A DNA stretch of 64,000 nucleotides from Lujinxingiaceae bacterium (GTDB taxonomy: Bacteria > Myxococcota_A > Bradymonadia > Bradymonadales > Bradymonadaceae), in NCBI GenBank assembly GCA_013697635.1, contig JACCWM010000074.1, positions 1 to 64,000 on the forward strand, in the 5' to 3' direction. Below are positions 1 through 64,000 of the stretch, in pieces. Position 1 is the stretch's first letter; every line of letters begins with the position of its first letter. The translations under genes were made by a program, and so were the position numbers. The notes beneath the pieces were generated by a model. The model made no database searches and was not told the DNA's origin. It was given only the letters and a program-made list of their open reading frames with translations.

Positions 1-1635
<1,635 letters not shown>

Positions 1636-1853
1636 CAAAACTTCTCCTTGGGTACGTGCCACGGAAACCGACCTGAAATCGGTGGCTTGCAGGCGCCTTT
1701 TCCTCAGGTCATCGCCACGAGGAGTGCACGCCACAAACTTTCCCTACATCGCTATTATTCCGCTCACCGCGCAAAACCACGGCACCTCTAACAACACGAC
1801 CGACCTCTCGAAAGCTCAGCATTTAAGCCGAGTTCGCAGCGTCTGCCGTCGCC

Positions 1854-3665
1854 CTACGAAGGGGCGCTCTTGACCTCCAGATCCAGTGCTGTCTTGAAGC
1901 GATTGACCTGCTCTCTTTGCTTGTTCAACGCCTCGTACCTCGCTCTTTCGGCGCGAAAATCGACGCGCTCGAGCTCCAACATGATATGGTCAAGGGTGCG
2001 GTTGGCCCAATTTTTCTTGAGGGTTCGCACGCAATCCTGGTACCAGCGAAGGCTCTTGTCGGCCGCATAAAGCGTGGCGCTCTCCACCATCGCTCGCTCC
2101 ACCGTCTTTCGAAGCGGACCGTTATCGATGCGCTCCAGGAGCATGGGCCCGTTGAGCTGTTGGGTTTGACCATATTGGTTATGGGCTCGCTCCAAAAACT
2201 CGGCCAACTCCTGACTACATAACAGCTTATCGAGTTCATCGCGAAAAAAGTCTTCCAACCACTCGGGGTGGTCGAGCAAAACGACAAGCGCGCCGTATTC
2301 GGCGTTCTCGAGTTCCGCGCCGCGTTGTGCGTCGACAAAGGCTTTTCGCGTTGCTTCTTCGTTGGCTTTGGGCCGCTTGAGGTATTCGCGAAGCAGACGC
2401 GGCTCGATTGCCAGACGCCTGGAAATCTCCTGGGCATAATGCTCCCAGCTAAGCGTGTCGTGCACATCGGCCAACAGCTCACTGGCTTCCTTGAGCGCGA
2501 CGAGCTTTCGCTCGATCGAGGCGCCTTCCACCGGCGAGAGCATGCGATCGAGCGCCCACGCGACGAGCGGGACGGCATCGGCGATCTTCTCATGCAAGGC
2601 CTTGGGCCCATGGCGGCGAATAAAGCTATCAGGATCGTCCAATTCGTCAAATTGGATGACCAGCGTCTCGATCTGGGCGCGCTCGAGCACGCTCATGCAG
2701 CGCAACGTGGCGTCCTGGCCGGCCTGATCGCCATCAAACGCGATGACCACCCGCTTGGTATAGCGCGCGAGCAGGCGAGCCTGCTCGTCGGTGAGCGCGG
2801 TGCCCATGGGAGCGATCGCCATGTCCAGGCCCTGGCCGTGCAGGCTGATCACGTCGAAGTTGCCCTCGACCAAAAGCGCGAACTCGGCTTTTTGAATCCC
2901 CTTCTTGGCCTGATCGAGGCCGTAGAGTTGCTCACCCTTTTTGTAAAAGGGAGTCTCCGGAGAGTTGATGTACTTGGCTTGCTCCTCGCTGCTCAAGGCG
3001 CGTGCGCCAAAGGCCAGCGTGTTGCCCCAGATGTCGACGACGGGAAAGACCACGCGGTGGCGAAACCGGTCGTAGTAGCCGCCCTTGTTGTTGGCAATCA
3101 CCAGACCGGCGCGCTCGAGCACCGGACCTTTGTGGCCCAGAGCCACGAGGTGCTCGAAGAGATTTTGCCACCCCTGAGGTGCGTACCCCAGACCAAAAGC
3201 CTGGGAAGTGACTGCGTCGATGTCGCGCTCTCGCAAGTAGTGAAGCGCCGCGCGCCCGCCCTCGGCCTCGAGGGTCTGTTCGAAAAAGGCGCGTGCTTCG
3301 GTCATGATCCGCAAGTAGAGCTTTTTGCCTTCGCGTCGGCGGCGCGACTGCTCGGCTTCTTCGTCGGACTCCTCGGCAATCTCAATGCCGAACTTGTCCG
3401 CCAGGTGACGCACGGTCTCAGGGAAATTCCATCCCTCGATGGTCATCAAAAAATTGACCACGTTGCCTCCTGCCCCACAGCCAAAGCATTTGAAGATGCC
3501 TTTGGACGGGTGGACGAAAAAGCTTGGTGAGTTCTCACCATGAAACGGACATAACCCCTTGTAATTGTTGCCCGTACGCTTGAGCGTGACATACTCTCCG
3601 ACGGTCTGGAGGATGTCCGTGCGTGAAAGCACTTGCTCGATGACGAGGTCTGGAATCAATCCCAT
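1854..3665 (-). CDS. dnaG: DNA primase DnaG
   Basis: Synthesises RNA primers for replication, normally with the DnaB helicase. The 603 residues match the family's usual length. Seen: an N-terminal CHC2 zinc-binding domain (residues about 35-65: CPFHGENSPSFF, then KCFGC), the primase core, and a TOPRIM domain near residues 255-340 with EGNFDVISLH and VVIAFDGDQAGQDA, which holds the acidic metal-binding residues. The C-terminal 200 residues are helical and less conserved, as expected of the DnaB-binding part. The start MGLIPDLVIEQVLSRTDI is the family-typical N terminus. rpoD follows on the same strand, and a good sigma-70-type promoter lies upstream at 3807-3834. Confidence 0.97.
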   Translation of the reverse strand: MGLIPDLVIEQVLSRTDILQTVGEYVTLKRTGNNYKGLCPFHGENSPSFFVHPSKGIFKCFGCGAGGNVVNFLMTIEGWNFPETVRHLADKFGIEIAEESDEEAEQSRRRREGKKLYLRIMTEARAFFEQTLEAEGGRAALHYLRERDIDAVTSQAFGLGYAPQGWQNLFEHLVALGHKGPVLERAGLVIANNKGGYYDRFRHRVVFPVVDIWGNTLAFGARALSSEEQAKYINSPETPFYKKGEQLYGLDQAKKGIQKAEFALLVEGNFDVISLHGQGLDMAIAPMGTALTDEQARLLARYTKRVVIAFDGDQAGQDATLRCMSVLERAQIETLVIQFDELDDPDSFIRRHGPKALHEKIADAVPLVAWALDRMLSPVEGASIERKLVALKEASELLADVHDTLSWEHYAQEISRRLAIEPRLLREYLKRPKANEEATRKAFVDAQRGAELENAEYGALVVLLDHPEWLEDFFRDELDKLLCSQELAEFLERAHNQYGQTQQLNGPMLLERIDNGPLRKTVERAMVESATLYAADKSLRWYQDCVRTLKKNWANRTLDHIMLELERVDFRAERARYEALNKQREQVNRFKTALDLEVKSAPS

Positions 3666-3806
3666 AATTCGTAATCTCGATGCCTAGTTTTAGCAGGGCA
3701 TCATAGGCGATGAGCCGCAAAAAAGGGTAGGTGTATCAGGCGGCCAAAAAGAAAATACATTGAAAAACCAGCACGTTGAGCCCTGACCGCCCACTTCAAG
3801 CCGACT

Positions 3807-3834
3807 AGTGTAGCAGCCGATTTTGCCCTGTCAA
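3807..3834 (-). promoter_or_regulatory. Candidate sigma-70 promoter for dnaG-rpoD
   Basis: On the minus strand, TTGACA (-35, 3834-3829) is followed after 16 bp by TACACT (-10, 3812-3807). The -35 is a perfect consensus. Predicted transcription would begin near 3800, giving a leader of about 135 nt before dnaG. No transcript data are available here. Confidence 0.55.
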
Positions 3835-3920
3835 ATCGATGTAAGTTCGCGGCCTTGTTGAACGTTGTGGCCGTTGCTGACAACGGAGACAAAGTGCGCG
3901 GCCGCTGCCCTCTTCTGGCG

Positions 3921-4883
3921 TCACAGGCAATAGATGCCGTCGAGTCCATCAGGACTGTCGAGGCAGCGATCCTCGCCGCAGTCGGCGCACGGGCACGCCG
4001 TGCAATCGCGACCGGGTCGAACCGAGCGGCACTGCAGCGCCGAGATCAAACCATCTTGCCTGCAGACCTCGTCACCCTCGCACTGAGCGCCGCAGGCTGC
4101 GCCGATGCGCGGCGCGCAGTAGAGCGAGTGGTCGAGATCACTAAAGGACGACAAACAGGCCGTGGCGCCGCCCTGGCTACACTCGTATTTGCCAAAACCG
4201 CAGTTGCTGCCGGCCTTGCACTCGCCGGCGTCGCAGCGTCCCGTACCACAGCTCGTCCCACAACCGCTGCAGTGTGCGGGATTGCGCTCAGTGTCGACGC
4301 ACACGCCGTTGCAAAGGGTCAAGCCCGGGCGACAAATGCATTGGCTTTCTTTGCAGTGAGCGCCCGGCCCGCAACTGTTGCCACAGCTGCCGCAGTGGTT
4401 GGCATCGCGCGCGGTGTCATGGCAGCGGTTGGCCACGCTACAGACCTCCAGCCCGGCGCTGCACGCGCAGGTGCCGCCCTGGCAGAGACCAAAGCCCTGG
4501 TCGCAGGCGTTGGAGCACGCTCCGCAGTGCTTGGCATCGGAGTTGAGATCGACCGCCACGCCCTCGCACTCTTCGATTTGTGGCGCCACGTCCACCTCTG
4601 CTTGGACATCGATCGAGGCGTCGATCCCGGTGTCATTGTCCGTGGGCACATCCGACGTGCTGGCGACATCAGACGCTGCACCGTCTTCATGGGAGACGTC
4701 GTCGCCTGTGCCAGAGGTCGTGTCGGCCTGGGCATCGTTGGTCAGATTTGCGTCAGAGACGTCACCCGAGGTGGTGTTGTTGTCATTATTTGGAGCCTTG
4801 ACCTGGCCTGCCGGCTCGAAGGTGCAGGCCGAAAGGGCCGCGCATATGAGGACGCACAAAAGTGTGATGAGCAATCGATTCAT
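3921..4883 (-). CDS. Cys-rich lipoprotein with Stig1-like repeats
   Basis: 320-residue predicted lipoprotein, probably exported and membrane anchored. Seen: a type II signal peptide with lipobox LSAC (lipidated Cys20), an acidic Asn/Asp/Thr/Ser-rich linker (about 25-95), then tandem cysteine motifs of the type CGACSNACDQG, CGSCGNSCGPG and CSGCGTSCGTG, resembling the Stig1-type repeats common in myxobacterial secreted proteins. The C-terminal 90 residues are also Cys-rich (ACPCADCGEDRCLD). The function is unknown; such proteins are usually annotated as cell-surface or adhesive. It sits alone between dnaG and a universal stress protein, transcribed away from the latter. The start at 4883 gives an intact signal peptide. 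Confidence 0.8.
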   Translation of the reverse strand: MNRLLITLLCVLICAALSACTFEPAGQVKAPNNDNNTTSGDVSDANLTNDAQADTTSGTGDDVSHEDGAASDVASTSDVPTDNDTGIDASIDVQAEVDVAPQIEECEGVAVDLNSDAKHCGACSNACDQGFGLCQGGTCACSAGLEVCSVANRCHDTARDANHCGSCGNSCGPGAHCKESQCICRPGLTLCNGVCVDTERNPAHCSGCGTSCGTGRCDAGECKAGSNCGFGKYECSQGGATACLSSFSDLDHSLYCAPRIGAACGAQCEGDEVCRQDGLISALQCRSVRPGRDCTACPCADCGEDRCLDSPDGLDGIYCL

Positions 4884-5061
4884 TGGGCTTTTCTCGTTGT
4901 TTCGGCCGCAATTGGCGTGGGCCAGTCTAGATTAGTCGTCCAAGAATCGCAAAAACAATGCCTGCCTTCCTTCACCGCGGCTGGTGCTTACGATGAGGGG
5001 CGTGTCAGTTGGGGTAGGTGTTTTGTTTGAGTGTTCAACAGAATCTCGCGCAGGAGTTGTA

Positions 5062-5976
5062 ATGAAGATTGTATTGGGAACTGACCTCTCCGAAGAAGCC
5101 TTGGGCGCGGCAAAGTGGGCCTTTGGTTTGGCTGGCAGCCTGCGCGCTCAAAAACGCCCCTATGAGCTTACGCTCATGCACGTGACGATGGGGCCGAAAT
5201 GGGGCGCCAGCGTCCAGGCGACCTTCGAAGATCCGGACAATCAGTTTCGCCTCGAGAAGATGATCAAAGACTGGCTCGAGCCACACGTCGATGCCAGCCT
5301 CGACTATACGATCATCTATGCCGAGGGAAATCCGGTCAAAGAGCTTCGGGATTGGTCCAAGGCCCACCACGCGGACTGGCTGGTGGTCGGCATGACCGGC
5401 CACGGCGCTTTCGCGCGCATGATGGTTGGCTCGACGGCACATCGCCTGGCGCAACGTCCGCCGTGCAAGATGGCGGTCATTCACCCCGAGCATGCCCTTT
5501 TAAACAAGTCCGCGCGCTTTCTGGTCGGCATCGACTTTCTCGACTCCAGCCTGGAGGCGTTGGCCACCGCCGCCGAGCATGCCCGCGTGCTCGATGCCAG
5601 CCTCCACATCGTGCATGTGGTCAATGCGATTCGCGCCGTAGCACTTCCCAACGGTCTGATTGGATACAGCGGCGGCCCCACGGAGATGGTCGAGCTCGAA
5701 GCCGGCGCTCGCCGAGACTTGGCCGAGCTTGTCGAGGCCAACGCCGAGCTTCTCCAGGGCGTTCCTCACACCCACGAGGTGCTCAGCGGTCATCCCACCC
5801 GAGCGCTCATCGACCACGCCAAGGAACAAGACTTCGACGCGATCTGCCTTGGAACCGTCGGACGCAGTGTGTTAGACGACTTCATGCTTGGCAGCGTCGC
5901 CAGCGGCGTCTTGCGCCATATGCCGACAACGATCCTGCTCAGCCCGCCGCCCAAAAACAGCGCCCAACAACGATGA
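5062..5976 (+). CDS. Tandem universal stress protein (two USP domains)
   Basis: Cytoplasmic 304-residue protein with two UspA domains. Each half keeps the ATP-binding signature G-2x-G-9x-G(S/T): GMTGHGAFARMMVGS in the first half and GTVGRSVLDDFMLGS in the second, so both are predicted to bind nucleotide. Domain starts are MKIVLGTDLSEEALGAAKWA and FLVGIDFLDSSLEALATA. An in-frame extension to 4984 exists, but the ATG at 5062 has an AGGAG five bases upstream and begins directly at the first beta strand, so it was chosen. The MBL-fold gene follows within 20 bp and is probably cotranscribed. Confidence 0.92.
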   Translation: MKIVLGTDLSEEALGAAKWAFGLAGSLRAQKRPYELTLMHVTMGPKWGASVQATFEDPDNQFRLEKMIKDWLEPHVDASLDYTIIYAEGNPVKELRDWSKAHHADWLVVGMTGHGAFARMMVGSTAHRLAQRPPCKMAVIHPEHALLNKSARFLVGIDFLDSSLEALATAAEHARVLDASLHIVHVVNAIRAVALPNGLIGYSGGPTEMVELEAGARRDLAELVEANAELLQGVPHTHEVLSGHPTRALIDHAKEQDFDAICLGTVGRSVLDDFMLGSVASGVLRHMPTTILLSPPPKNSAQQR

Positions 5977-5992
5977 CGTCAAGAGCCCGTGC

Positions 5993-7039
5993 GTGACCAT
6001 AATCTCCTCAAAGAGCTTGCAGACGACACGTGAGACCTGGGGCAGTGCCGTCCAGCTCACCGCCGATTTGTGGCGCATTCGCCTGAGTAACACGCGCGGC
6101 GCCCTGCTCGTCAACACATACGTCTACAGCACCGACGGCTACGTGGCCGTCATCGATCCGGGCTGGCCATGGACGCTCGATCGCCTCGAGGAGGCTTTGC
6201 GTGACCTCAAGCTCGCCACGAGCCTTGCTCAGGTCGACAAATGGCTCTACACCCACAGCCATATCGATCACATGGGTGCGGCCGTGCTCTTGCACAAGCG
6301 CTCCAAGGCCCCGCACGTGGTCTGGCCTTGGGTGGCCCACGAGCTTGACAGCTGGCACAGCTTCCAAGATCGCATCAACGATTGGCGGCCATGGGCCGAG
6401 TCGGCCTTTGCCGAGCCCATGCGCAGCGAGCTTGCCGCCCTCGACGAGAAACGCCGCCGCGATTGGCCCATGGCCACGATGATCTCGGCCTTTGGCGAAG
6501 GCCAAATCGAGAATTTGGAGTGGACCGATGTCGGCCAAACGATCGCGATCGGTGATTTGCGCCTCGAGGTGCTCGATGCGCGCGGCCATGACCCCTATCA
6601 TATCGCTTTTTGGGAGCCTGAGCGCCGCTGGTTGTTTAGCGGCGACGTCGTCTTGGCCACGCCCACACCGATCGGCCGCGCAATGCTCGACGACATAACG
6701 CTCTATGAGCAGAGCCTGGCACGGCTTGGCGCGCTCGACACCGCGCTGCTTTTGCCCGGCCACGGCATGCACCACAGCGAGGATATCCCGCGCGCTTTTT
6801 CGCGCGCCCAAGATCACCTCGATCACTACCGCCAGGGCGCACTTCGCGCGCTCTATGAGAGTGGCCTCGAGCCGCTCGATCTCTACACGCTCAGCGTGAG
6901 CATGACGGCCGAGCGTCAACCGCTGGTGCCCGAGGCGCGCTGGTGGGTGCACCTGGCGCTGGTCGACAGCCACCTCCAAAAGCTCGTGGCCGAGGGCTTG
7001 GTCGAGCGCGTCGAAGGACCGCGCTATCAGTTGCGCTAG
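5993..7039 (+). CDS. MBL-fold metallo-hydrolase with C-terminal winged helix (LACTB2-like)
   Basis: Predicted zinc hydrolase of about 348 residues. Seen: the metal-binding HxHxDH motif (THSHIDHMGA), GDVVLATPT supplying a further metal-ligand Asp, and LLPGHGMHH near the end of the fold. The C-terminal 60 residues (SHLQKLVAEGLVERVEGPRYQLR) look like the winged-helix domain found in LACTB2-type proteins. The substrate cannot be told from sequence; relatives act on nucleic acids, thioesters or lactones. The GTG at 5993 was chosen because it begins just before the conserved fold; the upstream in-frame extension overlaps the stress-protein gene. Its stop is 15 bp from the convergent end of glmS. 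Confidence 0.82.
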   Translation: MTIISSKSLQTTRETWGSAVQLTADLWRIRLSNTRGALLVNTYVYSTDGYVAVIDPGWPWTLDRLEEALRDLKLATSLAQVDKWLYTHSHIDHMGAAVLLHKRSKAPHVVWPWVAHELDSWHSFQDRINDWRPWAESAFAEPMRSELAALDEKRRRDWPMATMISAFGEGQIENLEWTDVGQTIAIGDLRLEVLDARGHDPYHIAFWEPERRWLFSGDVVLATPTPIGRAMLDDITLYEQSLARLGALDTALLLPGHGMHHSEDIPRAFSRAQDHLDHYRQGALRALYESGLEPLDLYTLSVSMTAERQPLVPEARWWVHLALVDSHLQKLVAEGLVERVEGPRYQLR

Positions 7040-7053
7040 TTTTTGGAGCCGTC

Positions 7054-8889
7054 CTATTCGACGGTGACGCTCTTGGCGAGGTTGCGGGGCTGATCGATGT
7101 CGGTGCCCTTGAAATCGGCCGTGTAGTAGGCGATGAGCTGCACGGCAACCACCGAGATCAGGGGTTGGACGAATTCGGGCACGTCGGGGATGGTCACGAC
7201 GACGTCGGCGAATTCTTTGAGACGGGTGTCTCCCTCGGTGCCGATGGCAATGATGCGTCCGCCGCGCGCTTTGACCTCCTCAAGGTTACTCGCGGTCTTG
7301 TCGTAGACGCGGTTTTTGGGCACGAGCACGACGACCGGCAGGTTCTTGTCGATCAGCGCGATCGGGCCGTGCTTCATCTCGCCGGCGGCATACCCTTCGG
7401 CGTGTATGTAGCTGATTTCCTTGAGTTTAAGAGCACCTTCGAGCGCGATCGGGTACTGGTTTCCGCGGCCCAGGTAGAGAAAGGAGTGGGCGGCGGAGAA
7501 CTGCGCGGCGATCTGCTTGTAGGGCTCCATGTCCTTGAGCATGTCCTCCATCTGGGCGGGCACCTGGCGCAGGGCACGCACGAGCTCGCGGCCGGTCTTG
7601 AGATCGATCGTGCCTCGGCGCCGGCCAAAGTAGATCGCGAGCATGGAGACCACAGCAAGCTGGGTGGTGAAGGCTTTGGTGCTGGCAACGCCGATCTCGG
7701 GGCCGGCGTGGGTGTAGAGCACGCCGTCGGATTCGCGCGCGATCGTTGACTCGATCACGTTGCAGATACAGATCGCCTTGGCTCCAAGGGCCTTGGCCTC
7801 GCGCATCGCAGCGAGCGTATCGGCCGTCTCGCCGGACTGGCTGACGCCGATCACCAGGGTGCGCTCGTTGACGATCGGATCGCGGTAGCGAAACTCGCTT
7901 GCGAGCTCGACCTCGACCGGCACGCGCGCAGCCGTCTCGATGGCGTACTTGCCCACGAGCGCGGCGAAATAGCTCGTTCCGCAGGCGATGAAGACGATCT
8001 TCTCCATCGAGCGCACCCACTGCTCGTCGAGGCCGATCTCGGCCAGGTTGACGTCACCACGATCGACGCTGACGCGACCGCGCAGGGTGTCGGTGATGCG
8101 CGCCGGCTGCTCGTGGATCTCTTTGAGCATGAAGTGCTTGTAGCCCTGTTTTTCGGCCGAGATCGGATCCCAGCTGATCCGCTTGATGGCGCGCTCGACG
8201 GGCTTGCCGTGGGCATCGAAGACCCGGGTTTCGGCGCCGGTGAGGATCGCCGAATCGCCGTCCTCGAGGAACATGAAGTCGCGCGTGTGGCCAAGCACGG
8301 CGGGCACATCCGAGGCGGCAAAGGCGCAGCCCTGGGCGCGCGCGATGACCATCGGCGAGGCGTTTCGAGCGACGACGAGCTCGTCGGGGTTGCTGCTCTC
8401 CATGACGACGATCGCATACGAGCCCTCGATCTGGGCGATCGCTTCGCGCGTGGCCTCGTGCAAGGACTCGGCGCCGTTTTGAAGAGCGTCATCGATCAGA
8501 TGGGCGATCACCTCGGTGTCGGTCTCACTCAAGAATTCGCGGCCGTGAAGCGTCAGGCGCTCCTTGAGCTCGCTGTAATTCTCGATGATCCCGTTGTGGG
8601 CGAGCACGACGCGCCCGGCGCGGTGGGGATGCGCGTTTTGTTCGGTGGGCCGCCCGTGTGTGGCCCAGCGCGTGTGGCCCAGGCCGATGTGACCATCGAA
8701 GGGCGCCTCGGCAAAGGCCGCCTCCAGGCGGCTGAGTTTTCCCTGAGCGCGACAAATCTTGACCTCGCCGCCCTCGACCGCGATCGCCACGCCGGCTGAA
8801 TCGTAGCCGCGGTACTCCAGACGACGCAGGCCCGAGAGCAAGATGTCACTGCAGTTGGTGCTACCGACAAAACCGACTATTCCACACAT
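7054..8889 (-). CDS. glmS: Glutamine-fructose-6-phosphate aminotransferase (isomerizing)
   Basis: Converts fructose-6-phosphate and glutamine to glucosamine-6-phosphate, the first committed step to UDP-GlcNAc for peptidoglycan and LPS. 611 residues, the usual length. Seen: start MCGIVGFVGS, whose Cys2 becomes the N-terminal glutaminase nucleophile; a class II glutamine amidotransferase domain (1-220); and two SIS domains with CGTSYFA, SQSGETADTL and EISYIHAEGYAAGEMKHGP, ending NLAKSVTVE. The start at 8889 is forced because Cys must follow Met1, and GAGG lies just upstream; a longer in-frame extension to 8916 was rejected. The lipoprotein gene upstream ends 36 bp before it. Confidence 0.98.
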   Translation of the reverse strand: MCGIVGFVGSTNCSDILLSGLRRLEYRGYDSAGVAIAVEGGEVKICRAQGKLSRLEAAFAEAPFDGHIGLGHTRWATHGRPTEQNAHPHRAGRVVLAHNGIIENYSELKERLTLHGREFLSETDTEVIAHLIDDALQNGAESLHEATREAIAQIEGSYAIVVMESSNPDELVVARNASPMVIARAQGCAFAASDVPAVLGHTRDFMFLEDGDSAILTGAETRVFDAHGKPVERAIKRISWDPISAEKQGYKHFMLKEIHEQPARITDTLRGRVSVDRGDVNLAEIGLDEQWVRSMEKIVFIACGTSYFAALVGKYAIETAARVPVEVELASEFRYRDPIVNERTLVIGVSQSGETADTLAAMREAKALGAKAICICNVIESTIARESDGVLYTHAGPEIGVASTKAFTTQLAVVSMLAIYFGRRRGTIDLKTGRELVRALRQVPAQMEDMLKDMEPYKQIAAQFSAAHSFLYLGRGNQYPIALEGALKLKEISYIHAEGYAAGEMKHGPIALIDKNLPVVVLVPKNRVYDKTASNLEEVKARGGRIIAIGTEGDTRLKEFADVVVTIPDVPEFVQPLISVVAVQLIAYYTADFKGTDIDQPRNLAKSVTVE

Positions 8890-8925
8890 GGAAACCTCGA
8901 AGCATTCATGGGTCAAGAGACGCTA

Positions 8926-10167
8926 TCAATCAGTAGGAACGAGACCCACGATCGAGGCACCCACGGCCTCAAAGCGCGCCCCAAAACTAAAGGCGTCAAG
9001 CGCTCCGTCACCGGTGGTGTCAACATCGACCTGTGAGCTCTGATTTGCCAAAAATCCACACACCAGTTGGTCCGCCAAATTCTGGCACTCGGCGCTGGCC
9101 GTTCTACAACGCTGGACGTCATCGCTGGTGAGCCCACAGACAAAGCGGTTGGTGCCGCTGTTAAAGGTAAAGAGCGGCTGAGCATCCTCGATGCACTCGC
9201 ATCCTAGCGCTGCTGTGTTGAGTGACTCGAACAATGTATCACGCTGCAAGGCGCCGGCAAGCTCACCCTGGGTCAGCCAGACGCGGCTGCCGGCGGTCAA
9301 GCTCGGCTTCTTGTTCAGATCTTGGACGACCGTTGCTTTGATTCGAACCTTGACCAAGGCGAGCTGGATCTCGTCGAGCAGGCCGGGAAATTTGATCTCG
9401 AGCGCGCCGTCGGTGGCCACCAACACATTGTCGCGAACGCGCGCCGAGCCAAAGCGCCACTTCGGATCTCCATTGCCGTCATAGCTCGTTGGCTTGACGT
9501 TGAAGTCACCCATGCCGGCCAGATTTGCCGTGAAGTTGTTGTCGGTGTCCTCACCATCGAGGATGGTCAAGGTCAGATCAGGATCGAAGGAGGGATGTGA
9601 CCAGTTCGCAAACTCGAACAGGTAGACCAGATCGCCCTGGCTTATCGCCTGAGAGATGTTGGCGTTGACGTCACCAAAGCCTGGCAGCGCGCTGACGCTG
9701 CGAATCAGGTTGCCCAAAAAGTTGTCGGTTGTGCCGTTGCCGTCAAAGTCGAAACAGCAGGAAGAATCCGGCACGATCTGCAGCTGCGTGATGAAAGCAC
9801 CCGGCCCGTAAGGCCCCTGCGGGCAGTTATCTTGATCCTCGCTGGGATAAAAACACTCGACAGGATCGACATCGGGAAAGACGTCGGGCTCAACGGCGAC
9901 CTCTTCAACGGCGTCGGCGGTGTCCTGGGCGGTGTCTTCGACAGCCGGCACGTCGAGCTGCGTGATGGCATCCCGGCCACCGCTCGTTTCGGGCAGATAG
10001 GGATTGGAGCTATCTTCAACAACCTGAACGTCGACGCCGACGTCGGGCTGCGTGTTGTTTTTGCTGGCGGCAGGCTCGTCGTCCGAACAGGCCAGGGTGC
10101 CAAAGACGAGCAAGGACACCACTGAGATCATCGTAAGCGTTTGAAATCGTTTTTGTTTCGAGTACAT
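8926..10167 (-). CDS. Predicted lipoprotein with acidic linker
   Basis: 413-residue secreted lipoprotein of unknown function. Seen: a signal peptide with lipobox TLAC (Cys27), then an Asp/Val/Glu-rich linker (about 28-115), then a globular domain that begins near ECFYPSEDQDNCPQGPYGPG and contains DFDGNGTTDNFLGNL and CCFDFDGNG, motifs reminiscent of acidic Ca-binding loops. It ends with a Cys-bearing segment (LGCECIEDAQ, CGLTSDDVQRC). The ATG at 10167 has GGAG upstream; the longer frame to 10311 lacks a signal peptide and was rejected. It lies upstream of glmS on the same strand and could share its transcript. Paralogous architecture occurs elsewhere in this window. Confidence 0.78.
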   Translation of the reverse strand: MYSKQKRFQTLTMISVVSLLVFGTLACSDDEPAASKNNTQPDVGVDVQVVEDSSNPYLPETSGGRDAITQLDVPAVEDTAQDTADAVEEVAVEPDVFPDVDPVECFYPSEDQDNCPQGPYGPGAFITQLQIVPDSSCCFDFDGNGTTDNFLGNLIRSVSALPGFGDVNANISQAISQGDLVYLFEFANWSHPSFDPDLTLTILDGEDTDNNFTANLAGMGDFNVKPTSYDGNGDPKWRFGSARVRDNVLVATDGALEIKFPGLLDEIQLALVKVRIKATVVQDLNKKPSLTAGSRVWLTQGELAGALQRDTLFESLNTAALGCECIEDAQPLFTFNSGTNRFVCGLTSDDVQRCRTASAECQNLADQLVCGFLANQSSQVDVDTTGDGALDAFSFGARFEAVGASIVGLVPTD

Positions 10168-10647
10168 TGGGCTCTCCATACAATAGGCCAAAACTGACCG
10201 CGCCATCCTAGCCTCATCGTGGGGTAAGACGCAAATCCGATGAGGCAAGGGCAGCGAATCACAACGCTTGGGGAAAAGCCTGTGATTTGTTCTGTGATCG
10301 CCTGTGAGCAACGTTGTGAATTGTTCTTAACCCCAGCGCTCGTCAAAGCTCCCACAGCTTCACCAGGGTCTCGATCACAGATCGCTGTGGAGTAAAAAAC
10401 CTTTGAAGTGGAAGGACTTCTGCTGGTTGTCCACAAATTCACAGGCCCTACTAGTACTACGATCAAAGAAAGAGAAACATAAAGTTATGTTATTTAGAAG
10501 CCGTTAGAGCCTGAGGAAAACTTTTTTGAGAACGCCTTGGCCCCGGTGAGTACCATGTGTTTTGAACGCGAATCAGACTTGAAACTAAGGGCAACCTGTG
10601 GTGGATTGTGCATGCCGTTTTAAAAGAAAAAGTTGGAGACAAGCGCC
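10168..10647. other. Candidate replication origin / dnaN promoter region
   Basis: 480 bp without a gene between a leftward lipoprotein and dnaN. It holds a DnaA-box-like 9-mer TTGTCCACA at 10427-10435 (one change from TTATCCACA), a weaker TGTGGAGTA at 10386-10394, four TGTGA motifs at 10281, 10293, 10303 and 10315 spaced 10-12 bp, and an AT-rich stretch at 10451-10500 with a perfect inverted repeat. dnaN-recF downstream and a parS site about 43 kb away favour an origin-proximal location, but dnaA is not in the window and strong DnaA boxes are few. It may simply be a promoter region. Confidence 0.4.
10476..10491. repeat. 16-bp inverted repeat in AT-rich segment upstream of dnaN
   Basis: AACATAA-AG-TTATGTT: 7-bp perfect arms with a 2-bp centre, 157 bp upstream of the dnaN start codon. 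It could be an operator or part of an unwinding element. Confidence 0.6.
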
Positions 10648-11772
10648 ATGAAAATCCGTATTTCCTGCAAAGCCCTGAGCGAAGAACTCTTCAAACTTCA
10701 AGGCGTCGTCAGCCAGCGCAGCACGCTCGCTATCTTGTCGAACGCGTTGCTGGAAGCCTCCGGCAACACCTTGACTTTGCACGCCACGGACCTGGACATC
10801 TCGGTGTCGACCTCGTGTGCTTGCGAAGTGCTCGAACCCGGCCGTGTCACCTTGCAGGCGCGCAGCCTCTTCGACATCGTCAAGAATCTCGAGGAGAGCT
10901 CGCTCGAGCTCGAGACCGAAGACAATCACTGGGCCCAGCTCAAATCGGGCGCCGTGTCGTGTCGCATCGTCGGCACGCATCCGGATGATTTTCCGCATAT
11001 CTTAGACACCAGCAACGTCGAGCTCTTCCCGATCGGCAGCGAAGTCTTTCTCGATATGATCGACAAGACCTTGTTCAGCGTCTCGACCGATGATGCGCGC
11101 GCCAACCTGACCGGCGCCTTCTTCAAGGTCAGCGAGAAGCGCACGCTCTTGATGGTCTCGACCGACGGCCACCGTCTCTCCAAGATCGAGACGCGCCCCG
11201 AAGAGTTTGTCGCTGGCGACAATATTCCAAACGCGCTTCGCGAGGGCATCATCATCCCGCGAAAGGGCCTGGCCGAGATTCGACGCACGGTCGACGTCAA
11301 GGGCCCGGAGCTCTCCTTTGGCATCCTCGAGAACAGCATCGTCTTCAAGTACGGACCGATGAGCCTGTCGGTGCGCCTGATCGAGGGCACCTTCCCCGAC
11401 TTCACCCAGGTGCTTCCGCGCGAGTCCGACAAGCGCGCGGTCGTTCAAAAAGACCTGTTTTTGCAGTCGCTCAAGTTCGTCAGCCTGTTCGCAAGCTCGA
11501 AGACCTACAACGTGCGCCTCTCGCTTGGACCGGAAGGCTTGCAACTCTACGCCTCCGATCCCGATCGTGGTGAGGCCACCAAGACGGTTCCCGTCGAGTA
11601 CAGCGGGCCGGCCGTCAAAGCTGGTTACAACTTTCGCTACCTGCTCGACGTGCTCAACGTGCTCGAGAGCGACGTGGTCTCGGTCGAGATCATCGACACC
11701 CTCTCGCCGACCTTGTTGCGTGACGTCGATCGCGACGAGATGCTCTTTGTTGTCATGCCCATGCGTCTCTGA
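10648..11772 (+). CDS. dnaN: DNA polymerase III sliding clamp (beta subunit)
   Basis: Ring-shaped processivity clamp of the replicative polymerase. 374 residues in three repeated clamp domains, the standard size. Seen: N-terminal MKIRISCKALSEELFKLQGVVSQRSTLAILSNALLEA, the middle domain with MVSTDGHRLSKIE, and the family C terminus VVMPMRL, with the VMPM segment that forms part of the partner-binding pocket. The ATG at 10648 is preceded by GGAG (10635-10638); the in-frame codons from 10633 were rejected because they overlap this ribosome site. recF begins about 100 bp downstream on the same strand, the conserved dnaN-recF order. Confidence 0.98.
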   Translation: MKIRISCKALSEELFKLQGVVSQRSTLAILSNALLEASGNTLTLHATDLDISVSTSCACEVLEPGRVTLQARSLFDIVKNLEESSLELETEDNHWAQLKSGAVSCRIVGTHPDDFPHILDTSNVELFPIGSEVFLDMIDKTLFSVSTDDARANLTGAFFKVSEKRTLLMVSTDGHRLSKIETRPEEFVAGDNIPNALREGIIIPRKGLAEIRRTVDVKGPELSFGILENSIVFKYGPMSLSVRLIEGTFPDFTQVLPRESDKRAVVQKDLFLQSLKFVSLFASSKTYNVRLSLGPEGLQLYASDPDRGEATKTVPVEYSGPAVKAGYNFRYLLDVLNVLESDVVSVEIIDTLSPTLLRDVDRDEMLFVVMPMRL

Positions 11773-11874
11773 GCAATCCGCCTCGGCGGGGTAAGGAAGG
11801 GTGCCGCTCGCCCGTTAAAGGTGCGAGCGGTTGCACGCCGACCGACGTTCCTGAAACCCTCCAAGGCCGGCCGT

Positions 11875-13011
11875 ATGTTGCTCGAAGCCCTCCATCTTCA
11901 TCACTTTCGAAACTTGAGCAAAGTTCGTGTTGAGCCGCACCAACGGTTCAACATCTTGGCCGGCGACAATGGCCAGGGTAAGACGAATTTCTTGGAGGCG
12001 ATCTATTTGCTCAGCGCCGTCAAGAGCTTTCGCCCCTCGACGAACAACGCCTCGCTGATAGGTTTTGGCCATGAGCAGGCCGTGCTCGAAGCCAAGGTCG
12101 AGCGCGGTGGCTATGAGCGCGTGGTGCGCGTCGACGTCAGCGAGCGTGGCAAGCGCGTTTTTCTCAACGAGAACCCGGTTCGAAATCTTTCGGATTTCTT
12201 TGGCACCGTCAACGTCGTGACCTTCGGGCCCGAAGACATCTACATCTTGAAGGGTGGCCCCAGCGAGCGGCGACGCTTCGTCGATCGCGCGATCTTCAAC
12301 GCGCATCCGGCCTATGCGACCGAGGCGATGAACTTCGAGGAGATATTGAAGCATCGCAACGCGCTGCTCAAAGGCGACGGCTACGACGCGAATCTCTTCG
12401 CGGTCTACGATGAGCAGTTCATCGATTACGCAGCGAGTATGTTGCAGCGTCGGCTGGATTTCATTCACCACTTTCGGCCCGTTTTGGAGCGGACCTTTCG
12501 CGCGATCTTCGATCCCGACTTCGAGACCGAGATCGCCTATGAAATGAAGTGGCCCTCGACCAGTCCCGGCCATGACGGCTCGCTCGACGAGCTTCGTGAG
12601 GATCGCGTCGGTGTCGAGCGTCTTTTACAGCGTGGTCTCGAGCAAAGCATGCGCGAGGAGCGCCAGCGTGGATTTACCGTGATCGGCCCGCACCGCGACG
12701 ATCTGAGCACCACGCTCAACGGACGAGACGTCAAGACCTTTGCCAGCCAGGGCCAGCACCGGGCGTTCGTGCTGGCGATGAAGATAGCCGAGATCACTTA
12801 TCTCGAAGAGCGCTACCACTTTGCGCCGATCTTGTTGCTCGACGATGTGTCGAGCGAGCTCGATCGCGAGCGAAATCGCCATCTGTTCGACTTTTTGCGA
12901 GGCCGCGAGCAGGGTCAGGTTTTTATCACCACCACGCACCGTGACTACATCTTGCTCGAGGACGACGTCAGCGTCTACCGGGTGCAGGCAGGAGAGGTTT
13001 GCCCATGTTGA
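11875..13011 (+). CDS. recF: DNA replication and repair protein RecF
   Basis: SMC-like ATPase that helps load RecA at gapped DNA. 378 residues, usual length. Seen: Walker A GDNGQGKTN (residues about 32-40), HHFRNLSKVRVEP at the N terminus, the ABC-type signature region ASQGQHRAFVLAMKIAEI, and Walker B ILLLDDVSSELD followed by TTTHRDY. The ATG at 11875 begins the conserved MLLEALHLHHFRN; the in-frame GTG at 11821 would add unrelated residues. The 3' end overlaps the next gene by 7 bp, which suggests translational coupling with the RNA methyltransferase. Confidence 0.96.
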   Translation: MLLEALHLHHFRNLSKVRVEPHQRFNILAGDNGQGKTNFLEAIYLLSAVKSFRPSTNNASLIGFGHEQAVLEAKVERGGYERVVRVDVSERGKRVFLNENPVRNLSDFFGTVNVVTFGPEDIYILKGGPSERRRFVDRAIFNAHPAYATEAMNFEEILKHRNALLKGDGYDANLFAVYDEQFIDYAASMLQRRLDFIHHFRPVLERTFRAIFDPDFETEIAYEMKWPSTSPGHDGSLDELREDRVGVERLLQRGLEQSMREERQRGFTVIGPHRDDLSTTLNGRDVKTFASQGQHRAFVLAMKIAEITYLEERYHFAPILLLDDVSSELDRERNRHLFDFLRGREQGQVFITTTHRDYILLEDDVSVYRVQAGEVCPC

Positions 13012-14537
13012 GCCAGCCGCTCGTGCTCCAGCGCGGCCCGCGCCCGGGCGACGAGCTCGAGGTTCGAGTCGAAGAGATCACCAGCGAAGGCTTGGGCCTG
13101 GCCGTGCTCGATGTCTTGCTCGGCCCGCAGCGCGAGCCGCGCCAGTACACGGTGTTCGTGCGCCGCGCGGTGCCCGGCGATCACGTGCGCGTTCGCGTCG
13201 AGCAGACCCGTCGAAGGCGCATCACCAGCCGTATCGAAGATTTCATCTCGCCCTCACCGATGCGCATCGAGCCACGCTGCCGCCATTTTGGGCAGCGCAC
13301 GGTGCCCGGCAAGGGTTGCGGCGGGTGCACGCTGCAGTCGCTCTCCTACCGCCACCAGCTGGCCGTCAAGGAGCGCATCGTCAAAAAGCTCATGGCCGAC
13401 GAGGGCCTCGATCCCGGTCTGGTCTATCCGGTGATCGGCCAAAACGAGCCCTGGTTTTATCGCAACAAGATGGAGTTTAGCTTTGGCGACGACGAGGCCC
13501 GCGACTTTGCGCTTGGTCTGCATCCCGCCGGGCGCAAGTACGACATCTTGAGCCTCGAGGAATGTTTTCTCGAGTCCGAGTTCGCCTCGCACCTGGTGCC
13601 CGCCACTCGCCTTTGGGCCGTCGCTCAAGGCTTTGAGCCCTATCTGGGCACGGCTAACACCGGTTTCTTGCGCAATCTGATCGTGCGCGAAGGAAAACGC
13701 ACCGGCGAGCGCATGATCGAGCTGGTCACGACGGCCGACGAGACGGTGCATGTGGGCGGCCAGGAGATGGCGGCCGAACAAGCAGCCCGCCAATTTTGTG
13801 ACTTTCTCGTCGCCTATGCCGCCGAGCACGCCGCCTCGCTGACGAGCGTCTATTGGACGCAGTACCGCGTGGCTCGCGGCGAGGTGACGCGCTACGTCGA
13901 GCACTTGATGGCAGGCTCGCCGGTGCTCCACGAGGAGCTTCACCTGCCGGCCGGCGTGCGCCTTCGCTTCGAGATCCATCCGCGCGCCTTCTTTCAGCCC
14001 AACTCCGAGCAGGCCGAGCTGTTGTACGCCACCGTCCTCGAGCGCACCGGCTTGAGGACCGGAGAGCAAAGCGCCGTGGTGCTCGACTTGTACTGCGGCA
14101 CGGGCACGATCGGGCTTTGCCTGGCGCCCTTTGCCAGCAAGGTCGTCGGCATCGAATTGCAGCCCGACGCCGTGGACAACGCCCGCAAAAACGCCGCCTA
14201 CAACGGGATCGAGAACATCGAATTTTTCGTCGGCGACGTCGGCAAGGTGCTCGCCAGCGAGGAATTTGCAACGGCCGTCGCCACCGCGCCCGACATCGTG
14301 ATCCTCGATCCGCCACGCGCCGGCCTCCTACCCGAGGCGCTCGAGCACCTCCAGGCGTTGGGAGCCGCGCGAATCGTGTACGTATCGTGCAATCCCAAAG
14401 CGCTCGCCCGCGACCTGCGCCTGCTCGCCAAGAGCGGCTATGGTTACACCGCGATCCAGCCGGTCGACATGTTTCCCCACACCTATCACGTCGAGAACGT
14501 TGTCGTTCTTACAAAGGACCAGGCGAAGGGCCCTTGA
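13005..14537 (+). CDS. 23S rRNA (uracil-5-)-methyltransferase, RlmD/TrmA family
   Basis: SAM-dependent RNA m5U methyltransferase, 510 residues. Seen: an N-terminal TRAM domain (about 10-75), a cysteine cluster CRHFGQRTVPGKGCGGC with a later EECF as likely fourth ligand (Fe-S cluster in this family), then the methyltransferase domain with LYCGTGTIGL, DPPRAGL and the catalytic-Cys motif YVSCNPKALARDL. The first cysteine spacing (12 residues) is longer than the usual five or so. RlmD, RlmC and TrmA subtypes cannot be separated by eye, so no symbol is given. The start ATG at 13005 has AGGAGAGG upstream and overlaps the recF stop. Confidence 0.88.
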   Translation: MLSQPLVLQRGPRPGDELEVRVEEITSEGLGLAVLDVLLGPQREPRQYTVFVRRAVPGDHVRVRVEQTRRRRITSRIEDFISPSPMRIEPRCRHFGQRTVPGKGCGGCTLQSLSYRHQLAVKERIVKKLMADEGLDPGLVYPVIGQNEPWFYRNKMEFSFGDDEARDFALGLHPAGRKYDILSLEECFLESEFASHLVPATRLWAVAQGFEPYLGTANTGFLRNLIVREGKRTGERMIELVTTADETVHVGGQEMAAEQAARQFCDFLVAYAAEHAASLTSVYWTQYRVARGEVTRYVEHLMAGSPVLHEELHLPAGVRLRFEIHPRAFFQPNSEQAELLYATVLERTGLRTGEQSAVVLDLYCGTGTIGLCLAPFASKVVGIELQPDAVDNARKNAAYNGIENIEFFVGDVGKVLASEEFATAVATAPDIVILDPPRAGLLPEALEHLQALGAARIVYVSCNPKALARDLRLLAKSGYGYTAIQPVDMFPHTYHVENVVVLTKDQAKGP

Positions 14538-14606
14538 CGTGCGTAGCTGGACATAGACTTTTTTCTGATCAATGATGGCTGCTCTTCTCGACGTATCGGA
14601 GCCGCT

Positions 14607-15485
14607 GTGTGCAAGCCTACCACATTGAGCAAAATCGTTTGCGCCGTCCTCGTGGTCGGGATGTGGATGGGTTGTAAGGAGGATCACGATCTGGTGTTCA
14701 AGTCGCAAGGCACCTTCAAGCATCTGACGGTGCCGGCGCAAGCGACGCCGAGTGTGCTGCGCAGTGAGCCGACGGTTGGGCTGCAGATTGTCGATACGCT
14801 GATCGTGGGCTTCAATCCCAACTGGGCGCCGTACTCGATGCTGACGGCGGAGAACCGGATCGCGGGCTTTGAGATCGAGATCGTCGAGCAGGTCGCCAAG
14901 CGAGTGGGCCTTCAAGTGCGCTTTGAGCCGGCGCTGTTTGCGCGCACGATTGCTGATCTCAAGGTCGGGCGCATCCATGTGTCCACAGGCGTGTCCAAGA
15001 CCCCCGATCGCCAGAAAATCTTCCAATTCGCCCGCTCCTATGGTCGCTTCGATCGTGTGGTGTTCGTCAACGCCGATCGCGACGACATCGGGGGCAGCGA
15101 CGCCAGGCAGGTCATTGAGAGCCTTCAAGGCAAGAAGCTGGGCGTGTTGGCCTTCGGTGTCGAGCTCGAGGTGATGCGCACGCTTGGTATCGAGCTCGTC
15201 GAGACCTCCAACCTCAAGCGTTGTCTGGAGCTCTTGCTGATGCGCCAGCTCGACGCCTGCTCGACGGTGCGCGAGGTGGGCGATTACTTTACGAAGGAGC
15301 ATGGACTGGCGGTCAAAAAGATCGATGTCGTCTTGACGAGCCACCCCTATGCGACGGCTTTCTCGCCCATGGTCAGCGCGGAGTTCATCGAGCGCTACAA
15401 CGCGGCGCGCGAAGAGCTCGAGGCCGAGGGCGCGATCGACCAGTTGCGCGCGCGCTGGTTTGGTGAGGAGCAAGAGGGCCGATGA
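14607..15485 (+). CDS. Solute-binding lipoprotein (SBP family 3)
   Basis: 292-residue periplasmic-type binding protein anchored as a lipoprotein (GTG start; Cys23 after MWMG). Seen: a family 3 solute-binding fold with VGFNPNWAPYSMLTAENRIAG and FEIEIVEQVAKRVGLQVRFEP near the N terminus and ending in an acidic helix (EELEAEGAIDQLRARWFGE). Members bind amino acids or similar ligands. No transporter genes accompany it. Instead its stop overlaps the start of a Cache-domain histidine kinase by 4 bp (ATGA), so it probably delivers ligand to, or senses together with, that kinase. RBS GGAG lies 5 bp before the GTG. Confidence 0.85.
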   Translation: MCKPTTLSKIVCAVLVVGMWMGCKEDHDLVFKSQGTFKHLTVPAQATPSVLRSEPTVGLQIVDTLIVGFNPNWAPYSMLTAENRIAGFEIEIVEQVAKRVGLQVRFEPALFARTIADLKVGRIHVSTGVSKTPDRQKIFQFARSYGRFDRVVFVNADRDDIGGSDARQVIESLQGKKLGVLAFGVELEVMRTLGIELVETSNLKRCLELLLMRQLDACSTVREVGDYFTKEHGLAVKKIDVVLTSHPYATAFSPMVSAEFIERYNAAREELEAEGAIDQLRARWFGEEQEGR

Positions 15486-18349
15486 AGATTCAGAACAAGA
15501 TCTTGATCGGTGTCTTGCCGGTGGTCTTTGTCGGGATCATCGCGATCGGGTTTGCCTCGCTGCGCCTGTCCTCGAGCATGTTGCTCGATCAGATCCGCCA
15601 GAACACGATGTTGATGAGCGAGGGCTTTGCCGACGAACTCAACACCCAGCTCGTCAAATACGGGCGCATCGTGCAAAGCGGCGCGGCCGACATTTTGACC
15701 TCGATCAACATCGACGACTCGTTTCGCGCCGAGCGCGCGCTCTTTCCGGAGTTCGAGCACTTCGTCTATACCGCACCGCGCGGCGAGGTGCTGCGGGTGT
15801 TTCCGGCCAATGACGCGCTCGAGAGGCTCGATTTCTCCAGCAAAAACTACTGGCAGAGCGCTCAAAACGGCGAGATGGCCATCTCCGAGGTGCACGACGA
15901 TTTTGGCTATCTGGCGATCACGATCTGTGCGCCCGTGCTCATTCACTTCTCCGGCTCGCCGCCGGAGCTGCAAGGGGTGGTGTGCGTGGCGCTGCCCACG
16001 GAGAAGCTCTTCGATAAGCTCAGCCGCGTCGTGGTTGGAGACACTGGCGAGGTGCTGATCGTCGATCGAAACCTGACGATCCTCAACAAGCTCGGCCCCG
16101 CGCACTTTGGTGAGCTTAGCCGCGCCGATCTCGCGCCCGGCGATGCTCGCCGGGATGTCGCCGAGGCGATCGTCAACGAGCGCATCGGCTGGTCTTCGTA
16201 CAGCACCGAGCAGGGCGACTTCTTTGTCTCCTTTGCGCCGGTTTCGGTGGTCGACTGGTCGCTGGTGATCACGGGCAGCCTCGATGAGCTGACGGCGGAC
16301 GTCGCGCAGTTGAAGGCGCTGACGCTGGCCGTCTTGCTGATCGCGCTGTTGCTGTCGGGCGTCGTGATCTTTTTCGACGTTCGCGGCGTGATTCGTCCGG
16401 TTCGCCAGTTGACCGAGCTGATCTCGGCGGTCGCCAAAGACGATCTCAATGTGCGCGTCGAGGTCGACTCCCAAGACGAGCTTGGCCGCATGGCCGGCGC
16501 CTTCAATCACATGATGGAGCGCATCCAGAATCTGGTCGAGCAGCTCCACTACCGGCTGGCCTTCGAAGACTTGATCTTGCGCGTGTCTGCCGACTTTTTG
16601 AAGATCCACCAACGTGACAACATCGACGATTGGCTGCGCGGCGTGCTCGAGCAGTGCGCACGGTTCACCCGCGCTGACCATGCCTATCTTTGCTTGATCG
16701 ATGCCCACAGCGAGAACAGCGATGCGCCCGATGTGCGCCACTTTGAGTACAGCGTCGACCTGCAGGCTACGGCCCCGCAGCGGCGGTGGACGCGCGAGGA
16801 GTTTCCCTGGTTGGTGGCAAAACTGGCAGCCAACGAGACGATCTTTTTGCGCACGCTCGAGGATCTTGACGCCGAGGCCGTCGTCGAGCGCGCCTACTTC
16901 GAGTCGTTGGGTGTGCGCTCGCTGGTGATCGTGCCGATGGGCTACGAGGGCCGGCTACTTGGCTGTCTGGGCCTGGAGGCCTGTAGCGAGGCGGCCTTTG
17001 CGGTTGAGGACTTGCCGCTGATTCAGCTGCTCGAGGAGATCATCACCAGCGCCATCGAGCGCGACCGCGTCGACCATGAGCTGCGCTTGCACCGCAACAA
17101 CCTCGAGGGGCTCGTCGAGGAGCGCACCGATCACATTCAGGCGATCAACCGGCGGCTGCGCCGCGAGATCGAGGAGCGCGAGCGCGCCGAGGCGGCCCAG
17201 GGCGAGAGCGAGCAGCGCTACCGTACGCTGATCGAGCAGTCCGTCGAGGCGATCTACATCTTCGATGCGACCAGCCGCGAGATCTTCGAGACCAACGAGG
17301 CCTTCCTCGAGCTGCTGGGCCGCGCCAATGATGATGGCAATGGCGAGGTCTTGGCGCTCAAAGACTTCGTGGTCAACGATCCAACCGTGACCGACGAGGC
17401 GCTGGCCAACCTTCGCCAACAGCGCGCGATCCCGCTCACCGAGTGCACCTGGCGAACGCGCGAGGGGCGCATCGTCAACGTGCAGGTCACGGCGAGCTTC
17501 ATGCGCACGGGGGCGCGCGAGTTGGTCTTTGTCGTCGCGCGCGACATCACCGCCCAGAAGATGCTCCAGGCTCAGCTCGTGCTGACCGACCGGCTGGTCT
17601 CGATCGGCACGCTGGCCGCTGGCGTCGCCCACGAGATCAACAACCCGCTGGCGTTTGTGATCGCCAACCTCGACTACTTGAACACCGAGCTCGGCGAGCT
17701 CTTCGCCGAGACCGGCTCCAATGCGCGTCACGACGAGGTGCTGCACATCCTCTCGCGCACCGAGGCCGGTGCCGAGCGCGTGCGCAGCGTCGTGCAAGAT
17801 CTGCGCACCTTTTCGCACTCCGGTGACGAGGCGCTCGGGGCGATCAACCTCCACGAGGTGCTCGATTCGGCGCTCAGCCTGGCCTCGAGCGAGCTTCGCC
17901 AGCGCGCCAAGCTCGTGCGCAACTACGCCAAGGTGCCGCTCGTGCGCGCCGACGTCACGCGCCTGGGCCAGGTCTTTCTCAACTTGATCGTCAACGCCGT
18001 ACAGGTCCTGCCGCCGGACCGCCCGTTTGAGAACACGATCACGGTGAGCACGGCGCTCCAGGCCGACGGCCGCGTGCTCGTCGAGGTCAGCGACACCGGC
18101 AGCGGTATCGGCCCCGAGGTGCTCTCGCGCATCTTCGATCCCTTCTTTACGACCAAGTCCGTCGGCGTGGGTATCGGGCTGGGGCTTTGGATCTGCCACA
18201 ACATCATCACCTCGCTCGACGGCGAGATCTCGGTCAAGACGCAGCTGGGCGAGGGCACCACCTTTAGCGTGCTGCTGATGACCGCCGACGCCAAGAGAAT
18301 TTCTCAGTCCATGCACAAAATCGCGCTCACCTCGCGACAAACAGAATAG
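15482..18349 (+). CDS. Hybrid-type sensor histidine kinase (Cache-HAMP-GAF-PAS-HisKA-HATPase)
   Basis: 955-residue membrane sensor kinase. Order seen: TM1 (about 6-28), extracellular Cache-like domain (40-270), TM2 (LTLAVLLIALLLSGVVIFF, near 280-300), HAMP (300-350), GAF-like (365-520), coiled coil (535-585, rich in Glu/Arg), PAS (578-690), HisKA with H-box AAGVAHEINNPLAF (phospho-His near 717), and HATPase with N-box FLNLIVNAVQ, G1 DTGSGIG and G2 GIGLGLWICHNI. No receiver domain and no response regulator gene lies beside it, so its partner is elsewhere. Translation is coupled to the upstream binding lipoprotein, suggesting ligand-bound lipoprotein as input. Confidence 0.93.
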   Translation: MKIQNKILIGVLPVVFVGIIAIGFASLRLSSSMLLDQIRQNTMLMSEGFADELNTQLVKYGRIVQSGAADILTSINIDDSFRAERALFPEFEHFVYTAPRGEVLRVFPANDALERLDFSSKNYWQSAQNGEMAISEVHDDFGYLAITICAPVLIHFSGSPPELQGVVCVALPTEKLFDKLSRVVVGDTGEVLIVDRNLTILNKLGPAHFGELSRADLAPGDARRDVAEAIVNERIGWSSYSTEQGDFFVSFAPVSVVDWSLVITGSLDELTADVAQLKALTLAVLLIALLLSGVVIFFDVRGVIRPVRQLTELISAVAKDDLNVRVEVDSQDELGRMAGAFNHMMERIQNLVEQLHYRLAFEDLILRVSADFLKIHQRDNIDDWLRGVLEQCARFTRADHAYLCLIDAHSENSDAPDVRHFEYSVDLQATAPQRRWTREEFPWLVAKLAANETIFLRTLEDLDAEAVVERAYFESLGVRSLVIVPMGYEGRLLGCLGLEACSEAAFAVEDLPLIQLLEEIITSAIERDRVDHELRLHRNNLEGLVEERTDHIQAINRRLRREIEERERAEAAQGESEQRYRTLIEQSVEAIYIFDATSREIFETNEAFLELLGRANDDGNGEVLALKDFVVNDPTVTDEALANLRQQRAIPLTECTWRTREGRIVNVQVTASFMRTGARELVFVVARDITAQKMLQAQLVLTDRLVSIGTLAAGVAHEINNPLAFVIANLDYLNTELGELFAETGSNARHDEVLHILSRTEAGAERVRSVVQDLRTFSHSGDEALGAINLHEVLDSALSLASSELRQRAKLVRNYAKVPLVRADVTRLGQVFLNLIVNAVQVLPPDRPFENTITVSTALQADGRVLVEVSDTGSGIGPEVLSRIFDPFFTTKSVGVGIGLGLWICHNIITSLDGEISVKTQLGEGTTFSVLLMTADAKRISQSMHKIALTSRQTE

Positions 18350-18359
18350 ACGCCACATT

Positions 18360-18381
18360 GCAGCCCACTTTTTGGGGCTGC
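18360..18381 (+). terminator. Possible terminator hairpin after the kinase gene
   Basis: GCAGCCC and GGGCTGC form a perfect 7-bp stem around an 8-nt loop, 10 bp after the kinase stop. No strong U-tract follows, so intrinsic termination is uncertain. Confidence 0.4.
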
Positions 18382-18429
18382 GGTCACTGGCAAAAATTCT
18401 GACGCTGTTGCTTGCTCGAGGAGAGCCCC

Positions 18430-19113
18430 ATGTTGAGCCGCTGGATTTTGTTGTTGTTCGTTTTGCCCCTGTTTGCCGGATGCATGTTCATCGTCAACGA
18501 TGGCGATCACGTCGATCACTGCGGATGGGGCTGCTACGATGAGGGTTTTGACGACAGCCCGAGCGCGGGCTGTCCGGCCGATGGAACCGGTAGTTGTCCG
18601 AGCCAGCCGCGCTGCGTGTTCAACAACGAGTGTGCCAACGACGCGCTCTGCGTCGATGGCGCTTGTCTGAGCACTTGCGTGCGTCACAACGAGTGTGGCG
18701 CCACCCAGGCCTGCTACGGCGGCGTCTGCCAGGCCAACCCCAACGGCGGCGCGCAGTGCGTCTACAGCGCCGACTGCAGAAGCAGCGAGCGCTGCATCAA
18801 CGCCTATTGCGTGCAAGGCTGCACGTCGAATGCTCAGTGCGCCGGTGGCGAGCGCTGCGAGAGCGGCCTTTGCCGACCCGACACAGCCCCAGCACCGCAG
18901 TGCCTGGCCAGCTCGCAGTGCGCCCCTGGCGAGCAGTGCCTCGACGCGCGCTGTCGCGAGACGTGCAGCTGCGACGAGGACTGCAACGCCAGCGGCGTCA
19001 GCTGCCTGGGCGGCTTTTGTATGCCCGCCCACGAGAGCGCGCCCGAGTGCATCCGCAAGCTCGATTGCCGCAGCCAGGAGCAATGCATCGATGGCTACTG
19101 CGTCTCCAACTGA
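18430..19113 (+). CDS. Cys-rich lipoprotein
   Basis: 227-residue predicted lipoprotein of unknown function. Seen: a signal peptide with lipobox FAGC (Cys18), then about 30 cysteines in repeated short units such as NNECANDALCVDGACL, HNECGATQACYGGVC, SADCRSSERCINAYCV and SNAQCAGGERCESGLC. Each unit has the form x-C-x5-C-x4-C, resembling Dickkopf/EGF-like knot repeats typical of myxobacterial secreted proteins. The first ATG giving an intact signal peptide is at 18430, after GAGGAGAG. It is flanked by the kinase gene and by the ECF sigma operon, with no obvious coupling to either. Confidence 0.78.
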   Translation: MLSRWILLLFVLPLFAGCMFIVNDGDHVDHCGWGCYDEGFDDSPSAGCPADGTGSCPSQPRCVFNNECANDALCVDGACLSTCVRHNECGATQACYGGVCQANPNGGAQCVYSADCRSSERCINAYCVQGCTSNAQCAGGERCESGLCRPDTAPAPQCLASSQCAPGEQCLDARCRETCSCDEDCNASGVSCLGGFCMPAHESAPECIRKLDCRSQEQCIDGYCVSN

Positions 19114-19261
19114 GTTGCTCGCCGATTGCTCGAGACCGACATTGCAAATTGTGCGAGACTTCAACATGATAGCCAGGTTCAAAGCCAACGCCGCCTCGCG
19201 CTCTTCACAAGCCGAGGGTAGACGGCAAAGCGCCCAAGCCAACCCGAACACCGACGATGCG

Positions 19262-19840
19262 ATGAGCCAGACGGCGCATGATAATCAACCGCGATTCGAC
19301 GACGAGTCGGGGTTGATCGATCGGGCGGCCGGCGGGGACATGGCGGCCTTTCGCCTGCTCTATGATGGCTACGTGCACTATGTCAGCCATCATGTGGGCA
19401 GGCTCATGGGTCCGGGCTACGAGCTCGAAGATGTCGTCCAAGAGGTCTTCGTGCAGGTCTTTCGCTCGCTTGGCGAGTTTCGCCACGAGAGCAAGTTCTC
19501 GACCTGGCTCTACCGGCTCTCGCGCAATGTCGCGATCGATCACCTGCGAAAGCGCGCCAAGACCGTCGATCTCTCGTCGTGGCGCCCGCTCAAGGCCAAC
19601 GCCGGCGAGTGGAACAAGCTCGAGGCGCGCGAGCTGGTGCGCGCGCTGTATGCAGCCATGCAAAAATTCTCGGTAGAGAACCGCGAGGCCTTCGTGCTCT
19701 ACGAGATCGAGGGCATGACGCTGCGCGAGATCGAGGAGCTCACCGGTGAGTCGATCAACACGATCGCCGCGCGCGTGCGCCGAACCCGCGAACAACTGCG
19801 AGGCATCCTCGAAGCAACCCACAAAGGAGGAAGCCTGTGA
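19262..19840 (+). CDS. ECF sigma-70 family RNA polymerase sigma factor
   Basis: About 192 residues with sigma regions 2 and 4 only, as in extracytoplasmic-function sigma factors. Seen: region 2 DVVQEVFVQVFRSLGEFRHESKFSTWLYRLSRNVAIDHLRKR and region 4 FVLYEIEGMTLREIEELTGESINTIAARVRRTREQL in outline (helix-turn-helix near the end). The start is uncertain: the ATG at 19262 lacks a strong ribosome site and an in-frame ATG at 19166 would add 32 polar residues. It overlaps the next gene by 4 bp (GTGA), and that gene encodes its likely anti-sigma factor. Confidence 0.92.
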   Translation: MSQTAHDNQPRFDDESGLIDRAAGGDMAAFRLLYDGYVHYVSHHVGRLMGPGYELEDVVQEVFVQVFRSLGEFRHESKFSTWLYRLSRNVAIDHLRKRAKTVDLSSWRPLKANAGEWNKLEARELVRALYAAMQKFSVENREAFVLYEIEGMTLREIEELTGESINTIAARVRRTREQLRGILEATHKGGSL

Positions 19841-21165
19841 TCATCGACGCCATGGACTGCGACGAGGCGCGACGGCTGGCCTTCGAATACCGGCGCGGCG
19901 AGCTCGCCGAGGCCGACGCGGCCTCGGTGGCCGAGCATTTGCAGGGCTGCCAGGGCTGCCGCCACTACCACGAGCGCCTCGACTCCATGTTAGGAGCGAC
20001 GCGCTCGAGCGGCCCCATGGAGCCGGCGCCCTTTGATACCAACGCGCTCTTTGCCCGCATCACCACGCAATTGCAGCCGCAGGCCGACGAGCCGGCGCTC
20101 GTCGTCGAGGCCGCCCTCGACGACGACGACGATCTCTTCGAAGAAGAGCGCTCCTCGCGCTGGCTGTGGGCGGTGGCGGCGCTGGTCGCCGCCGTGGTGG
20201 CCCTGGTCACCGTGCCGCCCTTATTTGACGACACCAGCGCTCCCGCCCACAGCCAGGACGTGCTCGACCAGGCTCTGGTCCCGGTGATCAGCGCGCCCGT
20301 CGAGCCCGATCTGCTGGCCACGGTGGTGGCCAGGCCGCTCGAGAACCTGGCCGTCAAAGTCTTTGCCAGCGAGCTCGCAAACTGGAGCCTGACCGGCGAG
20401 CAGGACTACGAGCTCAGCGTGCAAAGCGGCACGGTGCTCGTGGAGTTTTTGCCGATCGAGGGCGCCACGCTGCGCGTGAAGTCGCCACGCTTCGAGGTGC
20501 AGGTGATCGGCACGGTCTTCTACGTCGTCGCCGAGGAGCAGGCCGCCGTGGGCGTGCTCACGGGCAAGGTCGAGGTGCAGCCCACCTCAGGAGCACCGGC
20601 TGTGGTCTCGACGGGACAGGAGATCTTGGCCGATCGCGAGGTGCGCCCGATGTCTGCGCTTCGCCTGGTCGAGGCCAGCCGCCACGTCGATCTGCTCGCC
20701 CACGAAAAAAACCTCGCTGCGCTCGCAGGCCCAAAAGACGAAGCCGACGGTGACGACGGTGACGACGGTGACGACAGCAGCGAGCAGGCCTCGGCCGCGC
20801 TCGCCCAACCCAACGATCGGCAAGCGGCGCAGCCTCAGTTTCGTGCCCACCCCTCGAGCACCGAGGAGCAGATTCGCCAGGCCGCCGACAAGGCGATGCG
20901 CGCGCGCAACTACGCCGAGGCCGCGCGCCACTATGAGCGCTTGCTCACGGTGTTGCCGGCGCACGACCCGGCGTCGGCCTCGGTGACCCTCGATCTGGCA
21001 AGGCTGTACCGCCAGCGCCTCGCGCGCCCGCAAAAGGCGATCGAGCATCTGCGCCGCTTTGTCGTGCGCTGGCCCGACGACGTGGCCACACCCTCGGCGC
21101 GCGAGGAGCTGTGCCGGTTGCTCGAGCGCGCGGCCCAGACCGATCCGCTCTGCCGCGAGCGCTGA
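19837..21165 (+). CDS. Anti-sigma factor with zf-HC2, FecR-like and TPR regions
   Basis: 442-residue membrane protein. Seen: an N-terminal zinc-binding anti-sigma motif (Cys8, then H34-x3-C38-x2-C41), an acidic stretch, one TM helix (about 108-130, LWAVAALVAAVVALVTVP), a FecR-like periplasmic domain (150-270, with TVLVEFLPIEGATLRVKSPRFEVQVIGTVFYV in outline), a disordered acidic linker with a DGDDGDDGDD run, and a C-terminal TPR-like helical region (345-440). The zf-HC2 part should hold the ECF sigma factor at the membrane; FecR and TPR parts may sense periplasmic signals. GTG start with a perfect AAAGGAGG upstream, coupled to the sigma gene. Confidence 0.87.
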   Translation: MIIDAMDCDEARRLAFEYRRGELAEADAASVAEHLQGCQGCRHYHERLDSMLGATRSSGPMEPAPFDTNALFARITTQLQPQADEPALVVEAALDDDDDLFEEERSSRWLWAVAALVAAVVALVTVPPLFDDTSAPAHSQDVLDQALVPVISAPVEPDLLATVVARPLENLAVKVFASELANWSLTGEQDYELSVQSGTVLVEFLPIEGATLRVKSPRFEVQVIGTVFYVVAEEQAAVGVLTGKVEVQPTSGAPAVVSTGQEILADREVRPMSALRLVEASRHVDLLAHEKNLAALAGPKDEADGDDGDDGDDSSEQASAALAQPNDRQAAQPQFRAHPSSTEEQIRQAADKAMRARNYAEAARHYERLLTVLPAHDPASASVTLDLARLYRQRLARPQKAIEHLRRFVVRWPDDVATPSAREELCRLLERAAQTDPLCRER

Positions 21166-21167
21166 CG

Positions 21168-22595
21168 ATGAAGAGGCGCCTCGCCATGGCCTTTGCGCTG
21201 GCCATGTCTTTGCCGACGTGCGTGCATGCCCAGATGCGCGAGAGCGAGACGCTGATCGTGCTCGATCTCTCCAACGCGTGTGCCGACGAGACCAGCGCCC
21301 TGCTGCTCACGAGCGAGGTGCGCGTTCGCCTGCCCGAGGCCGTCGTGATCCGCGAGAGCGCCGGCTTCGACGGCGCCGACTGGAGCGTTGCCTGGCGCAC
21401 CCTCGAGGAAGACGCGTGCGGCCTCGCGCTTCGCGGACCCGATGCAGGCGTTCAGCTTGCGCTGGCGGCAAACGCGCCACCCGAGCAGATCCGCCAGGCC
21501 GCAAGCCGCGTCGCCTGGCTGGTGAGCGTGCAGGCGTCTGGCGAGGCGGATGCTGACGCGCTCGACGATCCGCTGGCGCTCGACGCCTCGCTGCTCGGCA
21601 CGCCCCAGCCCCAAGCTGAGCCCGAGCCCCAAGCCGAGCCCGAGCCCGGTGCCGAAGATGAAATCGTGGCCGAGGCCATGGCCGAGCCTGACAGCGAGCT
21701 TGACAGCGAGCCGCAAGCTGAGCAGGCGCCGGCCTTTCGCGTCTCGCTCGTTCCCGGCATCAGCTTTCCCGCCTCAGCCGACAGCGAGCAGATCTCGACC
21801 TTCTCGCTCAACCTGCTCGGCGGGCGCTCCCTGGGCCTGAGCGGGGTGGAGTTCGGGCTGCTCTTCAATGCCGAGTCCGGCTTTGTCGAGGGGGTTCAGT
21901 TTGCCGTTGGCGCAAATCTGGTCTCGGGCGATGTCAGCGGCGCGCAGCTCTCCTTTGGCCTCAACCTGGCCCAGGCAAGCCTTAACGGCGTGCAGCTTGG
22001 CAGCGTGAACCTGGCCGGTGGCGTGGTGCGCGGCGCCCAGATCGGGTTTTTCAACGTCGGCAAAGACGTCGCCGGCCTGCAGATCGCGCTGATCAACGTT
22101 GCGCGCACGAGCGCCGTGCCAGTGGGGCTGGTCAATTTTTTGTACGGCGAGCCGGTCTATCTGACGACCTGGTTCACGCAGTCGGGGCTGCTGGTTGCGG
22201 GCATCCGCCACGGCGGCCGCTACCTGCGCTACATCTACGCCCTTGGCGCCTCACCTTTTGCCACCAACGCGCTCATGGCCGCCGGAGTCGGCGTGGGCGC
22301 GCACCTGCCGCTCGACCCGATCTATATTGATCTCGACGTGCTGGGCTTTCAACTGGCCGGCGTCGGTGAGAATTTTCTCGAGCAGGCCACGCTCAACCAG
22401 GTGCGCGTGACGATCGGCTGGCAGATCGCGCGCCACTTCGCCGTCTTTGGCGGTGTCGCGCTCAGCGCACTGGCGCCGCGCGGGCTCGCCGGCGCACAGG
22501 AGCTCGTGCCATCGTATGGCCAGCGCCTCTTCGAGAACGAGGCCGATCCCCAGATCTGGCTGTGGCCGGAGCTGCACCTCGGCCTGAGCTTTTGA
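21168..22595 (+). CDS. Exported protein with LA_2272-type surface repeats
   Basis: About 475 residues. Seen: a Sec signal peptide (MKRRLAMAFALAMSLPTCVHA), an N-terminal domain to about residue 125, a Pro/Glu/Ala-rich linker with repeated PQAEPEPQAEPEP (about 140-180), then glycine-rich repeats such as GVQFAVGANLVSGDVSG, GVQLGSVNLAGGVVRG and GLQIALINVARTSA, which match the pattern of LA_2272-family surface-repeat proteins thought to form outer-membrane or secreted beta structures. It starts 2 bp after the anti-sigma gene, so the three genes form one operon and this may be the envelope component monitored by, or acting with, the sigma system. Confidence 0.8.
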   Translation: MKRRLAMAFALAMSLPTCVHAQMRESETLIVLDLSNACADETSALLLTSEVRVRLPEAVVIRESAGFDGADWSVAWRTLEEDACGLALRGPDAGVQLALAANAPPEQIRQAASRVAWLVSVQASGEADADALDDPLALDASLLGTPQPQAEPEPQAEPEPGAEDEIVAEAMAEPDSELDSEPQAEQAPAFRVSLVPGISFPASADSEQISTFSLNLLGGRSLGLSGVEFGLLFNAESGFVEGVQFAVGANLVSGDVSGAQLSFGLNLAQASLNGVQLGSVNLAGGVVRGAQIGFFNVGKDVAGLQIALINVARTSAVPVGLVNFLYGEPVYLTTWFTQSGLLVAGIRHGGRYLRYIYALGASPFATNALMAAGVGVGAHLPLDPIYIDLDVLGFQLAGVGENFLEQATLNQVRVTIGWQIARHFAVFGGVALSALAPRGLAGAQELVPSYGQRLFENEADPQIWLWPELHLGLSF

Positions 22596-22696
22596 GCAGC
22601 CACGATCTCCTACTTTATTGGCAACAAGGCCAACTTCATGGTAGAGCAACCAATGCCATTGAGCTTGGGTTCTGGACACTAGCAGTAGGATGATCA

Positions 22697-24928
22697 GTGA
22701 GTGACGCCGTAGAAGTCGACGCGAAGAAAGAGAACGAGTGGTACAAGCAACGCGGCATCAAAGAGGCGCGCCTGATCAAGGCCTTCAAGGCCGTGCCCCG
22801 CGACGTGTTTACCGCAGCCACACCGGCCACTGAGGGCAGCGAGGCGAGCCAGTCGCAGTCACTGCCACCGGCCGAAGTCGTGGCCAAGTTGGTCTCGGCG
22901 CTCAAGCTCAAAGCCAACCACAAGGTGCTCGAGATCGGCACGGATTCGGGCTATATCGCCGCGATCTTGAGCCATCTGGCCGACCAAATCTACACGATCG
23001 AGCGCCGCCTGCCGGTAGCCAAGCTGGCCCAGGGCCGCCTCGCCGGCCTCGAGCGCGGCAATGTCGACGTGCTTCACGGCACGCGTCTGACCGAGTACGT
23101 GCTCAACGCGCCCTACGATGCGATCCTCTTGTCGGCGGTGGCGCCGCGCGTGCCCGAGAAGCTGCAAAAGCGTTTGAGCATCGGCGGGCGCCTCGTCGTA
23201 CCGATCGCCCAGACGGGCAAGAATCCCGAGATCATGTGCATCACGCGAACCGCCGAGGACAGTTTTAGCGAGGAGTCGCTGGGTCAGCTTCGCTTCACGG
23301 CGCTGCTTGGCCACATCCTCGTCGAGATGGGTGTCGCCGACAGCGAGGACATTGAGCTTGCCGCCATGGAGGCCGACGCCAACGGCAAGCGCCTGGGCCA
23401 GACTCTGGTCGATAGCGCACGCATCAAGGAGAGCGATCTGGTGCGCGCGCTGGCGATCCAGCGCGGCTTCAAGCTTGCCGAGGTAGGCGAGCTCGTCGAC
23501 ATGGCCGATCACGAGCTGGCCTTCTCGGTGCCGCGCGCCTTCTTGAAGCATCACCGCGTGCTGCCGATTCGCCTCGACGGCAAGAAGCTGATCGTGGCCA
23601 CCGTCGATCCGGACGCACCGGCGATCGAGCTTGCTCGCATCCTCGATGCCAGCGCCGTGGAGATCTACATCACCACAAACGCCGATTTTGAGCGTCTCTG
23701 GACCACGCTGCTCGAGGGCCGTCGCCCGCTGCAGCTCCATGAGGACAACCTCAAGGTGCGCGTCGAGAACAAATTCGAGGCGATGCTGCGCGCCGCGGTG
23801 CGTGTGCAAGCGCGCGCCATCCATCTGGAGACGACCTCGGCCAGAACCGGCGTTCGCTTTCGCCTCGAGCGCGAGCTTCGCGAGGTCTCGGAGGTCAGCT
23901 TCGACGGCACCGAGATGGCCTTTTTGCTCGAGTATCTCAAGATCAACGCGCGCCTCGACGTCGAAGAGCAGCGCGTGCCCCAGCGCGGACGCTTCTCCTG
24001 GGCACGCGATACGACGACCTTTCACATCGGACTGCAGACCCTGCCTTCGATTCTGGGCGACCAGATCGTGCTCAACATCTTGGCCAGTGGCGACGAGCCA
24101 GCCACGCTCAAGAGCCTGGGCTTTGCCGACGATCTGGTCGACGAGATGCGCGTGATCTTGCAGCTTGGCACGGGCCTGGTGCTGATTGTCGGTCCGGCCC
24201 AGGTCGGCAAGTCGACCACGTTGTATGCCATGCTCCACGAGATCGCCCAGGATCGCACCAAGAAGGTCGCCCTGATCGAGGACGACGTGCTCTACCCGAT
24301 CCCCGGCGTGCATCAGGCGCTGGTCCAGCCCGATCGTGGCTTTGGTTTTTCCGAGGCGCTGCGCGAGTTTGCGCGCTGCGATGTCGACGTGATCGCCATC
24401 TCGCAGATCTCCGACGCCAAGACGGCGATGCAAGCGATCGAGGCCGCTCACAAGGGCCTGCTCGTGATCGCCACGCTGCAGGGCAAGTCGGCCGTGCAAG
24501 TGCTCGCCGGGCTTCGCGATCTGGGCGTGCCGGCCGACGTGCTCGCTGGCGCCCTGACTGCCGTCTTGACTCAGCGTCTTGCGCCACGCATCTGCGAAGT
24601 ATGCCGCACGCCGGCCAAGCCCGATCCGAAGTTCATCGACAAGATCTTCCCGCGCGGCGAGCCGGTGGGCTTCAAGGCTTATGTTGGCAAGGGCTGCGCC
24701 CATTGCAACAAGCGCGGCACCCATGGGCGCGCCGCGATCGTCGAGTGGTTGCCCGTCTCCGACGCGATGCGTCATGCGATCGCCACCAACCGCTCCGCCG
24801 AGGAGCTTCGCCTCAGCGCGCTCGACTCCGGCGTGACGACGCTCGCTCAGTGGGCGGTTCGCATGACGCGCGAGGGCATCATCCCGGTCGACGAGCTCGA
24901 CGCCTATTTGCCGGTCAAACATCAATGA
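22697..24928 (+). CDS. PCMT-like methyltransferase fused to a GspE/PilB-type ATPase with altered catalytic motifs
   Basis: 743-residue fusion. Residues 1-210 match protein-L-isoaspartate O-methyltransferase: RGIKEARLIKAFKAVPRDVF, SQSLPPAEVVAKLV, VLEIGTDSGYIAAIL (SAM loop) and APYDAILLSAVAPRVPEKL. Residues 225-340 match the GspE/MshE N-terminal domain (GKRLGQTLVDSARIKESDLVRAL, RAFLKHHRVLPI). Residues 345-743 match type II secretion/type IV pilus ATPases: Walker A GPAQVGKSTTLY (about 499), IEDDV, and a CxxC...CxxC zinc motif (CEVC, CAHC). The Walker B region reads DVDVIAISQISD, with Gln where GEIRD has catalytic Glu, and the His box reads ATLQGKS instead of STLHTND. GTG start with AGGA upstream. 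No pilus genes lie nearby. Confidence 0.85.
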   Translation: MSDAVEVDAKKENEWYKQRGIKEARLIKAFKAVPRDVFTAATPATEGSEASQSQSLPPAEVVAKLVSALKLKANHKVLEIGTDSGYIAAILSHLADQIYTIERRLPVAKLAQGRLAGLERGNVDVLHGTRLTEYVLNAPYDAILLSAVAPRVPEKLQKRLSIGGRLVVPIAQTGKNPEIMCITRTAEDSFSEESLGQLRFTALLGHILVEMGVADSEDIELAAMEADANGKRLGQTLVDSARIKESDLVRALAIQRGFKLAEVGELVDMADHELAFSVPRAFLKHHRVLPIRLDGKKLIVATVDPDAPAIELARILDASAVEIYITTNADFERLWTTLLEGRRPLQLHEDNLKVRVENKFEAMLRAAVRVQARAIHLETTSARTGVRFRLERELREVSEVSFDGTEMAFLLEYLKINARLDVEEQRVPQRGRFSWARDTTTFHIGLQTLPSILGDQIVLNILASGDEPATLKSLGFADDLVDEMRVILQLGTGLVLIVGPAQVGKSTTLYAMLHEIAQDRTKKVALIEDDVLYPIPGVHQALVQPDRGFGFSEALREFARCDVDVIAISQISDAKTAMQAIEAAHKGLLVIATLQGKSAVQVLAGLRDLGVPADVLAGALTAVLTQRLAPRICEVCRTPAKPDPKFIDKIFPRGEPVGFKAYVGKGCAHCNKRGTHGRAAIVEWLPVSDAMRHAIATNRSAEELRLSALDSGVTTLAQWAVRMTREGIIPVDELDAYLPVKHQ

Positions 24929-24948
24929 CTTTTGTCGGGGTTTTTCCC

Positions 24949-25506
24949 ATGCACCGTCTCATCGCCATCGTTTTGCTCGCCGCCCTGCTTGCGCCCTCGC
25001 TGGCATTTGCCCAGACCCAGACGCCGCGAAAGAAGAAGAAGCGCCCCGACGTCCAGCTCGAGAGCAAGACGTCGCGCGTGCACATCCCCGGCGCGCGCTG
25101 GGACTACGGCTGGCTGGAAAACTCCCACGCGATCGGTCTGGGCTACATCTACGCCATCGAGCGCGAGTACACCTGGTGGGAGCTCGCGCTCTTGCTGCGC
25201 GCGGGCGTTGGCGCCGACGTCAAGCTGGTCACGGTAGGCTTTGGCGGCATCGACGGCTTCTTGAGCTACGCCACCAGCCGCGCCACCGCGATCGGCGACA
25301 TCGGCGGCGCCACGCTCGAGCTTGGCCTGGGTGCCGGCGGCGACTCCAACGGCATCTTTCCGGCCGCACAGGCGGGCATCTATTACTCCGCGAGCAACTA
25401 CGACATCGGCTACTCCTACCAGACACCCATTGGCACCGCCCGCGCGCCCTGGCTGAGCCAGCACCAGATCAGCGCTCGCTTCCACCTGCCGATTGGGCGC
25501 CACTGA
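24949..25506 (+). CDS. Small exported protein of unknown function
   Basis: 185 residues with a clear Sec signal peptide (MHRLIAIVLLAALLAPSLAFAQ), a basic stretch (PRKKKKRPDVQLES), then glycine- and aromatic-rich alternating segments (AIGLGYIYAIEREYTWWELALLLRAG, AGIYYSASNYDIGYSYQTP) ending in ISARFHLPIGRH, which suggests a small outer-membrane beta-barrel. An in-frame ATG at 24925 overlaps the fusion gene stop (ATGA) and is an alternative start; 24949 gives a cleaner signal peptide and has GGGG upstream. Its coupling to the PCMT-GspE fusion suggests a shared role, but the family was not recognised. Confidence 0.7.
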   Translation: MHRLIAIVLLAALLAPSLAFAQTQTPRKKKKRPDVQLESKTSRVHIPGARWDYGWLENSHAIGLGYIYAIEREYTWWELALLLRAGVGADVKLVTVGFGGIDGFLSYATSRATAIGDIGGATLELGLGAGGDSNGIFPAAQAGIYYSASNYDIGYSYQTPIGTARAPWLSQHQISARFHLPIGRH

Positions 25507-25525
25507 GCGCATTGGTTGCGCGCGG

Positions 25526-26788
25526 CTACGGCCGCGACCAAAAGCCCACGAACATCAAGCCATTGGGAAAATCGAGCGACGCGATCTTGGCGAGCGCGCC
25601 CGTGGCCTGATTGCGCTCAAAGCTCACCAAATCGCTGGTATTGCGGTTGGCGAGCAACAAGAAATTGCCGCCCGCGTCGATCGCAAAGCTTCGTGCATGC
25701 TCGCCGTGGCCACTGACCTGGCCGAGCTTGTGAAGGCCTGCGCCCTGCACCTCAAAGATCACGATGTGATTCAAAGGCTCGCGGTGCACCGCGTAGACGT
25801 GGCGTCCGTCTGGTGAGACGTGAATATCGGAGCTCCTGCTGAACTCGCTCACACCCTGCGGAAGTGCGCTCACTGTCTCGAGCGCGCTCAAGACGCCCGT
25901 GTCCTCGTTGACCGAAAAGATCGTCACCGTGCTGGCAAGCTCATTGATCACATAAGCGTAGGGCGCGCTCGGATGGAAGTCCATATGACGAGGGCCCGAG
26001 CCGGCCGGCACAGCCTCGGCGCCAAGATCGGTCAGCGTGCCGCCATCGGCATCAAAGGCTAGCATACGAATGTGATTGCTCCCCAAACACGGGATATAGA
26101 CGAAGCGATTGGAGGGGTGCACGCGCACCTGGTGGGCATTGCGACAAAAGCTCGCGTCGTTGGAGCCCCCGAGATCGAGGATGGAGTTGCCCGGCAGGCC
26201 GTCGTCGTCGAGCGGCAACATCGACAGTGAGTGGCCGCCATAGCTTGCGCTAAACACGTAGCGCCCACTTTGATCGACCTCCACGTGGGTGCCGCCGTCT
26301 TTGGCGCTCGCTGCCGCCAGATAGGCGAGCTTGTTTTCCTCATAGCTGTAGGCGCGCACGGTGGACTGGCTGGCTGCGTACAAAATCGCGCGCGTGGGGT
26401 GAAACGCCACAAAACTCAGCTGCGTGGCCGAGGTGTCGGTATCGCGCAGGCTGAGCGCTCCGGTCTGCGCATCGAAGGCGTAGGCGCTCAGCGTGCCGTT
26501 GCCTTGTCCGACGATCACGTCCTGCACCACAGGCTCGACGCTGGTATCGGGCGGCACGTCCTCGCCATGGCCGAGGTCCGCCAACGCGTCGGGGATGTTT
26601 GAGGCCACATCCGTGGTGTCCGATGAGGGCGCGTCGGCCGTGCTCGCGTCAAGCACGCTCGTATCGGCATCGGCGCCCGAATCGGTGGTGCCAGGGCCCG
26701 TATCTGCGCGGTCTGGCACGTCCGAACCACAGGCAATGCCGAGCACGCTGACCAATACGATGAGGGTGCTTCTGGCTGTCTTGAACAT
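25526..26788 (-). CDS. Lactonase-family beta-propeller lipoprotein
   Basis: 420 residues. Seen: a lipoprotein signal peptide (lipobox GIAC, Cys20), an acidic Asp/Ser/Thr linker (21-85), and a seven-bladed propeller-type domain with blade motifs VAFHPTRAILYAAS, VEVDQSGRYVFSASYGG, VRVHPSNRFVYIPCLG, MDFHPSAPYAYVINE and IHVSPDGRHVYAVHRE. This matches the 6-phosphogluconolactonase-like (YbhE) lactonase family, here secreted and membrane anchored, so a cytoplasmic pentose-phosphate role is unlikely. AGGGG lies upstream of the ATG at 26788. Convergent with the small exported protein gene, divergent from the next gene. Confidence 0.85.
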   Translation of the reverse strand: MFKTARSTLIVLVSVLGIACGSDVPDRADTGPGTTDSGADADTSVLDASTADAPSSDTTDVASNIPDALADLGHGEDVPPDTSVEPVVQDVIVGQGNGTLSAYAFDAQTGALSLRDTDTSATQLSFVAFHPTRAILYAASQSTVRAYSYEENKLAYLAAASAKDGGTHVEVDQSGRYVFSASYGGHSLSMLPLDDDGLPGNSILDLGGSNDASFCRNAHQVRVHPSNRFVYIPCLGSNHIRMLAFDADGGTLTDLGAEAVPAGSGPRHMDFHPSAPYAYVINELASTVTIFSVNEDTGVLSALETVSALPQGVSEFSRSSDIHVSPDGRHVYAVHREPLNHIVIFEVQGAGLHKLGQVSGHGEHARSFAIDAGGNFLLLANRNTSDLVSFERNQATGALAKIASLDFPNGLMFVGFWSRP

Positions 26789-26940
26789 GGCAATACCCCT
26801 GATTTAGCTCGAACCATCTGTAACGAATCGACTCGAGGCTATCCAACCACTTTCTTGATGCGATGGCCAATCACTCGCGCTAAGCTCGCAGCGTTTATCC
26901 TACTTAACTGATTCACGCTATCCCATCGGAGTGGTGCACC

Positions 26941-28293
26941 ATGCCTGCAAATCGTCGTTGGTCCTACGCAGCGCTCGCGCTCGCCGCGCTCGTCTTGTTC
27001 AGCCCTTCACTGCTCGCCAGCACCCACTCCCAGGACGTTTTGATTCCCGTGCAAGGCCTCTTGGCCGGCGCCGACGGTGTGGCCGTCGAGGGACCGGTGG
27101 CGATGCACTTCTCGCTCTTTGACGCCGACGATGCCACGGAGTCGGTCTGGTCCGAGAGCCAGCAGGTGGTGGTCGAAGCCGGCTTGTTCACGCTCCATCT
27201 GGGCGCGCTCGAGCCGCTCGCGGCCGCGCTCTTTCACCACAACGGCCAGCTCTACCTCGAGCTCAGGGTTGGCGAGGACGACGCCATGGAGCGCTGGCCG
27301 CTTGGCGTGACGCCCTTTGCAGCCCACGCGCACTTTGCCGGCAACGCGGCACGCCTCGAAGGACGCAGCAGCGCCGAGCTGCGCGCCGATGCAACAGCCT
27401 ATGACAACAGCGGCTCGGGGCTCACCGCCACAACGCTTCCCTCGGCGCTCGACGAGATCCTGGCGCGCCTCGCGGCCCTCGAACAACAAAGCGCTCAGGC
27501 GCTGGCCAGCGTCGAGAGCCGCATCGAAGCATTGGAGAGCGAAAACGCCGCGCTCGTCGGCCAACTCGAAGCGCTCGAGCTCGCCCTCGCCACCAGCATG
27601 GAGGCTACCCAGGAGATGATCGACGCCCAGGCAGCCAGCATTGGCGCGCTCGAGGAGCTCACCGCTCCGATGACCCGAGAGACCATCGACGAGCAAGACT
27701 CGATCGCCTTTACTAACGTCAACGTGCATGTGCGAAGCGGCAGCGCCACGACCCATGGCACGATCAACGGCCGCGGCAACCTGATCGTCGGTTACAACGC
27801 GCTTCGCCCGGAGTCCGATATCATCGAAGAGCCGGCCAACATTCGAACGGGCTCGCACAACCTGATCGTCGGCGATCATCACAACTATGCGAGCTATGGC
27901 GGCTTCGTCACCGGCAGTGAGAACGCCATCATGGCCGCATTCTCGTCGGTCAATGGCGGCCACAGAAACACCGCCTCTGGCCCGTTTTCCTCGGTCAGCG
28001 GCGGCGCCACCAACACGGCCGCAGCCAGCTACTCCTCGGTCAGCGGCGGCAGCGCCAACACCGCCAGCGGCAACTACTCCTCGATCAGCGGCGGCAGCGG
28101 CAACACCGCCTCGGGCTCCGCTGCCGCGGTCGCTGGCGGCCAGGGCGGCCTCGCCACGGGCAACTCCAGCGCCGTCAGCGGAGGCTATCAGAACCGGGCC
28201 ACCGGCGCCGCCTCGGCCGTCAGCGGCGGCTCCACACGCACAGCCTCAGGCGCCTTCTCGTGGAGCGGCGGCGAATACACCAGCGCGATGTGA
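26941..28293 (+). CDS. Exported protein with coiled coil and YadA-head-like repeats
   Basis: 450 residues. Seen: a signal peptide (LALAALVLFSPSLLAS), an N-terminal beta domain (about 30-140, ending VTPFAAHAHFAGNAARLEG), a coiled coil (155-225, ALEQQSAQALASVESRIEAL region), and a C-terminal array of Ser/Gly repeats: FSSVSGGATNTAA, YSSVSGGSANTASG, YSSISGGSGNTASG, AAAVAGGQGGLATG. These match left-handed beta-roll head repeats of trimeric adhesins such as YadA, but no C-terminal membrane anchor domain follows, so it is probably secreted or surface-bound by other means. The repeats are nearly identical at DNA level. Confidence 0.8.
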   Translation: MPANRRWSYAALALAALVLFSPSLLASTHSQDVLIPVQGLLAGADGVAVEGPVAMHFSLFDADDATESVWSESQQVVVEAGLFTLHLGALEPLAAALFHHNGQLYLELRVGEDDAMERWPLGVTPFAAHAHFAGNAARLEGRSSAELRADATAYDNSGSGLTATTLPSALDEILARLAALEQQSAQALASVESRIEALESENAALVGQLEALELALATSMEATQEMIDAQAASIGALEELTAPMTRETIDEQDSIAFTNVNVHVRSGSATTHGTINGRGNLIVGYNALRPESDIIEEPANIRTGSHNLIVGDHHNYASYGGFVTGSENAIMAAFSSVNGGHRNTASGPFSSVSGGATNTAAASYSSVSGGSANTASGNYSSISGGSGNTASGSAAAVAGGQGGLATGNSSAVSGGYQNRATGAASAVSGGSTRTASGAFSWSGGEYTSAM

Positions 28294-28343
28294 GCACCTG
28301 ACTGCAGAAAACAAATAAGCATTTGACTCGCTCGTCGAATTGA

Positions 28344-28383
28344 CTAAACCTGTTCAATGAACACGTTCATTGAACAGGTTTAG
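28344..28383. promoter_or_regulatory. 40-bp perfect palindromic operator upstream of tetR-type gene
   Basis: Two 19-bp arms that are exact reverse complements around a 2-bp centre (AC at 28363-28364). The core reads TTCAATGAACACGTTCATTGAA-like. It ends 10 bp before the TetR start codon and covers the ribosome-site approach; a TTGACT at 28323-28328 followed by TAAACC at 28345-28350 could be the promoter it blocks. Autorepression by the adjacent TetR protein is inferred. Confidence 0.75.
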
Positions 28384-28393
28384 CAAGGAGTCG

Positions 28394-28981
28394 ATGGTGA
28401 CGCGAGAAGAACAAAAGCAGGCGACGCGTGAGGCAATCTTGGAGGCGGCACGCGAAGAATTTGAGGAGGTGGGCTTTGACACGGCCAATCTTCGCACGAT
28501 CGCCGCCCGGGCCGGCGTCTCAGCGGGCACGATCATTCATCATTTCAACGACAAGCAGCAGCTCTTGCACGCCGCGCTCTTCGACGATCTGCAGGTCACG
28601 CTCGAGGCGGCGGTGGCCGCCTCCGGGCCTGGGCCGCTCAAGGATCAGCTCGTCGCGCTCACCCGCGTGGTCTTTGGCTATTATCAGCGCCGCCCCGAGC
28701 TCTCGCGCACGCTGCTCAAGGAGTCGCTCTTTGCCGATGAGCCCTGGGCTGGGCGCTTCGCCGGCCAGGTCACCATGGTGCATGCACGCATCGTCGGGCT
28801 CGCCCAGGAGGCCATCGAGCGCGCAGAGTTGCGCGCCGATGTCGACCTGGCGCTCCTGGGCGCTGCCTATTTTTCATTTTTCTATTTCGCGCTCATCGCC
28901 TGGGTTCAAGGAGCGCATCCCGCTCCGCTGGCGCTCTTTGAGCGCCTGCTCGCCCAGCACCTCGATGGGCTTTGTCCGTGA
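28394..28981 (+). CDS. TetR-family transcriptional regulator
   Basis: 195-residue DNA-binding repressor. Seen: an N-terminal helix-turn-helix domain (TREEQKQATREAILEAAREEF, then LRTIAARAGVSAGTIIHHF) typical of TetR proteins, followed by a ligand-binding helical domain (70-195). The ATG at 28394 follows AAGGAG closely; a GTG at 28397 has better spacing and may be the real start. The perfect palindrome at 28344-28383 directly upstream is its likely operator. The alpha/beta hydrolase gene follows 37 bp later on the same strand and is the probable coregulated target. Confidence 0.92.
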   Translation: MVTREEQKQATREAILEAAREEFEEVGFDTANLRTIAARAGVSAGTIIHHFNDKQQLLHAALFDDLQVTLEAAVAASGPGPLKDQLVALTRVVFGYYQRRPELSRTLLKESLFADEPWAGRFAGQVTMVHARIVGLAQEAIERAELRADVDLALLGAAYFSFFYFALIAWVQGAHPAPLALFERLLAQHLDGLCP

Positions 28982-29018
28982 TCTGAAGCATTGATTCCCC
29001 ACGATCAGGAGCAAATGT

Positions 29019-29894
29019 ATGACGATATTCAAGAGTGTTGAAGAGAAGGCGAAGCTCATCGCGTGGTTTGAGCGCTTCCGCGAGCGGCTGAACGTGCCCA
29101 CCCGGAGTCAATTCGTCGAGACCAGCTTTGGCACGACCCACATCATGGTCGGCGGCCCGGAGCATGCTGAAAACCTCGTGATCTTGCACGGCCAGCTCGC
29201 GACCTCGGCCCACGCGCTGGTCGAGCTTGCGCCCTTGTTGGAGCGTTTTCGCGTCTACGCCGTGGACATCGTCGGCCAGTCCGTGATGGGTCACGATGAG
29301 CTGCTCTCGGTCTCCAACAACGACTACGGACACTGGCTCAAAGAGGTGCTCGATGGGCTGGGCCTCACACGCGTCCATGTCCTGGGCGTAAGCTTTGGTG
29401 GCTTCGTCGCGATGCGGCTCGCTGCGGTTGCTCCCGAGCGCATCGAGCGCCTGGTCTTGCTCGTCCCGGCCGGGGTGGTCAAGAGCCACTGGAGCGGCTG
29501 GTACAAGATCGGCATCCCGATGACGCTTTACCTGATGTCGCCCACCCAAAAGCGTCTCGAGGCTTTCCTGGCGAATCTCTTGACGACACCGGAGGACCAG
29601 GAGTGGGTGGGCTATATGGGCGATGTGTTTCGCTCGGTGAACCTGGCGAGGATGAAGATCCCCAGGCTCGCAAAACTGGGGGAGTTCGCTGCGATGGAGG
29701 CGCCGATCCTCGTGCTGGGCGCAGACCAGGACTTGAGCTTTCCCGGCGAGCAGCTGATCGCCCGCTTAGGTGAGCTGTTCACCAGCGTGCAGGACACGGA
29801 GTTGATCAAGGATTGCCGGCATTGCCCTCCAACAAACGACGATTTTCGCGGCTGGCTCGGCGCCCGCATCTCAAACTTCCTGCTCGCGAACTGA
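29019..29894 (+). CDS. Alpha/beta hydrolase
   Basis: 291-residue cytoplasmic hydrolase. Seen: oxyanion-side motif VILHGQLATS, strand VYAVDIVGQS, nucleophile elbow GVSFGG (Ser near residue 127), acid-loop region ILVLGADQDLSF and catalytic His in CRHCPPTND near 267. No signal peptide. The substrate is unknown; relatives include esterases and C-C bond hydrolases. GGAG lies about 8 bp before the ATG. It follows the TetR gene and is probably controlled through its palindromic operator. Confidence 0.9.
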   Translation: MTIFKSVEEKAKLIAWFERFRERLNVPTRSQFVETSFGTTHIMVGGPEHAENLVILHGQLATSAHALVELAPLLERFRVYAVDIVGQSVMGHDELLSVSNNDYGHWLKEVLDGLGLTRVHVLGVSFGGFVAMRLAAVAPERIERLVLLVPAGVVKSHWSGWYKIGIPMTLYLMSPTQKRLEAFLANLLTTPEDQEWVGYMGDVFRSVNLARMKIPRLAKLGEFAAMEAPILVLGADQDLSFPGEQLIARLGELFTSVQDTELIKDCRHCPPTNDDFRGWLGARISNFLLAN

Positions 29895-29909
29895 CCATGC
29901 CTGCTACGC

Positions 29910-29941
29910 AGCGCGAATGGCGCGAAGCGCGAATGGCGCGA
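29910..29941. repeat. Two tandem copies of a 16-bp repeat
   Basis: AGCGCGAATGGCGCGA is present twice back to back, followed by degenerate AGCGCAAAACGCT-type copies to about 29970. It lies just after the hydrolase stop. The 296-bp gap 29895-30190 holds only this repeat and the 48-bp palindrome. Confidence 0.8.
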
Positions 29942-30083
29942 AGCGCAAAACGCTGAGCGCGAAACGCTAAAGATGCCGCTAAACTCCGCTAACGCGCGAA
30001 GAGAGAGTCTATTCGTGAGAGGGACCACGTACTTTTCATGAGCTTGCATCGGCTGTGCTCTTAGAGCCACTCAACCAAAAGAC

Positions 30084-30131
30084 ACTTCCACTGGTGGAAC
30101 TTCCAGCGCTGGAAGTTCCACCAGTGGAAGT
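30084..30131. repeat. 48-bp perfect palindrome
   Basis: Two 24-bp arms with no spacer, centred between 30107 and 30108 (local core TTCCAGCGCTGGAA). Each arm also contains the smaller palindrome-like block TTCCACTGGTGGAA. No T-tract follows, so it is not a typical terminator. It could be a protein-binding site, a recombination site or a cruciform/foldback structure. Confidence 0.9.
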
Positions 30132-30190
30132 TGTACCTGCGGGCCACGCAAAAAGGAAATCTCGCGAAGCGACCCTCTACCCCCAGACGA

Positions 30191-30763
30191 CTATAGGCCG
30201 CGGGCGTCGACGCACATGGAGTCTACGCAGGCCGTCGGCGGCGGGTTGATGCAGCGCGGCTGGGGACAGGGGAAGTCATCGGGCTGCCAGTTGACCTGAC
30301 CGCAAACGGAATCCCAGGCCGAGGCGTTGGTCTCGCAGACGCCTATGGGCAGCACGTAGTCGGGGCAGCCCGTACAGTAGCAGTCGTCGATGGTGCGCGG
30401 GGCGGTGGGGAAGGCGCACCAGCCGCAGTCGCTGGCCTCGGTGCAGGCCAGATCGGGCAGGCTCGTGTCGGCGTCGGCGCCTGCATCTGCATCGTTCTCG
30501 ACCGAGGTATCGGCGTCGGGCAGGCTCGCGTCCATAACGTCGATCTCGGCGGATACATCGGCGTCGGGCACGCTCGTGTCGGCAGTAATGTCGCTGGGGC
30601 TCGGCACATCGGTGCCCGTGTCCTCGGCGCCGGTATCCTCAACGCCGGTATCGTAGGTGATGGCCGTATCGCTCAGGTTGTTGGAGACGGCCGGCGCCTT
30701 GCCATCACAGGCTGTGGCGGAGATGGCGAGCAGGGCGGCGACGAGAACAACAAGGTACTTCAT
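30191..30763 (-). CDS. Predicted lipoprotein with acidic linker and Cys-rich tail
   Basis: 190 residues. Seen: a signal peptide with lipobox ATAC (Cys19), an acidic Asp/Thr/Val-rich linker (about 28-115, repeats of DTGVEDTGAEDTG and SVPDADVS), and a C-terminal domain with paired cysteines (CTEASDCGWCAFPTAP, DDCYCTGCPDYV, FPCPQPRCINPPPTAC) that may be knottin-like. Function unknown. The ATG at 30763 follows GAGG; the longer in-frame extension to 30877 begins in a remnant of the ParE gene (MRDYVFAP) and is not the natural start. Confidence 0.75.
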   Translation of the reverse strand: MKYLVVLVAALLAISATACDGKAPAVSNNLSDTAITYDTGVEDTGAEDTGTDVPSPSDITADTSVPDADVSAEIDVMDASLPDADTSVENDADAGADADTSLPDLACTEASDCGWCAFPTAPRTIDDCYCTGCPDYVLPIGVCETNASAWDSVCGQVNWQPDDFPCPQPRCINPPPTACVDSMCVDARGL

Positions 30764-30854
30764 GCAAGGCCTCGGGAGCGTGGGTCGTAGGGGCTCGAAC
30801 AAGCATGTCAGCGATCCGAGCGTCTGTACAGACGCGCAAAGAACACTAACGCCA

Positions 30855-30895
30855 GGCGCAAAAACGTAATCTCTCACTCGTCAAACTTTGTTATT
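30855..30895. repeat. Collapsed copy of ParDE module flanks
   Basis: Bases 30855-30879 are identical to 32317-32341 (start of the ParE gene) and bases 30880-30895 are identical to 32649-32664 (upstream of ParD). At the ParDE locus these blocks are 307 bp apart; here they abut, with the antitoxin gene missing and only the first eight ParE codons kept. Confidence 0.85.
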
Positions 30896-31642
30896 GGTGG
30901 GGCGACCAACAGGCGTGAGACGCGACCACGCACTGGCGAGTATATCGGCGGCTCGCAGTACGTTGGTTTCATTGGTGCTGCGGCCGAGGGTCAACCGCAC
31001 GGAGCCCATCGCTTGATCGGGGCTGAGGCCCATGGCGAGGATGACCGGCGATGGCTGGTCATGGCCCTCGTGACATGCGGAGCCCGTGGAGGCGGCAACG
31101 TCCGTGGCGAGGCTCAGCAGTGCTGGTCCTGCGACGCGGGGAAAGCGCACGTTTAGCGTGTTGGGGAGGCGATGATCGCGGTGGCCGTTGAGCGCAAGTC
31201 CGGGGACTGCACCAGCGACCTCAGCGAGCGCGGCTTCGACCATGGCGAGGCGAAGCCGACCGTCTTGATCCACGCTGATCCGGCTGACGCGATGTCCCTG
31301 TTGCTCTAACCAGGCGCACGGCCTCGCGGTTGCCGGGTGTTCGATCACGGAGGTGATGACGTGGGCGTTTGGAGTGTTGGCAGAGACGACGCCCCGGATC
31401 GCCAGGTTGTTGGCTTCGGTGCCTCCCGAAGTGAAGATTACTTCATCGGGCTGGCACTTGATCAGCGTCGCGACCTGCTCGCGCGCCCGCTCGAGCGCTG
31501 CGTGCGCGCGTTGCCCGTAGACATGACTGCTCGATGGGTTGCCAAAGTGCTCTTGTAAGTACGGGAGCATCGCGTCGACGGCCTCGGCCAGGATCGGGGT
31601 CGTGGCGTTGTGGTCGAGGTAGATGGGATCGTCTTCGTTCAT
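30881..31642 (-). pseudogene. Cysteine desulfurase (NifS/IscS class V) with in-frame internal deletion
   Basis: 253 codons instead of about 380-400. Seen: an intact N terminus (IYLDHNATTPILAEAVDAMLPYL, FGNPSSSHVYGQRA, FTSGGTEANNLAIRG, VITSVIEHPATARPC) and intact C-terminal part (HRLPNTLNVRFP, ASTGSACHEGH, VRLTLGRSTNE). Between VEAALAEV and AGAVPGLALNGHRDHRLP about 130 residues are absent, including the region that holds the HTDAAQ motif and the PLP-binding lysine. The frame is kept, but no cofactor lysine remains, so cysteine desulfuration is not expected. The start overlaps the stop of the cysteine-synthase fragment (ATGA). Its stop lies in the collapsed repeat. Confidence 0.8.
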
Positions 31643-31864
31643 GGCGTCAGCTCTTGGTTTATCGGCGTTGGGAGCATTTCTAGGATTGTGTCGGCCACTC
31701 CTGCATCCAGGGCTTGGTGCGATAGCGATACCTGCTCCAAGATCTCGACGGCGGTCGTCTGTTCGTGGGCACGGATGTTGGCGGGATTGTTGAACTGGTC
31801 GGCCAGAAACCACCCATGCTCGAGCGCAAGGCGTCGCGCGACGTTCTGGAAGTTTTCGGGCAAT
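31639..31864 (-). pseudogene. Cysteine synthase 3' fragment
   Basis: Translation gives ENFQNVARRLALEHGWFLAD and QFNNPANIRAHEQTTAVEILEQ, which match the middle of PLP-dependent cysteine synthase/cystathionine beta-synthase proteins. The segment that should follow is lost, leaving a short unrelated tail ending TPINQELTP. Its 5' edge abuts the 13-bp palindrome at 31865-31877. The matching N-terminal part is the fragment at 32700-32930; a ParDE module lies between them. Confidence 0.65.
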
Positions 31865-31877
31865 GAAGCCGGGCTTC
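31865..31877. repeat. 13-bp palindrome, copy 1
   Basis: GAAGCCGGGCTTC, perfect 6-bp arms around a single base, preceded by T and followed by CAACGCG. It abuts the truncated cysteine-synthase fragment. Confidence 0.8.
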
Positions 31878-32033
31878 CAACGCGAGAAATCCTTGCGAAT
31901 ACTGGACATGCCCCGTGTCCACCCCCGGCATTAGGGTCATAGGCTCGGCTTTGGGTAGTGGACTGCACGACCGCCGGGGGTCAGGGACCTCAGATGGGCC
32001 GCATCAGCAAGATCGCGACCTACCGCCAGTTGG

Positions 32034-32339
32034 CTATTCGTCTTCATCAAAAATACGGTTGATGTCTCGTCGGCCATGCAGGATACGGACGATTTCAACG
32101 GAGACGTCACCATACCGAAAAAAGAGAACATAAGGTGGGATGGGAAGGCTGCGAAGCTCCGCTAAGATGTCCTCCCGCGCAGCTCCAAGGGTCCCGGCTG
32201 TTTCGGCGAGCAGACTGCACCTGTCACGGATTCTGAATACGACGGCCCGGGCCACTTCAGCTCCAGCGGCATCTCGCAGATAGCTCGTGATGGCCTGGAG
32301 ATCGTCGCGAGCGCTGGGCGCAAAAACGTAATCTCTCAC
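32034..32339 (-). CDS. Type II toxin, ParE/RelE family
   Basis: 101 residues with the RelE/ParE fold pattern: FAPSARDDLQAITSYLRDAAG, then LRSLPIPPYVLFFRYGDVSVEIVRILHGRRDINRIF, the C-terminal segment typical of ParE-type toxins. The GTG at 32339 overlaps the antitoxin stop (GTGA) after GGAGGA, showing translational coupling. ParE toxins poison DNA gyrase, RelE toxins cut mRNA; the sequence favours ParE but does not prove it. The pair sits inside a broken cysteine-synthase gene. The first eight codons recur in the remnant at 30855-30879. Confidence 0.85.
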   Translation of the reverse strand: MRDYVFAPSARDDLQAITSYLRDAAGAEVARAVVFRIRDRCSLLAETAGTLGAAREDILAELRSLPIPPYVLFFRYGDVSVEIVRILHGRRDINRIFDEDE

Positions 32340-32341
32340 TC
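32317..32341. repeat. 25-bp repeat shared with 30855-30879
   Basis: Exact 25-bp match, covering the ParE start codon. Its partner block, 32649-32664 (16 bp), lies upstream of the antitoxin gene and matches 30880-30895. Confidence 0.85.
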
Positions 32342-32590
32342 CTCCGATCCAATATCAGCGAGGAGTTCATTGAACACATCTTCACCAGGGATGCCTTCGC
32401 CGCGTTCGAGTTCGAGCACGCCTTTTTCGGCCGCAGCCTGCAGGTAGGCAATCTTGGCCGCATGCTCCTTGGCTCGTTCCTCGAGCAGACGGATAGCGGC
32501 TCGGACCGCTTCGCTTGCGGAACGATAGCGGCCCGACTCGACCTGCTCCGTGATGAATCGTTCGAGTTCGGGGGTGAGAGATACATTCAT
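32336..32590 (-). CDS. Type II antitoxin, ParD-like ribbon-helix-helix
   Basis: 84 residues. Seen: an N-terminal RHH motif (MNVSLTPELERFITEQVESG, RYRSASEAVRAAIRLLEER) typical of ParD/CopG antitoxins, and a C-terminal acidic helix (GVLELERGEGIPGEDVFNEL) expected to cover the toxin. Start ATG at 32590 follows GAGGAGG; the frame extends upstream but without that site. It precedes and overlaps the toxin gene. Such antitoxins usually bind their own promoter; no clear palindrome was seen in the short upstream gap. Confidence 0.87.
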   Translation of the reverse strand: MNVSLTPELERFITEQVESGRYRSASEAVRAAIRLLEERAKEHAAKIAYLQAAAEKGVLELERGEGIPGEDVFNELLADIGSEE

Positions 32591-32699
32591 GATCAAAACC
32601 TCCTCTGCGAGTCTGACGTTCATAAAACTACGGAGCACCTCGGACTATGTCAAACTTTGTTATTCGTTGGGGCCGTGTGGTTGTCCAGGCGCATGAAAT

Positions 32700-32930
32700 C
32701 TAGCTGATGCTCATCTCTCGGTCGGTTTCCTCTGGCCGCAGCACGCCCCGGCGCTCGGCATCATCGACGATGGCGAGCGCGATGCGATCCTTGATCGAGC
32801 CGCCAGGGTTGGTGTGCTCGCATTTGACGAGCACGCTCGTCGGCAAACCCGCTCCAATCCTGCGCAGCGCCACGAGGGGCGTCTCGCCGATGTGTTCGAG
32901 CACGTTGTTCTTGTTCAGCGCGTCTCTCAT
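32700..32930 (-). pseudogene. Cysteine synthase 5' fragment
   Basis: 77 codons. Residues 10-66 (VLEHIGETPLVALRRIGAGL, then VKCEHTNPGGSIKDRIALAI and DDAERRGVLRP) match the N terminus of cysteine synthase, including the PLP-binding lysine in SIKDR. After GVLRP the frame leaves the family (EETDREMSIS, stop). The break point carries an 18-bp block that recurs inverted at 35280-35297. AGGTG precedes the ATG at 32930. The rest of the gene appears only as the fragment at 31639-31864. Confidence 0.75.
32712..32729. repeat. 18-bp repeat, inverted copy at 35280-35297
   Basis: The reverse complement of 32712-32729 is identical to 35280-35297. It marks the point where the cysteine-synthase fragment loses homology. 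Confidence 0.75.
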
Positions 32931-32942
32931 CAGAACACCTTG

Positions 32943-33054
32943 GCGGTAAGGCCGCGGGCATCACCCCGGAGGTGAAGGTCACCGCGCCAATCGTCAGCAT
33001 CGCCGCCGTCAGGCCGAAGGCGTCGATCGCAGCGAGCAAGGTTGGATAGACCAT
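32943..33054 (-). pseudogene. MFS transporter C-terminal remnant
   Basis: Translation MVYPTLLAAI joined to DAFGLTAAMLTIGAVTFTSGV resembles two parts of the last helices of an MFS drug transporter that are normally separated by about 40 residues (the VYRLWRDLGYAIGAL region). No start, no N-terminal domains. It sits directly upstream of the cysteine-synthase fragment on the same strand, so MFS, cysteine synthase and cysteine desulfurase probably once formed an operon. Assignment rests on short matches. Confidence 0.5.
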
Positions 33055-33214
33055 CGTCAAGTCGGACGCAAGGCCGCCTTGGCCGGGGGGGCCGCAGTCG
33101 CGTCAAAGGCGTCGCCGGGCCTTGCCACCCCGACGGCCTCTTGCGCCGCGAGGCGCAAGGCCCCGCGGCCGGTGCCGTGGCGGAAGCTTTGCGGGAATTG
33201 GACGCGCGAGAAAT

Positions 33215-33227
33215 GAAGCCGGGTTTC
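33215..33227. repeat. 13-bp palindrome, copy 2 (one mismatch)
   Basis: GAAGCCGGGTTTC, followed by CAACGCG as in copy 1. The 196-bp stretch 33055-33250 around it holds no gene I can support; it lies between the MFS remnant and the stop of the next gene. Confidence 0.75.
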
Positions 33228-33250
33228 CAACGCGTTCGGGCGGTTTTTCG

Positions 33251-33619
33251 TTAGGCCCCTTCGATGCTGATAAGGCTGACGTAGTTGTTGCCTTCGAACT
33301 CGGCGCCGAGCAGGATCGGCCACTGGGCGTCGTCGAGGATCCATGCGGTGATCTCAGTGCCGGCGGCCTCGATGGCGCTGACCTCGACGATCTGGCCGTC
33401 GACCTCGACTTCGCGTTGGGTGAGGCCGACGAACTCGAGCTCGTCGCTGAGGCCATAGATCACGAAGTGAGCGGTGTCGCCGGCCTTGAGCGCGGCGTAG
33501 ATCTGGCGGCTGACCAAAAAGGGCGGCGTCGCGCGGTGGGCAGGATCGGGGCTGACCGTGCCCTGGGAAACAAAGGCCACCGTGTTGGCACCGGCGAGTT
33601 CAGGCCGTAGGCCACTCAA
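33251..33619 (-). CDS. Hypothetical protein coupled to MYXO-CTERM gene
   Basis: 122 residues, no signal peptide, no recognised family. The sequence is mixed alpha/beta (VSRQIYAALKAGDTAHFVIY, EVEVDGQIVEVSAIEA, EITAWILDDAQWPILLGAEF). It starts with TTG at 33619, overlapping the upstream stop (TTGA) after GAGG, which argues for real translation coupled to the preceding gene, although coding status is less certain than for neighbours. It could be the remaining C-terminal part of a longer protein. Confidence 0.5.
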   Translation of the reverse strand: MSGLRPELAGANTVAFVSQGTVSPDPAHRATPPFLVSRQIYAALKAGDTAHFVIYGLSDELEFVGLTQREVEVDGQIVEVSAIEAAGTEITAWILDDAQWPILLGAEFEGNNYVSLISIEGA

Positions 33620-34563
33620 AAACCTCGAGGGCGACGACGACCGGCCACGAGGAGCAATGCAATCAGGGTGAGCAGCAGGGAAGCCGGCGAAGTGCCGGAC
33701 TTTGTATCCGACGAAACGGTGGCACAGCTACTCGTCTCGGATTCAGTGGCAGCCTCGGGCTCCCGAGCAGGCTCGACATCGTTGTCGTGCTGAGGCTCGA
33801 CGTCGGGCTCGGGCTCCTTGCCGTCCGGATAGTGCCATGCATCCGGATGTGCCGGTTTGCCGGGGCACAGTACATCACGCTCGTTGTTGGGATCATTCGG
33901 GCACTGCGTGCCGACGCGGTAATTGTAACTCGCCGTGGAATCGATCTGGGCACCGCGGCTGCAACAACCTTCAAGCCACTTCTTGGCGTTTCCACATCGC
34001 TCGGCGAAGCAGGCGTTGACGTAGGTCACGCCATCATCACCACAGACCGGTTCGGGATCGCAGGAGCAGTCGTCGGCGCAGGCAAAGTGATTGTAGGTGG
34101 GCTGAATCCAGGCGGCCTCGTCAGCGCTCAGGCCGCTAACGCTCACCCACTCAGCGAGCTCCGGGCTCGTCATCTCGGGCAGATAGGACAGATTCTCGCG
34201 CGCGGCGATGCGCCGCGCCTGCTCGCCGGCACCCGACTCGAACATCAGATGCGCGACCGCGCAGCGGCGCTCGTCGCGATCGATGAAGACCGGTTGCTGC
34301 CAGGGAACGTGTGTGTTGTGAGGAAACGCACCAGCGATGCGGTACTCACGCAGCCGATCGAGATTCTGGCGACGCGCCTCCTGCAACTGCACCGAGAAGT
34401 GCGAGACGTTGCGCGCGCGCAGCTCCTGCTCCACCTCGATGAGGTGGGCGCGAATCCGCGTGCGATCCTCTTCGACGACCGACGCCTCGGCGGCCATCGC
34501 TGGAAAAACAGAAATCGCCAACAACGCCAAAACGCCCAGTCGACCGATGCACCAACTCAACAT
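33616..34563 (-). CDS. Secreted protein with Kazal-like domain and MYXO-CTERM-like tail
   Basis: 315 residues. Seen: a Sec signal peptide (VLALLAISVFPAMAAEA), a helical N-terminal half (30-170), a Kazal-type inhibitor-like motif (CDPEPVCGDDGVTYVNACFA with ERCGNAKKWLEGCC), an acidic linker (EPEPDVEPQHDNDVEPAREP), and a C-terminal tripartite tail: a Cys in SSCATVSSDTKSG, a hydrophobic helix LLLTLIALLLVAG and RRRPRGF. This tail fits the MYXO-CTERM sorting signal used for surface anchoring in myxobacteria. Perfect AAAGGGAGG precedes the ATG at 34563. Confidence 0.82.
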   Translation of the reverse strand: MLSWCIGRLGVLALLAISVFPAMAAEASVVEEDRTRIRAHLIEVEQELRARNVSHFSVQLQEARRQNLDRLREYRIAGAFPHNTHVPWQQPVFIDRDERRCAVAHLMFESGAGEQARRIAARENLSYLPEMTSPELAEWVSVSGLSADEAAWIQPTYNHFACADDCSCDPEPVCGDDGVTYVNACFAERCGNAKKWLEGCCSRGAQIDSTASYNYRVGTQCPNDPNNERDVLCPGKPAHPDAWHYPDGKEPEPDVEPQHDNDVEPAREPEAATESETSSCATVSSDTKSGTSPASLLLTLIALLLVAGRRRPRGF

Positions 34564-34598
34564 ATCGCCTCCCTTTGCTCGCGCGCGAAAACAATTGT

Positions 34599-34627
34599 TC
34601 GACGCGCTGAGGCATTGTCCGTATAAT
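34599..34627 (+). promoter_or_regulatory. Promoter for a probably leaderless transcript
   Basis: TCGACG (34599-34604), 17-bp spacer, then consensus TATAAT (34622-34627). The ATG of the next gene begins 7 bp after the -10, where transcription should start, and there is no Shine-Dalgarno sequence. Confidence 0.6.
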
Positions 34628-34633
34628 CAGCCT

Positions 34634-34843
34634 ATGGCCCGTTCCGATCGAGAAAAATGGACTGCGACTGTGGGACAGCTGGACGACAAGCGGTCCGCGG
34701 ATGATTACTGGATGGAGCTGACGCCCCAAGAACGGGTCGACTTTGCCTGGACACTCTCACTCGAGACCTGGAAGCTCGCTCACCCCGACGACGACCATGA
34801 ACGACGACTTTCAAGATCTGTTGCGCGAATTGTGCGACGTTGA
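34634..34843 (+). CDS. Small protein paired with a nucleotidyltransferase
   Basis: 69 residues, helical and charged: MARSDREKWTATVGQLDDKR, DDYWMELTPQERVDFAWTLS, then a basic end RRLSRSVARIVRR. Family unnamed as far as I recognise, but short proteins of this type occur next to minimal nucleotidyltransferases, which would fit an antitoxin- or HEPN-partner-like role (inference). It overlaps the nucleotidyltransferase gene by 47 bp in another frame. The transcript appears leaderless. Confidence 0.65.
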   Translation: MARSDREKWTATVGQLDDKRSADDYWMELTPQERVDFAWTLSLETWKLAHPDDDHERRLSRSVARIVRR

Positions 34844-35261
34844 AGCCAGGTTTTTGATCGTCGGGGCTTACGCTCTCGCGGCTCATGGCAAACCTCGTGC
34901 GACCGGCGATATCGACGTGTGGGTCGACCCAACGCCCGAGAATGCGCAGCGCGTTTATGCCGCTCTGCAAGCATTCGGCGCACCGTTGCACGAGCTAAGC
35001 ATCGCAGATCTCCAAACACCAAACATCGTGTTCCAAATGGGGCTTCCACCGCGCAGAATCGACATCCTGACCCAAATCAGCGGAGTCGACTTCGGCGATG
35101 CCTGGCCCAACCGGATCATGGTGGCCTTTGGCCAAGTTACCGTTCCAGTCCTCGGTGCTGAAGACTTTATCCGAAACAAACGCGAAACTGGCCGACCCAA
35201 AGACATCGTCGACGCAGACGATCTGCGTGAGCTTTTGCACAAGAAGAGTGGTGGGGACTGA
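34797..35261 (+). CDS. Minimal nucleotidyltransferase (DUF6036-like)
   Basis: 154 residues. Seen: nucleotidyltransferase motif LIVGAYALAAHGKPRATGDI followed by DVWVD (the DxD pair, metal-binding) and a third acidic residue in RRIDILTQI; the end has GAEDFIRNKRETGRPKDIVDADDL, typical of DUF6036/AbiEii-like nucleotidyltransferases. The first motif reads GA instead of the more usual GG/GS. The ATG at 34797 begins the conserved region; no ribosome site is seen, so translation probably depends on the overlapping upstream gene. A toxin-type NMP-transfer role is possible but inferred. Confidence 0.75.
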   Translation: MNDDFQDLLRELCDVEARFLIVGAYALAAHGKPRATGDIDVWVDPTPENAQRVYAALQAFGAPLHELSIADLQTPNIVFQMGLPPRRIDILTQISGVDFGDAWPNRIMVAFGQVTVPVLGAEDFIRNKRETGRPKDIVDADDLRELLHKKSGGD

Positions 35262-35279
35262 GTTCGCGCGATCGAAACC

Positions 35280-35297
35280 GAAACCGACCGAGAGATG
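35280..35297. repeat. 18-bp repeat, inverted copy of 32712-32729
   Basis: Exact match in opposite orientation to the block at the break of the cysteine-synthase fragment; located 18 bp after the nucleotidyltransferase stop, with palindrome copy 3 about 60 bp further on. Confidence 0.75.
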
Positions 35298-35356
35298 CGC
35301 ACTGCCCTGTTTTTATGCGGCGAAACGCCCGTATGCCCTGAAGCTGCGTAGCTCCT

Positions 35357-35369
35357 GAAGCCGGGCTTT
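35357..35369. repeat. 13-bp palindrome, copy 3 (one mismatch)
   Basis: GAAGCCGGGCTTT, in the 158-bp gap between the nucleotidyltransferase and the TetR gene. Confidence 0.7.
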
Positions 35370-35419
35370 TGGACGCACGAGGTGCGCCCAGCGGCGTGTA
35401 ATGGGAACCTGGACGCCAC

Positions 35420-36022
35420 TCACCGCTTCTTGGCCCGCAGCGTGTCGAGATGGCGCTTCGCCACCCGACCCGCGCCTTGCACGACGATGGGCGCCGTGCG
35501 CGCTCGCACCATGACGAAGATGCCCAGGGCGGTTGCCGTCAGGAAGCGCGCTTCGTCCGCGGCCACGACGCCAACCTGAAGCTCCCCGGCTCGTCTGGCG
35601 TTGGCCAAGGCATTCTCGAAGGCGGCCTGAACGCGCCCGAAGTATCGCTGGACGAAGTGCTCCCCGCTGGAGTCGTCGCCTGCGAGCTCGACCGCCGTAT
35701 TGCAGAGGAGGCAGCCAAGTCCCGAGGCGGGGCCCGCGGCATCCTTGCCGAACCGCTCGAACAGCGCGGCGATCGAGTCGAGGTCAGCGTCGGGGGCTTC
35801 GAGTGGGCCGAAGACGTCGTTCATGAACTGCTGCTCGTACCGTCGCAGGGCCGCGTCGAAGAGCGCCTGCTTGCTGCCGAACTCCGCGTACATGCTGTTG
35901 CGGTTCACGCCGAGCTGCTCCACCAGCATCTGCGTCGAGGTGCCGGCGAAGCCGTGAGCGTGGAACAGCGCCATCGCGGATTCGACGAGGTCTTCGGGTT
36001 CGTAACTCTTCTTGCGTCCCAT
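35420..36022 (-). CDS. TetR-family transcriptional regulator
   Basis: 200 residues. Seen: N-terminal HTH (MGRKKSYEPEDLVESAMALF, GFAGTSTQMLVEQLGVNRNSMYAEFGSKQALFD) and a C-terminal ligand domain with CLLCNTAVELAGDD, as in TetR proteins that control efflux or detoxification genes. GAGG lies upstream of the ATG at 36022; an extension to 36367 runs through the divergent gene and was rejected. It is divergent from an SRPBCC gene, and two inverted operator-like sites lie between the two genes. Confidence 0.92.
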   Translation of the reverse strand: MGRKKSYEPEDLVESAMALFHAHGFAGTSTQMLVEQLGVNRNSMYAEFGSKQALFDAALRRYEQQFMNDVFGPLEAPDADLDSIAALFERFGKDAAGPASGLGCLLCNTAVELAGDDSSGEHFVQRYFGRVQAAFENALANARRAGELQVGVVAADEARFLTATALGIFVMVRARTAPIVVQGAGRVAKRHLDTLRAKKR

Positions 36023-36084
36023 GGGGGTCCTCGGATCTTCGTGGAGTGCGAACGAGCTTGACAGCCTCGTTGAGTCGACAGTAT

Positions 36085-36133
36085 CTAACCGATCAGTTAG
36101 TTTGACGCAACGCGACTCTAACTGATCGGTTAG
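36085..36133. promoter_or_regulatory. Paired TetR-type operators between divergent genes
   Basis: CTAACCGATCAGTTAG at 36085-36100 and its exact reverse complement CTAACTGATCGGTTAG at 36118-36133. Starts are 33 bp apart, about three helical turns, so both face the same side of the DNA. Each site is itself nearly palindromic (centre GATC). A TTGACG lies between them. Confidence 0.75.
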
Positions 36134-36160
36134 CTTCGCGGCAACCATGGAGACGTTTAA

Positions 36161-36625
36161 ATGATCACGACCGAACGCAGCATCGACATCAACGCCCCCG
36201 CTGACCGGGTCTGGGCAGTCCTCGGGCGCTTCATGCACATCGACGACTTCCATCCCCGCGTCAGCAAGGTGGACGTGCTCAGCGACGCCACCGCAGGCGT
36301 CGGCGCCTGCAGGCGTTGCCACTTCCAGGACGGAACCTCGGTGGTCGAGAAGGTCATCGACTGGCAAGACGGTCGAGCCTACCGGGCCGAGCTCTCGGAG
36401 TTCTCGCTTCCCCTCAACAAGGCCATCGTTGTTTTCAGCGTGGAGCCCGTCGATGCAGGGCGGTCACGCGCGAAGATGAGCATGGACTTCGAGGTAAAGT
36501 ACGGCCCCATCGGCTGGTTGATGGGCAAGACCATGATGTCACGGATGATGGGCGGACTGTTCCTCATCGTCCTTCGAGGGCTCGAGGAGCGCGTCGTGCG
36601 CGGGCCGAAGACCGCGGCGGCCTGA
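36161..36625 (+). CDS. SRPBCC-family protein (polyketide cyclase/START-like)
   Basis: 154 residues. Seen: the family start ERSIDINAPADRVWAVLGRF, a central strand region (GACRRCHFQDGTSVVEKVIDW, SRAKMSMDFEVKYGPIGWLM) and the long C-terminal helix (MMGGLFLIVLRGLEERVV). SRPBCC proteins bind hydrophobic ligands in a deep pocket; the ligand is unknown. GGAGA precedes the ATG at 36161. Controlled with the divergent TetR gene (inferred from the operators). A piece of this gene is duplicated just downstream. Confidence 0.87.
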   Translation: MITTERSIDINAPADRVWAVLGRFMHIDDFHPRVSKVDVLSDATAGVGACRRCHFQDGTSVVEKVIDWQDGRAYRAELSEFSLPLNKAIVVFSVEPVDAGRSRAKMSMDFEVKYGPIGWLMGKTMMSRMMGGLFLIVLRGLEERVVRGPKTAAA

Positions 36626-36647
36626 CGCGCCCTCCAAGGACCGACGA

Positions 36648-37057
36648 CCACCGCAGGCGTCGGCGCGTCGGCGCCTGCAGGCGTTGCCACTTCAAGAACG
36701 GAACCTCGGTGGTCGGCCGATGATGCTTGCAAGGCGTTTTGTGGGCAACGTATCAAAATTGTGCCGGCCGCGAAGGCCCTCACCCGACTTAGCGCAGTGC
36801 AGACAATGGGCGGTGATTTTAAGCTAACCGCAAAAGGAGACAAAACCGTTTTGCGATCGACCTTAAATTACTCCATGAGTAACTCTTTTTATGGAGTGAT
36901 GAACAATCTAATGGGGAAAAGTGATTTCACCAAAGTGTGGGCTTCTGTCTTGGCAGGTTACAAACACCACATTGAAACAGGCGAACATGTGACCGAAGAT
37001 ACTAAACTTCAGGTTGATCAAGTTGTCTTGATCGACGCGGGGGGGGAAGAAGTTTAA
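36648..37057 (+). pseudogene. Chimeric SRPBCC remnant with low-GC 3' half
   Basis: Bases 36648-36716 repeat 36288-36346 of the SRPBCC gene with a short insertion. After that the composition becomes clearly AT-richer and encodes GGDFKLTAKGDKTVLRSTLN, YSMSNSFYGVMNNLMGKSDF and TKVWASVLAGYKHHIETGE, which resemble the last strand and helix of an SRPBCC protein from a lower-GC genome. The open frame from GTG 36761 gives 98 residues but lacks the N-terminal half of the fold. Probably a transferred and recombined fragment, not a working gene. Confidence 0.65.
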
Positions 37058-37324
37058 CTGGAAGTTTTGCAACACGGTGTGAAGCATAGTCAGGCTACCT
37101 CGACTGCGGGCTTCTCTGTCGCGGCTTTTGCGCGATTGTAATGCCGTGGGGCGCGTAGGATGAATGGAGCCGCTCTTCGCCCGCGAACTTCCACCTGAAT
37201 TTTATTGTTCGTTACGGCCGACTCAGCAGTCTCGCGAACGCCTTTTACGACAGCCTCATGAAGCCGGGCTTCCAATGTGGGAAGTTCGCACCAACATTGA
37301 GCACCATGGTGTTCACCCCCAAAA
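37058..37324. other. 267-bp gap with palindrome copy 4, no supported gene
   Basis: No convincing reading frame; an 83-codon frame on the minus strand has no recognisable features. Holds the fourth 13-bp palindrome. Confidence 0.5.
37260..37272. repeat. 13-bp palindrome, copy 4
   Basis: GAAGCCGGGCTTC, perfect, followed by CAATG, close to copies 1 and 2 in its flank. Confidence 0.8.
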
Positions 37325-38236
37325 CTATATGCTGTTGGCACCTTTGATACCCCAACACCAATTTTCGGGCTGCCAGATACCGCAGTCAGCCGATTCGAGC
37401 ACGGGATTGAGAAAGGACGAGGCCACCTGGGTCAACGCCTCGAGGGTGGTCCAAGCGAGATCGTCCATGGCCGCCATCGCGCTGTAGGGTTGTGCCCAAA
37501 ACACAGGCGGATCTGGTAGTGAGTGGGGCAGTTCATGCGTGCCGCGGTAGTCGAAGGTTGCCTCCAAGGCGGCACGAAGCCTGGTTGCGTCGATCGGTTG
37601 GGCTGTCGCGAGGAGCGCGATATCCGGAAGGTCTTTGACCCTCGAGTTTGGGCGCGCGCGGGGCATCGTGTAGGCGTGAAGCTTCTCGGCGATATGGGAG
37701 GTCACCGGATAGATGTACAGGCTTGGAGGCGCAATTCCAGCAAAGCTGAGCAGATCATCGGCGACGATATGCTCGGGCTCTTCAACCAGGGGATCGCCAA
37801 ATGCCACGTCGACGCCAAAAGGATGTCCGTAGATCTTGCCTGCGAGCCGGCACTCGGCACTAAAGCGGTATCCATCGTACTTCATGCCGTCATTTTGAAT
37901 GTCGGGATGATGGCGATCCGGTTGGACTTCAAAGCTCATAAAATCGCCCAGATCAAGGCGTCCGGCTGACTGAAGTTGCTCGAGGACGCCTGCTGGCGAG
38001 CCCATCAGACGCAAGTCGATGTCCTTGGTGGTGCGAGCGCGTGCAAGTCGTAGTTCAAGGACGAGCCCGCCTTTGAGGGTGACACGGTCGCCGGCGATCT
38101 GTGCAATCCGCGCCAACAGTCGGTCGAAGACGAGCAGTTGCCGCCGACGCGCAAAGTCGATTCCAGTCGTCGAAGAAGACTTGAGCCGTTGCTCGAGCGC
38201 CTGCTTGAACGCCATCGGTGAGAAATAGCGCTTCAT
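37325..38236 (-). CDS. AbiEii/AbiGii-type nucleotidyltransferase toxin
   Basis: 303 residues. Seen: an AbiEii-type nucleotidyltransferase signature (DRVTLKGGLVLELRLARART followed by TKDIDLRL), SFEVQPDRHHPDIQND, and a C-terminal region VTSHIAEKLHAYTMPRARP with NSRVKDLPDI, all typical of type IV TA / abortive-infection toxins. It starts 2 bp after the stop of the AbiEi antitoxin gene (ATG at 38236). The toxin is expected to block growth unless the antitoxin is present. The downstream end reaches into the island with palindrome copy 4. Confidence 0.87.
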   Translation of the reverse strand: MKRYFSPMAFKQALEQRLKSSSTTGIDFARRRQLLVFDRLLARIAQIAGDRVTLKGGLVLELRLARARTTKDIDLRLMGSPAGVLEQLQSAGRLDLGDFMSFEVQPDRHHPDIQNDGMKYDGYRFSAECRLAGKIYGHPFGVDVAFGDPLVEEPEHIVADDLLSFAGIAPPSLYIYPVTSHIAEKLHAYTMPRARPNSRVKDLPDIALLATAQPIDATRLRAALEATFDYRGTHELPHSLPDPPVFWAQPYSAMAAMDDLAWTTLEALTQVASSFLNPVLESADCGIWQPENWCWGIKGANSI

Positions 38237-38238
38237 GG

Positions 38239-38823
38239 TCACGCTGGGCCTTGCGGTGCGGCATCGAGGCCGGCGTTGAGCTGCGCTTCGTCGCCCGGCG
38301 TGATGAGGCCGCGGCGACGAGCCTGAGCGACGGCGTGACGCACGAGCTCCGGTGAGACATGTGCCTCGATGCAGTCGCGCAGCGTGCGCCCTGGCGCGGT
38401 CACGGGCACAGCTTCGAACCAATTTCGCTCGGACTCGTCGAGATCAGCGAAATACAATACGAGCCCATCGGGGACGCGAAGGCGGCGTTGTTGCCAACGC
38501 GTGGGGAGCGTCATATGAAGCTGGGATGGAAGGACATCGGAGAGGTTGTGCAGGGCGAGCGCCGTGACGTGCGAATAGACGCCCTGCTGCTCACTCCAAA
38601 GCCACATCACGACGAGCTCCTCATGCTCGCCAACAGGAAAGTGGACCAGCCGGTAGATGCCCCGGCGTGCCCGTTCAAAGCGCCCCGCATTGATATGGTG
38701 ATTGAGCAAAGGCAGTGAGTACCCCGCCTCGAGCGCCTGCCCCGTCGTAAAATACCCGGACTGCACGCTCGCTGTCTCGTAAAGCAGTTCCCAGTCTGGG
38801 CCGTGCGATGTCGTCTCGCTCAT
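38239..38823 (-). CDS. AbiEi-family antitoxin/transcriptional regulator
   Basis: 194 residues. Seen: an N-terminal winged helix (YETASVQSGYFTTGQALEAG, GRFERARRGIYRL) and the family core (EHEELVVMWLWSEQQGVYSH, HMTLPTRWQQRR, FEAVPVTAPGRTLRDCIEA). AbiEi proteins neutralise AbiEii and repress their own operon. The ATG at 38823 was chosen; a TTG two codons upstream is in frame. No Shine-Dalgarno is seen and a perfect inverted repeat lies 10 bp upstream, so expression is probably leaderless and autoregulated. Confidence 0.87.
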   Translation of the reverse strand: MSETTSHGPDWELLYETASVQSGYFTTGQALEAGYSLPLLNHHINAGRFERARRGIYRLVHFPVGEHEELVVMWLWSEQQGVYSHVTALALHNLSDVLPSQLHMTLPTRWQQRRLRVPDGLVLYFADLDESERNWFEAVPVTAPGRTLRDCIEAHVSPELVRHAVAQARRRGLITPGDEAQLNAGLDAAPQGPA

Positions 38824-38832
38824 GCACAAACA

Positions 38833-38847
38833 TTAAGTCTGACTTAA
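38833..38847. promoter_or_regulatory. Inverted repeat upstream of abiE-type operon
   Basis: TTAAGTC-T-GACTTAA, perfect 7-bp arms. On the minus strand it lies between TTGCAC and TAATGT, spaced 17 bp, a weak promoter pair whose -10 ends 6 bp before the antitoxin ATG. Likely AbiEi-binding site (inferred from the known autoregulation of AbiE systems). Confidence 0.65.
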
Positions 38848-38978
38848 CATTCGTGCAAGCCGCAAAGGGCTAAAACCTTTAGTATTTCTGATATGGCTTC
38901 GGAGTTCCTACTTGGGACCCGAGCTTTCACTTGGGACCATGAGCACGCTCAGGAGGGATAAGCTGTTGTAAAATAAAG

Positions 38979-39052
<74 letters not shown>

Positions 39053-39105
39053 GTGACCCGGAGTCGCTCGCGAGGCTGGGGGCGCTGTTCGGGTGGGGTG
39101 GTCAA

Positions 39106-39179
39106 TCGGGGCGGCAGGATTCGAACCTGCGACATCCTGCTCCCAAAGCAGGCGCGCTACCAGGCTGCGCTACGCCCCG
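39106..39179 (-). tRNA. tRNA-Pro (anticodon TGG)
   Basis: 74 nt. Acceptor CGGGGCG pairs with CGCCCCG with discriminator A; GGTTCGAATCC T loop; CCTGC/GCAGG anticodon stem around TTTGGGA, anticodon TGG (reads CCA). No encoded CCA. It lies 53 bp upstream of tRNA-Arg under a near-consensus promoter. Confidence 0.95.
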
Positions 39180-39192
39180 TGTGAAGTGCACT

Positions 39193-39221
39193 TGTATAGT
39201 GGATCTGAGACGCGCTTTCAA
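39193..39221 (-). promoter_or_regulatory. Promoter of the tRNA-Pro/tRNA-Arg transcript
   Basis: On the minus strand TTGAAA (39221-39216), 17-bp spacer, TATACA (39198-39193), 13 bp before the mature tRNA-Pro 5' end. Confidence 0.7.
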
Positions 39222-39394
39222 CAGCGAATAAGCCGGTGGCAAAGCCTTTGTTGGTCGGGGTGCACCGGTGCTTAAGTTGGGGCCATCTGTTGGTCGGTGC
39301 CGAAGTATCCTCTCTGTGGGCAAGGCAGCTGACCTTAACCTTTGAGTGTTTGGGCGCATTCCTGGCCCAATCCCGACGTAGAGAGAGGTCTGTG

Positions 39395-39688
39395 ATGACG
39401 GAGCCAACGCATACGAAGACGGATTTTATCGATGACGAGTACGTGGAGGTCTATTACACCTACCGGTTCACGGACACCGACATCACGGTCGATACGCTGC
39501 GGGAAGCAAACATCGCATGCAACGTGCGAAAGCTCGCGCCCTCGCAGTTTCCGATCAACGTGGGAAAACACGGCCAGACGCGCATCGCGGTGCACAGAGA
39601 TCAGCTCGACGAGGCGATCGCGATCATTCGCCAGGCCAGAGAGGACGGGGCGATCAGCGATGACGGCGGCTTCGTCTTTGAGGAATAG
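39395..39688 (+). CDS. DUF2007-like small protein
   Basis: 97 residues. Seen: a short acidic N terminus and a ferredoxin-like pattern YVEVYYTYRFTDTDITVDTL, REANIACNVRKLAPSQFPIN, VHRDQLDEAIAIIRQA that fits the DUF2007 (putative signal-transducing) family; function unknown. AGAGAGG precedes the ATG at 39395. Its stop is 3 bp from the convergent receptor gene. The 215 bp upstream contains only the tRNA promoter. Confidence 0.7.
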   Translation: MTEPTHTKTDFIDDEYVEVYYTYRFTDTDITVDTLREANIACNVRKLAPSQFPINVGKHGQTRIAVHRDQLDEAIAIIRQAREDGAISDDGGFVFEE

Positions 39689-39691
39689 CCG

Positions 39692-42601
39692 CTAGAACTT
39701 CGCGCTCACGCCGAGCGTGGGCAAAATCGGCAGGCCGGGGACCACGGCGCTGTCGGTGAAATCGTAGTTGTAGCGCACGCCCTCGGCGTTGTCGGCCCAG
39801 TAGACGTTGGAGACGTCGAGAAAGATGGCCAAAATCCAGGTGTCGAAGACAAAGCGGCGATCGATGCGCACGTCGAGCTGGTGGAACATCGGGCTGCGCT
39901 CGGAGTTGCGCGCGCCGTAGACGCGCACGTAGCGATCGCTGTCGGCGTCGAGCACGCCGCCGACCACGGGCGTAAACGGGTTGCCGGTGACCAGGCGAAA
40001 GCGCCCGGAGACGTCGAAATTCCAGGGCAGGTTGTAGCCGGCCACCAGGGTGAGGATGTGGGTCTGATCGTAGCGATAGAGATCGTACTCACCGGTCTGC
40101 TGGTTGAGCCGATCGGAGTAGCTCAGCGTATAGCCCAACCAACCAAAGAAGCGATTTCGGGGCAGGTGGCGCACGAGGAGCTCGAGGCCGACCGCGCGGC
40201 CCTTGCCGGCGTTGTGCACGATCTCGCGATTTTGCTCGTCAGGATTGTCGCCGATCGTGAAATTCGGCGAGTTTACGACCTGGTCGTACATGTCGCGGTA
40301 GAAGACCGTCGAGTCGATCTCGAGAAAGTCGGCCGGCTTCCACTCGGCACCCACGGCGTATTGAATCGCCTTCTCCGGTCCCAGATTGGGGTTGCCGAAG
40401 TCGGGCGTGGCCTGGCCGGGAAGCGGCGGCTGGGTGAACATGCCCACGCCGCCCTTCAAGGTCACCTCCGAGGTCAGAGAATAGCGCGTCGAGATGCGCG
40501 GTGAGACCGAGGTTTGACGAATCGGGCCATAGTAATCGACGCGCACGCCGGGCACGAGCAGCCAGTCCTTGATCGGGCGAGCCTCGAGCTCGACGTAGAA
40601 GGCCGGCAGCATCTCGGGGGCGGTGCGCGAGCCGGTCAAGCCGTCAGCCGAGTAATTGGGTCGGCCCTGGCCCTGGTCGTTGACCTCGTCGGGGGAAGGA
40701 TCGGTGCGCGGGATGCTGTAGAGATAGGTGGAGTTACCGAGCAAGAAGTCCGCTCCCAGGCGCAGCGTCACCGCATCCGAGAGGCGAAGGCGCATGTCTT
40801 CGCGGATCTGGGACTGGTAGTAGGTGAGATCGAAGTAGAGGTTTTCGGCCGCCTCGAAGCCCGCCACGTTTCGGCCAAACGAGGCCATCAGGGTGTTCTC
40901 GATCGGCAGGTGATCGGGGCGCCACTCCCAGCGCAGCTGACCGCGATGAAAGGAGTTCTTCAGATCGAGGCCGGTCACTTGAACGAACTGATCGCCGGCC
41001 GGCTCGCCCGGGGGCAAGATCACCGCGAGAGCGTCGTCCGAGCCGTAGAAGAAGACCTCGACGAGGCTGTGCTTGAAGCCGCGGTAGGTGATCCAGCCCT
41101 GATAATCATAGTAGCGCGGCGCGATGATCGCGTCCGGGCCGCCTTCGGGGATCACGTAGGGCAAGAACAAATCGAAGTAGCTTCGCCTGGCGGAAAACGC
41201 CACGGCGACGTTCTCGCTCACCGGGCCCTCGAGCACCACCGAGGAGTCGAGCAGGTTGACCTCGATCTGGCCGTGAAAACGATCGTTTCGTGGCGAGCGC
41301 GTGCGCAGATCGATCACGCCGGCTGTCGAGCGGCCATAGTAGGTGCTGAAGTTGCCGGGAAAGAAGTCGATCGCCTCGACCATCTCGGTGTTGACGATCG
41401 CCGGGCCACCGAGGAAGTGGTAGACCAGCGGCACGTAGTCGCCCTGCAAAAACACCTTGGTGTCCTGAGGCGCCGAGCCGCGAACGACGATCAGGCCGCT
41501 GACAAACGAGGCCCGCGCCACGCCCGGCAAATTTTGGATCACGCGCACGACGTCGCCGCCGGTGCCTGGCACGCGGCGCACCTCCTCGAGGGTGAGCGTC
41601 TGGCGGCTGAGCTCGCTTCTGGGGCGCTGAGCGGTGGTGCGAATCGTATACTCGTCGTAGAACTCGGCCTCGACATAATAGGTGCCGCTGGTGACCTCGT
41701 TGGGTCGAACGACCACCTCAAAGGCCGTGGCCAGATAGCCCTGCGAGTTGGCGCGCACGAAGTAGTTGCCCGGCACGAGGCCACGAAAGGCAAACGCGCC
41801 CTTGTCGTCGGTGAATCCGCTTCGCACGACCTCTTCGCTCTCGGCGTCGAGCACGGAGATCTCGACGGCCGCGAGCAGGTTGCGCGTGCCGGACTCGCGC
41901 ACAAAGCCCACGAGATTTTCGGCCTCGGCGGCGACCTTGTAGCTCATCTCGACGATCTCGCCGGGCGGCAGCTCGATCTCGGTCTCAAAGTCGCGGTAGG
42001 CGTCGACCTTGAGCGATACCGAGTACTTGCCCGGCGGCACGTTGCCAAAGAAGAACAGGCCGTCGTCGTCGGTCGCTGTGCTGGCCTCGATAAGCTCGTC
42101 GCCGTAGTCCGAGCCCAGATAAATGATCGTGACCTGCACGTTGGCGATGCCCACCTCGGTCTCGGGATCGACGACGGTGCCGACAAAGTCGGTGGGCATG
42201 ATCGGCAAGGAGAAGTTGATCGCGAAGCTGAAGACCACCGGTGCGGGCTGGCCATCGATCTCGGCCGGCTCGAACTCGAACTTGTTGGCCGCAGCGATCG
42301 CCGCCTCGTCGAGCCCGTAGCCCAGGCCCTCGACCAATTCGACGCGGGTGACGACGCCGAGCGCGTCGAGGTGCAAGCGCAGCACGACCGAGCCCTCGAT
42401 GCGCGCATCGATCGCGGCGTCGGGATAGTCGGCCTGGACCTCGTTGATCAGACGCGGCGCCTTGGTCACGCGCACATCACCGCCTTGCTGGGAGGGCGCG
42501 CCGTCACCGCCTTGCTGGCCATGGGCCACAGGTACGAACACCAAGAGGGCACACATCAAGCTCGCCCAAAATCCAGTGCGTGAAATCGACTTCATCATCA
42601 T
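39692..42601 (-). CDS. TonB-dependent outer-membrane receptor with N-terminal TonB_C-like domain
   Basis: About 969 residues. Order seen: signal peptide (MMMKSISRTGFWASLMCALL, cleavage after VAHG), a TonB C-terminal-like domain (about 45-115: YPDAAIDARIEGSVVLRLHL, FEFEPAEIDGQPAPVVFSF), two carboxypeptidase regulatory-like domains (125-300: GTVVDPETEVGIANVQVTII, GFVRESGTRNLLAAVEISVL), a plug (VRRVPGTGGDVVRVIQNLPG, VVRGSAPQDTKVFLQGDYVP) and a beta-barrel ending LPTLGVSAKF with terminal Phe. Substrate unknown. It starts 2 bp after the upstream lipoprotein stop, so the two are an operon. Three consecutive ATGs make the exact start uncertain. Confidence 0.9.
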   Translation of the reverse strand: MMMKSISRTGFWASLMCALLVFVPVAHGQQGGDGAPSQQGGDVRVTKAPRLINEVQADYPDAAIDARIEGSVVLRLHLDALGVVTRVELVEGLGYGLDEAAIAAANKFEFEPAEIDGQPAPVVFSFAINFSLPIMPTDFVGTVVDPETEVGIANVQVTIIYLGSDYGDELIEASTATDDDGLFFFGNVPPGKYSVSLKVDAYRDFETEIELPPGEIVEMSYKVAAEAENLVGFVRESGTRNLLAAVEISVLDAESEEVVRSGFTDDKGAFAFRGLVPGNYFVRANSQGYLATAFEVVVRPNEVTSGTYYVEAEFYDEYTIRTTAQRPRSELSRQTLTLEEVRRVPGTGGDVVRVIQNLPGVARASFVSGLIVVRGSAPQDTKVFLQGDYVPLVYHFLGGPAIVNTEMVEAIDFFPGNFSTYYGRSTAGVIDLRTRSPRNDRFHGQIEVNLLDSSVVLEGPVSENVAVAFSARRSYFDLFLPYVIPEGGPDAIIAPRYYDYQGWITYRGFKHSLVEVFFYGSDDALAVILPPGEPAGDQFVQVTGLDLKNSFHRGQLRWEWRPDHLPIENTLMASFGRNVAGFEAAENLYFDLTYYQSQIREDMRLRLSDAVTLRLGADFLLGNSTYLYSIPRTDPSPDEVNDQGQGRPNYSADGLTGSRTAPEMLPAFYVELEARPIKDWLLVPGVRVDYYGPIRQTSVSPRISTRYSLTSEVTLKGGVGMFTQPPLPGQATPDFGNPNLGPEKAIQYAVGAEWKPADFLEIDSTVFYRDMYDQVVNSPNFTIGDNPDEQNREIVHNAGKGRAVGLELLVRHLPRNRFFGWLGYTLSYSDRLNQQTGEYDLYRYDQTHILTLVAGYNLPWNFDVSGRFRLVTGNPFTPVVGGVLDADSDRYVRVYGARNSERSPMFHQLDVRIDRRFVFDTWILAIFLDVSNVYWADNAEGVRYNYDFTDSAVVPGLPILPTLGVSAKF

Positions 42602-42603
42602 GC

Positions 42604-43695
42604 CTACTCGCTGAGCACGAGCTTGCGCTCGATCCAATCCAAACCAAGTCGTCCATCGCGCGCCACCGTCCAGACCGTGACCTCGCAGCTGCCATCAGGC
42701 CTTCGCAGGCAGGCATCGAGCGCCTCCTCGGAGACGGTCAAGGCCGTCACCGAGGCCTCCTCGAGCGTGTTGACGTTCTCTCGAAAGATGCGCCGCGAAT
42801 CGCTCAACGTGCCCAGGGTGGTAAACCAGCGGTAGGCCAGCGCCTCGCGCTCGGGATCGAGCAGCTCGGTCTCCGAGCCAATGGGCGCGTGCGGCTGCCA
42901 GGTCTGCACGGTCTCAGGATCGACAAGCGAGCGCACCTCAAAGGGCACGCCGACAACGATCGGCATCGCTGAGTCCTCAGGCAATACGACCCATTGATCG
43001 TCGTGCGCGCGCCCTGCCACGACCCAGTCGAGCTGGCTTGCGAGCTTGGCGATGTCGCGCTCATTGGCCGGGCGAATCTCGGCGCTCAGAATGCGGGGAT
43101 TGGTGTTGATCTGATCGGAGCCTGTCCAAAGCGTCAGACGCTTTGAGGCGATGATCTCCTTGCCACCGGAGCTCGCCGTCAAGCGCACCGTGATCTCGTA
43201 GCCGCGCCGGCAATCGACCGTGGGCAACAGCTTGGCGAGCTCGGGATCGAGCGCCTCGGAGAGTTGACGCTGAATGTTGCGGCAAAACTCCAAGATCGCC
43301 GCGGCCGGCAACGGATTGAAGAGTCGGGCGACGGGCTCCGTGCCCAGATCGAAGTTGAGCAAGGTGCCGTCGATGCCACTTGGGATCTCGGTGCCGTCGG
43401 GAAGCCCCTGAGCGAGCAGCGCCTGGATGTCTTCGCTGGTAAATGGGCACTCGAAGCGGTTTTGAGCGGTCACGCGCACCGGACACCAGTCCCATTTGTA
43501 GCTCACCGGCTCGCCGTCGGAGTGAATCAGCGCTGACAGCCGCGCGGTCTGCCCCGGGCGAATCGTCACCGGATCGCCCTTGATCGCGAGCACGCGAAAG
43601 TCCTGGATTCGCCAGTAGGGATCGAATTGGCGCCCGCAACTTGCGGCAAGGATCACGGCGCCCAAAAACATCGCGAGTAAGATTTTCTTTTTCAT
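42604..43695 (-). CDS. Predicted lipoprotein partner of the TonB-dependent receptor
   Basis: 363 residues. Seen: lipoprotein signal peptide (lipobox AASC, Cys20) followed by a beta-rich extracytoplasmic region (FRVLAIKGDPVTIRPGQTAR, YEITVRLTASSGGKEIIASK, VTVWTVARDGRLGLDWIERK). No acidic low-complexity linker, unlike the other lipoproteins here. Family not recognised. The gene ends 2 bp before the receptor start, so it may be a surface partner that binds the imported substrate, in the way SusD-like lipoproteins pair with receptors (analogy only; no SusD similarity seen). Confidence 0.75.
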   Translation of the reverse strand: MKKKILLAMFLGAVILAASCGRQFDPYWRIQDFRVLAIKGDPVTIRPGQTARLSALIHSDGEPVSYKWDWCPVRVTAQNRFECPFTSEDIQALLAQGLPDGTEIPSGIDGTLLNFDLGTEPVARLFNPLPAAAILEFCRNIQRQLSEALDPELAKLLPTVDCRRGYEITVRLTASSGGKEIIASKRLTLWTGSDQINTNPRILSAEIRPANERDIAKLASQLDWVVAGRAHDDQWVVLPEDSAMPIVVGVPFEVRSLVDPETVQTWQPHAPIGSETELLDPEREALAYRWFTTLGTLSDSRRIFRENVNTLEEASVTALTVSEEALDACLRRPDGSCEVTVWTVARDGRLGLDWIERKLVLSE

Positions 43696-43725
43696 GGCAT
43701 CGGCACAGTGCTGAGCGTTGAGTGA

Positions 43726-45234
43726 TCAATCAATCGTTTCAATAACGAGTTCAAATTTTGCTTCGGCAAGCATCACAGCTTCTTCGTGCAGCGCCGCTTC
43801 GGTTAATGGGCGGCTGGCCAGCCAGTCGGGCGGAAAGCGCATGCGAATGGCCCGGCCTTCGGCCTCGATGCGAATATCGTGGACGGCCTCGTCTCGGCGG
43901 CTGCGATTGAGCAAGACGGCCAGGCGCAGCAAGACGGCCTGGCGGCGCCCGTTGCGGGCCAGCTTGCTCGGCTGGTTGTTGAAGCGATAGGCCTTGAACG
44001 TGCGCCGATGGGTGCGCACCAGCGCCCACAAGAGCTGCTGATCTTCGTGGGAAAATCCGGGCATGTCGGAGTTTTCCACCAGATAGGAGCCATGTTTGTG
44101 GTAGTGGGCGTGCGTGACCGCCAGGCCAATCTCGTGGAGCTGTGCCGCCCAGCGCAACATCGACTCGAAGCGATCTTCGTCGAGCTCCCAGCTCACGCGT
44201 ACCTGATCGAGCAGCGCGATCGCGGTGTTCTCGACGCGGCCGGCGTGATCGAAGTCGACGCCATAGCGCGAGGCCATATTGGTCACCGTGCGCTCGCGAA
44301 TATCCTGGTGCATGATGCGCTTGAGCAGATCGTACATCAGCCCTTCGCGAAGCGCGCCCTCGGAGAGGCGCATGCGCTTGATTTCGAGCAGCTCGAAGGC
44401 GGCGATCAGGATCGCCAGACCGCCGGCCAGAACCGGCGCGCGGTCCGCGCTCAAGCCGGCCAACTTGAGCGGATCGGCGGCGCCCTCTTTGACCAGGCGC
44501 TTTCTGAGCTTCTCCAGGCCCGATGCCGTGATCGCCCCGCGACTCCAGCCGTTGGCCTCGAGAATGGTCAAGATCGCGCGCGCCGTGCCCGAGGTGCCGA
44601 TGCACACGTCCCAGCCGAATTTCTTGTACTGGGCGACCATCGACTGCACCTCCTGCTCGGCCGCGAGCACCGCCTCGTCCATGGCTTGGGCGGTGATAAC
44701 TTCGCCGGGAAAGTAGCGTTGGCTGTAGACGACGCAGCCCATGTACTTACTCTCACGCAGATGAGCTTCGAGGCCGCTGCCGATCACAAACTCCGTGCTG
44801 CCCCCGCCGATGTCGATCACCAGCCGGCGCTCCGGGCCCACATCGAGATCGTAGGCAACGCCCAGATAAACCAGGCGCGCCTCCTCGAGCCCCGAGATGA
44901 TCTCGACTGGATGGGAGAGCGCCGCCTCGATTTGAGCGATGAACTGCTTGGCGTTTCTGGCCTTTCGAAGCGTATTGGTGCCCACAGCGCGTACGCTGCC
45001 CGCCTCCATGTCACGCACGCGCTCGCCAAAGCGGCTCAGCGTATCGAGCGCACGCCCCTGGGCCTCGTCGCTCAGGCTGTTGTCGGCGTTGAGGCCGGCC
45101 GCCAGGCGCACGGTCTCCTTGATACGATCGACCACCTGCAACTGGCCTTCGATCACGCGCGCAATGACCATGTGAAAGCTGTTCGAGCCCAGGTCGACGG
45201 CGGCAATTGTATCGGGGATTTTGGTATCAGGCAT
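43726..45234 (-). CDS. Exopolyphosphatase / guanosine pentaphosphate phosphohydrolase, Ppx/GppA family
   Basis: 502 residues. Seen: ASKHA-type N-terminal domain with AVDLGSNSFHMVIARV, VRAVGTNTLRKARNA, VIDIGGGSTEFVIGSG, and IGTSGTARAI, then a C-terminal HD-like helical domain (320-500, HEIGLAVTHAHYHKHGSYLVE). The family hydrolyses polyphosphate and/or pppGpp. The ATG at 45234 starts just before the first conserved strand. Divergent from the peptidase gene and downstream of no obvious operon partner. Confidence 0.93.
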   Translation of the reverse strand: MPDTKIPDTIAAVDLGSNSFHMVIARVIEGQLQVVDRIKETVRLAAGLNADNSLSDEAQGRALDTLSRFGERVRDMEAGSVRAVGTNTLRKARNAKQFIAQIEAALSHPVEIISGLEEARLVYLGVAYDLDVGPERRLVIDIGGGSTEFVIGSGLEAHLRESKYMGCVVYSQRYFPGEVITAQAMDEAVLAAEQEVQSMVAQYKKFGWDVCIGTSGTARAILTILEANGWSRGAITASGLEKLRKRLVKEGAADPLKLAGLSADRAPVLAGGLAILIAAFELLEIKRMRLSEGALREGLMYDLLKRIMHQDIRERTVTNMASRYGVDFDHAGRVENTAIALLDQVRVSWELDEDRFESMLRWAAQLHEIGLAVTHAHYHKHGSYLVENSDMPGFSHEDQQLLWALVRTHRRTFKAYRFNNQPSKLARNGRRQAVLLRLAVLLNRSRRDEAVHDIRIEAEGRAIRMRFPPDWLASRPLTEAALHEEAVMLAEAKFELVIETID

Positions 45235-45397
45235 CGCTTCTACGGCATTTCGGCCGGCGCGGGCCAGCCTTTTGGAGGAGGAATCGCGAGAAAGTCGGCA
45301 ATTACTGCCGTCCACATTCATACGTGAAACAGCGCTTGTGTACAATGCTACGGAATTGGGCGAGCGTTACCGGCAAGAATGTACCAGGGAGAACATC

Positions 45398-46687
45398 ATG
45401 CAAAAGCGCGCGTGTGTCATCGGAAGGTCGGTTCTGGGTCGAGCCATTGTCGGCGAGCTGTTTGGCAGCCGTGGCCCGGTCGTCTATGTGCTCGCTGCGG
45501 TTCATGGCAGCGAGCGCTCGGCGGTGAGCTTTGGCGAGCGCCTGCGCGCGCCCCTGCTCGGTGGTCTGGCCGAGCGCGCCGGCGTGCAGGTGTTCTTGGT
45601 CGGGGCCGCAAATCCCGATGGCATCGCTTTGCGCACGCGCAATAACGCAAACGACGTCGATCTCAACCGCAACTTCGACACGAAAAACTTCGAGCCTGGC
45701 GTCGGCGGTCAGTGCGCACTCTCCGAGCCGGAGTCGCAGGCGATCGCGCGCACGATCCTCGCGCTTCGCCCCTGCGCAATCTTGACGATTCACTGCTGCG
45801 AGCCCTGCATGGACTACGACGGCCCCTCCGACGAGCTTGCCCAGGCCATGGGCAGCGCGAGCGGCTTTCCCGTCTACAAGCTCTACGCGGCAGCGGGGTC
45901 GCTGGGAAGCTGGGCCGGCCACGAGCTCGATATCCCGATCATCACCGTCGAGTTTGCAGCCCAGGAGCTTATCGACACTGGCGAGCAGCTCTGGCGCGTC
46001 GAGCACAGCATCGAGGCTGCCTTTGAGTGGGCCGCCCGCCAGCCTGCAGCCGAGCCGCTCGTACTCGAAGAGGTGCTCGAGGCGCTCGAGGCGCCCGAGT
46101 TCGAGCCCTTCGTGATCGGCCATACCACGGCAGGCCTGGAGCTTCGCGCCGAGCGCGTCGGTGTGGGCGAGGGGGCGCCCGTGCTGATCGTCGCCGGCGC
46201 CCACGACAACGCCCGGCGCGCCCTGCACGTCGCCGAGCACGTGCGCCGCGTGCTGATCAGCGAGGCCGCCACCATCTGCCCGACCGTACTGATCACGGCT
46301 GCAAACCCCGACACCATGGCCCGGGACAGCGCCGCAAGCCTCGATTTCAAAGGCCCGCAAGCGAGCGCCCTCGCTGCGCTCATCGACCAGATCTCACCTG
46401 CGCTCGTCATCGTCATCGACCAGGCCCACGACCACGACCGCATCGACACCTGGGGCGCGCCGACCGAGCTTCGCGACAAGCTGGCCACGGGCGATCTCGC
46501 GCTCGGTGCGCCCGACGGCGCGCCCGTTTTACCCGCCTCGTTTTTGGGTCATCTGAGAGAGCGTGAGATCGCCTGCGTTCGCCTGGGCGTCGCCACCGAC
46601 TTCGCCATGGGCGACGTGCGTGAGCAGCCCTTTGAGTTTGCCGACATCGAGGTGTTCAGCCGCGCGGTGTTGCGACTCGTATCCTGA
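45398..46687 (+). CDS. M14-type carboxypeptidase with a second, degenerate M14 domain
   Basis: 429 residues. N half (1-250) matches M14/MpaA-type zinc carboxypeptidases: AAVHGSERSA (His and Glu ligands near 35-38), AANPDGIALRTRNNANDVDL, NRNFDT, IHCCEPCMDYDGP (third His) and ITVEFAA (catalytic Glu). The C half (about 255-429) repeats the fold: VLIVAGAHDNARRALHVAEH aligns with the first motif but lacks the Glu, and ITAANPDTMARDSAASLDFK aligns with AANPDGIA without the RNF motif. No signal peptide, so cytoplasmic recycling of wall peptides is plausible. GGGAGA precedes the ATG at 45398. Confidence 0.8.
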   Translation: MQKRACVIGRSVLGRAIVGELFGSRGPVVYVLAAVHGSERSAVSFGERLRAPLLGGLAERAGVQVFLVGAANPDGIALRTRNNANDVDLNRNFDTKNFEPGVGGQCALSEPESQAIARTILALRPCAILTIHCCEPCMDYDGPSDELAQAMGSASGFPVYKLYAAAGSLGSWAGHELDIPIITVEFAAQELIDTGEQLWRVEHSIEAAFEWAARQPAAEPLVLEEVLEALEAPEFEPFVIGHTTAGLELRAERVGVGEGAPVLIVAGAHDNARRALHVAEHVRRVLISEAATICPTVLITAANPDTMARDSAASLDFKGPQASALAALIDQISPALVIVIDQAHDHDRIDTWGAPTELRDKLATGDLALGAPDGAPVLPASFLGHLREREIACVRLGVATDFAMGDVREQPFEFADIEVFSRAVLRLVS

Positions 46688-46709
46688 ACATTTTTGCCCA
46701 CTGCCAGGC

Positions 46710-47393
46710 TTACAAATACTTCTCGATCGTCGTCATGATGTCGTGGCAATCGACCAGATCCGTCAGATAATCGATCTTGTGCGACGGCACGATCACCAGC
46801 GGCGAGAGCGCGTAGTTGGCAATCCAGTTCTCGTAGAGCTCGTTGAGCCGGCGCAGATAGACCACCGGAATGTTCTGCTCCATGGGACGGCCTCGAATCG
46901 CGATGCGCTGTCGCACGGCCTTGATTGGGCAGCGCAAATAAATCATCAGATCGGGCGGTTGGATCTGCTGCTGGATGGCCTCGAAGAGCTGGCGATAGGT
47001 GTTGTAATCGCGCTTGCTCATGAGCTTTCGCCGGTAGAGATTCTCGGCAAAGATCTCGGCGTCCTCCCAGATCGTGCGGTCTTGCAAGACGTTGTGGCTC
47101 GTGGCGTCGAGCTCGAGGTGCAGCTTGAACTTGGCCGACAGAAAGTAGATCTGGCTGGCAAAGCTCCAGGCCTTCATGTCGCCATAGAAGTCCTCGAGGT
47201 AGGGATTCTCCTCGTTGGGCTCAAAAAAGGGCTCGATGTCGTAGCGCGCGCACAAAAACTCGACTAGCGAGCTCTTTCCCGAGCCGATGTTACCGGCCAC
47301 GGCGATGTAGCGGCGCCGATCCGAGCGCGGGCCAGCCTGGCCCGGCGAGCGGTCGAGCTCGATGATCTGGCGAGGATCGAGAGGATGTGTCAT
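46710..47393 (-). CDS. Deoxynucleoside kinase
   Basis: 227 residues. Seen: P-loop YIAVAGNIGSGKSSL, substrate-site residues FEPNEENPYLEDFYGDM, the DRS-type motif LQDRTIWEDAEIF, and LID region RIAIRGRPMEQN. Phosphorylates deoxynucleosides for nucleotide salvage; deoxyadenosine/deoxyguanosine or deoxycytidine specificity cannot be told. The ATG at 47393 precedes an Arg-rich stretch before the P-loop; the longer frame to 47444 overlaps the divergent gene. Confidence 0.9.
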   Translation of the reverse strand: MTHPLDPRQIIELDRSPGQAGPRSDRRRYIAVAGNIGSGKSSLVEFLCARYDIEPFFEPNEENPYLEDFYGDMKAWSFASQIYFLSAKFKLHLELDATSHNVLQDRTIWEDAEIFAENLYRRKLMSKRDYNTYRQLFEAIQQQIQPPDLMIYLRCPIKAVRQRIAIRGRPMEQNIPVVYLRRLNELYENWIANYALSPLVIVPSHKIDYLTDLVDCHDIMTTIEKYL

Positions 47394-47435
47394 GTTCGAG
47401 CCAACAACGTTTGGGCCAGAATCTAGGAGGCCGTT

Positions 47436-48086
47436 TTGACGCAAGAACCAGAGATCATCATCGAATCATTGGTCGTCGGACCGTTTCAAACCAACGTCTA
47501 TGTCGTCGGCTGCGCGCGCACGCGCCAGGGCGCGATCATTGACGCCGGCGGCAATGCCAGCGGGTTGCTCGAGCTTGCCCGTGGCCACGATCTCGAGATC
47601 TCCAAGATATTGCAGACCCACGCGCACATCGATCACGTCGCGGCGCTCTCCGAGATCAAGGCCCAGACAAAGGCGCCGATTTACTTGCACAAGACCGAAT
47701 TGCCGCTCTACGAGGCCGCGCCGATGCAGGGCGCGATGTTCGGTTTTAGTATCACATCCTTGCCGCCGGTCGATGAATTTGTCGCTGAGCAGGATCTGAT
47801 CAGCGTGGGTGAATTGCAAGCCCGAGTTCTCTTTCTTCCCGGTCACAGCCCGGGCAGCGTGGCCTTTTATTTTGAGAAGCAGGGCATTCTCTTTAGCGGT
47901 GACGTGCTCTTTGCCGGCAGCATCGGCCGCACCGATTTGCCCGGTGGCAACGTCGAGCAGATCAAGCGCTCGCTGGCCCGGCTGAAGGCCTTGCCTGCCG
48001 CCACCCAGATCTTGTCCGGTCACGGTCCCCAGACCACGATCGGCCAGGAGTTGCAGTTCAATCCCTTCCTCAACTCGGCCTGGTAA
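47436..48086 (+). CDS. MBL-fold hydrolase (glyoxalase II-like)
   Basis: 216 residues. Seen: VGPFQTNVYVVG, zinc motif THAHIDHVAA, FLPGHSPGSVAFYFEKQGILFSGDVLFAGSIGRTDLPGG and ILSGHGPQTTIGQE, the full set of metal ligands of the glyoxalase II-like MBL family (hydroxyacylglutathione hydrolase or relatives such as persulfide dioxygenase). TTG start at 47436 with GGAGG five bases upstream. Divergent from the kinase gene; convergent with the protein kinase gene, 6 bp apart. Confidence 0.9.
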   Translation: MTQEPEIIIESLVVGPFQTNVYVVGCARTRQGAIIDAGGNASGLLELARGHDLEISKILQTHAHIDHVAALSEIKAQTKAPIYLHKTELPLYEAAPMQGAMFGFSITSLPPVDEFVAEQDLISVGELQARVLFLPGHSPGSVAFYFEKQGILFSGDVLFAGSIGRTDLPGGNVEQIKRSLARLKALPAATQILSGHGPQTTIGQELQFNPFLNSAW

Positions 48087-48092
48087 CGCGCT

Positions 48093-50363
48093 TCAGCGCA
48101 AGACGATCCAGGCCGCGACAATGAACAAACCCAAAACGCAGACCAGCGCGGCGGCGATCATCCACAGCGGTACCGGCATGGTCTCGGACGACTTATCGCC
48201 CGACTGGCTATTGGATTCGCTCATGAGCTCATCGCCCGGCGCAGTCGCGCGCAGCTGAGCATAAGCCGACGGCCTATCGGGCTTGGTCGACTGTTCAATC
48301 TCACCTCGCCCACTGAGCAGCGAGCGCGCCTCGTCGGGCGGCTGCGCGGCCAACGCGGCGGCTTTACGCGAGTTAAACGGCGACGGCGGGAGTGGCCTGA
48401 GCTCGTGCGAGGCCTGTGGCTGTTGCTGGATCTGGGGCTGTTGCTGGATCTGGGGCTGTTGCTCGATCTGGGGCTGAGGTTGTTGCTCGATCTGGGGCTG
48501 AACCTGGGGCTGGAACTTGAGCTGGGGCTGGGCCTGAGGCCGAGGCTGGACCTGGGTCTCGGCCTCGGTCGTGGCACTGGCCGCGACCTCTGGCGGCGGC
48601 TTCAACAGCTCGGCTGCCGCGGCCTTGGCCGCAGCCTGAGAGCGCTCGAGCGAGAGACGTTTTTGTCGCTGCCCCTCGAGCTGAGCTGTCTTGAGCGCCT
48701 CGTTGTATTGGTGCTTGTTGACCTTTAGACCCGTGATCTCCTTGCTGTCTGCGCCTTTGTCCAGCGCCACGATACCCTTGCTCGAGGCGACCCAGCGCTG
48801 GGTGATCTTCTCCTCGGGGGCGGATTCTTCGAGCATGGTCTGGTCGATCTCCATGGTCGGCCCGGCCGCCTGCACTTGCAGCGGTTTGGTGTCGAGGCTT
48901 GCCATGTGGGGCTGGGGCTTGGCCGCAGCTGCAACGGGCATTCTCTTGGTCGGCTCACCTTGCTGAGATTTCTCGACGGCTGCGGGCCGCTCGATGGCCT
49001 GGCGAGGCCGCTCCGAGACGGTCGTCGGCTTGTCCGCGAGCGCCGGGCGTTGGGCCTGAGCGGCCAGGCGCTGGCGCTCGGCCGACGGCCGCTCGAGCGG
49101 CACGTAGCGCTCCGAGACCGCGTGTCGAGGCCGCGCAGCCGGTTGGGCATCGTCCTCGCGAGTCGTGGTGTTGGCGATATCGATCTGGGCACGACGCGGC
49201 ACCGTGGCAATCTCCTCAAGCTTGCCCTCGCTCGTGCGATCGAGGCCGTGGGCATCGCTGACCAGCGCATCACGCTCGACGACCTCCTGGTAGGCCGCAT
49301 CGAACCTGGGAAGCTTGCGATCGGTCATCTCGTCGGTCGGCGCACCAAACTCCACGGTGTCGATTCCACCCATGGTCTTGGTGTTCATCTGCAGGTGCTC
49401 GAGCGTGTACTGATCCGTGCGATCGGTGGCTACCTCGTCGGCCATCATCGCGTACTTGAGCAGCTCGGCGGGAATGGGCATCGTGTCGGTGTCCATCTGA
49501 CCCGACTCATCGCTTATCGTCATCAGCGCCGAAGTAAACTCTTTGATCGACTGATAGCGCTTGGCCGGCTCCTTTTCTAGCGCCTTTAAGATGATCGCCT
49601 CGAGGCGCTCCGAGATCTCCTTTCGAAGGCTGCGTGGTGGCAGCGGGGGCGCCTCGACCTGGGCCATCATCAGGGCAAATTCGGTCGACGCGTTAAAGGG
49701 CACCTCGCCTGTGGCCAGCTTGTAGAGGGTGACGCCCAGGCTGTAGATGTCGGCGCGCCCGTCAATGTTGCGCGAGCCGACGATCTGCTCGGGGCTCATG
49801 TAGTGCAGCGTGCCCACGGTCGTGCCGGCCGCCGTCAGATCGCGACCGCTCGTGACCTTGGCCACGCCAAAATCCATCACCTTGGGCTCGACGCCCATGT
49901 TGGTGTGCTTGATCAAGATGTTGCTTGGCTTTAAATCGCGATGAATGATCCCCTTGCTGTGAGCAAATCCGATGGCCGACATCACCGGCAGCATGACCTC
50001 GAGGATTTGACGCTCATTGAAGGGTCCCTTCTCCTTGAGGTAGTCTTCGAGCGTTGCGCCGTCGACGAACTCCATGATGAAGGAGAGGATCGGCTTTGCA
50101 ACCACGCGGTAGACGTGCACGATATTGGGATGGCGCAGCATCGCCTGGATGCGGCCCTCGTCCAAAAAGCGCGTGCGGATCACCGTGTTGTCGATATAGT
50201 AGGAGAACAAGACCTTGATGGCGACATTGAGCCCCGAGGTCTGGTCGACCGCCAGATAGATCGAAGCCATACCGCCATCCGCGATGCGCTTTTTGATCCG
50301 GTAGCGCTCGCAAAAGAGCTCTCCAGACTGAAGCTCATGGGAGGTGGAGTCGTTCGAAGCCAT
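48093..50363 (-). CDS. Serine/threonine protein kinase with C-terminal TM helix
   Basis: 756 residues. Seen: Hanks-type kinase domain (about 18-280): glycine loop IADGGMASIYLAVD, VAIKVL lysine, IHRDLKPSNILI, VMDFGVAKVT, HYMSPEQI, DIYSLGVTLYKLATG. Residues 290-720 are low-complexity and variable, with a Gln/Pro run (QPQIEQQPQPQIEQQPQ, about 620-665). One TM helix at the end (WMIAAALVCVLGLFIVAAWIV) places the kinase domain in the cytoplasm with no periplasmic part. The ATG at 50363 gives the expected short N-terminal tail. Probably signals within the network formed by neighbouring receiver-domain genes. Confidence 0.94.
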   Translation of the reverse strand: MASNDSTSHELQSGELFCERYRIKKRIADGGMASIYLAVDQTSGLNVAIKVLFSYYIDNTVIRTRFLDEGRIQAMLRHPNIVHVYRVVAKPILSFIMEFVDGATLEDYLKEKGPFNERQILEVMLPVMSAIGFAHSKGIIHRDLKPSNILIKHTNMGVEPKVMDFGVAKVTSGRDLTAAGTTVGTLHYMSPEQIVGSRNIDGRADIYSLGVTLYKLATGEVPFNASTEFALMMAQVEAPPLPPRSLRKEISERLEAIILKALEKEPAKRYQSIKEFTSALMTISDESGQMDTDTMPIPAELLKYAMMADEVATDRTDQYTLEHLQMNTKTMGGIDTVEFGAPTDEMTDRKLPRFDAAYQEVVERDALVSDAHGLDRTSEGKLEEIATVPRRAQIDIANTTTREDDAQPAARPRHAVSERYVPLERPSAERQRLAAQAQRPALADKPTTVSERPRQAIERPAAVEKSQQGEPTKRMPVAAAAKPQPHMASLDTKPLQVQAAGPTMEIDQTMLEESAPEEKITQRWVASSKGIVALDKGADSKEITGLKVNKHQYNEALKTAQLEGQRQKRLSLERSQAAAKAAAAELLKPPPEVAASATTEAETQVQPRPQAQPQLKFQPQVQPQIEQQPQPQIEQQPQIQQQPQIQQQPQASHELRPLPPSPFNSRKAAALAAQPPDEARSLLSGRGEIEQSTKPDRPSAYAQLRATAPGDELMSESNSQSGDKSSETMPVPLWMIAAALVCVLGLFIVAAWIVLR

Positions 50364-50514
50364 CAATAAACCGATTTCACAAGGATAAGGCGCCCAACGC
50401 AGTTTAAAGCAACTCACGCCCAACGCAAACTATACGCTTGTATGACTGACACGGTAAAACGGTAAGGCGCAACCGTGTTTCCCGCTCAAGTTCCTTTTCC
50501 TGGTATTACGCTTC

Positions 50515-51360
50515 ATGGACAAGAAAACGCTCTTTGCCGGCGCTGGCCTTTTGTTCGTCATACTCGCTGCGGCCACCGTCTTGGTGTGGAGCGGCGTCGA
50601 CGAGCCACTGCCTGTCGAGCACCTTTCTCACGCGCCGATCAGCGCCCCCGAGATCAACGATGGATCGAACGGCCGTGAGCCGCGCACGGGGCCTGTCGAG
50701 GTGGCCCTTCGCCACCCCAGCCTCGCCATAGATATAGATCCCGCCGCCAACCAGGGCCTAAACCATCAGGGCCCTGGCCACGAAGGCCCCACGCACCCAG
50801 GCTACATTGACCAGCATGTCGCACCCGAGCACCTGGCCGAGCACAATCCCCTGGTCGACTCCGATCGCCATGTCCAGCGCATCGAAGCCGACTCCGAGCT
50901 TGCCGAGCTGTATCGGCGCGAGAATCCTTTGCACAATGATCCGATCAACCACCAGGTTTTGGGCCGCCCGGAGTGGATGGCCACGCTTCCGGCTGTCGAC
51001 GAGGCCAGCATCGACGCCGTGATCGACGCCGCCCATCAGCGACGCATGGAGACCGAGGCACTGCACGAGGACCGACGTGCGGCCATCGATCGCGCCGACA
51101 CGGTCGCCCTGGTCTGCGCCGAGGAGCTTCTCACGCGCGCGCCCGACGCCAACGGTCACATCATCATCAACTTCGAGCTCGACGTGCTCGATAATGGCCA
51201 GGGCTTCTTGGACTCGATCACGATCGTGGGCAACGCCAACCTCGCCGACATGGCCTACGAGAATTGCATCGTCACCGAGCTGGCCATGGCCCGCTTCCAG
51301 GCCACAAGCCGCCAGCGGCTCTGGGTCGAGCATGCGATCTTTGTCGGCGCGCAGCCCTGA
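50515..51360 (+). CDS. Membrane-anchored protein with AgmX/PglI-like C-terminal domain
   Basis: 281 residues. Seen: an N-terminal TM anchor (ALFAGAGLLFVILAAATVLV region), a Pro/His/Gly-rich linker (60-115), and a C-terminal domain with IIINFELDVLDNGQGFLDSI, then DMAYENCIVTELAMARFQ, which resembles the AgmX/PglI C-terminal domain (TonB_C-like fold with one conserved Cys). Such proteins occur in myxobacterial motility and envelope systems, but the role here is unknown. No strong ribosome site is visible. Divergent from the protein kinase gene. Confidence 0.65.
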   Translation: MDKKTLFAGAGLLFVILAAATVLVWSGVDEPLPVEHLSHAPISAPEINDGSNGREPRTGPVEVALRHPSLAIDIDPAANQGLNHQGPGHEGPTHPGYIDQHVAPEHLAEHNPLVDSDRHVQRIEADSELAELYRRENPLHNDPINHQVLGRPEWMATLPAVDEASIDAVIDAAHQRRMETEALHEDRRAAIDRADTVALVCAEELLTRAPDANGHIIINFELDVLDNGQGFLDSITIVGNANLADMAYENCIVTELAMARFQATSRQRLWVEHAIFVGAQP

Positions 51361-51469
51361 ACACACGCAGCTGACTTGCGTGTTTGCGAATTGCCCTGCC
51401 CGTCGTATGATATGCGGTGTCAGACAAGCGAAGCTAACATGAACGCGATTCCACTTCGGCACTGCCCCG

Positions 51470-52999
51470 ATGTCCAAGGACGAGCCACAAGTCGAAGAGC
51501 TCGCTGCTCGCCTAAAAGCGGTACGTGAGCGACTGGAGGGGTTGGCCACTGCGAGTGACGGACCTTTGCCCGGGCTCGACCAGATAGGCCAGGGCCTCAA
51601 CCTCATCCTCGAGGGGCTCTCGCTCGAGGCCGACGACGTGACCCGCGCGCGCCTGCGCGTGCTGCTCCAGGGCATCGACGCCGTCGCCGATTATCTGAGC
51701 AACAGCACGACTACCGAGGTTGTCGGCCCCGATCCCCACGCCGGTTTGGGCCAGTTCATCAATGCCTTTCGCAAGGAGGCTCAAAAGCGCCTCGGCGGCC
51801 TCTCGATCTCGATGATGGGCATCTTTAACGAGCGCGCCAGTGCCCAGGCGCTCGAACAATCTGCCGGCCACCTCCACGCTATCCGCGGCGGCGCCGCCAT
51901 GCTCAACTTGACCACCGTCGCCGAGCTCGCTGCAGCCATGGAGCAGGTGATCGTCACGATGCGCCGCCTCGAGGCGGCCGAGCGCGTCTGGCCCACCAAG
52001 ACCCTGCTTCGCGGCTACGCCCAGCTTCGCAGCGCCGCCGAAGACAAGTTTGCTCGCCTCGACGAGCGCGCCGCCCACGAGATCATCGCCGACCTTCGCC
52101 ACTGCCTGGGCGCCCTGGCACCGAGTCGCACCGAGTCGCCCTCGCCAGGGGCCAAGGCCCTGCCGGCTGCGAGCGACGCAAGCGCCGCCGTCGCAATACA
52201 GCCGGCCGTGCCCATAGAGCAGCTCGAGCAGCGCATCCTGATCGTCGACGACATCGCCACGATCGCCGCCAGCGTGGGCTTCGTGCTCTCCGAGCTCGAT
52301 GTCCCCCTCGACATCGCAAACGATGGCCAAGACGCGCTTCGCATGCTGCGCGAGCGCCCCTACTCATTGGTGATAAGCGACGTCGCCATGCCCCACATGA
52401 GCGGTGTCGAGCTCACGCGCCACGTGCGTGGCGACCACACGCTGGCCAGCATCCCGCTGATCTTGCTCACCAGCCTCGATCGCCCGGAAGAGCGCCAGGC
52501 CGGCATGGACGCCGGCGCCACCGACTACATCATCAAGGGCGCGATCGGCGGCGGCGAGCTGCTCCACCTCGTCGAAGAGCTGCTCAAGAGCGCGCCCTTT
52601 GTTGCGCGCATCCCGACCGACGAACAACGCCGCATCCTCGTCGCCGAGGACACCGAGACGGTCGCCGCCTCGATCGCCTTCGTACTCTCCGAAGGCCCCT
52701 ACGACATCGTGCTCGCCCACGACGGCAAGGACGCCCTCGCGCGCCTGCAAAAAGGCCGCTTCGATCTGCTGATCACCGACGTCCAGATGCCCCAGATGTC
52801 CGGCGTCGAGCTCGTCGCCGCCATTCGCGCCCAGGACAATCTGCGCCCACTGCCGATCATCATGCTCACCAGCCTCGCCAGCGATGCCGACCGCAGCCTC
52901 GGCCTCGAAGCCGGCGCCGACCGCTACCTGGTTAAGGGCGAGGTCGCCGGCGGCAAGCTGCTCACCCTTGTCCAAGAACTGCTCGCTGCCCACTCCTGA
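51470..52999 (+). CDS. Response regulator with Hpt-like domain and two REC domains
   Basis: 509 residues. N-terminal helical part (1-215) contains HLHAIRGGAAMLNL, an Hpt-like motif where the usual H-x-x-K-G reads HAIRG (Arg for Lys). Two receiver domains follow: REC1 (about 255-370: RILIVDDIATIAAS, SLVISDVAMPHMSG with the phospho-Asp, LLTSLD, YIIKG) and REC2 (about 385-505: RILVAEDTETVAAS, LLITDVQMPQMSG, MLTSLAS, YLVKG). No output domain. Probably a phosphorelay hub or sink with the adjacent single-REC protein; 9 bp separate the two genes. Confidence 0.85.
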   Translation: MSKDEPQVEELAARLKAVRERLEGLATASDGPLPGLDQIGQGLNLILEGLSLEADDVTRARLRVLLQGIDAVADYLSNSTTTEVVGPDPHAGLGQFINAFRKEAQKRLGGLSISMMGIFNERASAQALEQSAGHLHAIRGGAAMLNLTTVAELAAAMEQVIVTMRRLEAAERVWPTKTLLRGYAQLRSAAEDKFARLDERAAHEIIADLRHCLGALAPSRTESPSPGAKALPAASDASAAVAIQPAVPIEQLEQRILIVDDIATIAASVGFVLSELDVPLDIANDGQDALRMLRERPYSLVISDVAMPHMSGVELTRHVRGDHTLASIPLILLTSLDRPEERQAGMDAGATDYIIKGAIGGGELLHLVEELLKSAPFVARIPTDEQRRILVAEDTETVAASIAFVLSEGPYDIVLAHDGKDALARLQKGRFDLLITDVQMPQMSGVELVAAIRAQDNLRPLPIIMLTSLASDADRSLGLEAGADRYLVKGEVAGGKLLTLVQELLAAHS

Positions 53000-53008
53000 G
53001 ACCCGCCC

Positions 53009-53392
53009 ATGGCCCTACGCGTTCTGATCATCGACGACAGCGAGCTTATCCTGCAGATGCTCGCCATGGTTTGCCAGGGCGCCGGCTACACCGTCGAGAT
53101 CCTCGCCCAATTCCCTCTCGTCGCCGCCTGCCTCGAGCGCGCGAGCTTCGACGTCGTGATCACCGACCTCAACCTGCCCGATGTTCCCGGCAACGACACC
53201 GTCGCCGCACTTCGCACCTACCCCCAACTGGCCACTACCCCGATCGTGATCATCTCCGGCCAACCCCGCGCCACGCTCAACACCATCGCCAGCGAACGCG
53301 GCGCCCAGGGCGCCCTCTCCAAAGACGACGGCCTTCCCGCGATCGCCTCGGAGCTGCCCGCGATGATCGCGCGCCTCGCGGCCGGCGACTGA
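53009..53392 (+). CDS. Single-domain response regulator (CheY-like)
   Basis: 127 residues, one receiver domain. Seen: acidic pocket LIIDDSE, phospho-Asp in VVITDLNLPDVPG, and VIISGQP (Thr/Ser switch region) with Lys in ALSKDDG. No output domain. It follows the Hpt-REC-REC gene by 9 bp, so both are likely cotranscribed. The parS site begins 32 bp after its stop. Confidence 0.93.
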   Translation: MALRVLIIDDSELILQMLAMVCQGAGYTVEILAQFPLVAACLERASFDVVITDLNLPDVPGNDTVAALRTYPQLATTPIVIISGQPRATLNTIASERGAQGALSKDDGLPAIASELPAMIARLAAGD

Positions 53393-53423
53393 AATTGGCA
53401 CCCTGAAAATCTTTTTTCGACAG

Positions 53424-53439
53424 TGTTTCACGTGAAACA
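53424..53439. other. parS centromere site
   Basis: TGTTTCACGTGAAACA, a perfect 16-bp palindrome that matches the conserved bacterial parS consensus bound by ParB; the symmetry extends to 18 bp (53423-53440). It lies between the CheY-like gene and the stop codon of the ammonia-lyase gene. parAB genes are not in this window. Confidence 0.92.
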
Positions 53440-53440
53440 C

Positions 53441-55003
53441 TTATGCGAACTCGTGCTCGCTGCTGTCTTCGTCGGTGTGCAAAAAGCAGCCCGGAACGCC
53501 CTCGCGCACCAGAGCGGTCGCGGCCTCGATATCGGGATACAGCACCCGATCCTGCTCCATGAAGGGCACGCGCTCGCGCATCGCATCGCGCGCCTGGCCC
53601 GTGCCCTGGCCGAGACGAAAGCCAACGCGCAGATCGAGCGCCTGGGCGGCGATCAAATACTCGATGCCCAGCACGCGCTCGACGTTGATCAGGATGCGGT
53701 GGCCGTGAAGCCCGGCGTGCATGCCCATCGAGACGTGGTCTTCCATGTTGGCGCTGGTCGGGATCGAGTCGACGCTGGCGGGAAACGACTGCGATTTGTT
53801 CTCGGAGACGAGCGCGGCCGCGGCGTACTGAGGGATCATCATGCCCGAGTTCAGCCCCGGCTCGCTGATCAAAAAGGCGGGCAGGCCCTCGGAAAAGTAC
53901 TTGTCGGTGAGCTTGGCCGAGCGGCGCTCGGAGATGCTGCCGATCTCGGCGATCGCGATCTTGAGATAGTCGAGCGCCATGGCCACCGGTTGGCCGTGAA
54001 AATTGCCGCCCGAGAGGATCGCGCCGTCATGAAAGCCGTCGGGCACGAAGACCAACGGATTGTCGGTCACGGCGTTGACCTCGGTCATCAACACATCGAT
54101 CACGTGCTCGAGCACGTCGCGGCTGGCGCCGTGGACCTGGGGCATGCAGCGAAGACAATAGGAGTCCTGCACGTACTCGACCTTGCCGTGGACCGTGCCG
54201 GGCATGGCACCGGCAAGCTCGCTGTCGGTGAGCATGGCGCGAATGTTCGAGGCGCAGGCGATCTGGCCCGGGCGCCGGCGCACCGCATGAATGCGCGGAT
54301 CGAGCGCCTCAAGCCGGCCTGCGACCGCCTCGAGGCTCATCGCACCGATCACATCGGCGCAGTCGAGCAGCCGGCGAAAAGCCAGCGCCGTCACAACACC
54401 TAACGCGGTCATCGCCTGCGTACCGTTCAACAGCGCCAGGCCCTCCTTGTAAGTCAGGCGCACGGGCGACAGGCCGGCGCGCGCAAAGCCCTGCGCGCCG
54501 CTCATCCGCTCGCCATCGAAGTTCACCTCGCCAAGGCCGATGATCGGCAAACACATGTGGGCAAGCGGGCACAAATCACCGCTCGCCCCGACACTGCCAA
54601 GCTCAGGCACGACCGGGTGCACACCGGCATTGAGCATGTCGACGAGCACCTGCAAGGTCGAGGCGCGAACCCCCGAGTTGCCGTGGGCCAGGGCCGTGAT
54701 GCGAAGCAGCATCATCGCGCGCACCACCTCGACGGGCAGCGCCGGGCCCATGCCGCAGGCATGGCTCATTAACAAGCGCTCCTGCAAAATTTCGGTGTCC
54801 TCGGGCCGAATGACCTTGTCGCGATTGGCCCCAAAGCCCGTCGTCACCCCGTAGACGGCCTGGCCGCTCATGGCCATCTCACGCACGTAGCGCGCAGCCG
54901 CCTCGATCTTCTCGACGGCCACCGCTCCCAGGGACACGGCCACACGATCCACAACCACGTATTCGATCTCTTCCAAAGAAAGCGCGTACTCACCGATGTT
55001 CAT
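53441..55003 (-). CDS. hutH: Histidine ammonia-lyase
   Basis: Deaminates histidine to urocanate. 520 residues. Seen: the MIO-forming triad ASG in VGASGDLCPLAHM (near 140-150), YGVTTGFGANRD, SHACGMGPALP, NPLVFVPDG, GGNFHGQPVAMALD and SIPTSANMEDHVSM, all typical of HutH. The ATG at 55003 follows AAAGGGACG. No hutU, hutI or hutG lies nearby, so either the pathway is scattered or it makes urocanate for another use; a tyrosine-specific activity is less likely from the SHACG motif. Last gene of a likely operon starting at 57104, with parS just beyond the stop. Confidence 0.93.
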   Translation of the reverse strand: MNIGEYALSLEEIEYVVVDRVAVSLGAVAVEKIEAAARYVREMAMSGQAVYGVTTGFGANRDKVIRPEDTEILQERLLMSHACGMGPALPVEVVRAMMLLRITALAHGNSGVRASTLQVLVDMLNAGVHPVVPELGSVGASGDLCPLAHMCLPIIGLGEVNFDGERMSGAQGFARAGLSPVRLTYKEGLALLNGTQAMTALGVVTALAFRRLLDCADVIGAMSLEAVAGRLEALDPRIHAVRRRPGQIACASNIRAMLTDSELAGAMPGTVHGKVEYVQDSYCLRCMPQVHGASRDVLEHVIDVLMTEVNAVTDNPLVFVPDGFHDGAILSGGNFHGQPVAMALDYLKIAIAEIGSISERRSAKLTDKYFSEGLPAFLISEPGLNSGMMIPQYAAAALVSENKSQSFPASVDSIPTSANMEDHVSMGMHAGLHGHRILINVERVLGIEYLIAAQALDLRVGFRLGQGTGQARDAMRERVPFMEQDRVLYPDIEAATALVREGVPGCFLHTDEDSSEHEFA

Positions 55004-55052
55004 CGAACGTCCCTTTGGGCGTCTTTCGCCGCTTGTTTGATAAGCATGGCCA

Positions 55053-55427
55053 TCAGCTGTCGCCAAGCTGCAGTGCTGCCAACAGACAGCAAATCCAGCC
55101 CACGATCATGGCCGTGCCGCCGATCGGGGTGATCGCGCCCAGCCACTTGGTGCCGGTGAGCACGAGCAAATACAACGAGCCAGAAAAGATCATGATGCCC
55201 GCAAAAAAGCTCCAGCCCGCAACCGTGGCCGCAGTGGCCTGGGTTTGACCAACCAGCCAGGCGGCCACGAACAAGGCCAGCGCGTGATACATCTGGTAGC
55301 GCGCCGCCGTCTCCCAGATCTCGATCATGCGAGCGTCGACGCGGCTGGCCAGCGCATGGGCACCAAAGGCGCCCGTGGCCACCGCCAGCAGCGCCATTAA
55401 ACTTCCAAGGATTGCGAACAGTTTCAT
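55053..55427 (-). CDS. DUF423 family membrane protein
   Basis: 124 residues with four predicted TM helices; start MKLFAILGSLMALLAVATGAFGAHAL is the signature of DUF423 (YwdK-like) proteins, followed by WETAARYQMYHALALF and GSLYLLVLTG. Function unknown. Its start overlaps the stop of the preceding small gene by 4 bp (ATGA). Confidence 0.88.
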   Translation of the reverse strand: MKLFAILGSLMALLAVATGAFGAHALASRVDARMIEIWETAARYQMYHALALFVAAWLVGQTQATAATVAGWSFFAGIMIFSGSLYLLVLTGTKWLGAITPIGGTAMIVGWICCLLAALQLGDS

Positions 55428-55750
55428 GGTTGCTCGTCTGGCCCGGCTGCTGGCTCGTCGTCATCGGGCATGCCGTCTCGCAACAGGTCATCGAGCAGGA
55501 TGCGCGCCTTGCGCGCGCTCTTGGAGCGCTCCGACATCGGATGCATAAACGCCAGCTCCTGGGCCATGAGCTCGACCTCCGAGGCTCGAAAATGGCCCCA
55601 GACCGCTGCCCGCTTGGCCATCGTCAACGAATCGACCGCTCGCTCGCGCTCACAGCTGAACATCGATATGGCCGCGCCAAGGCTGACAACCAACACGGCC
55701 AGACAGATGCTCCCCAAGACACGATTTTGGTTACTCTCAGACAAGTTCAT
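55424..55750 (-). CDS. Small single-TM protein of unknown function
   Basis: 108 residues: one TM helix (about 10-32, LGSICLAVLVVSLGAAISMF), a charged helical region (VWGHFRASEVELMAQELAF) and an acidic Pro-rich end (DDDEPAAGPDEQP). No recognised family. It overlaps the peptidase gene by 14 bp and the DUF423 gene by 4 bp, so it is a genuine middle cistron of the operon. The frame continues upstream in antisense-like shadow of the peptidase and was cut at the ATG 55750. Confidence 0.65.
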   Translation of the reverse strand: MNLSESNQNRVLGSICLAVLVVSLGAAISMFSCERERAVDSLTMAKRAAVWGHFRASEVELMAQELAFMHPMSERSKSARKARILLDDLLRDGMPDDDEPAAGPDEQP

Positions 55751-57104
55751 TCCACAAAAACGCGCTCGTGGTGATACCCGCATAGAAGTTCTCCAGATTG
55801 AACTTCTCGTTGGGGCTGTGCAGGCGGTCGTCGTCGAGCCCAAAGCCGACGAGCACCGTCGGCACGCCCAAAACCTCGGAGAAAGTTGCCACGACCGGGA
55901 TACTGCCACCGCCGCGCACAAACACCGGATCGACATCCCAGGATTTCTTGAGCGCACGAAGCGCCGCTTGCACCGCGCGCGAATCGCGCTCGGTGATCAC
56001 CGGGCTGCCGCCGTGATGAAGCTCGACGCTTATCTCGACATACTCGGGCGCGATCGAGCGTACATAGTCGCGAACGAGCGCCGCAATCTTGTCCGGGTTC
56101 TGGTCCGCCACGAGCCGACACGAAAACTTCGCCGAGGCCGTCGACGGCAACACGGTCTTCGCACCCGCGCCCGTGAAACCACCCCAGATCCCGTTAAAAT
56201 CCAAGGTCGGACGCGCCCAGATGCGCTCCAACGTCGTAAACCCCGTCTCGCCAGTCAGCCCCACAACACCGGTCTCGGCAATGAAACCCTCTTCGGTGAA
56301 CGGCAGTCTGGCAAACGCCTCACGCTCGTCGCTCTCGAGCTCGCGCACCGCGTCGTAGAAGCCAGGCACCGCAATTCGCCCGTCCTCGTCGTGCAATTTC
56401 GCGATGATCCGCCCCAGCTCGTTGATCGGATTGGGCACGCCCCCGCCATACAGCCCCGAGTGCAGATCGTGGCCCGGCCCGCGCACCGTCATCTCCAGAT
56501 AGGCCAGACCGCGAAGCCCATAAGTAATCGACGGCAGACCCGGCGCAAACATCGGTGAGTCCGAAATGATCACCGCCTCACTCGCCAGCCGCTCCTTGTT
56601 CGCCTCGATCCACGCGTCCAGATTCTTGCTGCCCACCTCCTCCTCGCCCTCGATCAACAGCTTGATGTTGACCGGCAGCTCGCCGGTAAGCGCCAGGAGC
56701 GTCTCAATGCCCTTGATATGTGCAAAGAGCTGGCCTTTGTCGTCGGTCGCCCCACGCGCAAAGATCTTGTTGTCGCGCACATCCGGCTCAAAGGGCGGCG
56801 TCAACCACAGCTCCAGCGGGTCCGGCGGCTGCACATCATAGTGCCCGTAGAGCAGCAAAGTCGGCTTGCCCACCGCGCCCATGTACTCGGCATAAACGAT
56901 CGGATGACCCGGCGTCGCGTGCACCTCGACCGTCTCCAGCCCGATACCGCGCAGATGACTCGCCAGCCACTCGGCACACCGGCGCACCTCGCCGGCGTTG
57001 ACCGGATCGGTCGACACGCTCGGAATGCGCAAGAACTCCTTGAGCTCCTCGACAAAACGCTCTCGGTTGGCCTCGACGTAGTCTCTGATCGCTTGATCGC
57101 TCAC
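55737..57104 (-). CDS. M20-family dipeptidase
   Basis: 455 residues, zinc-dependent di/oligopeptidase. Seen: LLYGHYDVQPPDPLELW (first zinc His and catalytic Asp), GATDDKGQLFAHI (bridging Asp), LIEGEEEVGSKNLD (catalytic Glu and zinc Glu), a dimerisation domain with GHDLHSGLYGG, and LDDDRLHSPNEKFNLENFY with the last His. This is the pattern of PepV/CNDP-like dipeptidases. GTG start at 57104 after AGGAG. It heads the operon with the small TM protein, DUF423 and possibly the ammonia-lyase. Confidence 0.93.
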   Translation of the reverse strand: MSDQAIRDYVEANRERFVEELKEFLRIPSVSTDPVNAGEVRRCAEWLASHLRGIGLETVEVHATPGHPIVYAEYMGAVGKPTLLLYGHYDVQPPDPLELWLTPPFEPDVRDNKIFARGATDDKGQLFAHIKGIETLLALTGELPVNIKLLIEGEEEVGSKNLDAWIEANKERLASEAVIISDSPMFAPGLPSITYGLRGLAYLEMTVRGPGHDLHSGLYGGGVPNPINELGRIIAKLHDEDGRIAVPGFYDAVRELESDEREAFARLPFTEEGFIAETGVVGLTGETGFTTLERIWARPTLDFNGIWGGFTGAGAKTVLPSTASAKFSCRLVADQNPDKIAALVRDYVRSIAPEYVEISVELHHGGSPVITERDSRAVQAALRALKKSWDVDPVFVRGGGSIPVVATFSEVLGVPTVLVGFGLDDDRLHSPNEKFNLENFYAGITTSAFLWNELV

Positions 57105-57247
57105 CGTGTCTCCTCTCTCATTTCATTGGTCACATGGACCCCAATTGGGCACCAGTGGTTTAGCGCAGATACGGGGTCGCCCGCAAGTTTGGCGACAAAT
57201 TCCTGGCCCCTCCTTGATCCTCCCCACACGTGGGGAGGGGTAGCTGA

Positions 57248-59761
57248 CTACGTCTTGAGAAAGATCCGGCGCACCCGCGGCGAGAGATTGCACAAGATCT
57301 CGTAGTTGATCGTGCGCCCGCGCGCGGCCCACTCGTCGACGCTGATCGTCGCCGCGCCCTGGGTGCCAAACAGCACCACCTCGTCGCCGATCTCCACGCC
57401 CGCCACGGCGCTGACATCGACCATCGCCACGTCCATGCACACGTTGCCCGCTACCGCGCAGCGCTCTCCACCAATGAGCACCTCGCCGCCGTTGGACATG
57501 AAGCGCGGAAAGCCGTCGTTGTAGCCCACCGCGATCGTCGCCAGGCGCACGGGCGCCGCGGCCCGAAACGTGCGCCCGTAGCCCACGCTCTGGCCGGCCT
57601 CGATGTCGTGCAGGTGGATGACGCGCGTTGTCATGCGAAGCGCGGGCCGCGTGCTGGTGGCCTGCTCGGCCACGGCGCGCCCCGGGTGCAGGCCGTAGAG
57701 TCCCAAACCGATGCGCACCAGATCGTAGCGCGCCTCGGGAAAGCGCCAGGCCGCCGCCGTGTTGGCCGCGTGCACGTGGGGCAGCGCGAGGCCAAGGCCG
57801 CGCAGCTCGACCAGCACACCCTCAAAAGCGGCGATCTGGGCGCGCGTAAAATCGTCCTCAGCCGCGTCGTCGGCGGCGGCAAAGTGCGTCATGACGCCTT
57901 CGATGCGAAGGTTCGCCATCGCGCCAAGCGCTGTGGCAAAGGCCGCGCTCGCGGCCGGCTCGAGCCCGACGCGGTTCATGCCGGTGTCCACCTCGAGGTG
58001 CACCGGCACGATCTTGTTGCGTCGCTCGCCATGGCGCTGCAGCGCACGCGCCACGGGCAGCGAGTAGACCAGCGCCGTCAGATCGTATTTGGGAATCTTG
58101 TCGGCCTCGGGCTCGAGCACGTTGGTGACGAGGATCGGGATCGTCAAACCCTTCTTGCGAAGCGCTATCGCCTCGTCGGGATAAGCCACGGCCAGCGCGT
58201 CGACGCCCTGTTGGATCAACGTCTGGGCGACACGCGTCGCGTCGTTTCCATAACCAAAGCTCTTGACCACGGCCATCAGGCCGGTCTTGGGACCGATGCG
58301 CCGTCGAATCGCGTGAAAATTGTCGGCAATCGCGTCCAGATCGATGATCAAACGCGTGGGCGCAACGCTCTCGAGCAGGCGTTGGGCGGCGCGCTCGAGG
58401 CCGATGTTGCGACTGGCCTTGAAGAGCACGACGTCGCCCGGGACGAGCTCGGCCTCCAAGAACTCGTGCAGCGCGTCGAAGTCGGCGACCTCATGGACCT
58501 GCTCAGCGGCCATACCATTTTGGCGCGCGCCCTCGCCGACCAGCCCCGCAAGCTCGCCCATGCACACCAGCAAGTCGACACCGACGCGCGCGACGACCTC
58601 CCCAAGATCGCGGTGTGCGCCGGGGCCGCGAACTCCCAGATCGAGCATGTCGCCGACGATCGCCACGGTGCGCTGGCCACCCGAATAGCGCTTGAGCACG
58701 CCGAGCGCGGCCCGCGCGCTGATCGGATCTGAGTTGTAGGCGTCGTTGATCAAGGTGACGCCGCCCTGGGTGGTGTGCATCTCCAGGCGCATCTCGCTGA
58801 GCTCAAAGCCCGCCAATCCCTGGCGGATCTCCTCGGGCGAGCAGCCAAGTTCGCTGGCCATCGCGATCGCGGCCGCGGCGTTGTAAATGTTGTGCTCGCC
58901 AGGCACGTGCAGGGCGAAGTCGTGCTCGCTGGCGTCGGGAAGGCGCGCGCGAAAGCCAAAGCCCGCGCTGTTCGCGTGTACGTCGAAGACCACATAGCCC
59001 GGAACATCGGCTGGCGGTCGCTGACCTTCGAGTCGAACATCAACGGGCACCGGGCGGCCAGCAAGCACGCAGCGCGCAAGCGTCGGGTCGCCTGCCGGGT
59101 AGATCAGAGCGCCCTCGTCCAGGTGTGCAAAGAGGCGCAGCTTCTCGCGCGCCGTGGTCTCCAGATCTTTGAGACCGGCCGCGTGGGCCAGCCCGATGTT
59201 GGTGACGATCCCGGCCGTCGGGCCCACGATCGCCTCGAGCAGTTCCATCTCGCCAGGCTGGCTGATGCCGGCCTCGATCAGCGCGATCTCGTGCTGAGCC
59301 CGAATGCCGAGCACGGCAAGCGGCACGCCCACCTGGGAGTTGTAGCTGCCCGGGCTGCGATAGACCGTGCGCCGCTGGCCGACGATCGCCGCGAGCATGT
59401 CCTTGACGATCGTCTTGCCGTTGGAGCCGGTGATACCGATGACCGGCCCTTCAAAGCGTGCGCGCCAGCCGGCCGCGAGTTGTTGCAGGGCTCTTAAGGT
59501 GTTGTCGACGATGACGACGGCGCCTTCGGGATAATCGTCGGCCGCGCCGCGGTGCACGAGCACGGCCGCCGCACCGCGCGCGATCGCCTGGCTGACGAAT
59601 CCGTGCCCATCAAAGCGCGCGCCCTCGATCGCGACAAACAAACATTGGCCTGGCAGCGTGGTGCGCGAGTCGACGACGACGTCAAAGAGCTCGAGATCGG
59701 GCGCGCCGCGCAAAATGCGGCCCCCCGTCAACTCCTCGACAAGCCCGAGCGTCAGCTTCAC
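57248..59761 (-). CDS. Bifunctional MurF ligase-alanine racemase
   Basis: 837 residues. The N half (1-465) is MurF, adding D-Ala-D-Ala to UDP-MurNAc-tripeptide: VVVDSRTTLPGQCLFVAI, ATP loop GITGSNGKTIVKD, LIEAGISQPGEMELLEAIV, INDAYNSDPISARAAL. The C half (470-837) is alanine racemase: LIIDLDAIADNFHAIRRRIG, PLP-lysine segment AVVKSFGYGNDA, HLEVDTGMNRVG, THFAAADDA, SVGYGRTFRA, GYNDGFPR and CMDVAMVDVS. The racemase feeds D-Ala to the D-Ala-D-Ala ligase, so the fusion joins two steps of one route. Known mainly from Bacteroidetes. GTG start with GGGAG, 3 bp after thiD. Confidence 0.93.
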   Translation of the reverse strand: MKLTLGLVEELTGGRILRGAPDLELFDVVVDSRTTLPGQCLFVAIEGARFDGHGFVSQAIARGAAAVLVHRGAADDYPEGAVVIVDNTLRALQQLAAGWRARFEGPVIGITGSNGKTIVKDMLAAIVGQRRTVYRSPGSYNSQVGVPLAVLGIRAQHEIALIEAGISQPGEMELLEAIVGPTAGIVTNIGLAHAAGLKDLETTAREKLRLFAHLDEGALIYPAGDPTLARCVLAGRPVPVDVRLEGQRPPADVPGYVVFDVHANSAGFGFRARLPDASEHDFALHVPGEHNIYNAAAAIAMASELGCSPEEIRQGLAGFELSEMRLEMHTTQGGVTLINDAYNSDPISARAALGVLKRYSGGQRTVAIVGDMLDLGVRGPGAHRDLGEVVARVGVDLLVCMGELAGLVGEGARQNGMAAEQVHEVADFDALHEFLEAELVPGDVVLFKASRNIGLERAAQRLLESVAPTRLIIDLDAIADNFHAIRRRIGPKTGLMAVVKSFGYGNDATRVAQTLIQQGVDALAVAYPDEAIALRKKGLTIPILVTNVLEPEADKIPKYDLTALVYSLPVARALQRHGERRNKIVPVHLEVDTGMNRVGLEPAASAAFATALGAMANLRIEGVMTHFAAADDAAEDDFTRAQIAAFEGVLVELRGLGLALPHVHAANTAAAWRFPEARYDLVRIGLGLYGLHPGRAVAEQATSTRPALRMTTRVIHLHDIEAGQSVGYGRTFRAAAPVRLATIAVGYNDGFPRFMSNGGEVLIGGERCAVAGNVCMDVAMVDVSAVAGVEIGDEVVLFGTQGAATISVDEWAARGRTINYEILCNLSPRVRRIFLKT

Positions 59762-59764
59762 GTG

Positions 59765-60610
59765 CTACTCCCAGAGACGGTGCATGGGGTTGACCGGCGA
59801 GATGCCGGCGCCGAGTTTGGGCGCCTTTTCGATCGCGCCGCTGATGAACTCGCGGCTGAACTCGATCGCCGCCAACAGCTCGTCGCCCAGACACAATCGG
59901 GCGACGATCGCCGCCGCATACACGCAGCCCGAGCCGTGCAGACGCCCCGAATCGACGCGATCGGCGCCAAATTCCACAAAACCCGAGCCGTCGTAATAGA
60001 AATCACGCACGATTTTTTCCAGATGCCCGCCCTTGATCAGCACGTTCCTCGCGCCAAAATCAAAGATCCGCTTGGCGGCGTCTTTCATCGACGTTGGCCC
60101 CTCGACGGTGCGCCCGGTGAGCTTGGCCGCCTCGTGGCGATTTGGCATGACCAAAAAAGCCTTGTCCATGAGCCGCTCACGAAGCGCCTTGCAGGCATCG
60201 TCGGGCAGCAATTGCTCGCCATGCTTGGAGATCATCACCGGATCGACGACGAGCTTGTCGATCGGATGCTCCTCGAGCAGCTCGGCGACGATGCCAATCG
60301 TGGTGTTGCTGCCCATCGCCCCGGTCTTTGCCGCCCAGGGGCGCAGATCGGTCATCACGGCGTTGTACTGCGCGCGCAAGATCTGCTCGTCGAGCACGCA
60401 GATCTCGCTGACACCCACGGTGTTTTGCGCCGTGATCATGGTCAAGACGCTCGTGCCAAAAACCTCGAGCGCAGCAAAGGTCTTGAGATCGGCCTGGATG
60501 CCGGCGCCACCGCCGCTGTCGCTGCCCGCGATCGTCAAAGCGATCGGAAACGCCGCGTCGTAGTCGCGCGCGAGCTTGGGTTTTTCAAAGAAACTGAAAA
60601 TATCGCTCAT
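59765..60610 (-). CDS. thiD: Hydroxymethylpyrimidine/phosphomethylpyrimidine kinase
   Basis: 281 residues of the ThiD family: [80 protein letters not shown] and [16 protein letters not shown]. Phosphorylates HMP and HMP-P in thiamine synthesis; a salvage pyridoxine-kinase activity is possible in this family. The first 20 residues before LTIAGSD are an extra N-terminal stretch. ATG overlaps the uppS stop by 4 bp. No TPP-riboswitch is visible, consistent with expression from the uppS promoter. Confidence 0.93.
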
Positions 60611-61392
60611 GCCTTCACCTGGGCGCCGGTCAATCCAAAGCGACGCTCGCGTCGGCCAAAGCTGCCAAACGCCTCCAACAGGTGGGCCTCGTCAAAGTCC
60701 GGCCACAAGACGTCCGTGACGTAGATCTCGGCGTAGGCCAGCTGCCAGAGCAGGAAATTGCTGATGCGAAACTCGCCGCTGGTGCGAATGACCAGGTCTG
60801 GATCGGGCTGGCCCGCCGTGTACAAGTGCGAGGAGAACAGCGCCTCGTCTACGTCGCTGGCCTTGAACTCGCCGGCCTCCACGCGGGCACAGAGCGCACG
60901 CGTTGCGCCCAAAATCTCCTCACGCCCGCCGTAGCTGACTGCCACCTGCAAGACCATCTTGGCGCCCGGCGCCGTGGCCTCCTCGAGCTGCACGATCGCC
61001 GCTTGCAGCTTGTCACTGAGCCGCGTGCGATCGCCGATAATGCGAATCGCCACGTTGTTGTCCATGAGCAGCTTGCGCTCTTTTTTGATGTACAGATCGA
61101 AGAGCGTCATCAGCCCCGAGACCTCGTCGACCGGGCGCTGCCAGTTCTGTGAGCTAAACGCATAGATCGTCAAGACCTCGACGCCCAGATAACGACACGA
61201 CTCGACGGTGCGCCGAACGGCGTTTGCCCCCTCGTGGTGGCCGCGCAACCGGTTCATACCCCGGCTGGTCGCCCAACGGCCGTTGCCGTCCATGATGATC
61301 GCCACATGGCGCGGGATGGGCCCGTCAAAGGCGGCCAACAGCGTCTCATTGACCGAGAGATTGAGCTTGGGTGATGTCGTATTCTGGGTCAT
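60607..61392 (-). CDS. uppS: Undecaprenyl pyrophosphate synthase (isoprenyl transferase)
   Basis: 261 residues. Makes the C55 lipid carrier precursor for peptidoglycan. Seen: HVAIIMDGNGRWATSRG (catalytic Asp), GHHEGANAVRRTVE, YAFSSQNWQRP, ISYGGREEI-like SYGGREEILGA, DLVIRTSGEFRISNFLLWQLAYAE and LWPDFDEAHL. The ATG at 61392 was preferred; a frame to 61452 has no conserved residues. First gene of the uppS-thiD-murF/alr operon, divergent from the AgmX-like gene. Confidence 0.95.
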   Translation of the reverse strand: MTQNTTSPKLNLSVNETLLAAFDGPIPRHVAIIMDGNGRWATSRGMNRLRGHHEGANAVRRTVESCRYLGVEVLTIYAFSSQNWQRPVDEVSGLMTLFDLYIKKERKLLMDNNVAIRIIGDRTRLSDKLQAAIVQLEEATAPGAKMVLQVAVSYGGREEILGATRALCARVEAGEFKASDVDEALFSSHLYTAGQPDPDLVIRTSGEFRISNFLLWQLAYAEIYVTDVLWPDFDEAHLLEAFGSFGRRERRFGLTGAQVKA

Positions 61393-61578
61393 TTCAAATG
61401 AGCTCGTGTGCGCTGTTCGTGGATAAACAACCAGTCGCATCGCATGTATCATGCCCGAGCGCCATTGGCCATTTGATGCTCAAATTGGCATCTTATTGGC
61501 GAGTTGTGTATGGTTCGTGCTTGAAATCACGCAAGCTCCCCCACGCGCGATGCGCCCCGGCCCCAAAAGGGTAAAGCA

Positions 61579-62247
61579 ATGAGCGATTCTCTGCCTGAGC
61601 AGCCCCAAGAACCCGTCAAATCCAACATGGTTCGCATCCTGATTGCCTGCGGCGTCAGTTTTGTGGGCGTCGCTCTGGTCGGCGCGATTCTCGTCGTGCC
61701 GCGCATCGACGATCTGAGCAAGCTGGTCAATGGAAGCCAGCTCACCTCGAACTTGAACGGCGCGCGCGGCGGCGCAAATCGCGCGGGCTCCGGTGCAGCA
61801 GCCTCGCGCTCGGAGAGTGGCGAAGCCGCGCCGGCCGAGATGGCCAGCTACGAAGGGCCTTCGAGCTCTTATGTCGAAGAGGGCGCGGACTCCAAGGTGC
61901 TCCAGTTCGGCTTTGGCAGCGGCGACGACTCCGAGGCCGACCAAAACGCCCCGCGCTTGATCTCCAACGACACCGTGCAATACGTCGTCTCCCAGAACCA
62001 AAACGAGCTGATCGGCTGCTACGGTGAGGCCCTGCAAGACGACGAGACGCTCGCGGGCAAGGTCGACTTCGAGTTCGCCATCGCGCCCGATGGCCACGTC
62101 GCCATGGTCAAGGTGGTGCGCTCGACGCTGCGCTCCAAATCCGCCGAGGATTGCTTCGTGCAAAAGGCCCGCCACTGGAAGTTTCCGCGCACCAACCAGG
62201 ACATCCTCACCCGCTTTGAAACCGACTTCACGTTTGCGACCCAATGA
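61579..62247 (+). CDS. Membrane-anchored protein with AgmX/PglI-like C-terminal domain
   Basis: 222 residues: cytoplasmic Pro/Glu N terminus, one TM helix (ILIACGVSFVGVALVGAILVV, about 20-40), an Ala/Ser/Gly-rich linker (50-120), and a C-terminal domain with VSQNQNELIGCYGEALQ, KVDFEFAIAPDGHVAMVKVV and SAEDCFVQKARHWKFPRT, matching the AgmX/PglI type with two conserved Cys. AAGGG precedes the ATG. The ATG of the metalloprotease-like gene overlaps its stop (ATGA), so the two act or are made together. Confidence 0.8.
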   Translation: MSDSLPEQPQEPVKSNMVRILIACGVSFVGVALVGAILVVPRIDDLSKLVNGSQLTSNLNGARGGANRAGSGAAASRSESGEAAPAEMASYEGPSSSYVEEGADSKVLQFGFGSGDDSEADQNAPRLISNDTVQYVVSQNQNELIGCYGEALQDDETLAGKVDFEFAIAPDGHVAMVKVVRSTLRSKSAEDCFVQKARHWKFPRTNQDILTRFETDFTFATQ

Positions 62248-63818
62248 ACAAGCGTTGTCTGTTGTTGCTCGCGCTGACCTTCACAGTCGGCTGCGCTGAC
62301 GACACTCTTGGCACGGATCCAACCGCTGACGCGCCAGCCATCGCAGCCGATGTTGCCAACGACGCCGAGCTTGCAACCAGCGACGCCGACGACATCAGCT
62401 CGCCAGATCTGGGCGATTGGACCGATCTGGGCGCCGACGTCGATTACATCGACGCCGACACTGGCCCAACAATCCCGCTCGGCCCACCCAAGCTCCTGCT
62501 CACGATCAACGAGGTGCCCGATTACATGAACGGCGCCATCGCCTACACGACCACGGCCTCGGGCGGCCAGGAGCATGCGTTTCGCCTGCGCGTCAACCGC
62601 AACAACTTCACGCTCGACGCGATCCTTGCCAACGACAGCGGGCCGGTCGACTGGGACAGCCTCATGGTCGCGTGCAACGCACCGCTTGACGCCTCGCTGA
62701 CGGGCTTCTCAGCGCATCCGACCGCGCACCGGCACCGGCGCCTGGTATTCTCCAGCGCCAACGCCCCCGAGCGCTTTGAGGACGTGCGCTGCACGGCACA
62801 GATATCGGGCCCTGCAGGCCAGGCCGAGAGCGCCGTCAGCTTCGACGCCGACGACCTCGCCACGCACCTCGATCCCTTCATTGAGCCCGACGTCTGGCTC
62901 GTCGTGCTCTCACGCGACATCTTTACGACGCGCCTTGCACACTACCCAAACAACGTCACCTATCTCGACGCCGAGTACACCCCACAAGGCAGCGGCCTGG
63001 CGGACTTCGACGAGCTCTTCACCGTGCTGGGCTTTTTCGCCGAGGAGGCTCCTGAGGTCGCAGCCTGGACGCGCGCCTGGTTTCTCAATGTGATCCGCAC
63101 CGAGACCTTTCGCATGTTTGGTCTGAGCGACACGGGTGAGCGCAACTCCGAGAGCGCGCCGATTCGCATCTACTTCGAAGGCGACGAAGGCGCGCCCAAC
63201 AAGGACGACTGGGCGCTGGGCGATTTCTCGATGATCGCGCTCGGCGGCGACTACCGCCAGGGCGACGAGCCGGCCTTTGGGCGCGCCTGGATCGACACGA
63301 ACAATCAGCGCCACGAGGACAACACACCCCACGGCCTGGGCGTCTTCACCACGGCCATGCTGCGCACACTGGTCGAGAGCAGCCTTGGCGCCGGACTGCT
63401 CGGCCCCTTTTATCCCGAGCGCGGCCAACCCTTTGGCACGGTTGCCGGTGAGGAGCGCGTGCTCGACCCGGACTTCGATCTGGCGGCCGGCGACACGATC
63501 GCCGGGCGCCGCTTCTCGGTGCTGCGCCTCGCCATCGAAAAAGGCGGCCTGGCGATCGCCGCCGTGCTGGCCCACGAGATCGGCCACTCGCTTGGCCTCG
63601 TCGCCCCCGGCTCACCACCGATCGGACTGTTCGCCGGAATGCCCGGTTTGAGCTTCACCCAAACCGACATCGATGATGCCCACATCGACACCCCCGGCCT
63701 CAACATCATGCAGTCCGGAGCTTCCTTCAACATGGCCGAAGCGCTCGGCGCCACGCCACGCTTCAACGCGCTGAACATGGCTTATCTGCGCCGCCGGCTC
63801 ATCGTAGGCAATGAATAG
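62244..63818 (+). CDS. Lipoprotein with HExxH metalloprotease-like motif
   Basis: 524 residues. Seen: lipobox TVGC (Cys17), an acidic linker (20-85), a beta-rich domain, then a metalloprotease-like segment with AHEIGHSLGLVAPGS (near 445) and a Met-turn-like LNIMQSGASF (near 497). In metzincins the third zinc ligand follows in HExxHxxGxxH; here that place is Ala, so the ligand is elsewhere or activity is lost. Unrelated to known families by eye. ATGA overlap with the preceding gene. Other lipoproteins here share the acidic linker. Confidence 0.75.
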   Translation: MNKRCLLLLALTFTVGCADDTLGTDPTADAPAIAADVANDAELATSDADDISSPDLGDWTDLGADVDYIDADTGPTIPLGPPKLLLTINEVPDYMNGAIAYTTTASGGQEHAFRLRVNRNNFTLDAILANDSGPVDWDSLMVACNAPLDASLTGFSAHPTAHRHRRLVFSSANAPERFEDVRCTAQISGPAGQAESAVSFDADDLATHLDPFIEPDVWLVVLSRDIFTTRLAHYPNNVTYLDAEYTPQGSGLADFDELFTVLGFFAEEAPEVAAWTRAWFLNVIRTETFRMFGLSDTGERNSESAPIRIYFEGDEGAPNKDDWALGDFSMIALGGDYRQGDEPAFGRAWIDTNNQRHEDNTPHGLGVFTTAMLRTLVESSLGAGLLGPFYPERGQPFGTVAGEERVLDPDFDLAAGDTIAGRRFSVLRLAIEKGGLAIAAVLAHEIGHSLGLVAPGSPPIGLFAGMPGLSFTQTDIDDAHIDTPGLNIMQSGASFNMAEALGATPRFNALNMAYLRRRLIVGNE

Positions 63819-63855
63819 GCAAGCTCAGACCGCGCGCTGTTTCATCAGGAGCAAA

Positions 63856-63941
63856 GCGCGTATGGGGAATTTCCCTTCACGTCGACCTTTTTTAAAGGGT
63901 GCGCCGGGTAGTTTTGTAAACGTTCGTCCCCATATACGCGC
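63856..63941. repeat. Imperfect inverted repeat near the right edge
   Basis: GCGCGTATGGGG at 63856-63867 is mirrored by CCCCATATACGCGC at 63928-63941 (one 2-bp insertion). Between them lies AAAGGG/CCCTTT-type pairing with a T6 run, so part may be a terminator for the lipoprotein gene. 182 bp to the window end hold no gene. Confidence 0.4.
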
Positions 63942-64000
63942 ACTTTTTAACACTGAAACTTTTTGCTCATTGCTTCCACCGACGCTGCGTTTACCCTTGC

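Follow-up and report, generated by a model that had tools for sequence, protein, structure and literature searches.

The window analysed here, a 64,000-nucleotide stretch of DNA, contains a gene whose product joins a PCMT domain, an MshEN domain and a T2SSE (PilB/GspE-like) ATPase domain with substituted catalytic residues, raising the question of whether such a protein is real and what an ATPase of this kind could do for its host. The gene is a single uninterrupted ORF, as the first-pass annotation had read it, with the Shine-Dalgarno-like sequence AGGA 6 nt 5′ of its GTG start, and the Pfam searches suggested there returned PCMT, MshEN and T2SSE, all clearly above their cut-offs (Table 1). 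With Foldseek, the C-terminal half resembles PilF, PilB and GspE, the best match being PilF (5oiu, E-value 6e-38, 34% identity). The protein scores below the curated equivalog cut-offs for PilB/GspE (TIGR02538, 287.8 against 675.65; TIGR02533, 272.1 against 630.25). An AlphaFold model of the single chain, based on an alignment of ten relatives, has a mean pLDDT of 76 and a pTM of 0.41, so that the individual domains can be read from it but not their arrangement. An Rfam scan of positions 21000-27000 of the window identified no RNA element at thresholds.

Table 1. Features of the fusion gene and its downstream neighbour, with positions in the window.
Feature	Position	Strand	Basis
B-type PCMT-MshEN-T2SSE fusion gene, 743 aa	22697..24928	+	Single ORF, GTG start, orthologues
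PCMT domain (PIMT-like, Rossmann methyltransferase), aa 14-203	22736..23305	+	PF01135, E-value 2.3e-28, match aa 17-203
Position of PIMT substrate loop, Q-S-L-P (aa 54-57) for Q-T-I-S	22856..22867	+	Alignment to PIMT structures
SAM motif I, LEIGTDSGY (aa 78-86), Asp83 in place of the middle Gly	22928..22954	+	Alignment to PIMT structures
MshEN_N 24+5+24 register, aa 203-255	23303..23461	+	NF053729, 37.9 bits against cut-off of 38
MshEN Pfam domain, aa 269-338	23501..23710	+	PF05157, E-value 1.8e-10
T2SSE (PilB/GspE-like) domain, aa 356-734	23762..24898	+	PF00437, E-value 5.7e-68; Foldseek 5oiu PilF
Walker A, GPAQVGKSTT, formally intact in window, lost in most orthologues	24191..24220	+	Motif alignment
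Walker B, DVDVIAISQ, catalytic Glu replaced by Gln570	24380..24406	+	Motif alignment
His box, TLQGKS for TLHSND	24473..24490	+	Motif alignment
Tetracysteine zinc site, C633, C636, C667, C670	24593..24706	+	Unchanged across the A, B and PilB/GspE sequences aligned
193-aa predicted exported protein, signal-peptide-like N-terminus, not a conserved neighbour	24925..25506	+	Start overlaps fusion stop (ATGA)

Of the 21 species in the host's family (Bradymonadales), 14 have the fusion, Lujinxingia vulgaris among them, and a search of the family's 21 genomes gave 37-56% identity over almost the full length for the 13 species other than the host. All three Pfam domains are found in each of the ten members of the relatives' alignment (A3). 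As the same domains occur in the same order and in one frame across these species and also in other Myxococcota families, the fusion is not an assembly artefact; a frameshift or assembly join at about position 23350 was considered and rejected, the same junction being present in other species. Standard PCMT and PilB/GspE genes do exist separately in relatives, which the first-pass annotation had thought would count against the fusion, but the fusion is present beside them. Among 379 Myxococcota genomes, the PCMT-MshEN part was detected at an E-value of 1e-35 or below in 14 genomes of the family and in three others (G071, G173, G214), while in a fourth genome outside the family (G227) the copy is truncated by a contig end. 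Named carriers include L. vulgaris (L088), soda-lake MAGs labelled Myxococcales, a Sandaracinus MAG (L096) and a MAG labelled Planctomycetota (L095). This last possesses an A-type fusion (see below) grouping with the Myxococcota copies; either a mistaken label or gene transfer may explain this.

The fusions form two paralogous clades, termed here A and B, with the window gene being of the B type. The A set comprises proteins of G013, G014, G015 and G020, a copy on another contig of the host's own genome (C105), PCMT-less copies of G009 and G001, and those from outside the family. The B set has 13 members, namely a core of 11 (window, G010-G012, G014-G020) and the early-branching copies of G009 and G001. 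All 12 A proteins keep every ATPase motif (GPTGSGKST, VEDPIEY, VGEIRD and TLHSND or TLHCND), the sole change being V for I in the Asp box, whereas the 11 core B proteins have lost Walker A, the Walker B Glu, the Asp box and the His box in various combinations. Core B P-loops read GPRHEQKS, GPRHMGKK, GPRHAAKK and similar, the closest to an intact one being GPRHVGKT of G015. In the early-branching B proteins the P-loop is kept (with Lys replaced by Arg in G001), the Walker B Glu is D and the His-box His is gone. Scores against the T2SSE Pfam model follow the same division, at 167-255 bits in B and 357-387 in A. Retained throughout both sets are the zinc cysteines, R387, R389 and the P-loop residues G499 and P500.

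For the window protein itself, the earlier motif reading (Walker A and four zinc cysteines intact, Gln570 for the Walker B Glu, TLQGKS as His box) agrees with the motif alignment. The Walker B Glu and the His box needed for ATP hydrolysis are thus absent from this protein, and Walker A is absent from most of its orthologues. The accompanying proposal of ATP binding without turnover does not extend to B as a whole, since only the window copy and the early-branching members of B have an intact Walker A and most orthologues have no P-loop (as in GPRHEQKS and GPRHAAKK); the window copy, with its formal Walker A, may bind ATP.

Phylogenetic trees support the division. In the T2SSE tree, a branch of 1.2 (100/100) splits A and B together from the generic PilB/GspE proteins found in these genomes, and all 13 B proteins fall in one clade (98/88), the stem of the 11 core B proteins measuring 1.47 against 0.15-0.31 for the A tips. 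The tree of the PCMT domain again has B as a single clade (90/99), and consequently a long-branch artefact uniting the two B subgroups is unlikely. The fused PCMTs lie to one side of the stand-alone PCMTs in this tree, an arrangement (72/95) which is not firm.

The MshEN domain of the window protein was compared with the published c-di-GMP-binding motif (PMC5013675), RLGxx(LVI)(LVI)xxG(LVI)(LVI)xxxxLxxxLxxQ. Residues 203-255 follow its 24+5+24 register exactly, and the match to the MshE-type c-di-GMP model NF053729 covers residues 204-255. Against that printed motif, motif II keeps R232, L233, G234, L248, L252 and Q255, the sole departure being A for G, and motif I has L in place of Arg and A in place of Gln. 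With only half of the predicted site preserved, c-di-GMP binding by this domain is possible but not confidently predicted.

We favor, at a probability of roughly one half, a reading in which B is a conserved pseudo-ATPase, whose PCMT-MshEN half would be the working part and whose dead ATPase would be a scaffold, acting on a pilus or secretion ATPase (A, or PilB or GspE). B would have arisen by duplication of an active PCMT-MshEN-T2SSE protein. Its T2SSE half, keeping the predicted PilB/GspE fold, the zinc site and several structural residues, would no longer need ATP hydrolysis and in most species probably not even ATP binding, and could serve for oligomerisation or as a docking ring. The N-terminal half, its residues for isoaspartyl methylation lost, is probably a ligand- or protein-binding sensor. 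B would most likely associate with the ATPase of a type IV filament or type II secretion system (its sister A if present, otherwise PilB or GspE) and modulate it. Alternatively, it may signal in the manner of nucleotide-free PilB in Myxococcus xanthus; EPS regulation persists in the Walker A mutant K327A of that protein, and signalling has been ascribed to its nucleotide-free form (PMC5544727). A role as regulator or scaffold for a predicted non-hydrolysing ATPase had been put forward in the first-pass annotation, and on sequence evidence the conserved fusion with its lost hydrolysis motifs supports it. The active paralogue A, the borderline c-di-GMP-type motif and the reciprocal degeneration had escaped that annotation.

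The two paralogues are constrained in opposite halves. Between the genomes G014, G015 and G020, which possess both copies, B identities are 66-74% for PCMT, 72-80% for MshEN and 54-64% for T2SSE, while those of A are 37-45%, 46-65% and 76-79% respectively, with 87-91% in the ATPase core; as A and B are compared between the same genomes, species divergence is controlled. Across the six genomes with both copies, the B proteins are the more similar in MshEN and the A proteins the more similar in T2SSE in 15 of 15 pairs, which are not independent of one another. The A proteins of G009 and G001 have no PCMT domain, and PCMT scores in A range from 0 to 78 bits where B is present (63-78 in G014, G015 and G020) against 77-156 where it is absent. 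In the host's own genome, the A paralogue (L079 7452-9784, on G000:C105) has a frameshift near 7805-7830 which parts PCMT from MshEN-ATPase; no slippery run is visible there, and it may be a real mutation or an assembly error. A 388-aa PilT-like T2SSE gene (L079 6028-7194, minus strand) divergently adjoins this A-type gene. We take the reciprocal constraint as a division of labour after duplication, one that would represent only two or three independent events and with B also occurring without A.

Such a pattern could also arise if A and B were complementary subunits of a mixed hexamer, B providing the sensor half and A the motor half of what was one ancestral PCMT-MshEN-ATPase. The reciprocal conservation in every genome with both copies, the missing, weak or frameshifted PCMT of A beside B and its higher scores where B is absent are in keeping with this, and heterohexamers have been proposed for this ATPase superfamily (PMC6711533). 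However, seven genomes of the family have B but no A (G010-G012 and G016-G019, the latter less complete), and as three of the seven are 96-99% complete, A is not the only possible partner of B. The reverse, A but no B, is seen in G013 and in three genomes from outside the family. The two genes are never adjacent, and the PCMT losses in A amount to two or three independent events only, G009 and G001 possibly never having had the domain. We hold a mixed hexamer to be unlikely. Similarly doubtful is a further picture in which a duplicated type IV filament ATPase has split into a motor (A) that gives up the sensor half and a catalytically dead sensor (B) that gives up the motor half, whose PCMT fold would act as a non-catalytic sensor of SAM/SAH or of protein damage and, together with MshEN, gate a mixed ring.

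The PCMT domain of B bears on whether a methyltransferase could still be active on the ATPase scaffold, for isoaspartate repair or on a new substrate, the scaffold being that of a pilus or secretion ATPase. The TxS loop and the GxGxG residues of PIMT bind substrate and SAM. Aligned to solved PIMTs (4l7v, 3lbf, 1jg1), the METHYLTRANSFERASE domain of the window protein has QSLP for QTIS and GTDSG for GTGSG. None of the fusions has the TxS loop. At the middle Gly of the SAM motif each of the 11 core B proteins has D, E or S, and the A proteins which possess the domain retain this Gly. Ten stand-alone PCMTs all have TISQP or TLSQP and GxGSG; these were found by a pattern requiring T/S/V-x-S and GxGxG and are thus illustrative, a bias from which the alignment to PIMT structures is free. 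In favor of activity, B conserves the domain well (66-74%) and retains the acidic post-I residue E102, motif II D141 is D in 10 of the 11 core B proteins, and the window domain matches PIMT structures at an E-value of 1e-23. Furthermore, the host's own genome (G000) has no stand-alone PCMT at an E-value of 1e-10, with most relatives having one or two. On the other hand, most relatives with B also have normal PIMT genes (206-241 bits), and the window domain lies below the PIMT equivalog cut-offs (TIGR00080, 108.8 against 159.05; PRK00312, 131.9 against 188). The losses in the substrate loop and SAM motif argue against isoaspartyl methylation and weaken the case for SAM binding in B. An active enzyme is improbable, and neither the earlier idea of isoaspartate sensing nor isoaspartate repair or methylation is supported; the strong conservation of the domain would rather point to binding without catalysis.

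Still less probable is a slow or nucleotide-switched ATPase in B that draws its catalytic residues in trans from adjacent subunits of the ring. In keeping with such a mechanism, the 11 core B proteins share the P-loop residues Lys505 and Thr508 without exception, every B protein apart from that of the window (Q) has E or D as its Walker B acid, and 10 of the 11 core proteins retain the His-box His. But the P-loop Gly and the Mg-binding Ser/Thr are gone in most B species, and motif losses that differ between species argue against a conserved catalytic mechanism.

That B is a decaying duplicate on its way to becoming a pseudogene, as might be suggested by its lost motifs and the long stem it has in the ATPase tree, is contradicted by its dN/dS, by a mean MshEN identity of 72% and by full-length frames free of inner stops in 13 species (one, G011, cut by a contig end), and can be set aside as highly improbable. 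The dN/dS of B, estimated among three closely related Lujinxingia-type genomes, is 0.05-0.07 for the ATPase domain, at most 0.02 for MshEN and 0.12-0.15 for PCMT (0.12-0.16 overall), with a value of about 0.10 for the neighbouring cysS as comparison gene. The B proteins of Lujinxingia type (L067, L069, L070) also have a fast-evolving, low-complexity SEVSEVSE tail N-terminal to PCMT (dN/dS 0.27-0.44).

In nine genomes cysS lies directly upstream of B. In place of cysS, the window fusion has as neighbours an ECF sigma factor (19262-19840), a zinc-finger/FecR/TPR protein (19837-21165), a 475-aa protein (21168-22595) and the 193-aa exported protein, the first three being a likely operon (19262-22595). 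The 475-aa protein has an export-signal-like N-terminus. Of these upstream genes, considered as candidate partners of the fusion, only the 475-aa type (G014, G020) and FecR (G020) recur beside B, and homologs of the former are also present in genomes without B. The gene of the 193-aa protein is indeed translationally adjacent to the fusion, as first annotated, sharing the ATGA overlap and having a signal-peptide-like N-terminus. As a functional partner it finds no support, for its homologs in seven other B-bearing genomes are all unlinked to B, and an operon partnership of the fusion with this gene was rejected. Homologs of the 193-aa protein occur as near-tandem pairs, approximately 2.6-3.7 kb apart, in G010:C3 and G011:C91. 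Further downstream in the window (26941-28293) is a 450-aa exported-looking protein with a coiled coil and repeated SGGxxNTASG units (beta-roll-like; PF21300 below cut-off). No pilus or secretion genes are linked to B and no platform gene lies near either A or B; most genomes have about eight platform-protein (T2SSF) matches with or without A or B, so that both paralogues lack an inner-membrane platform of their own.

The loss of motifs in B together with its preserved PCMT and MshEN domains suggests a motor turned regulator beside a working sister copy, A. Because some of these genomes also have an active paralogue and the two are reciprocally conserved, it becomes testable whether the motor role of a pilus-type ATPase can be separated from its sensor role, and partly so in a cultured genus, since Lujinxingia, a member of the Bradymonadales, carries B. 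Pseudo-enzymes are well studied among kinases; to our knowledge, naturally evolved and conserved pseudo-ATPases of the PilB/GspE family have not been described, and none were found in the literature. In agreement with the first-pass annotation, which knew of no described system with this layout, a literature search found no paper describing a PCMT-MshEN-T2SSE protein, and the text of PMC5013675 does not name PCMT as a partner domain of MshEN.

Like the PilB, PilF, GspE and MshE ATPases (PF00437), the B fusion has the N2D-CTD fold, an MshEN domain ahead of the ATPase and a tetracysteine zinc site. It differs from these in the PCMT domain at its front, its lost catalytic motifs, the lack of a dedicated platform protein and its place in a separate clan of the ATPase tree. 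With PIMT (PF01135) it shares, by sequence, the Rossmann methyltransferase family, motif II and the post-I acidic residue; unlike PIMT, the window fusion has no TxS loop, has Asp for a Gly of the SAM motif, has an ATPase attached and lies below the NCBIfam PIMT cut-offs. The MshEN c-di-GMP receptor (NF053729) has the same exact register and the motif II residues R, L, G, L, L and Q, but motif I of the window protein lacks R and Q and the score falls just short of the cut-off. A further parallel is the signalling by PilB of M. xanthus, where an ATPase-dead protein signals without pilus building (PMC5544727). There, however, it is an artificial mutant of a working motor, while B, known from its sequence, would be a dedicated, evolved pseudo-ATPase. 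The parts and the fold are already known, and it is the fusion and the evolved pseudo-ATPase that would be new.
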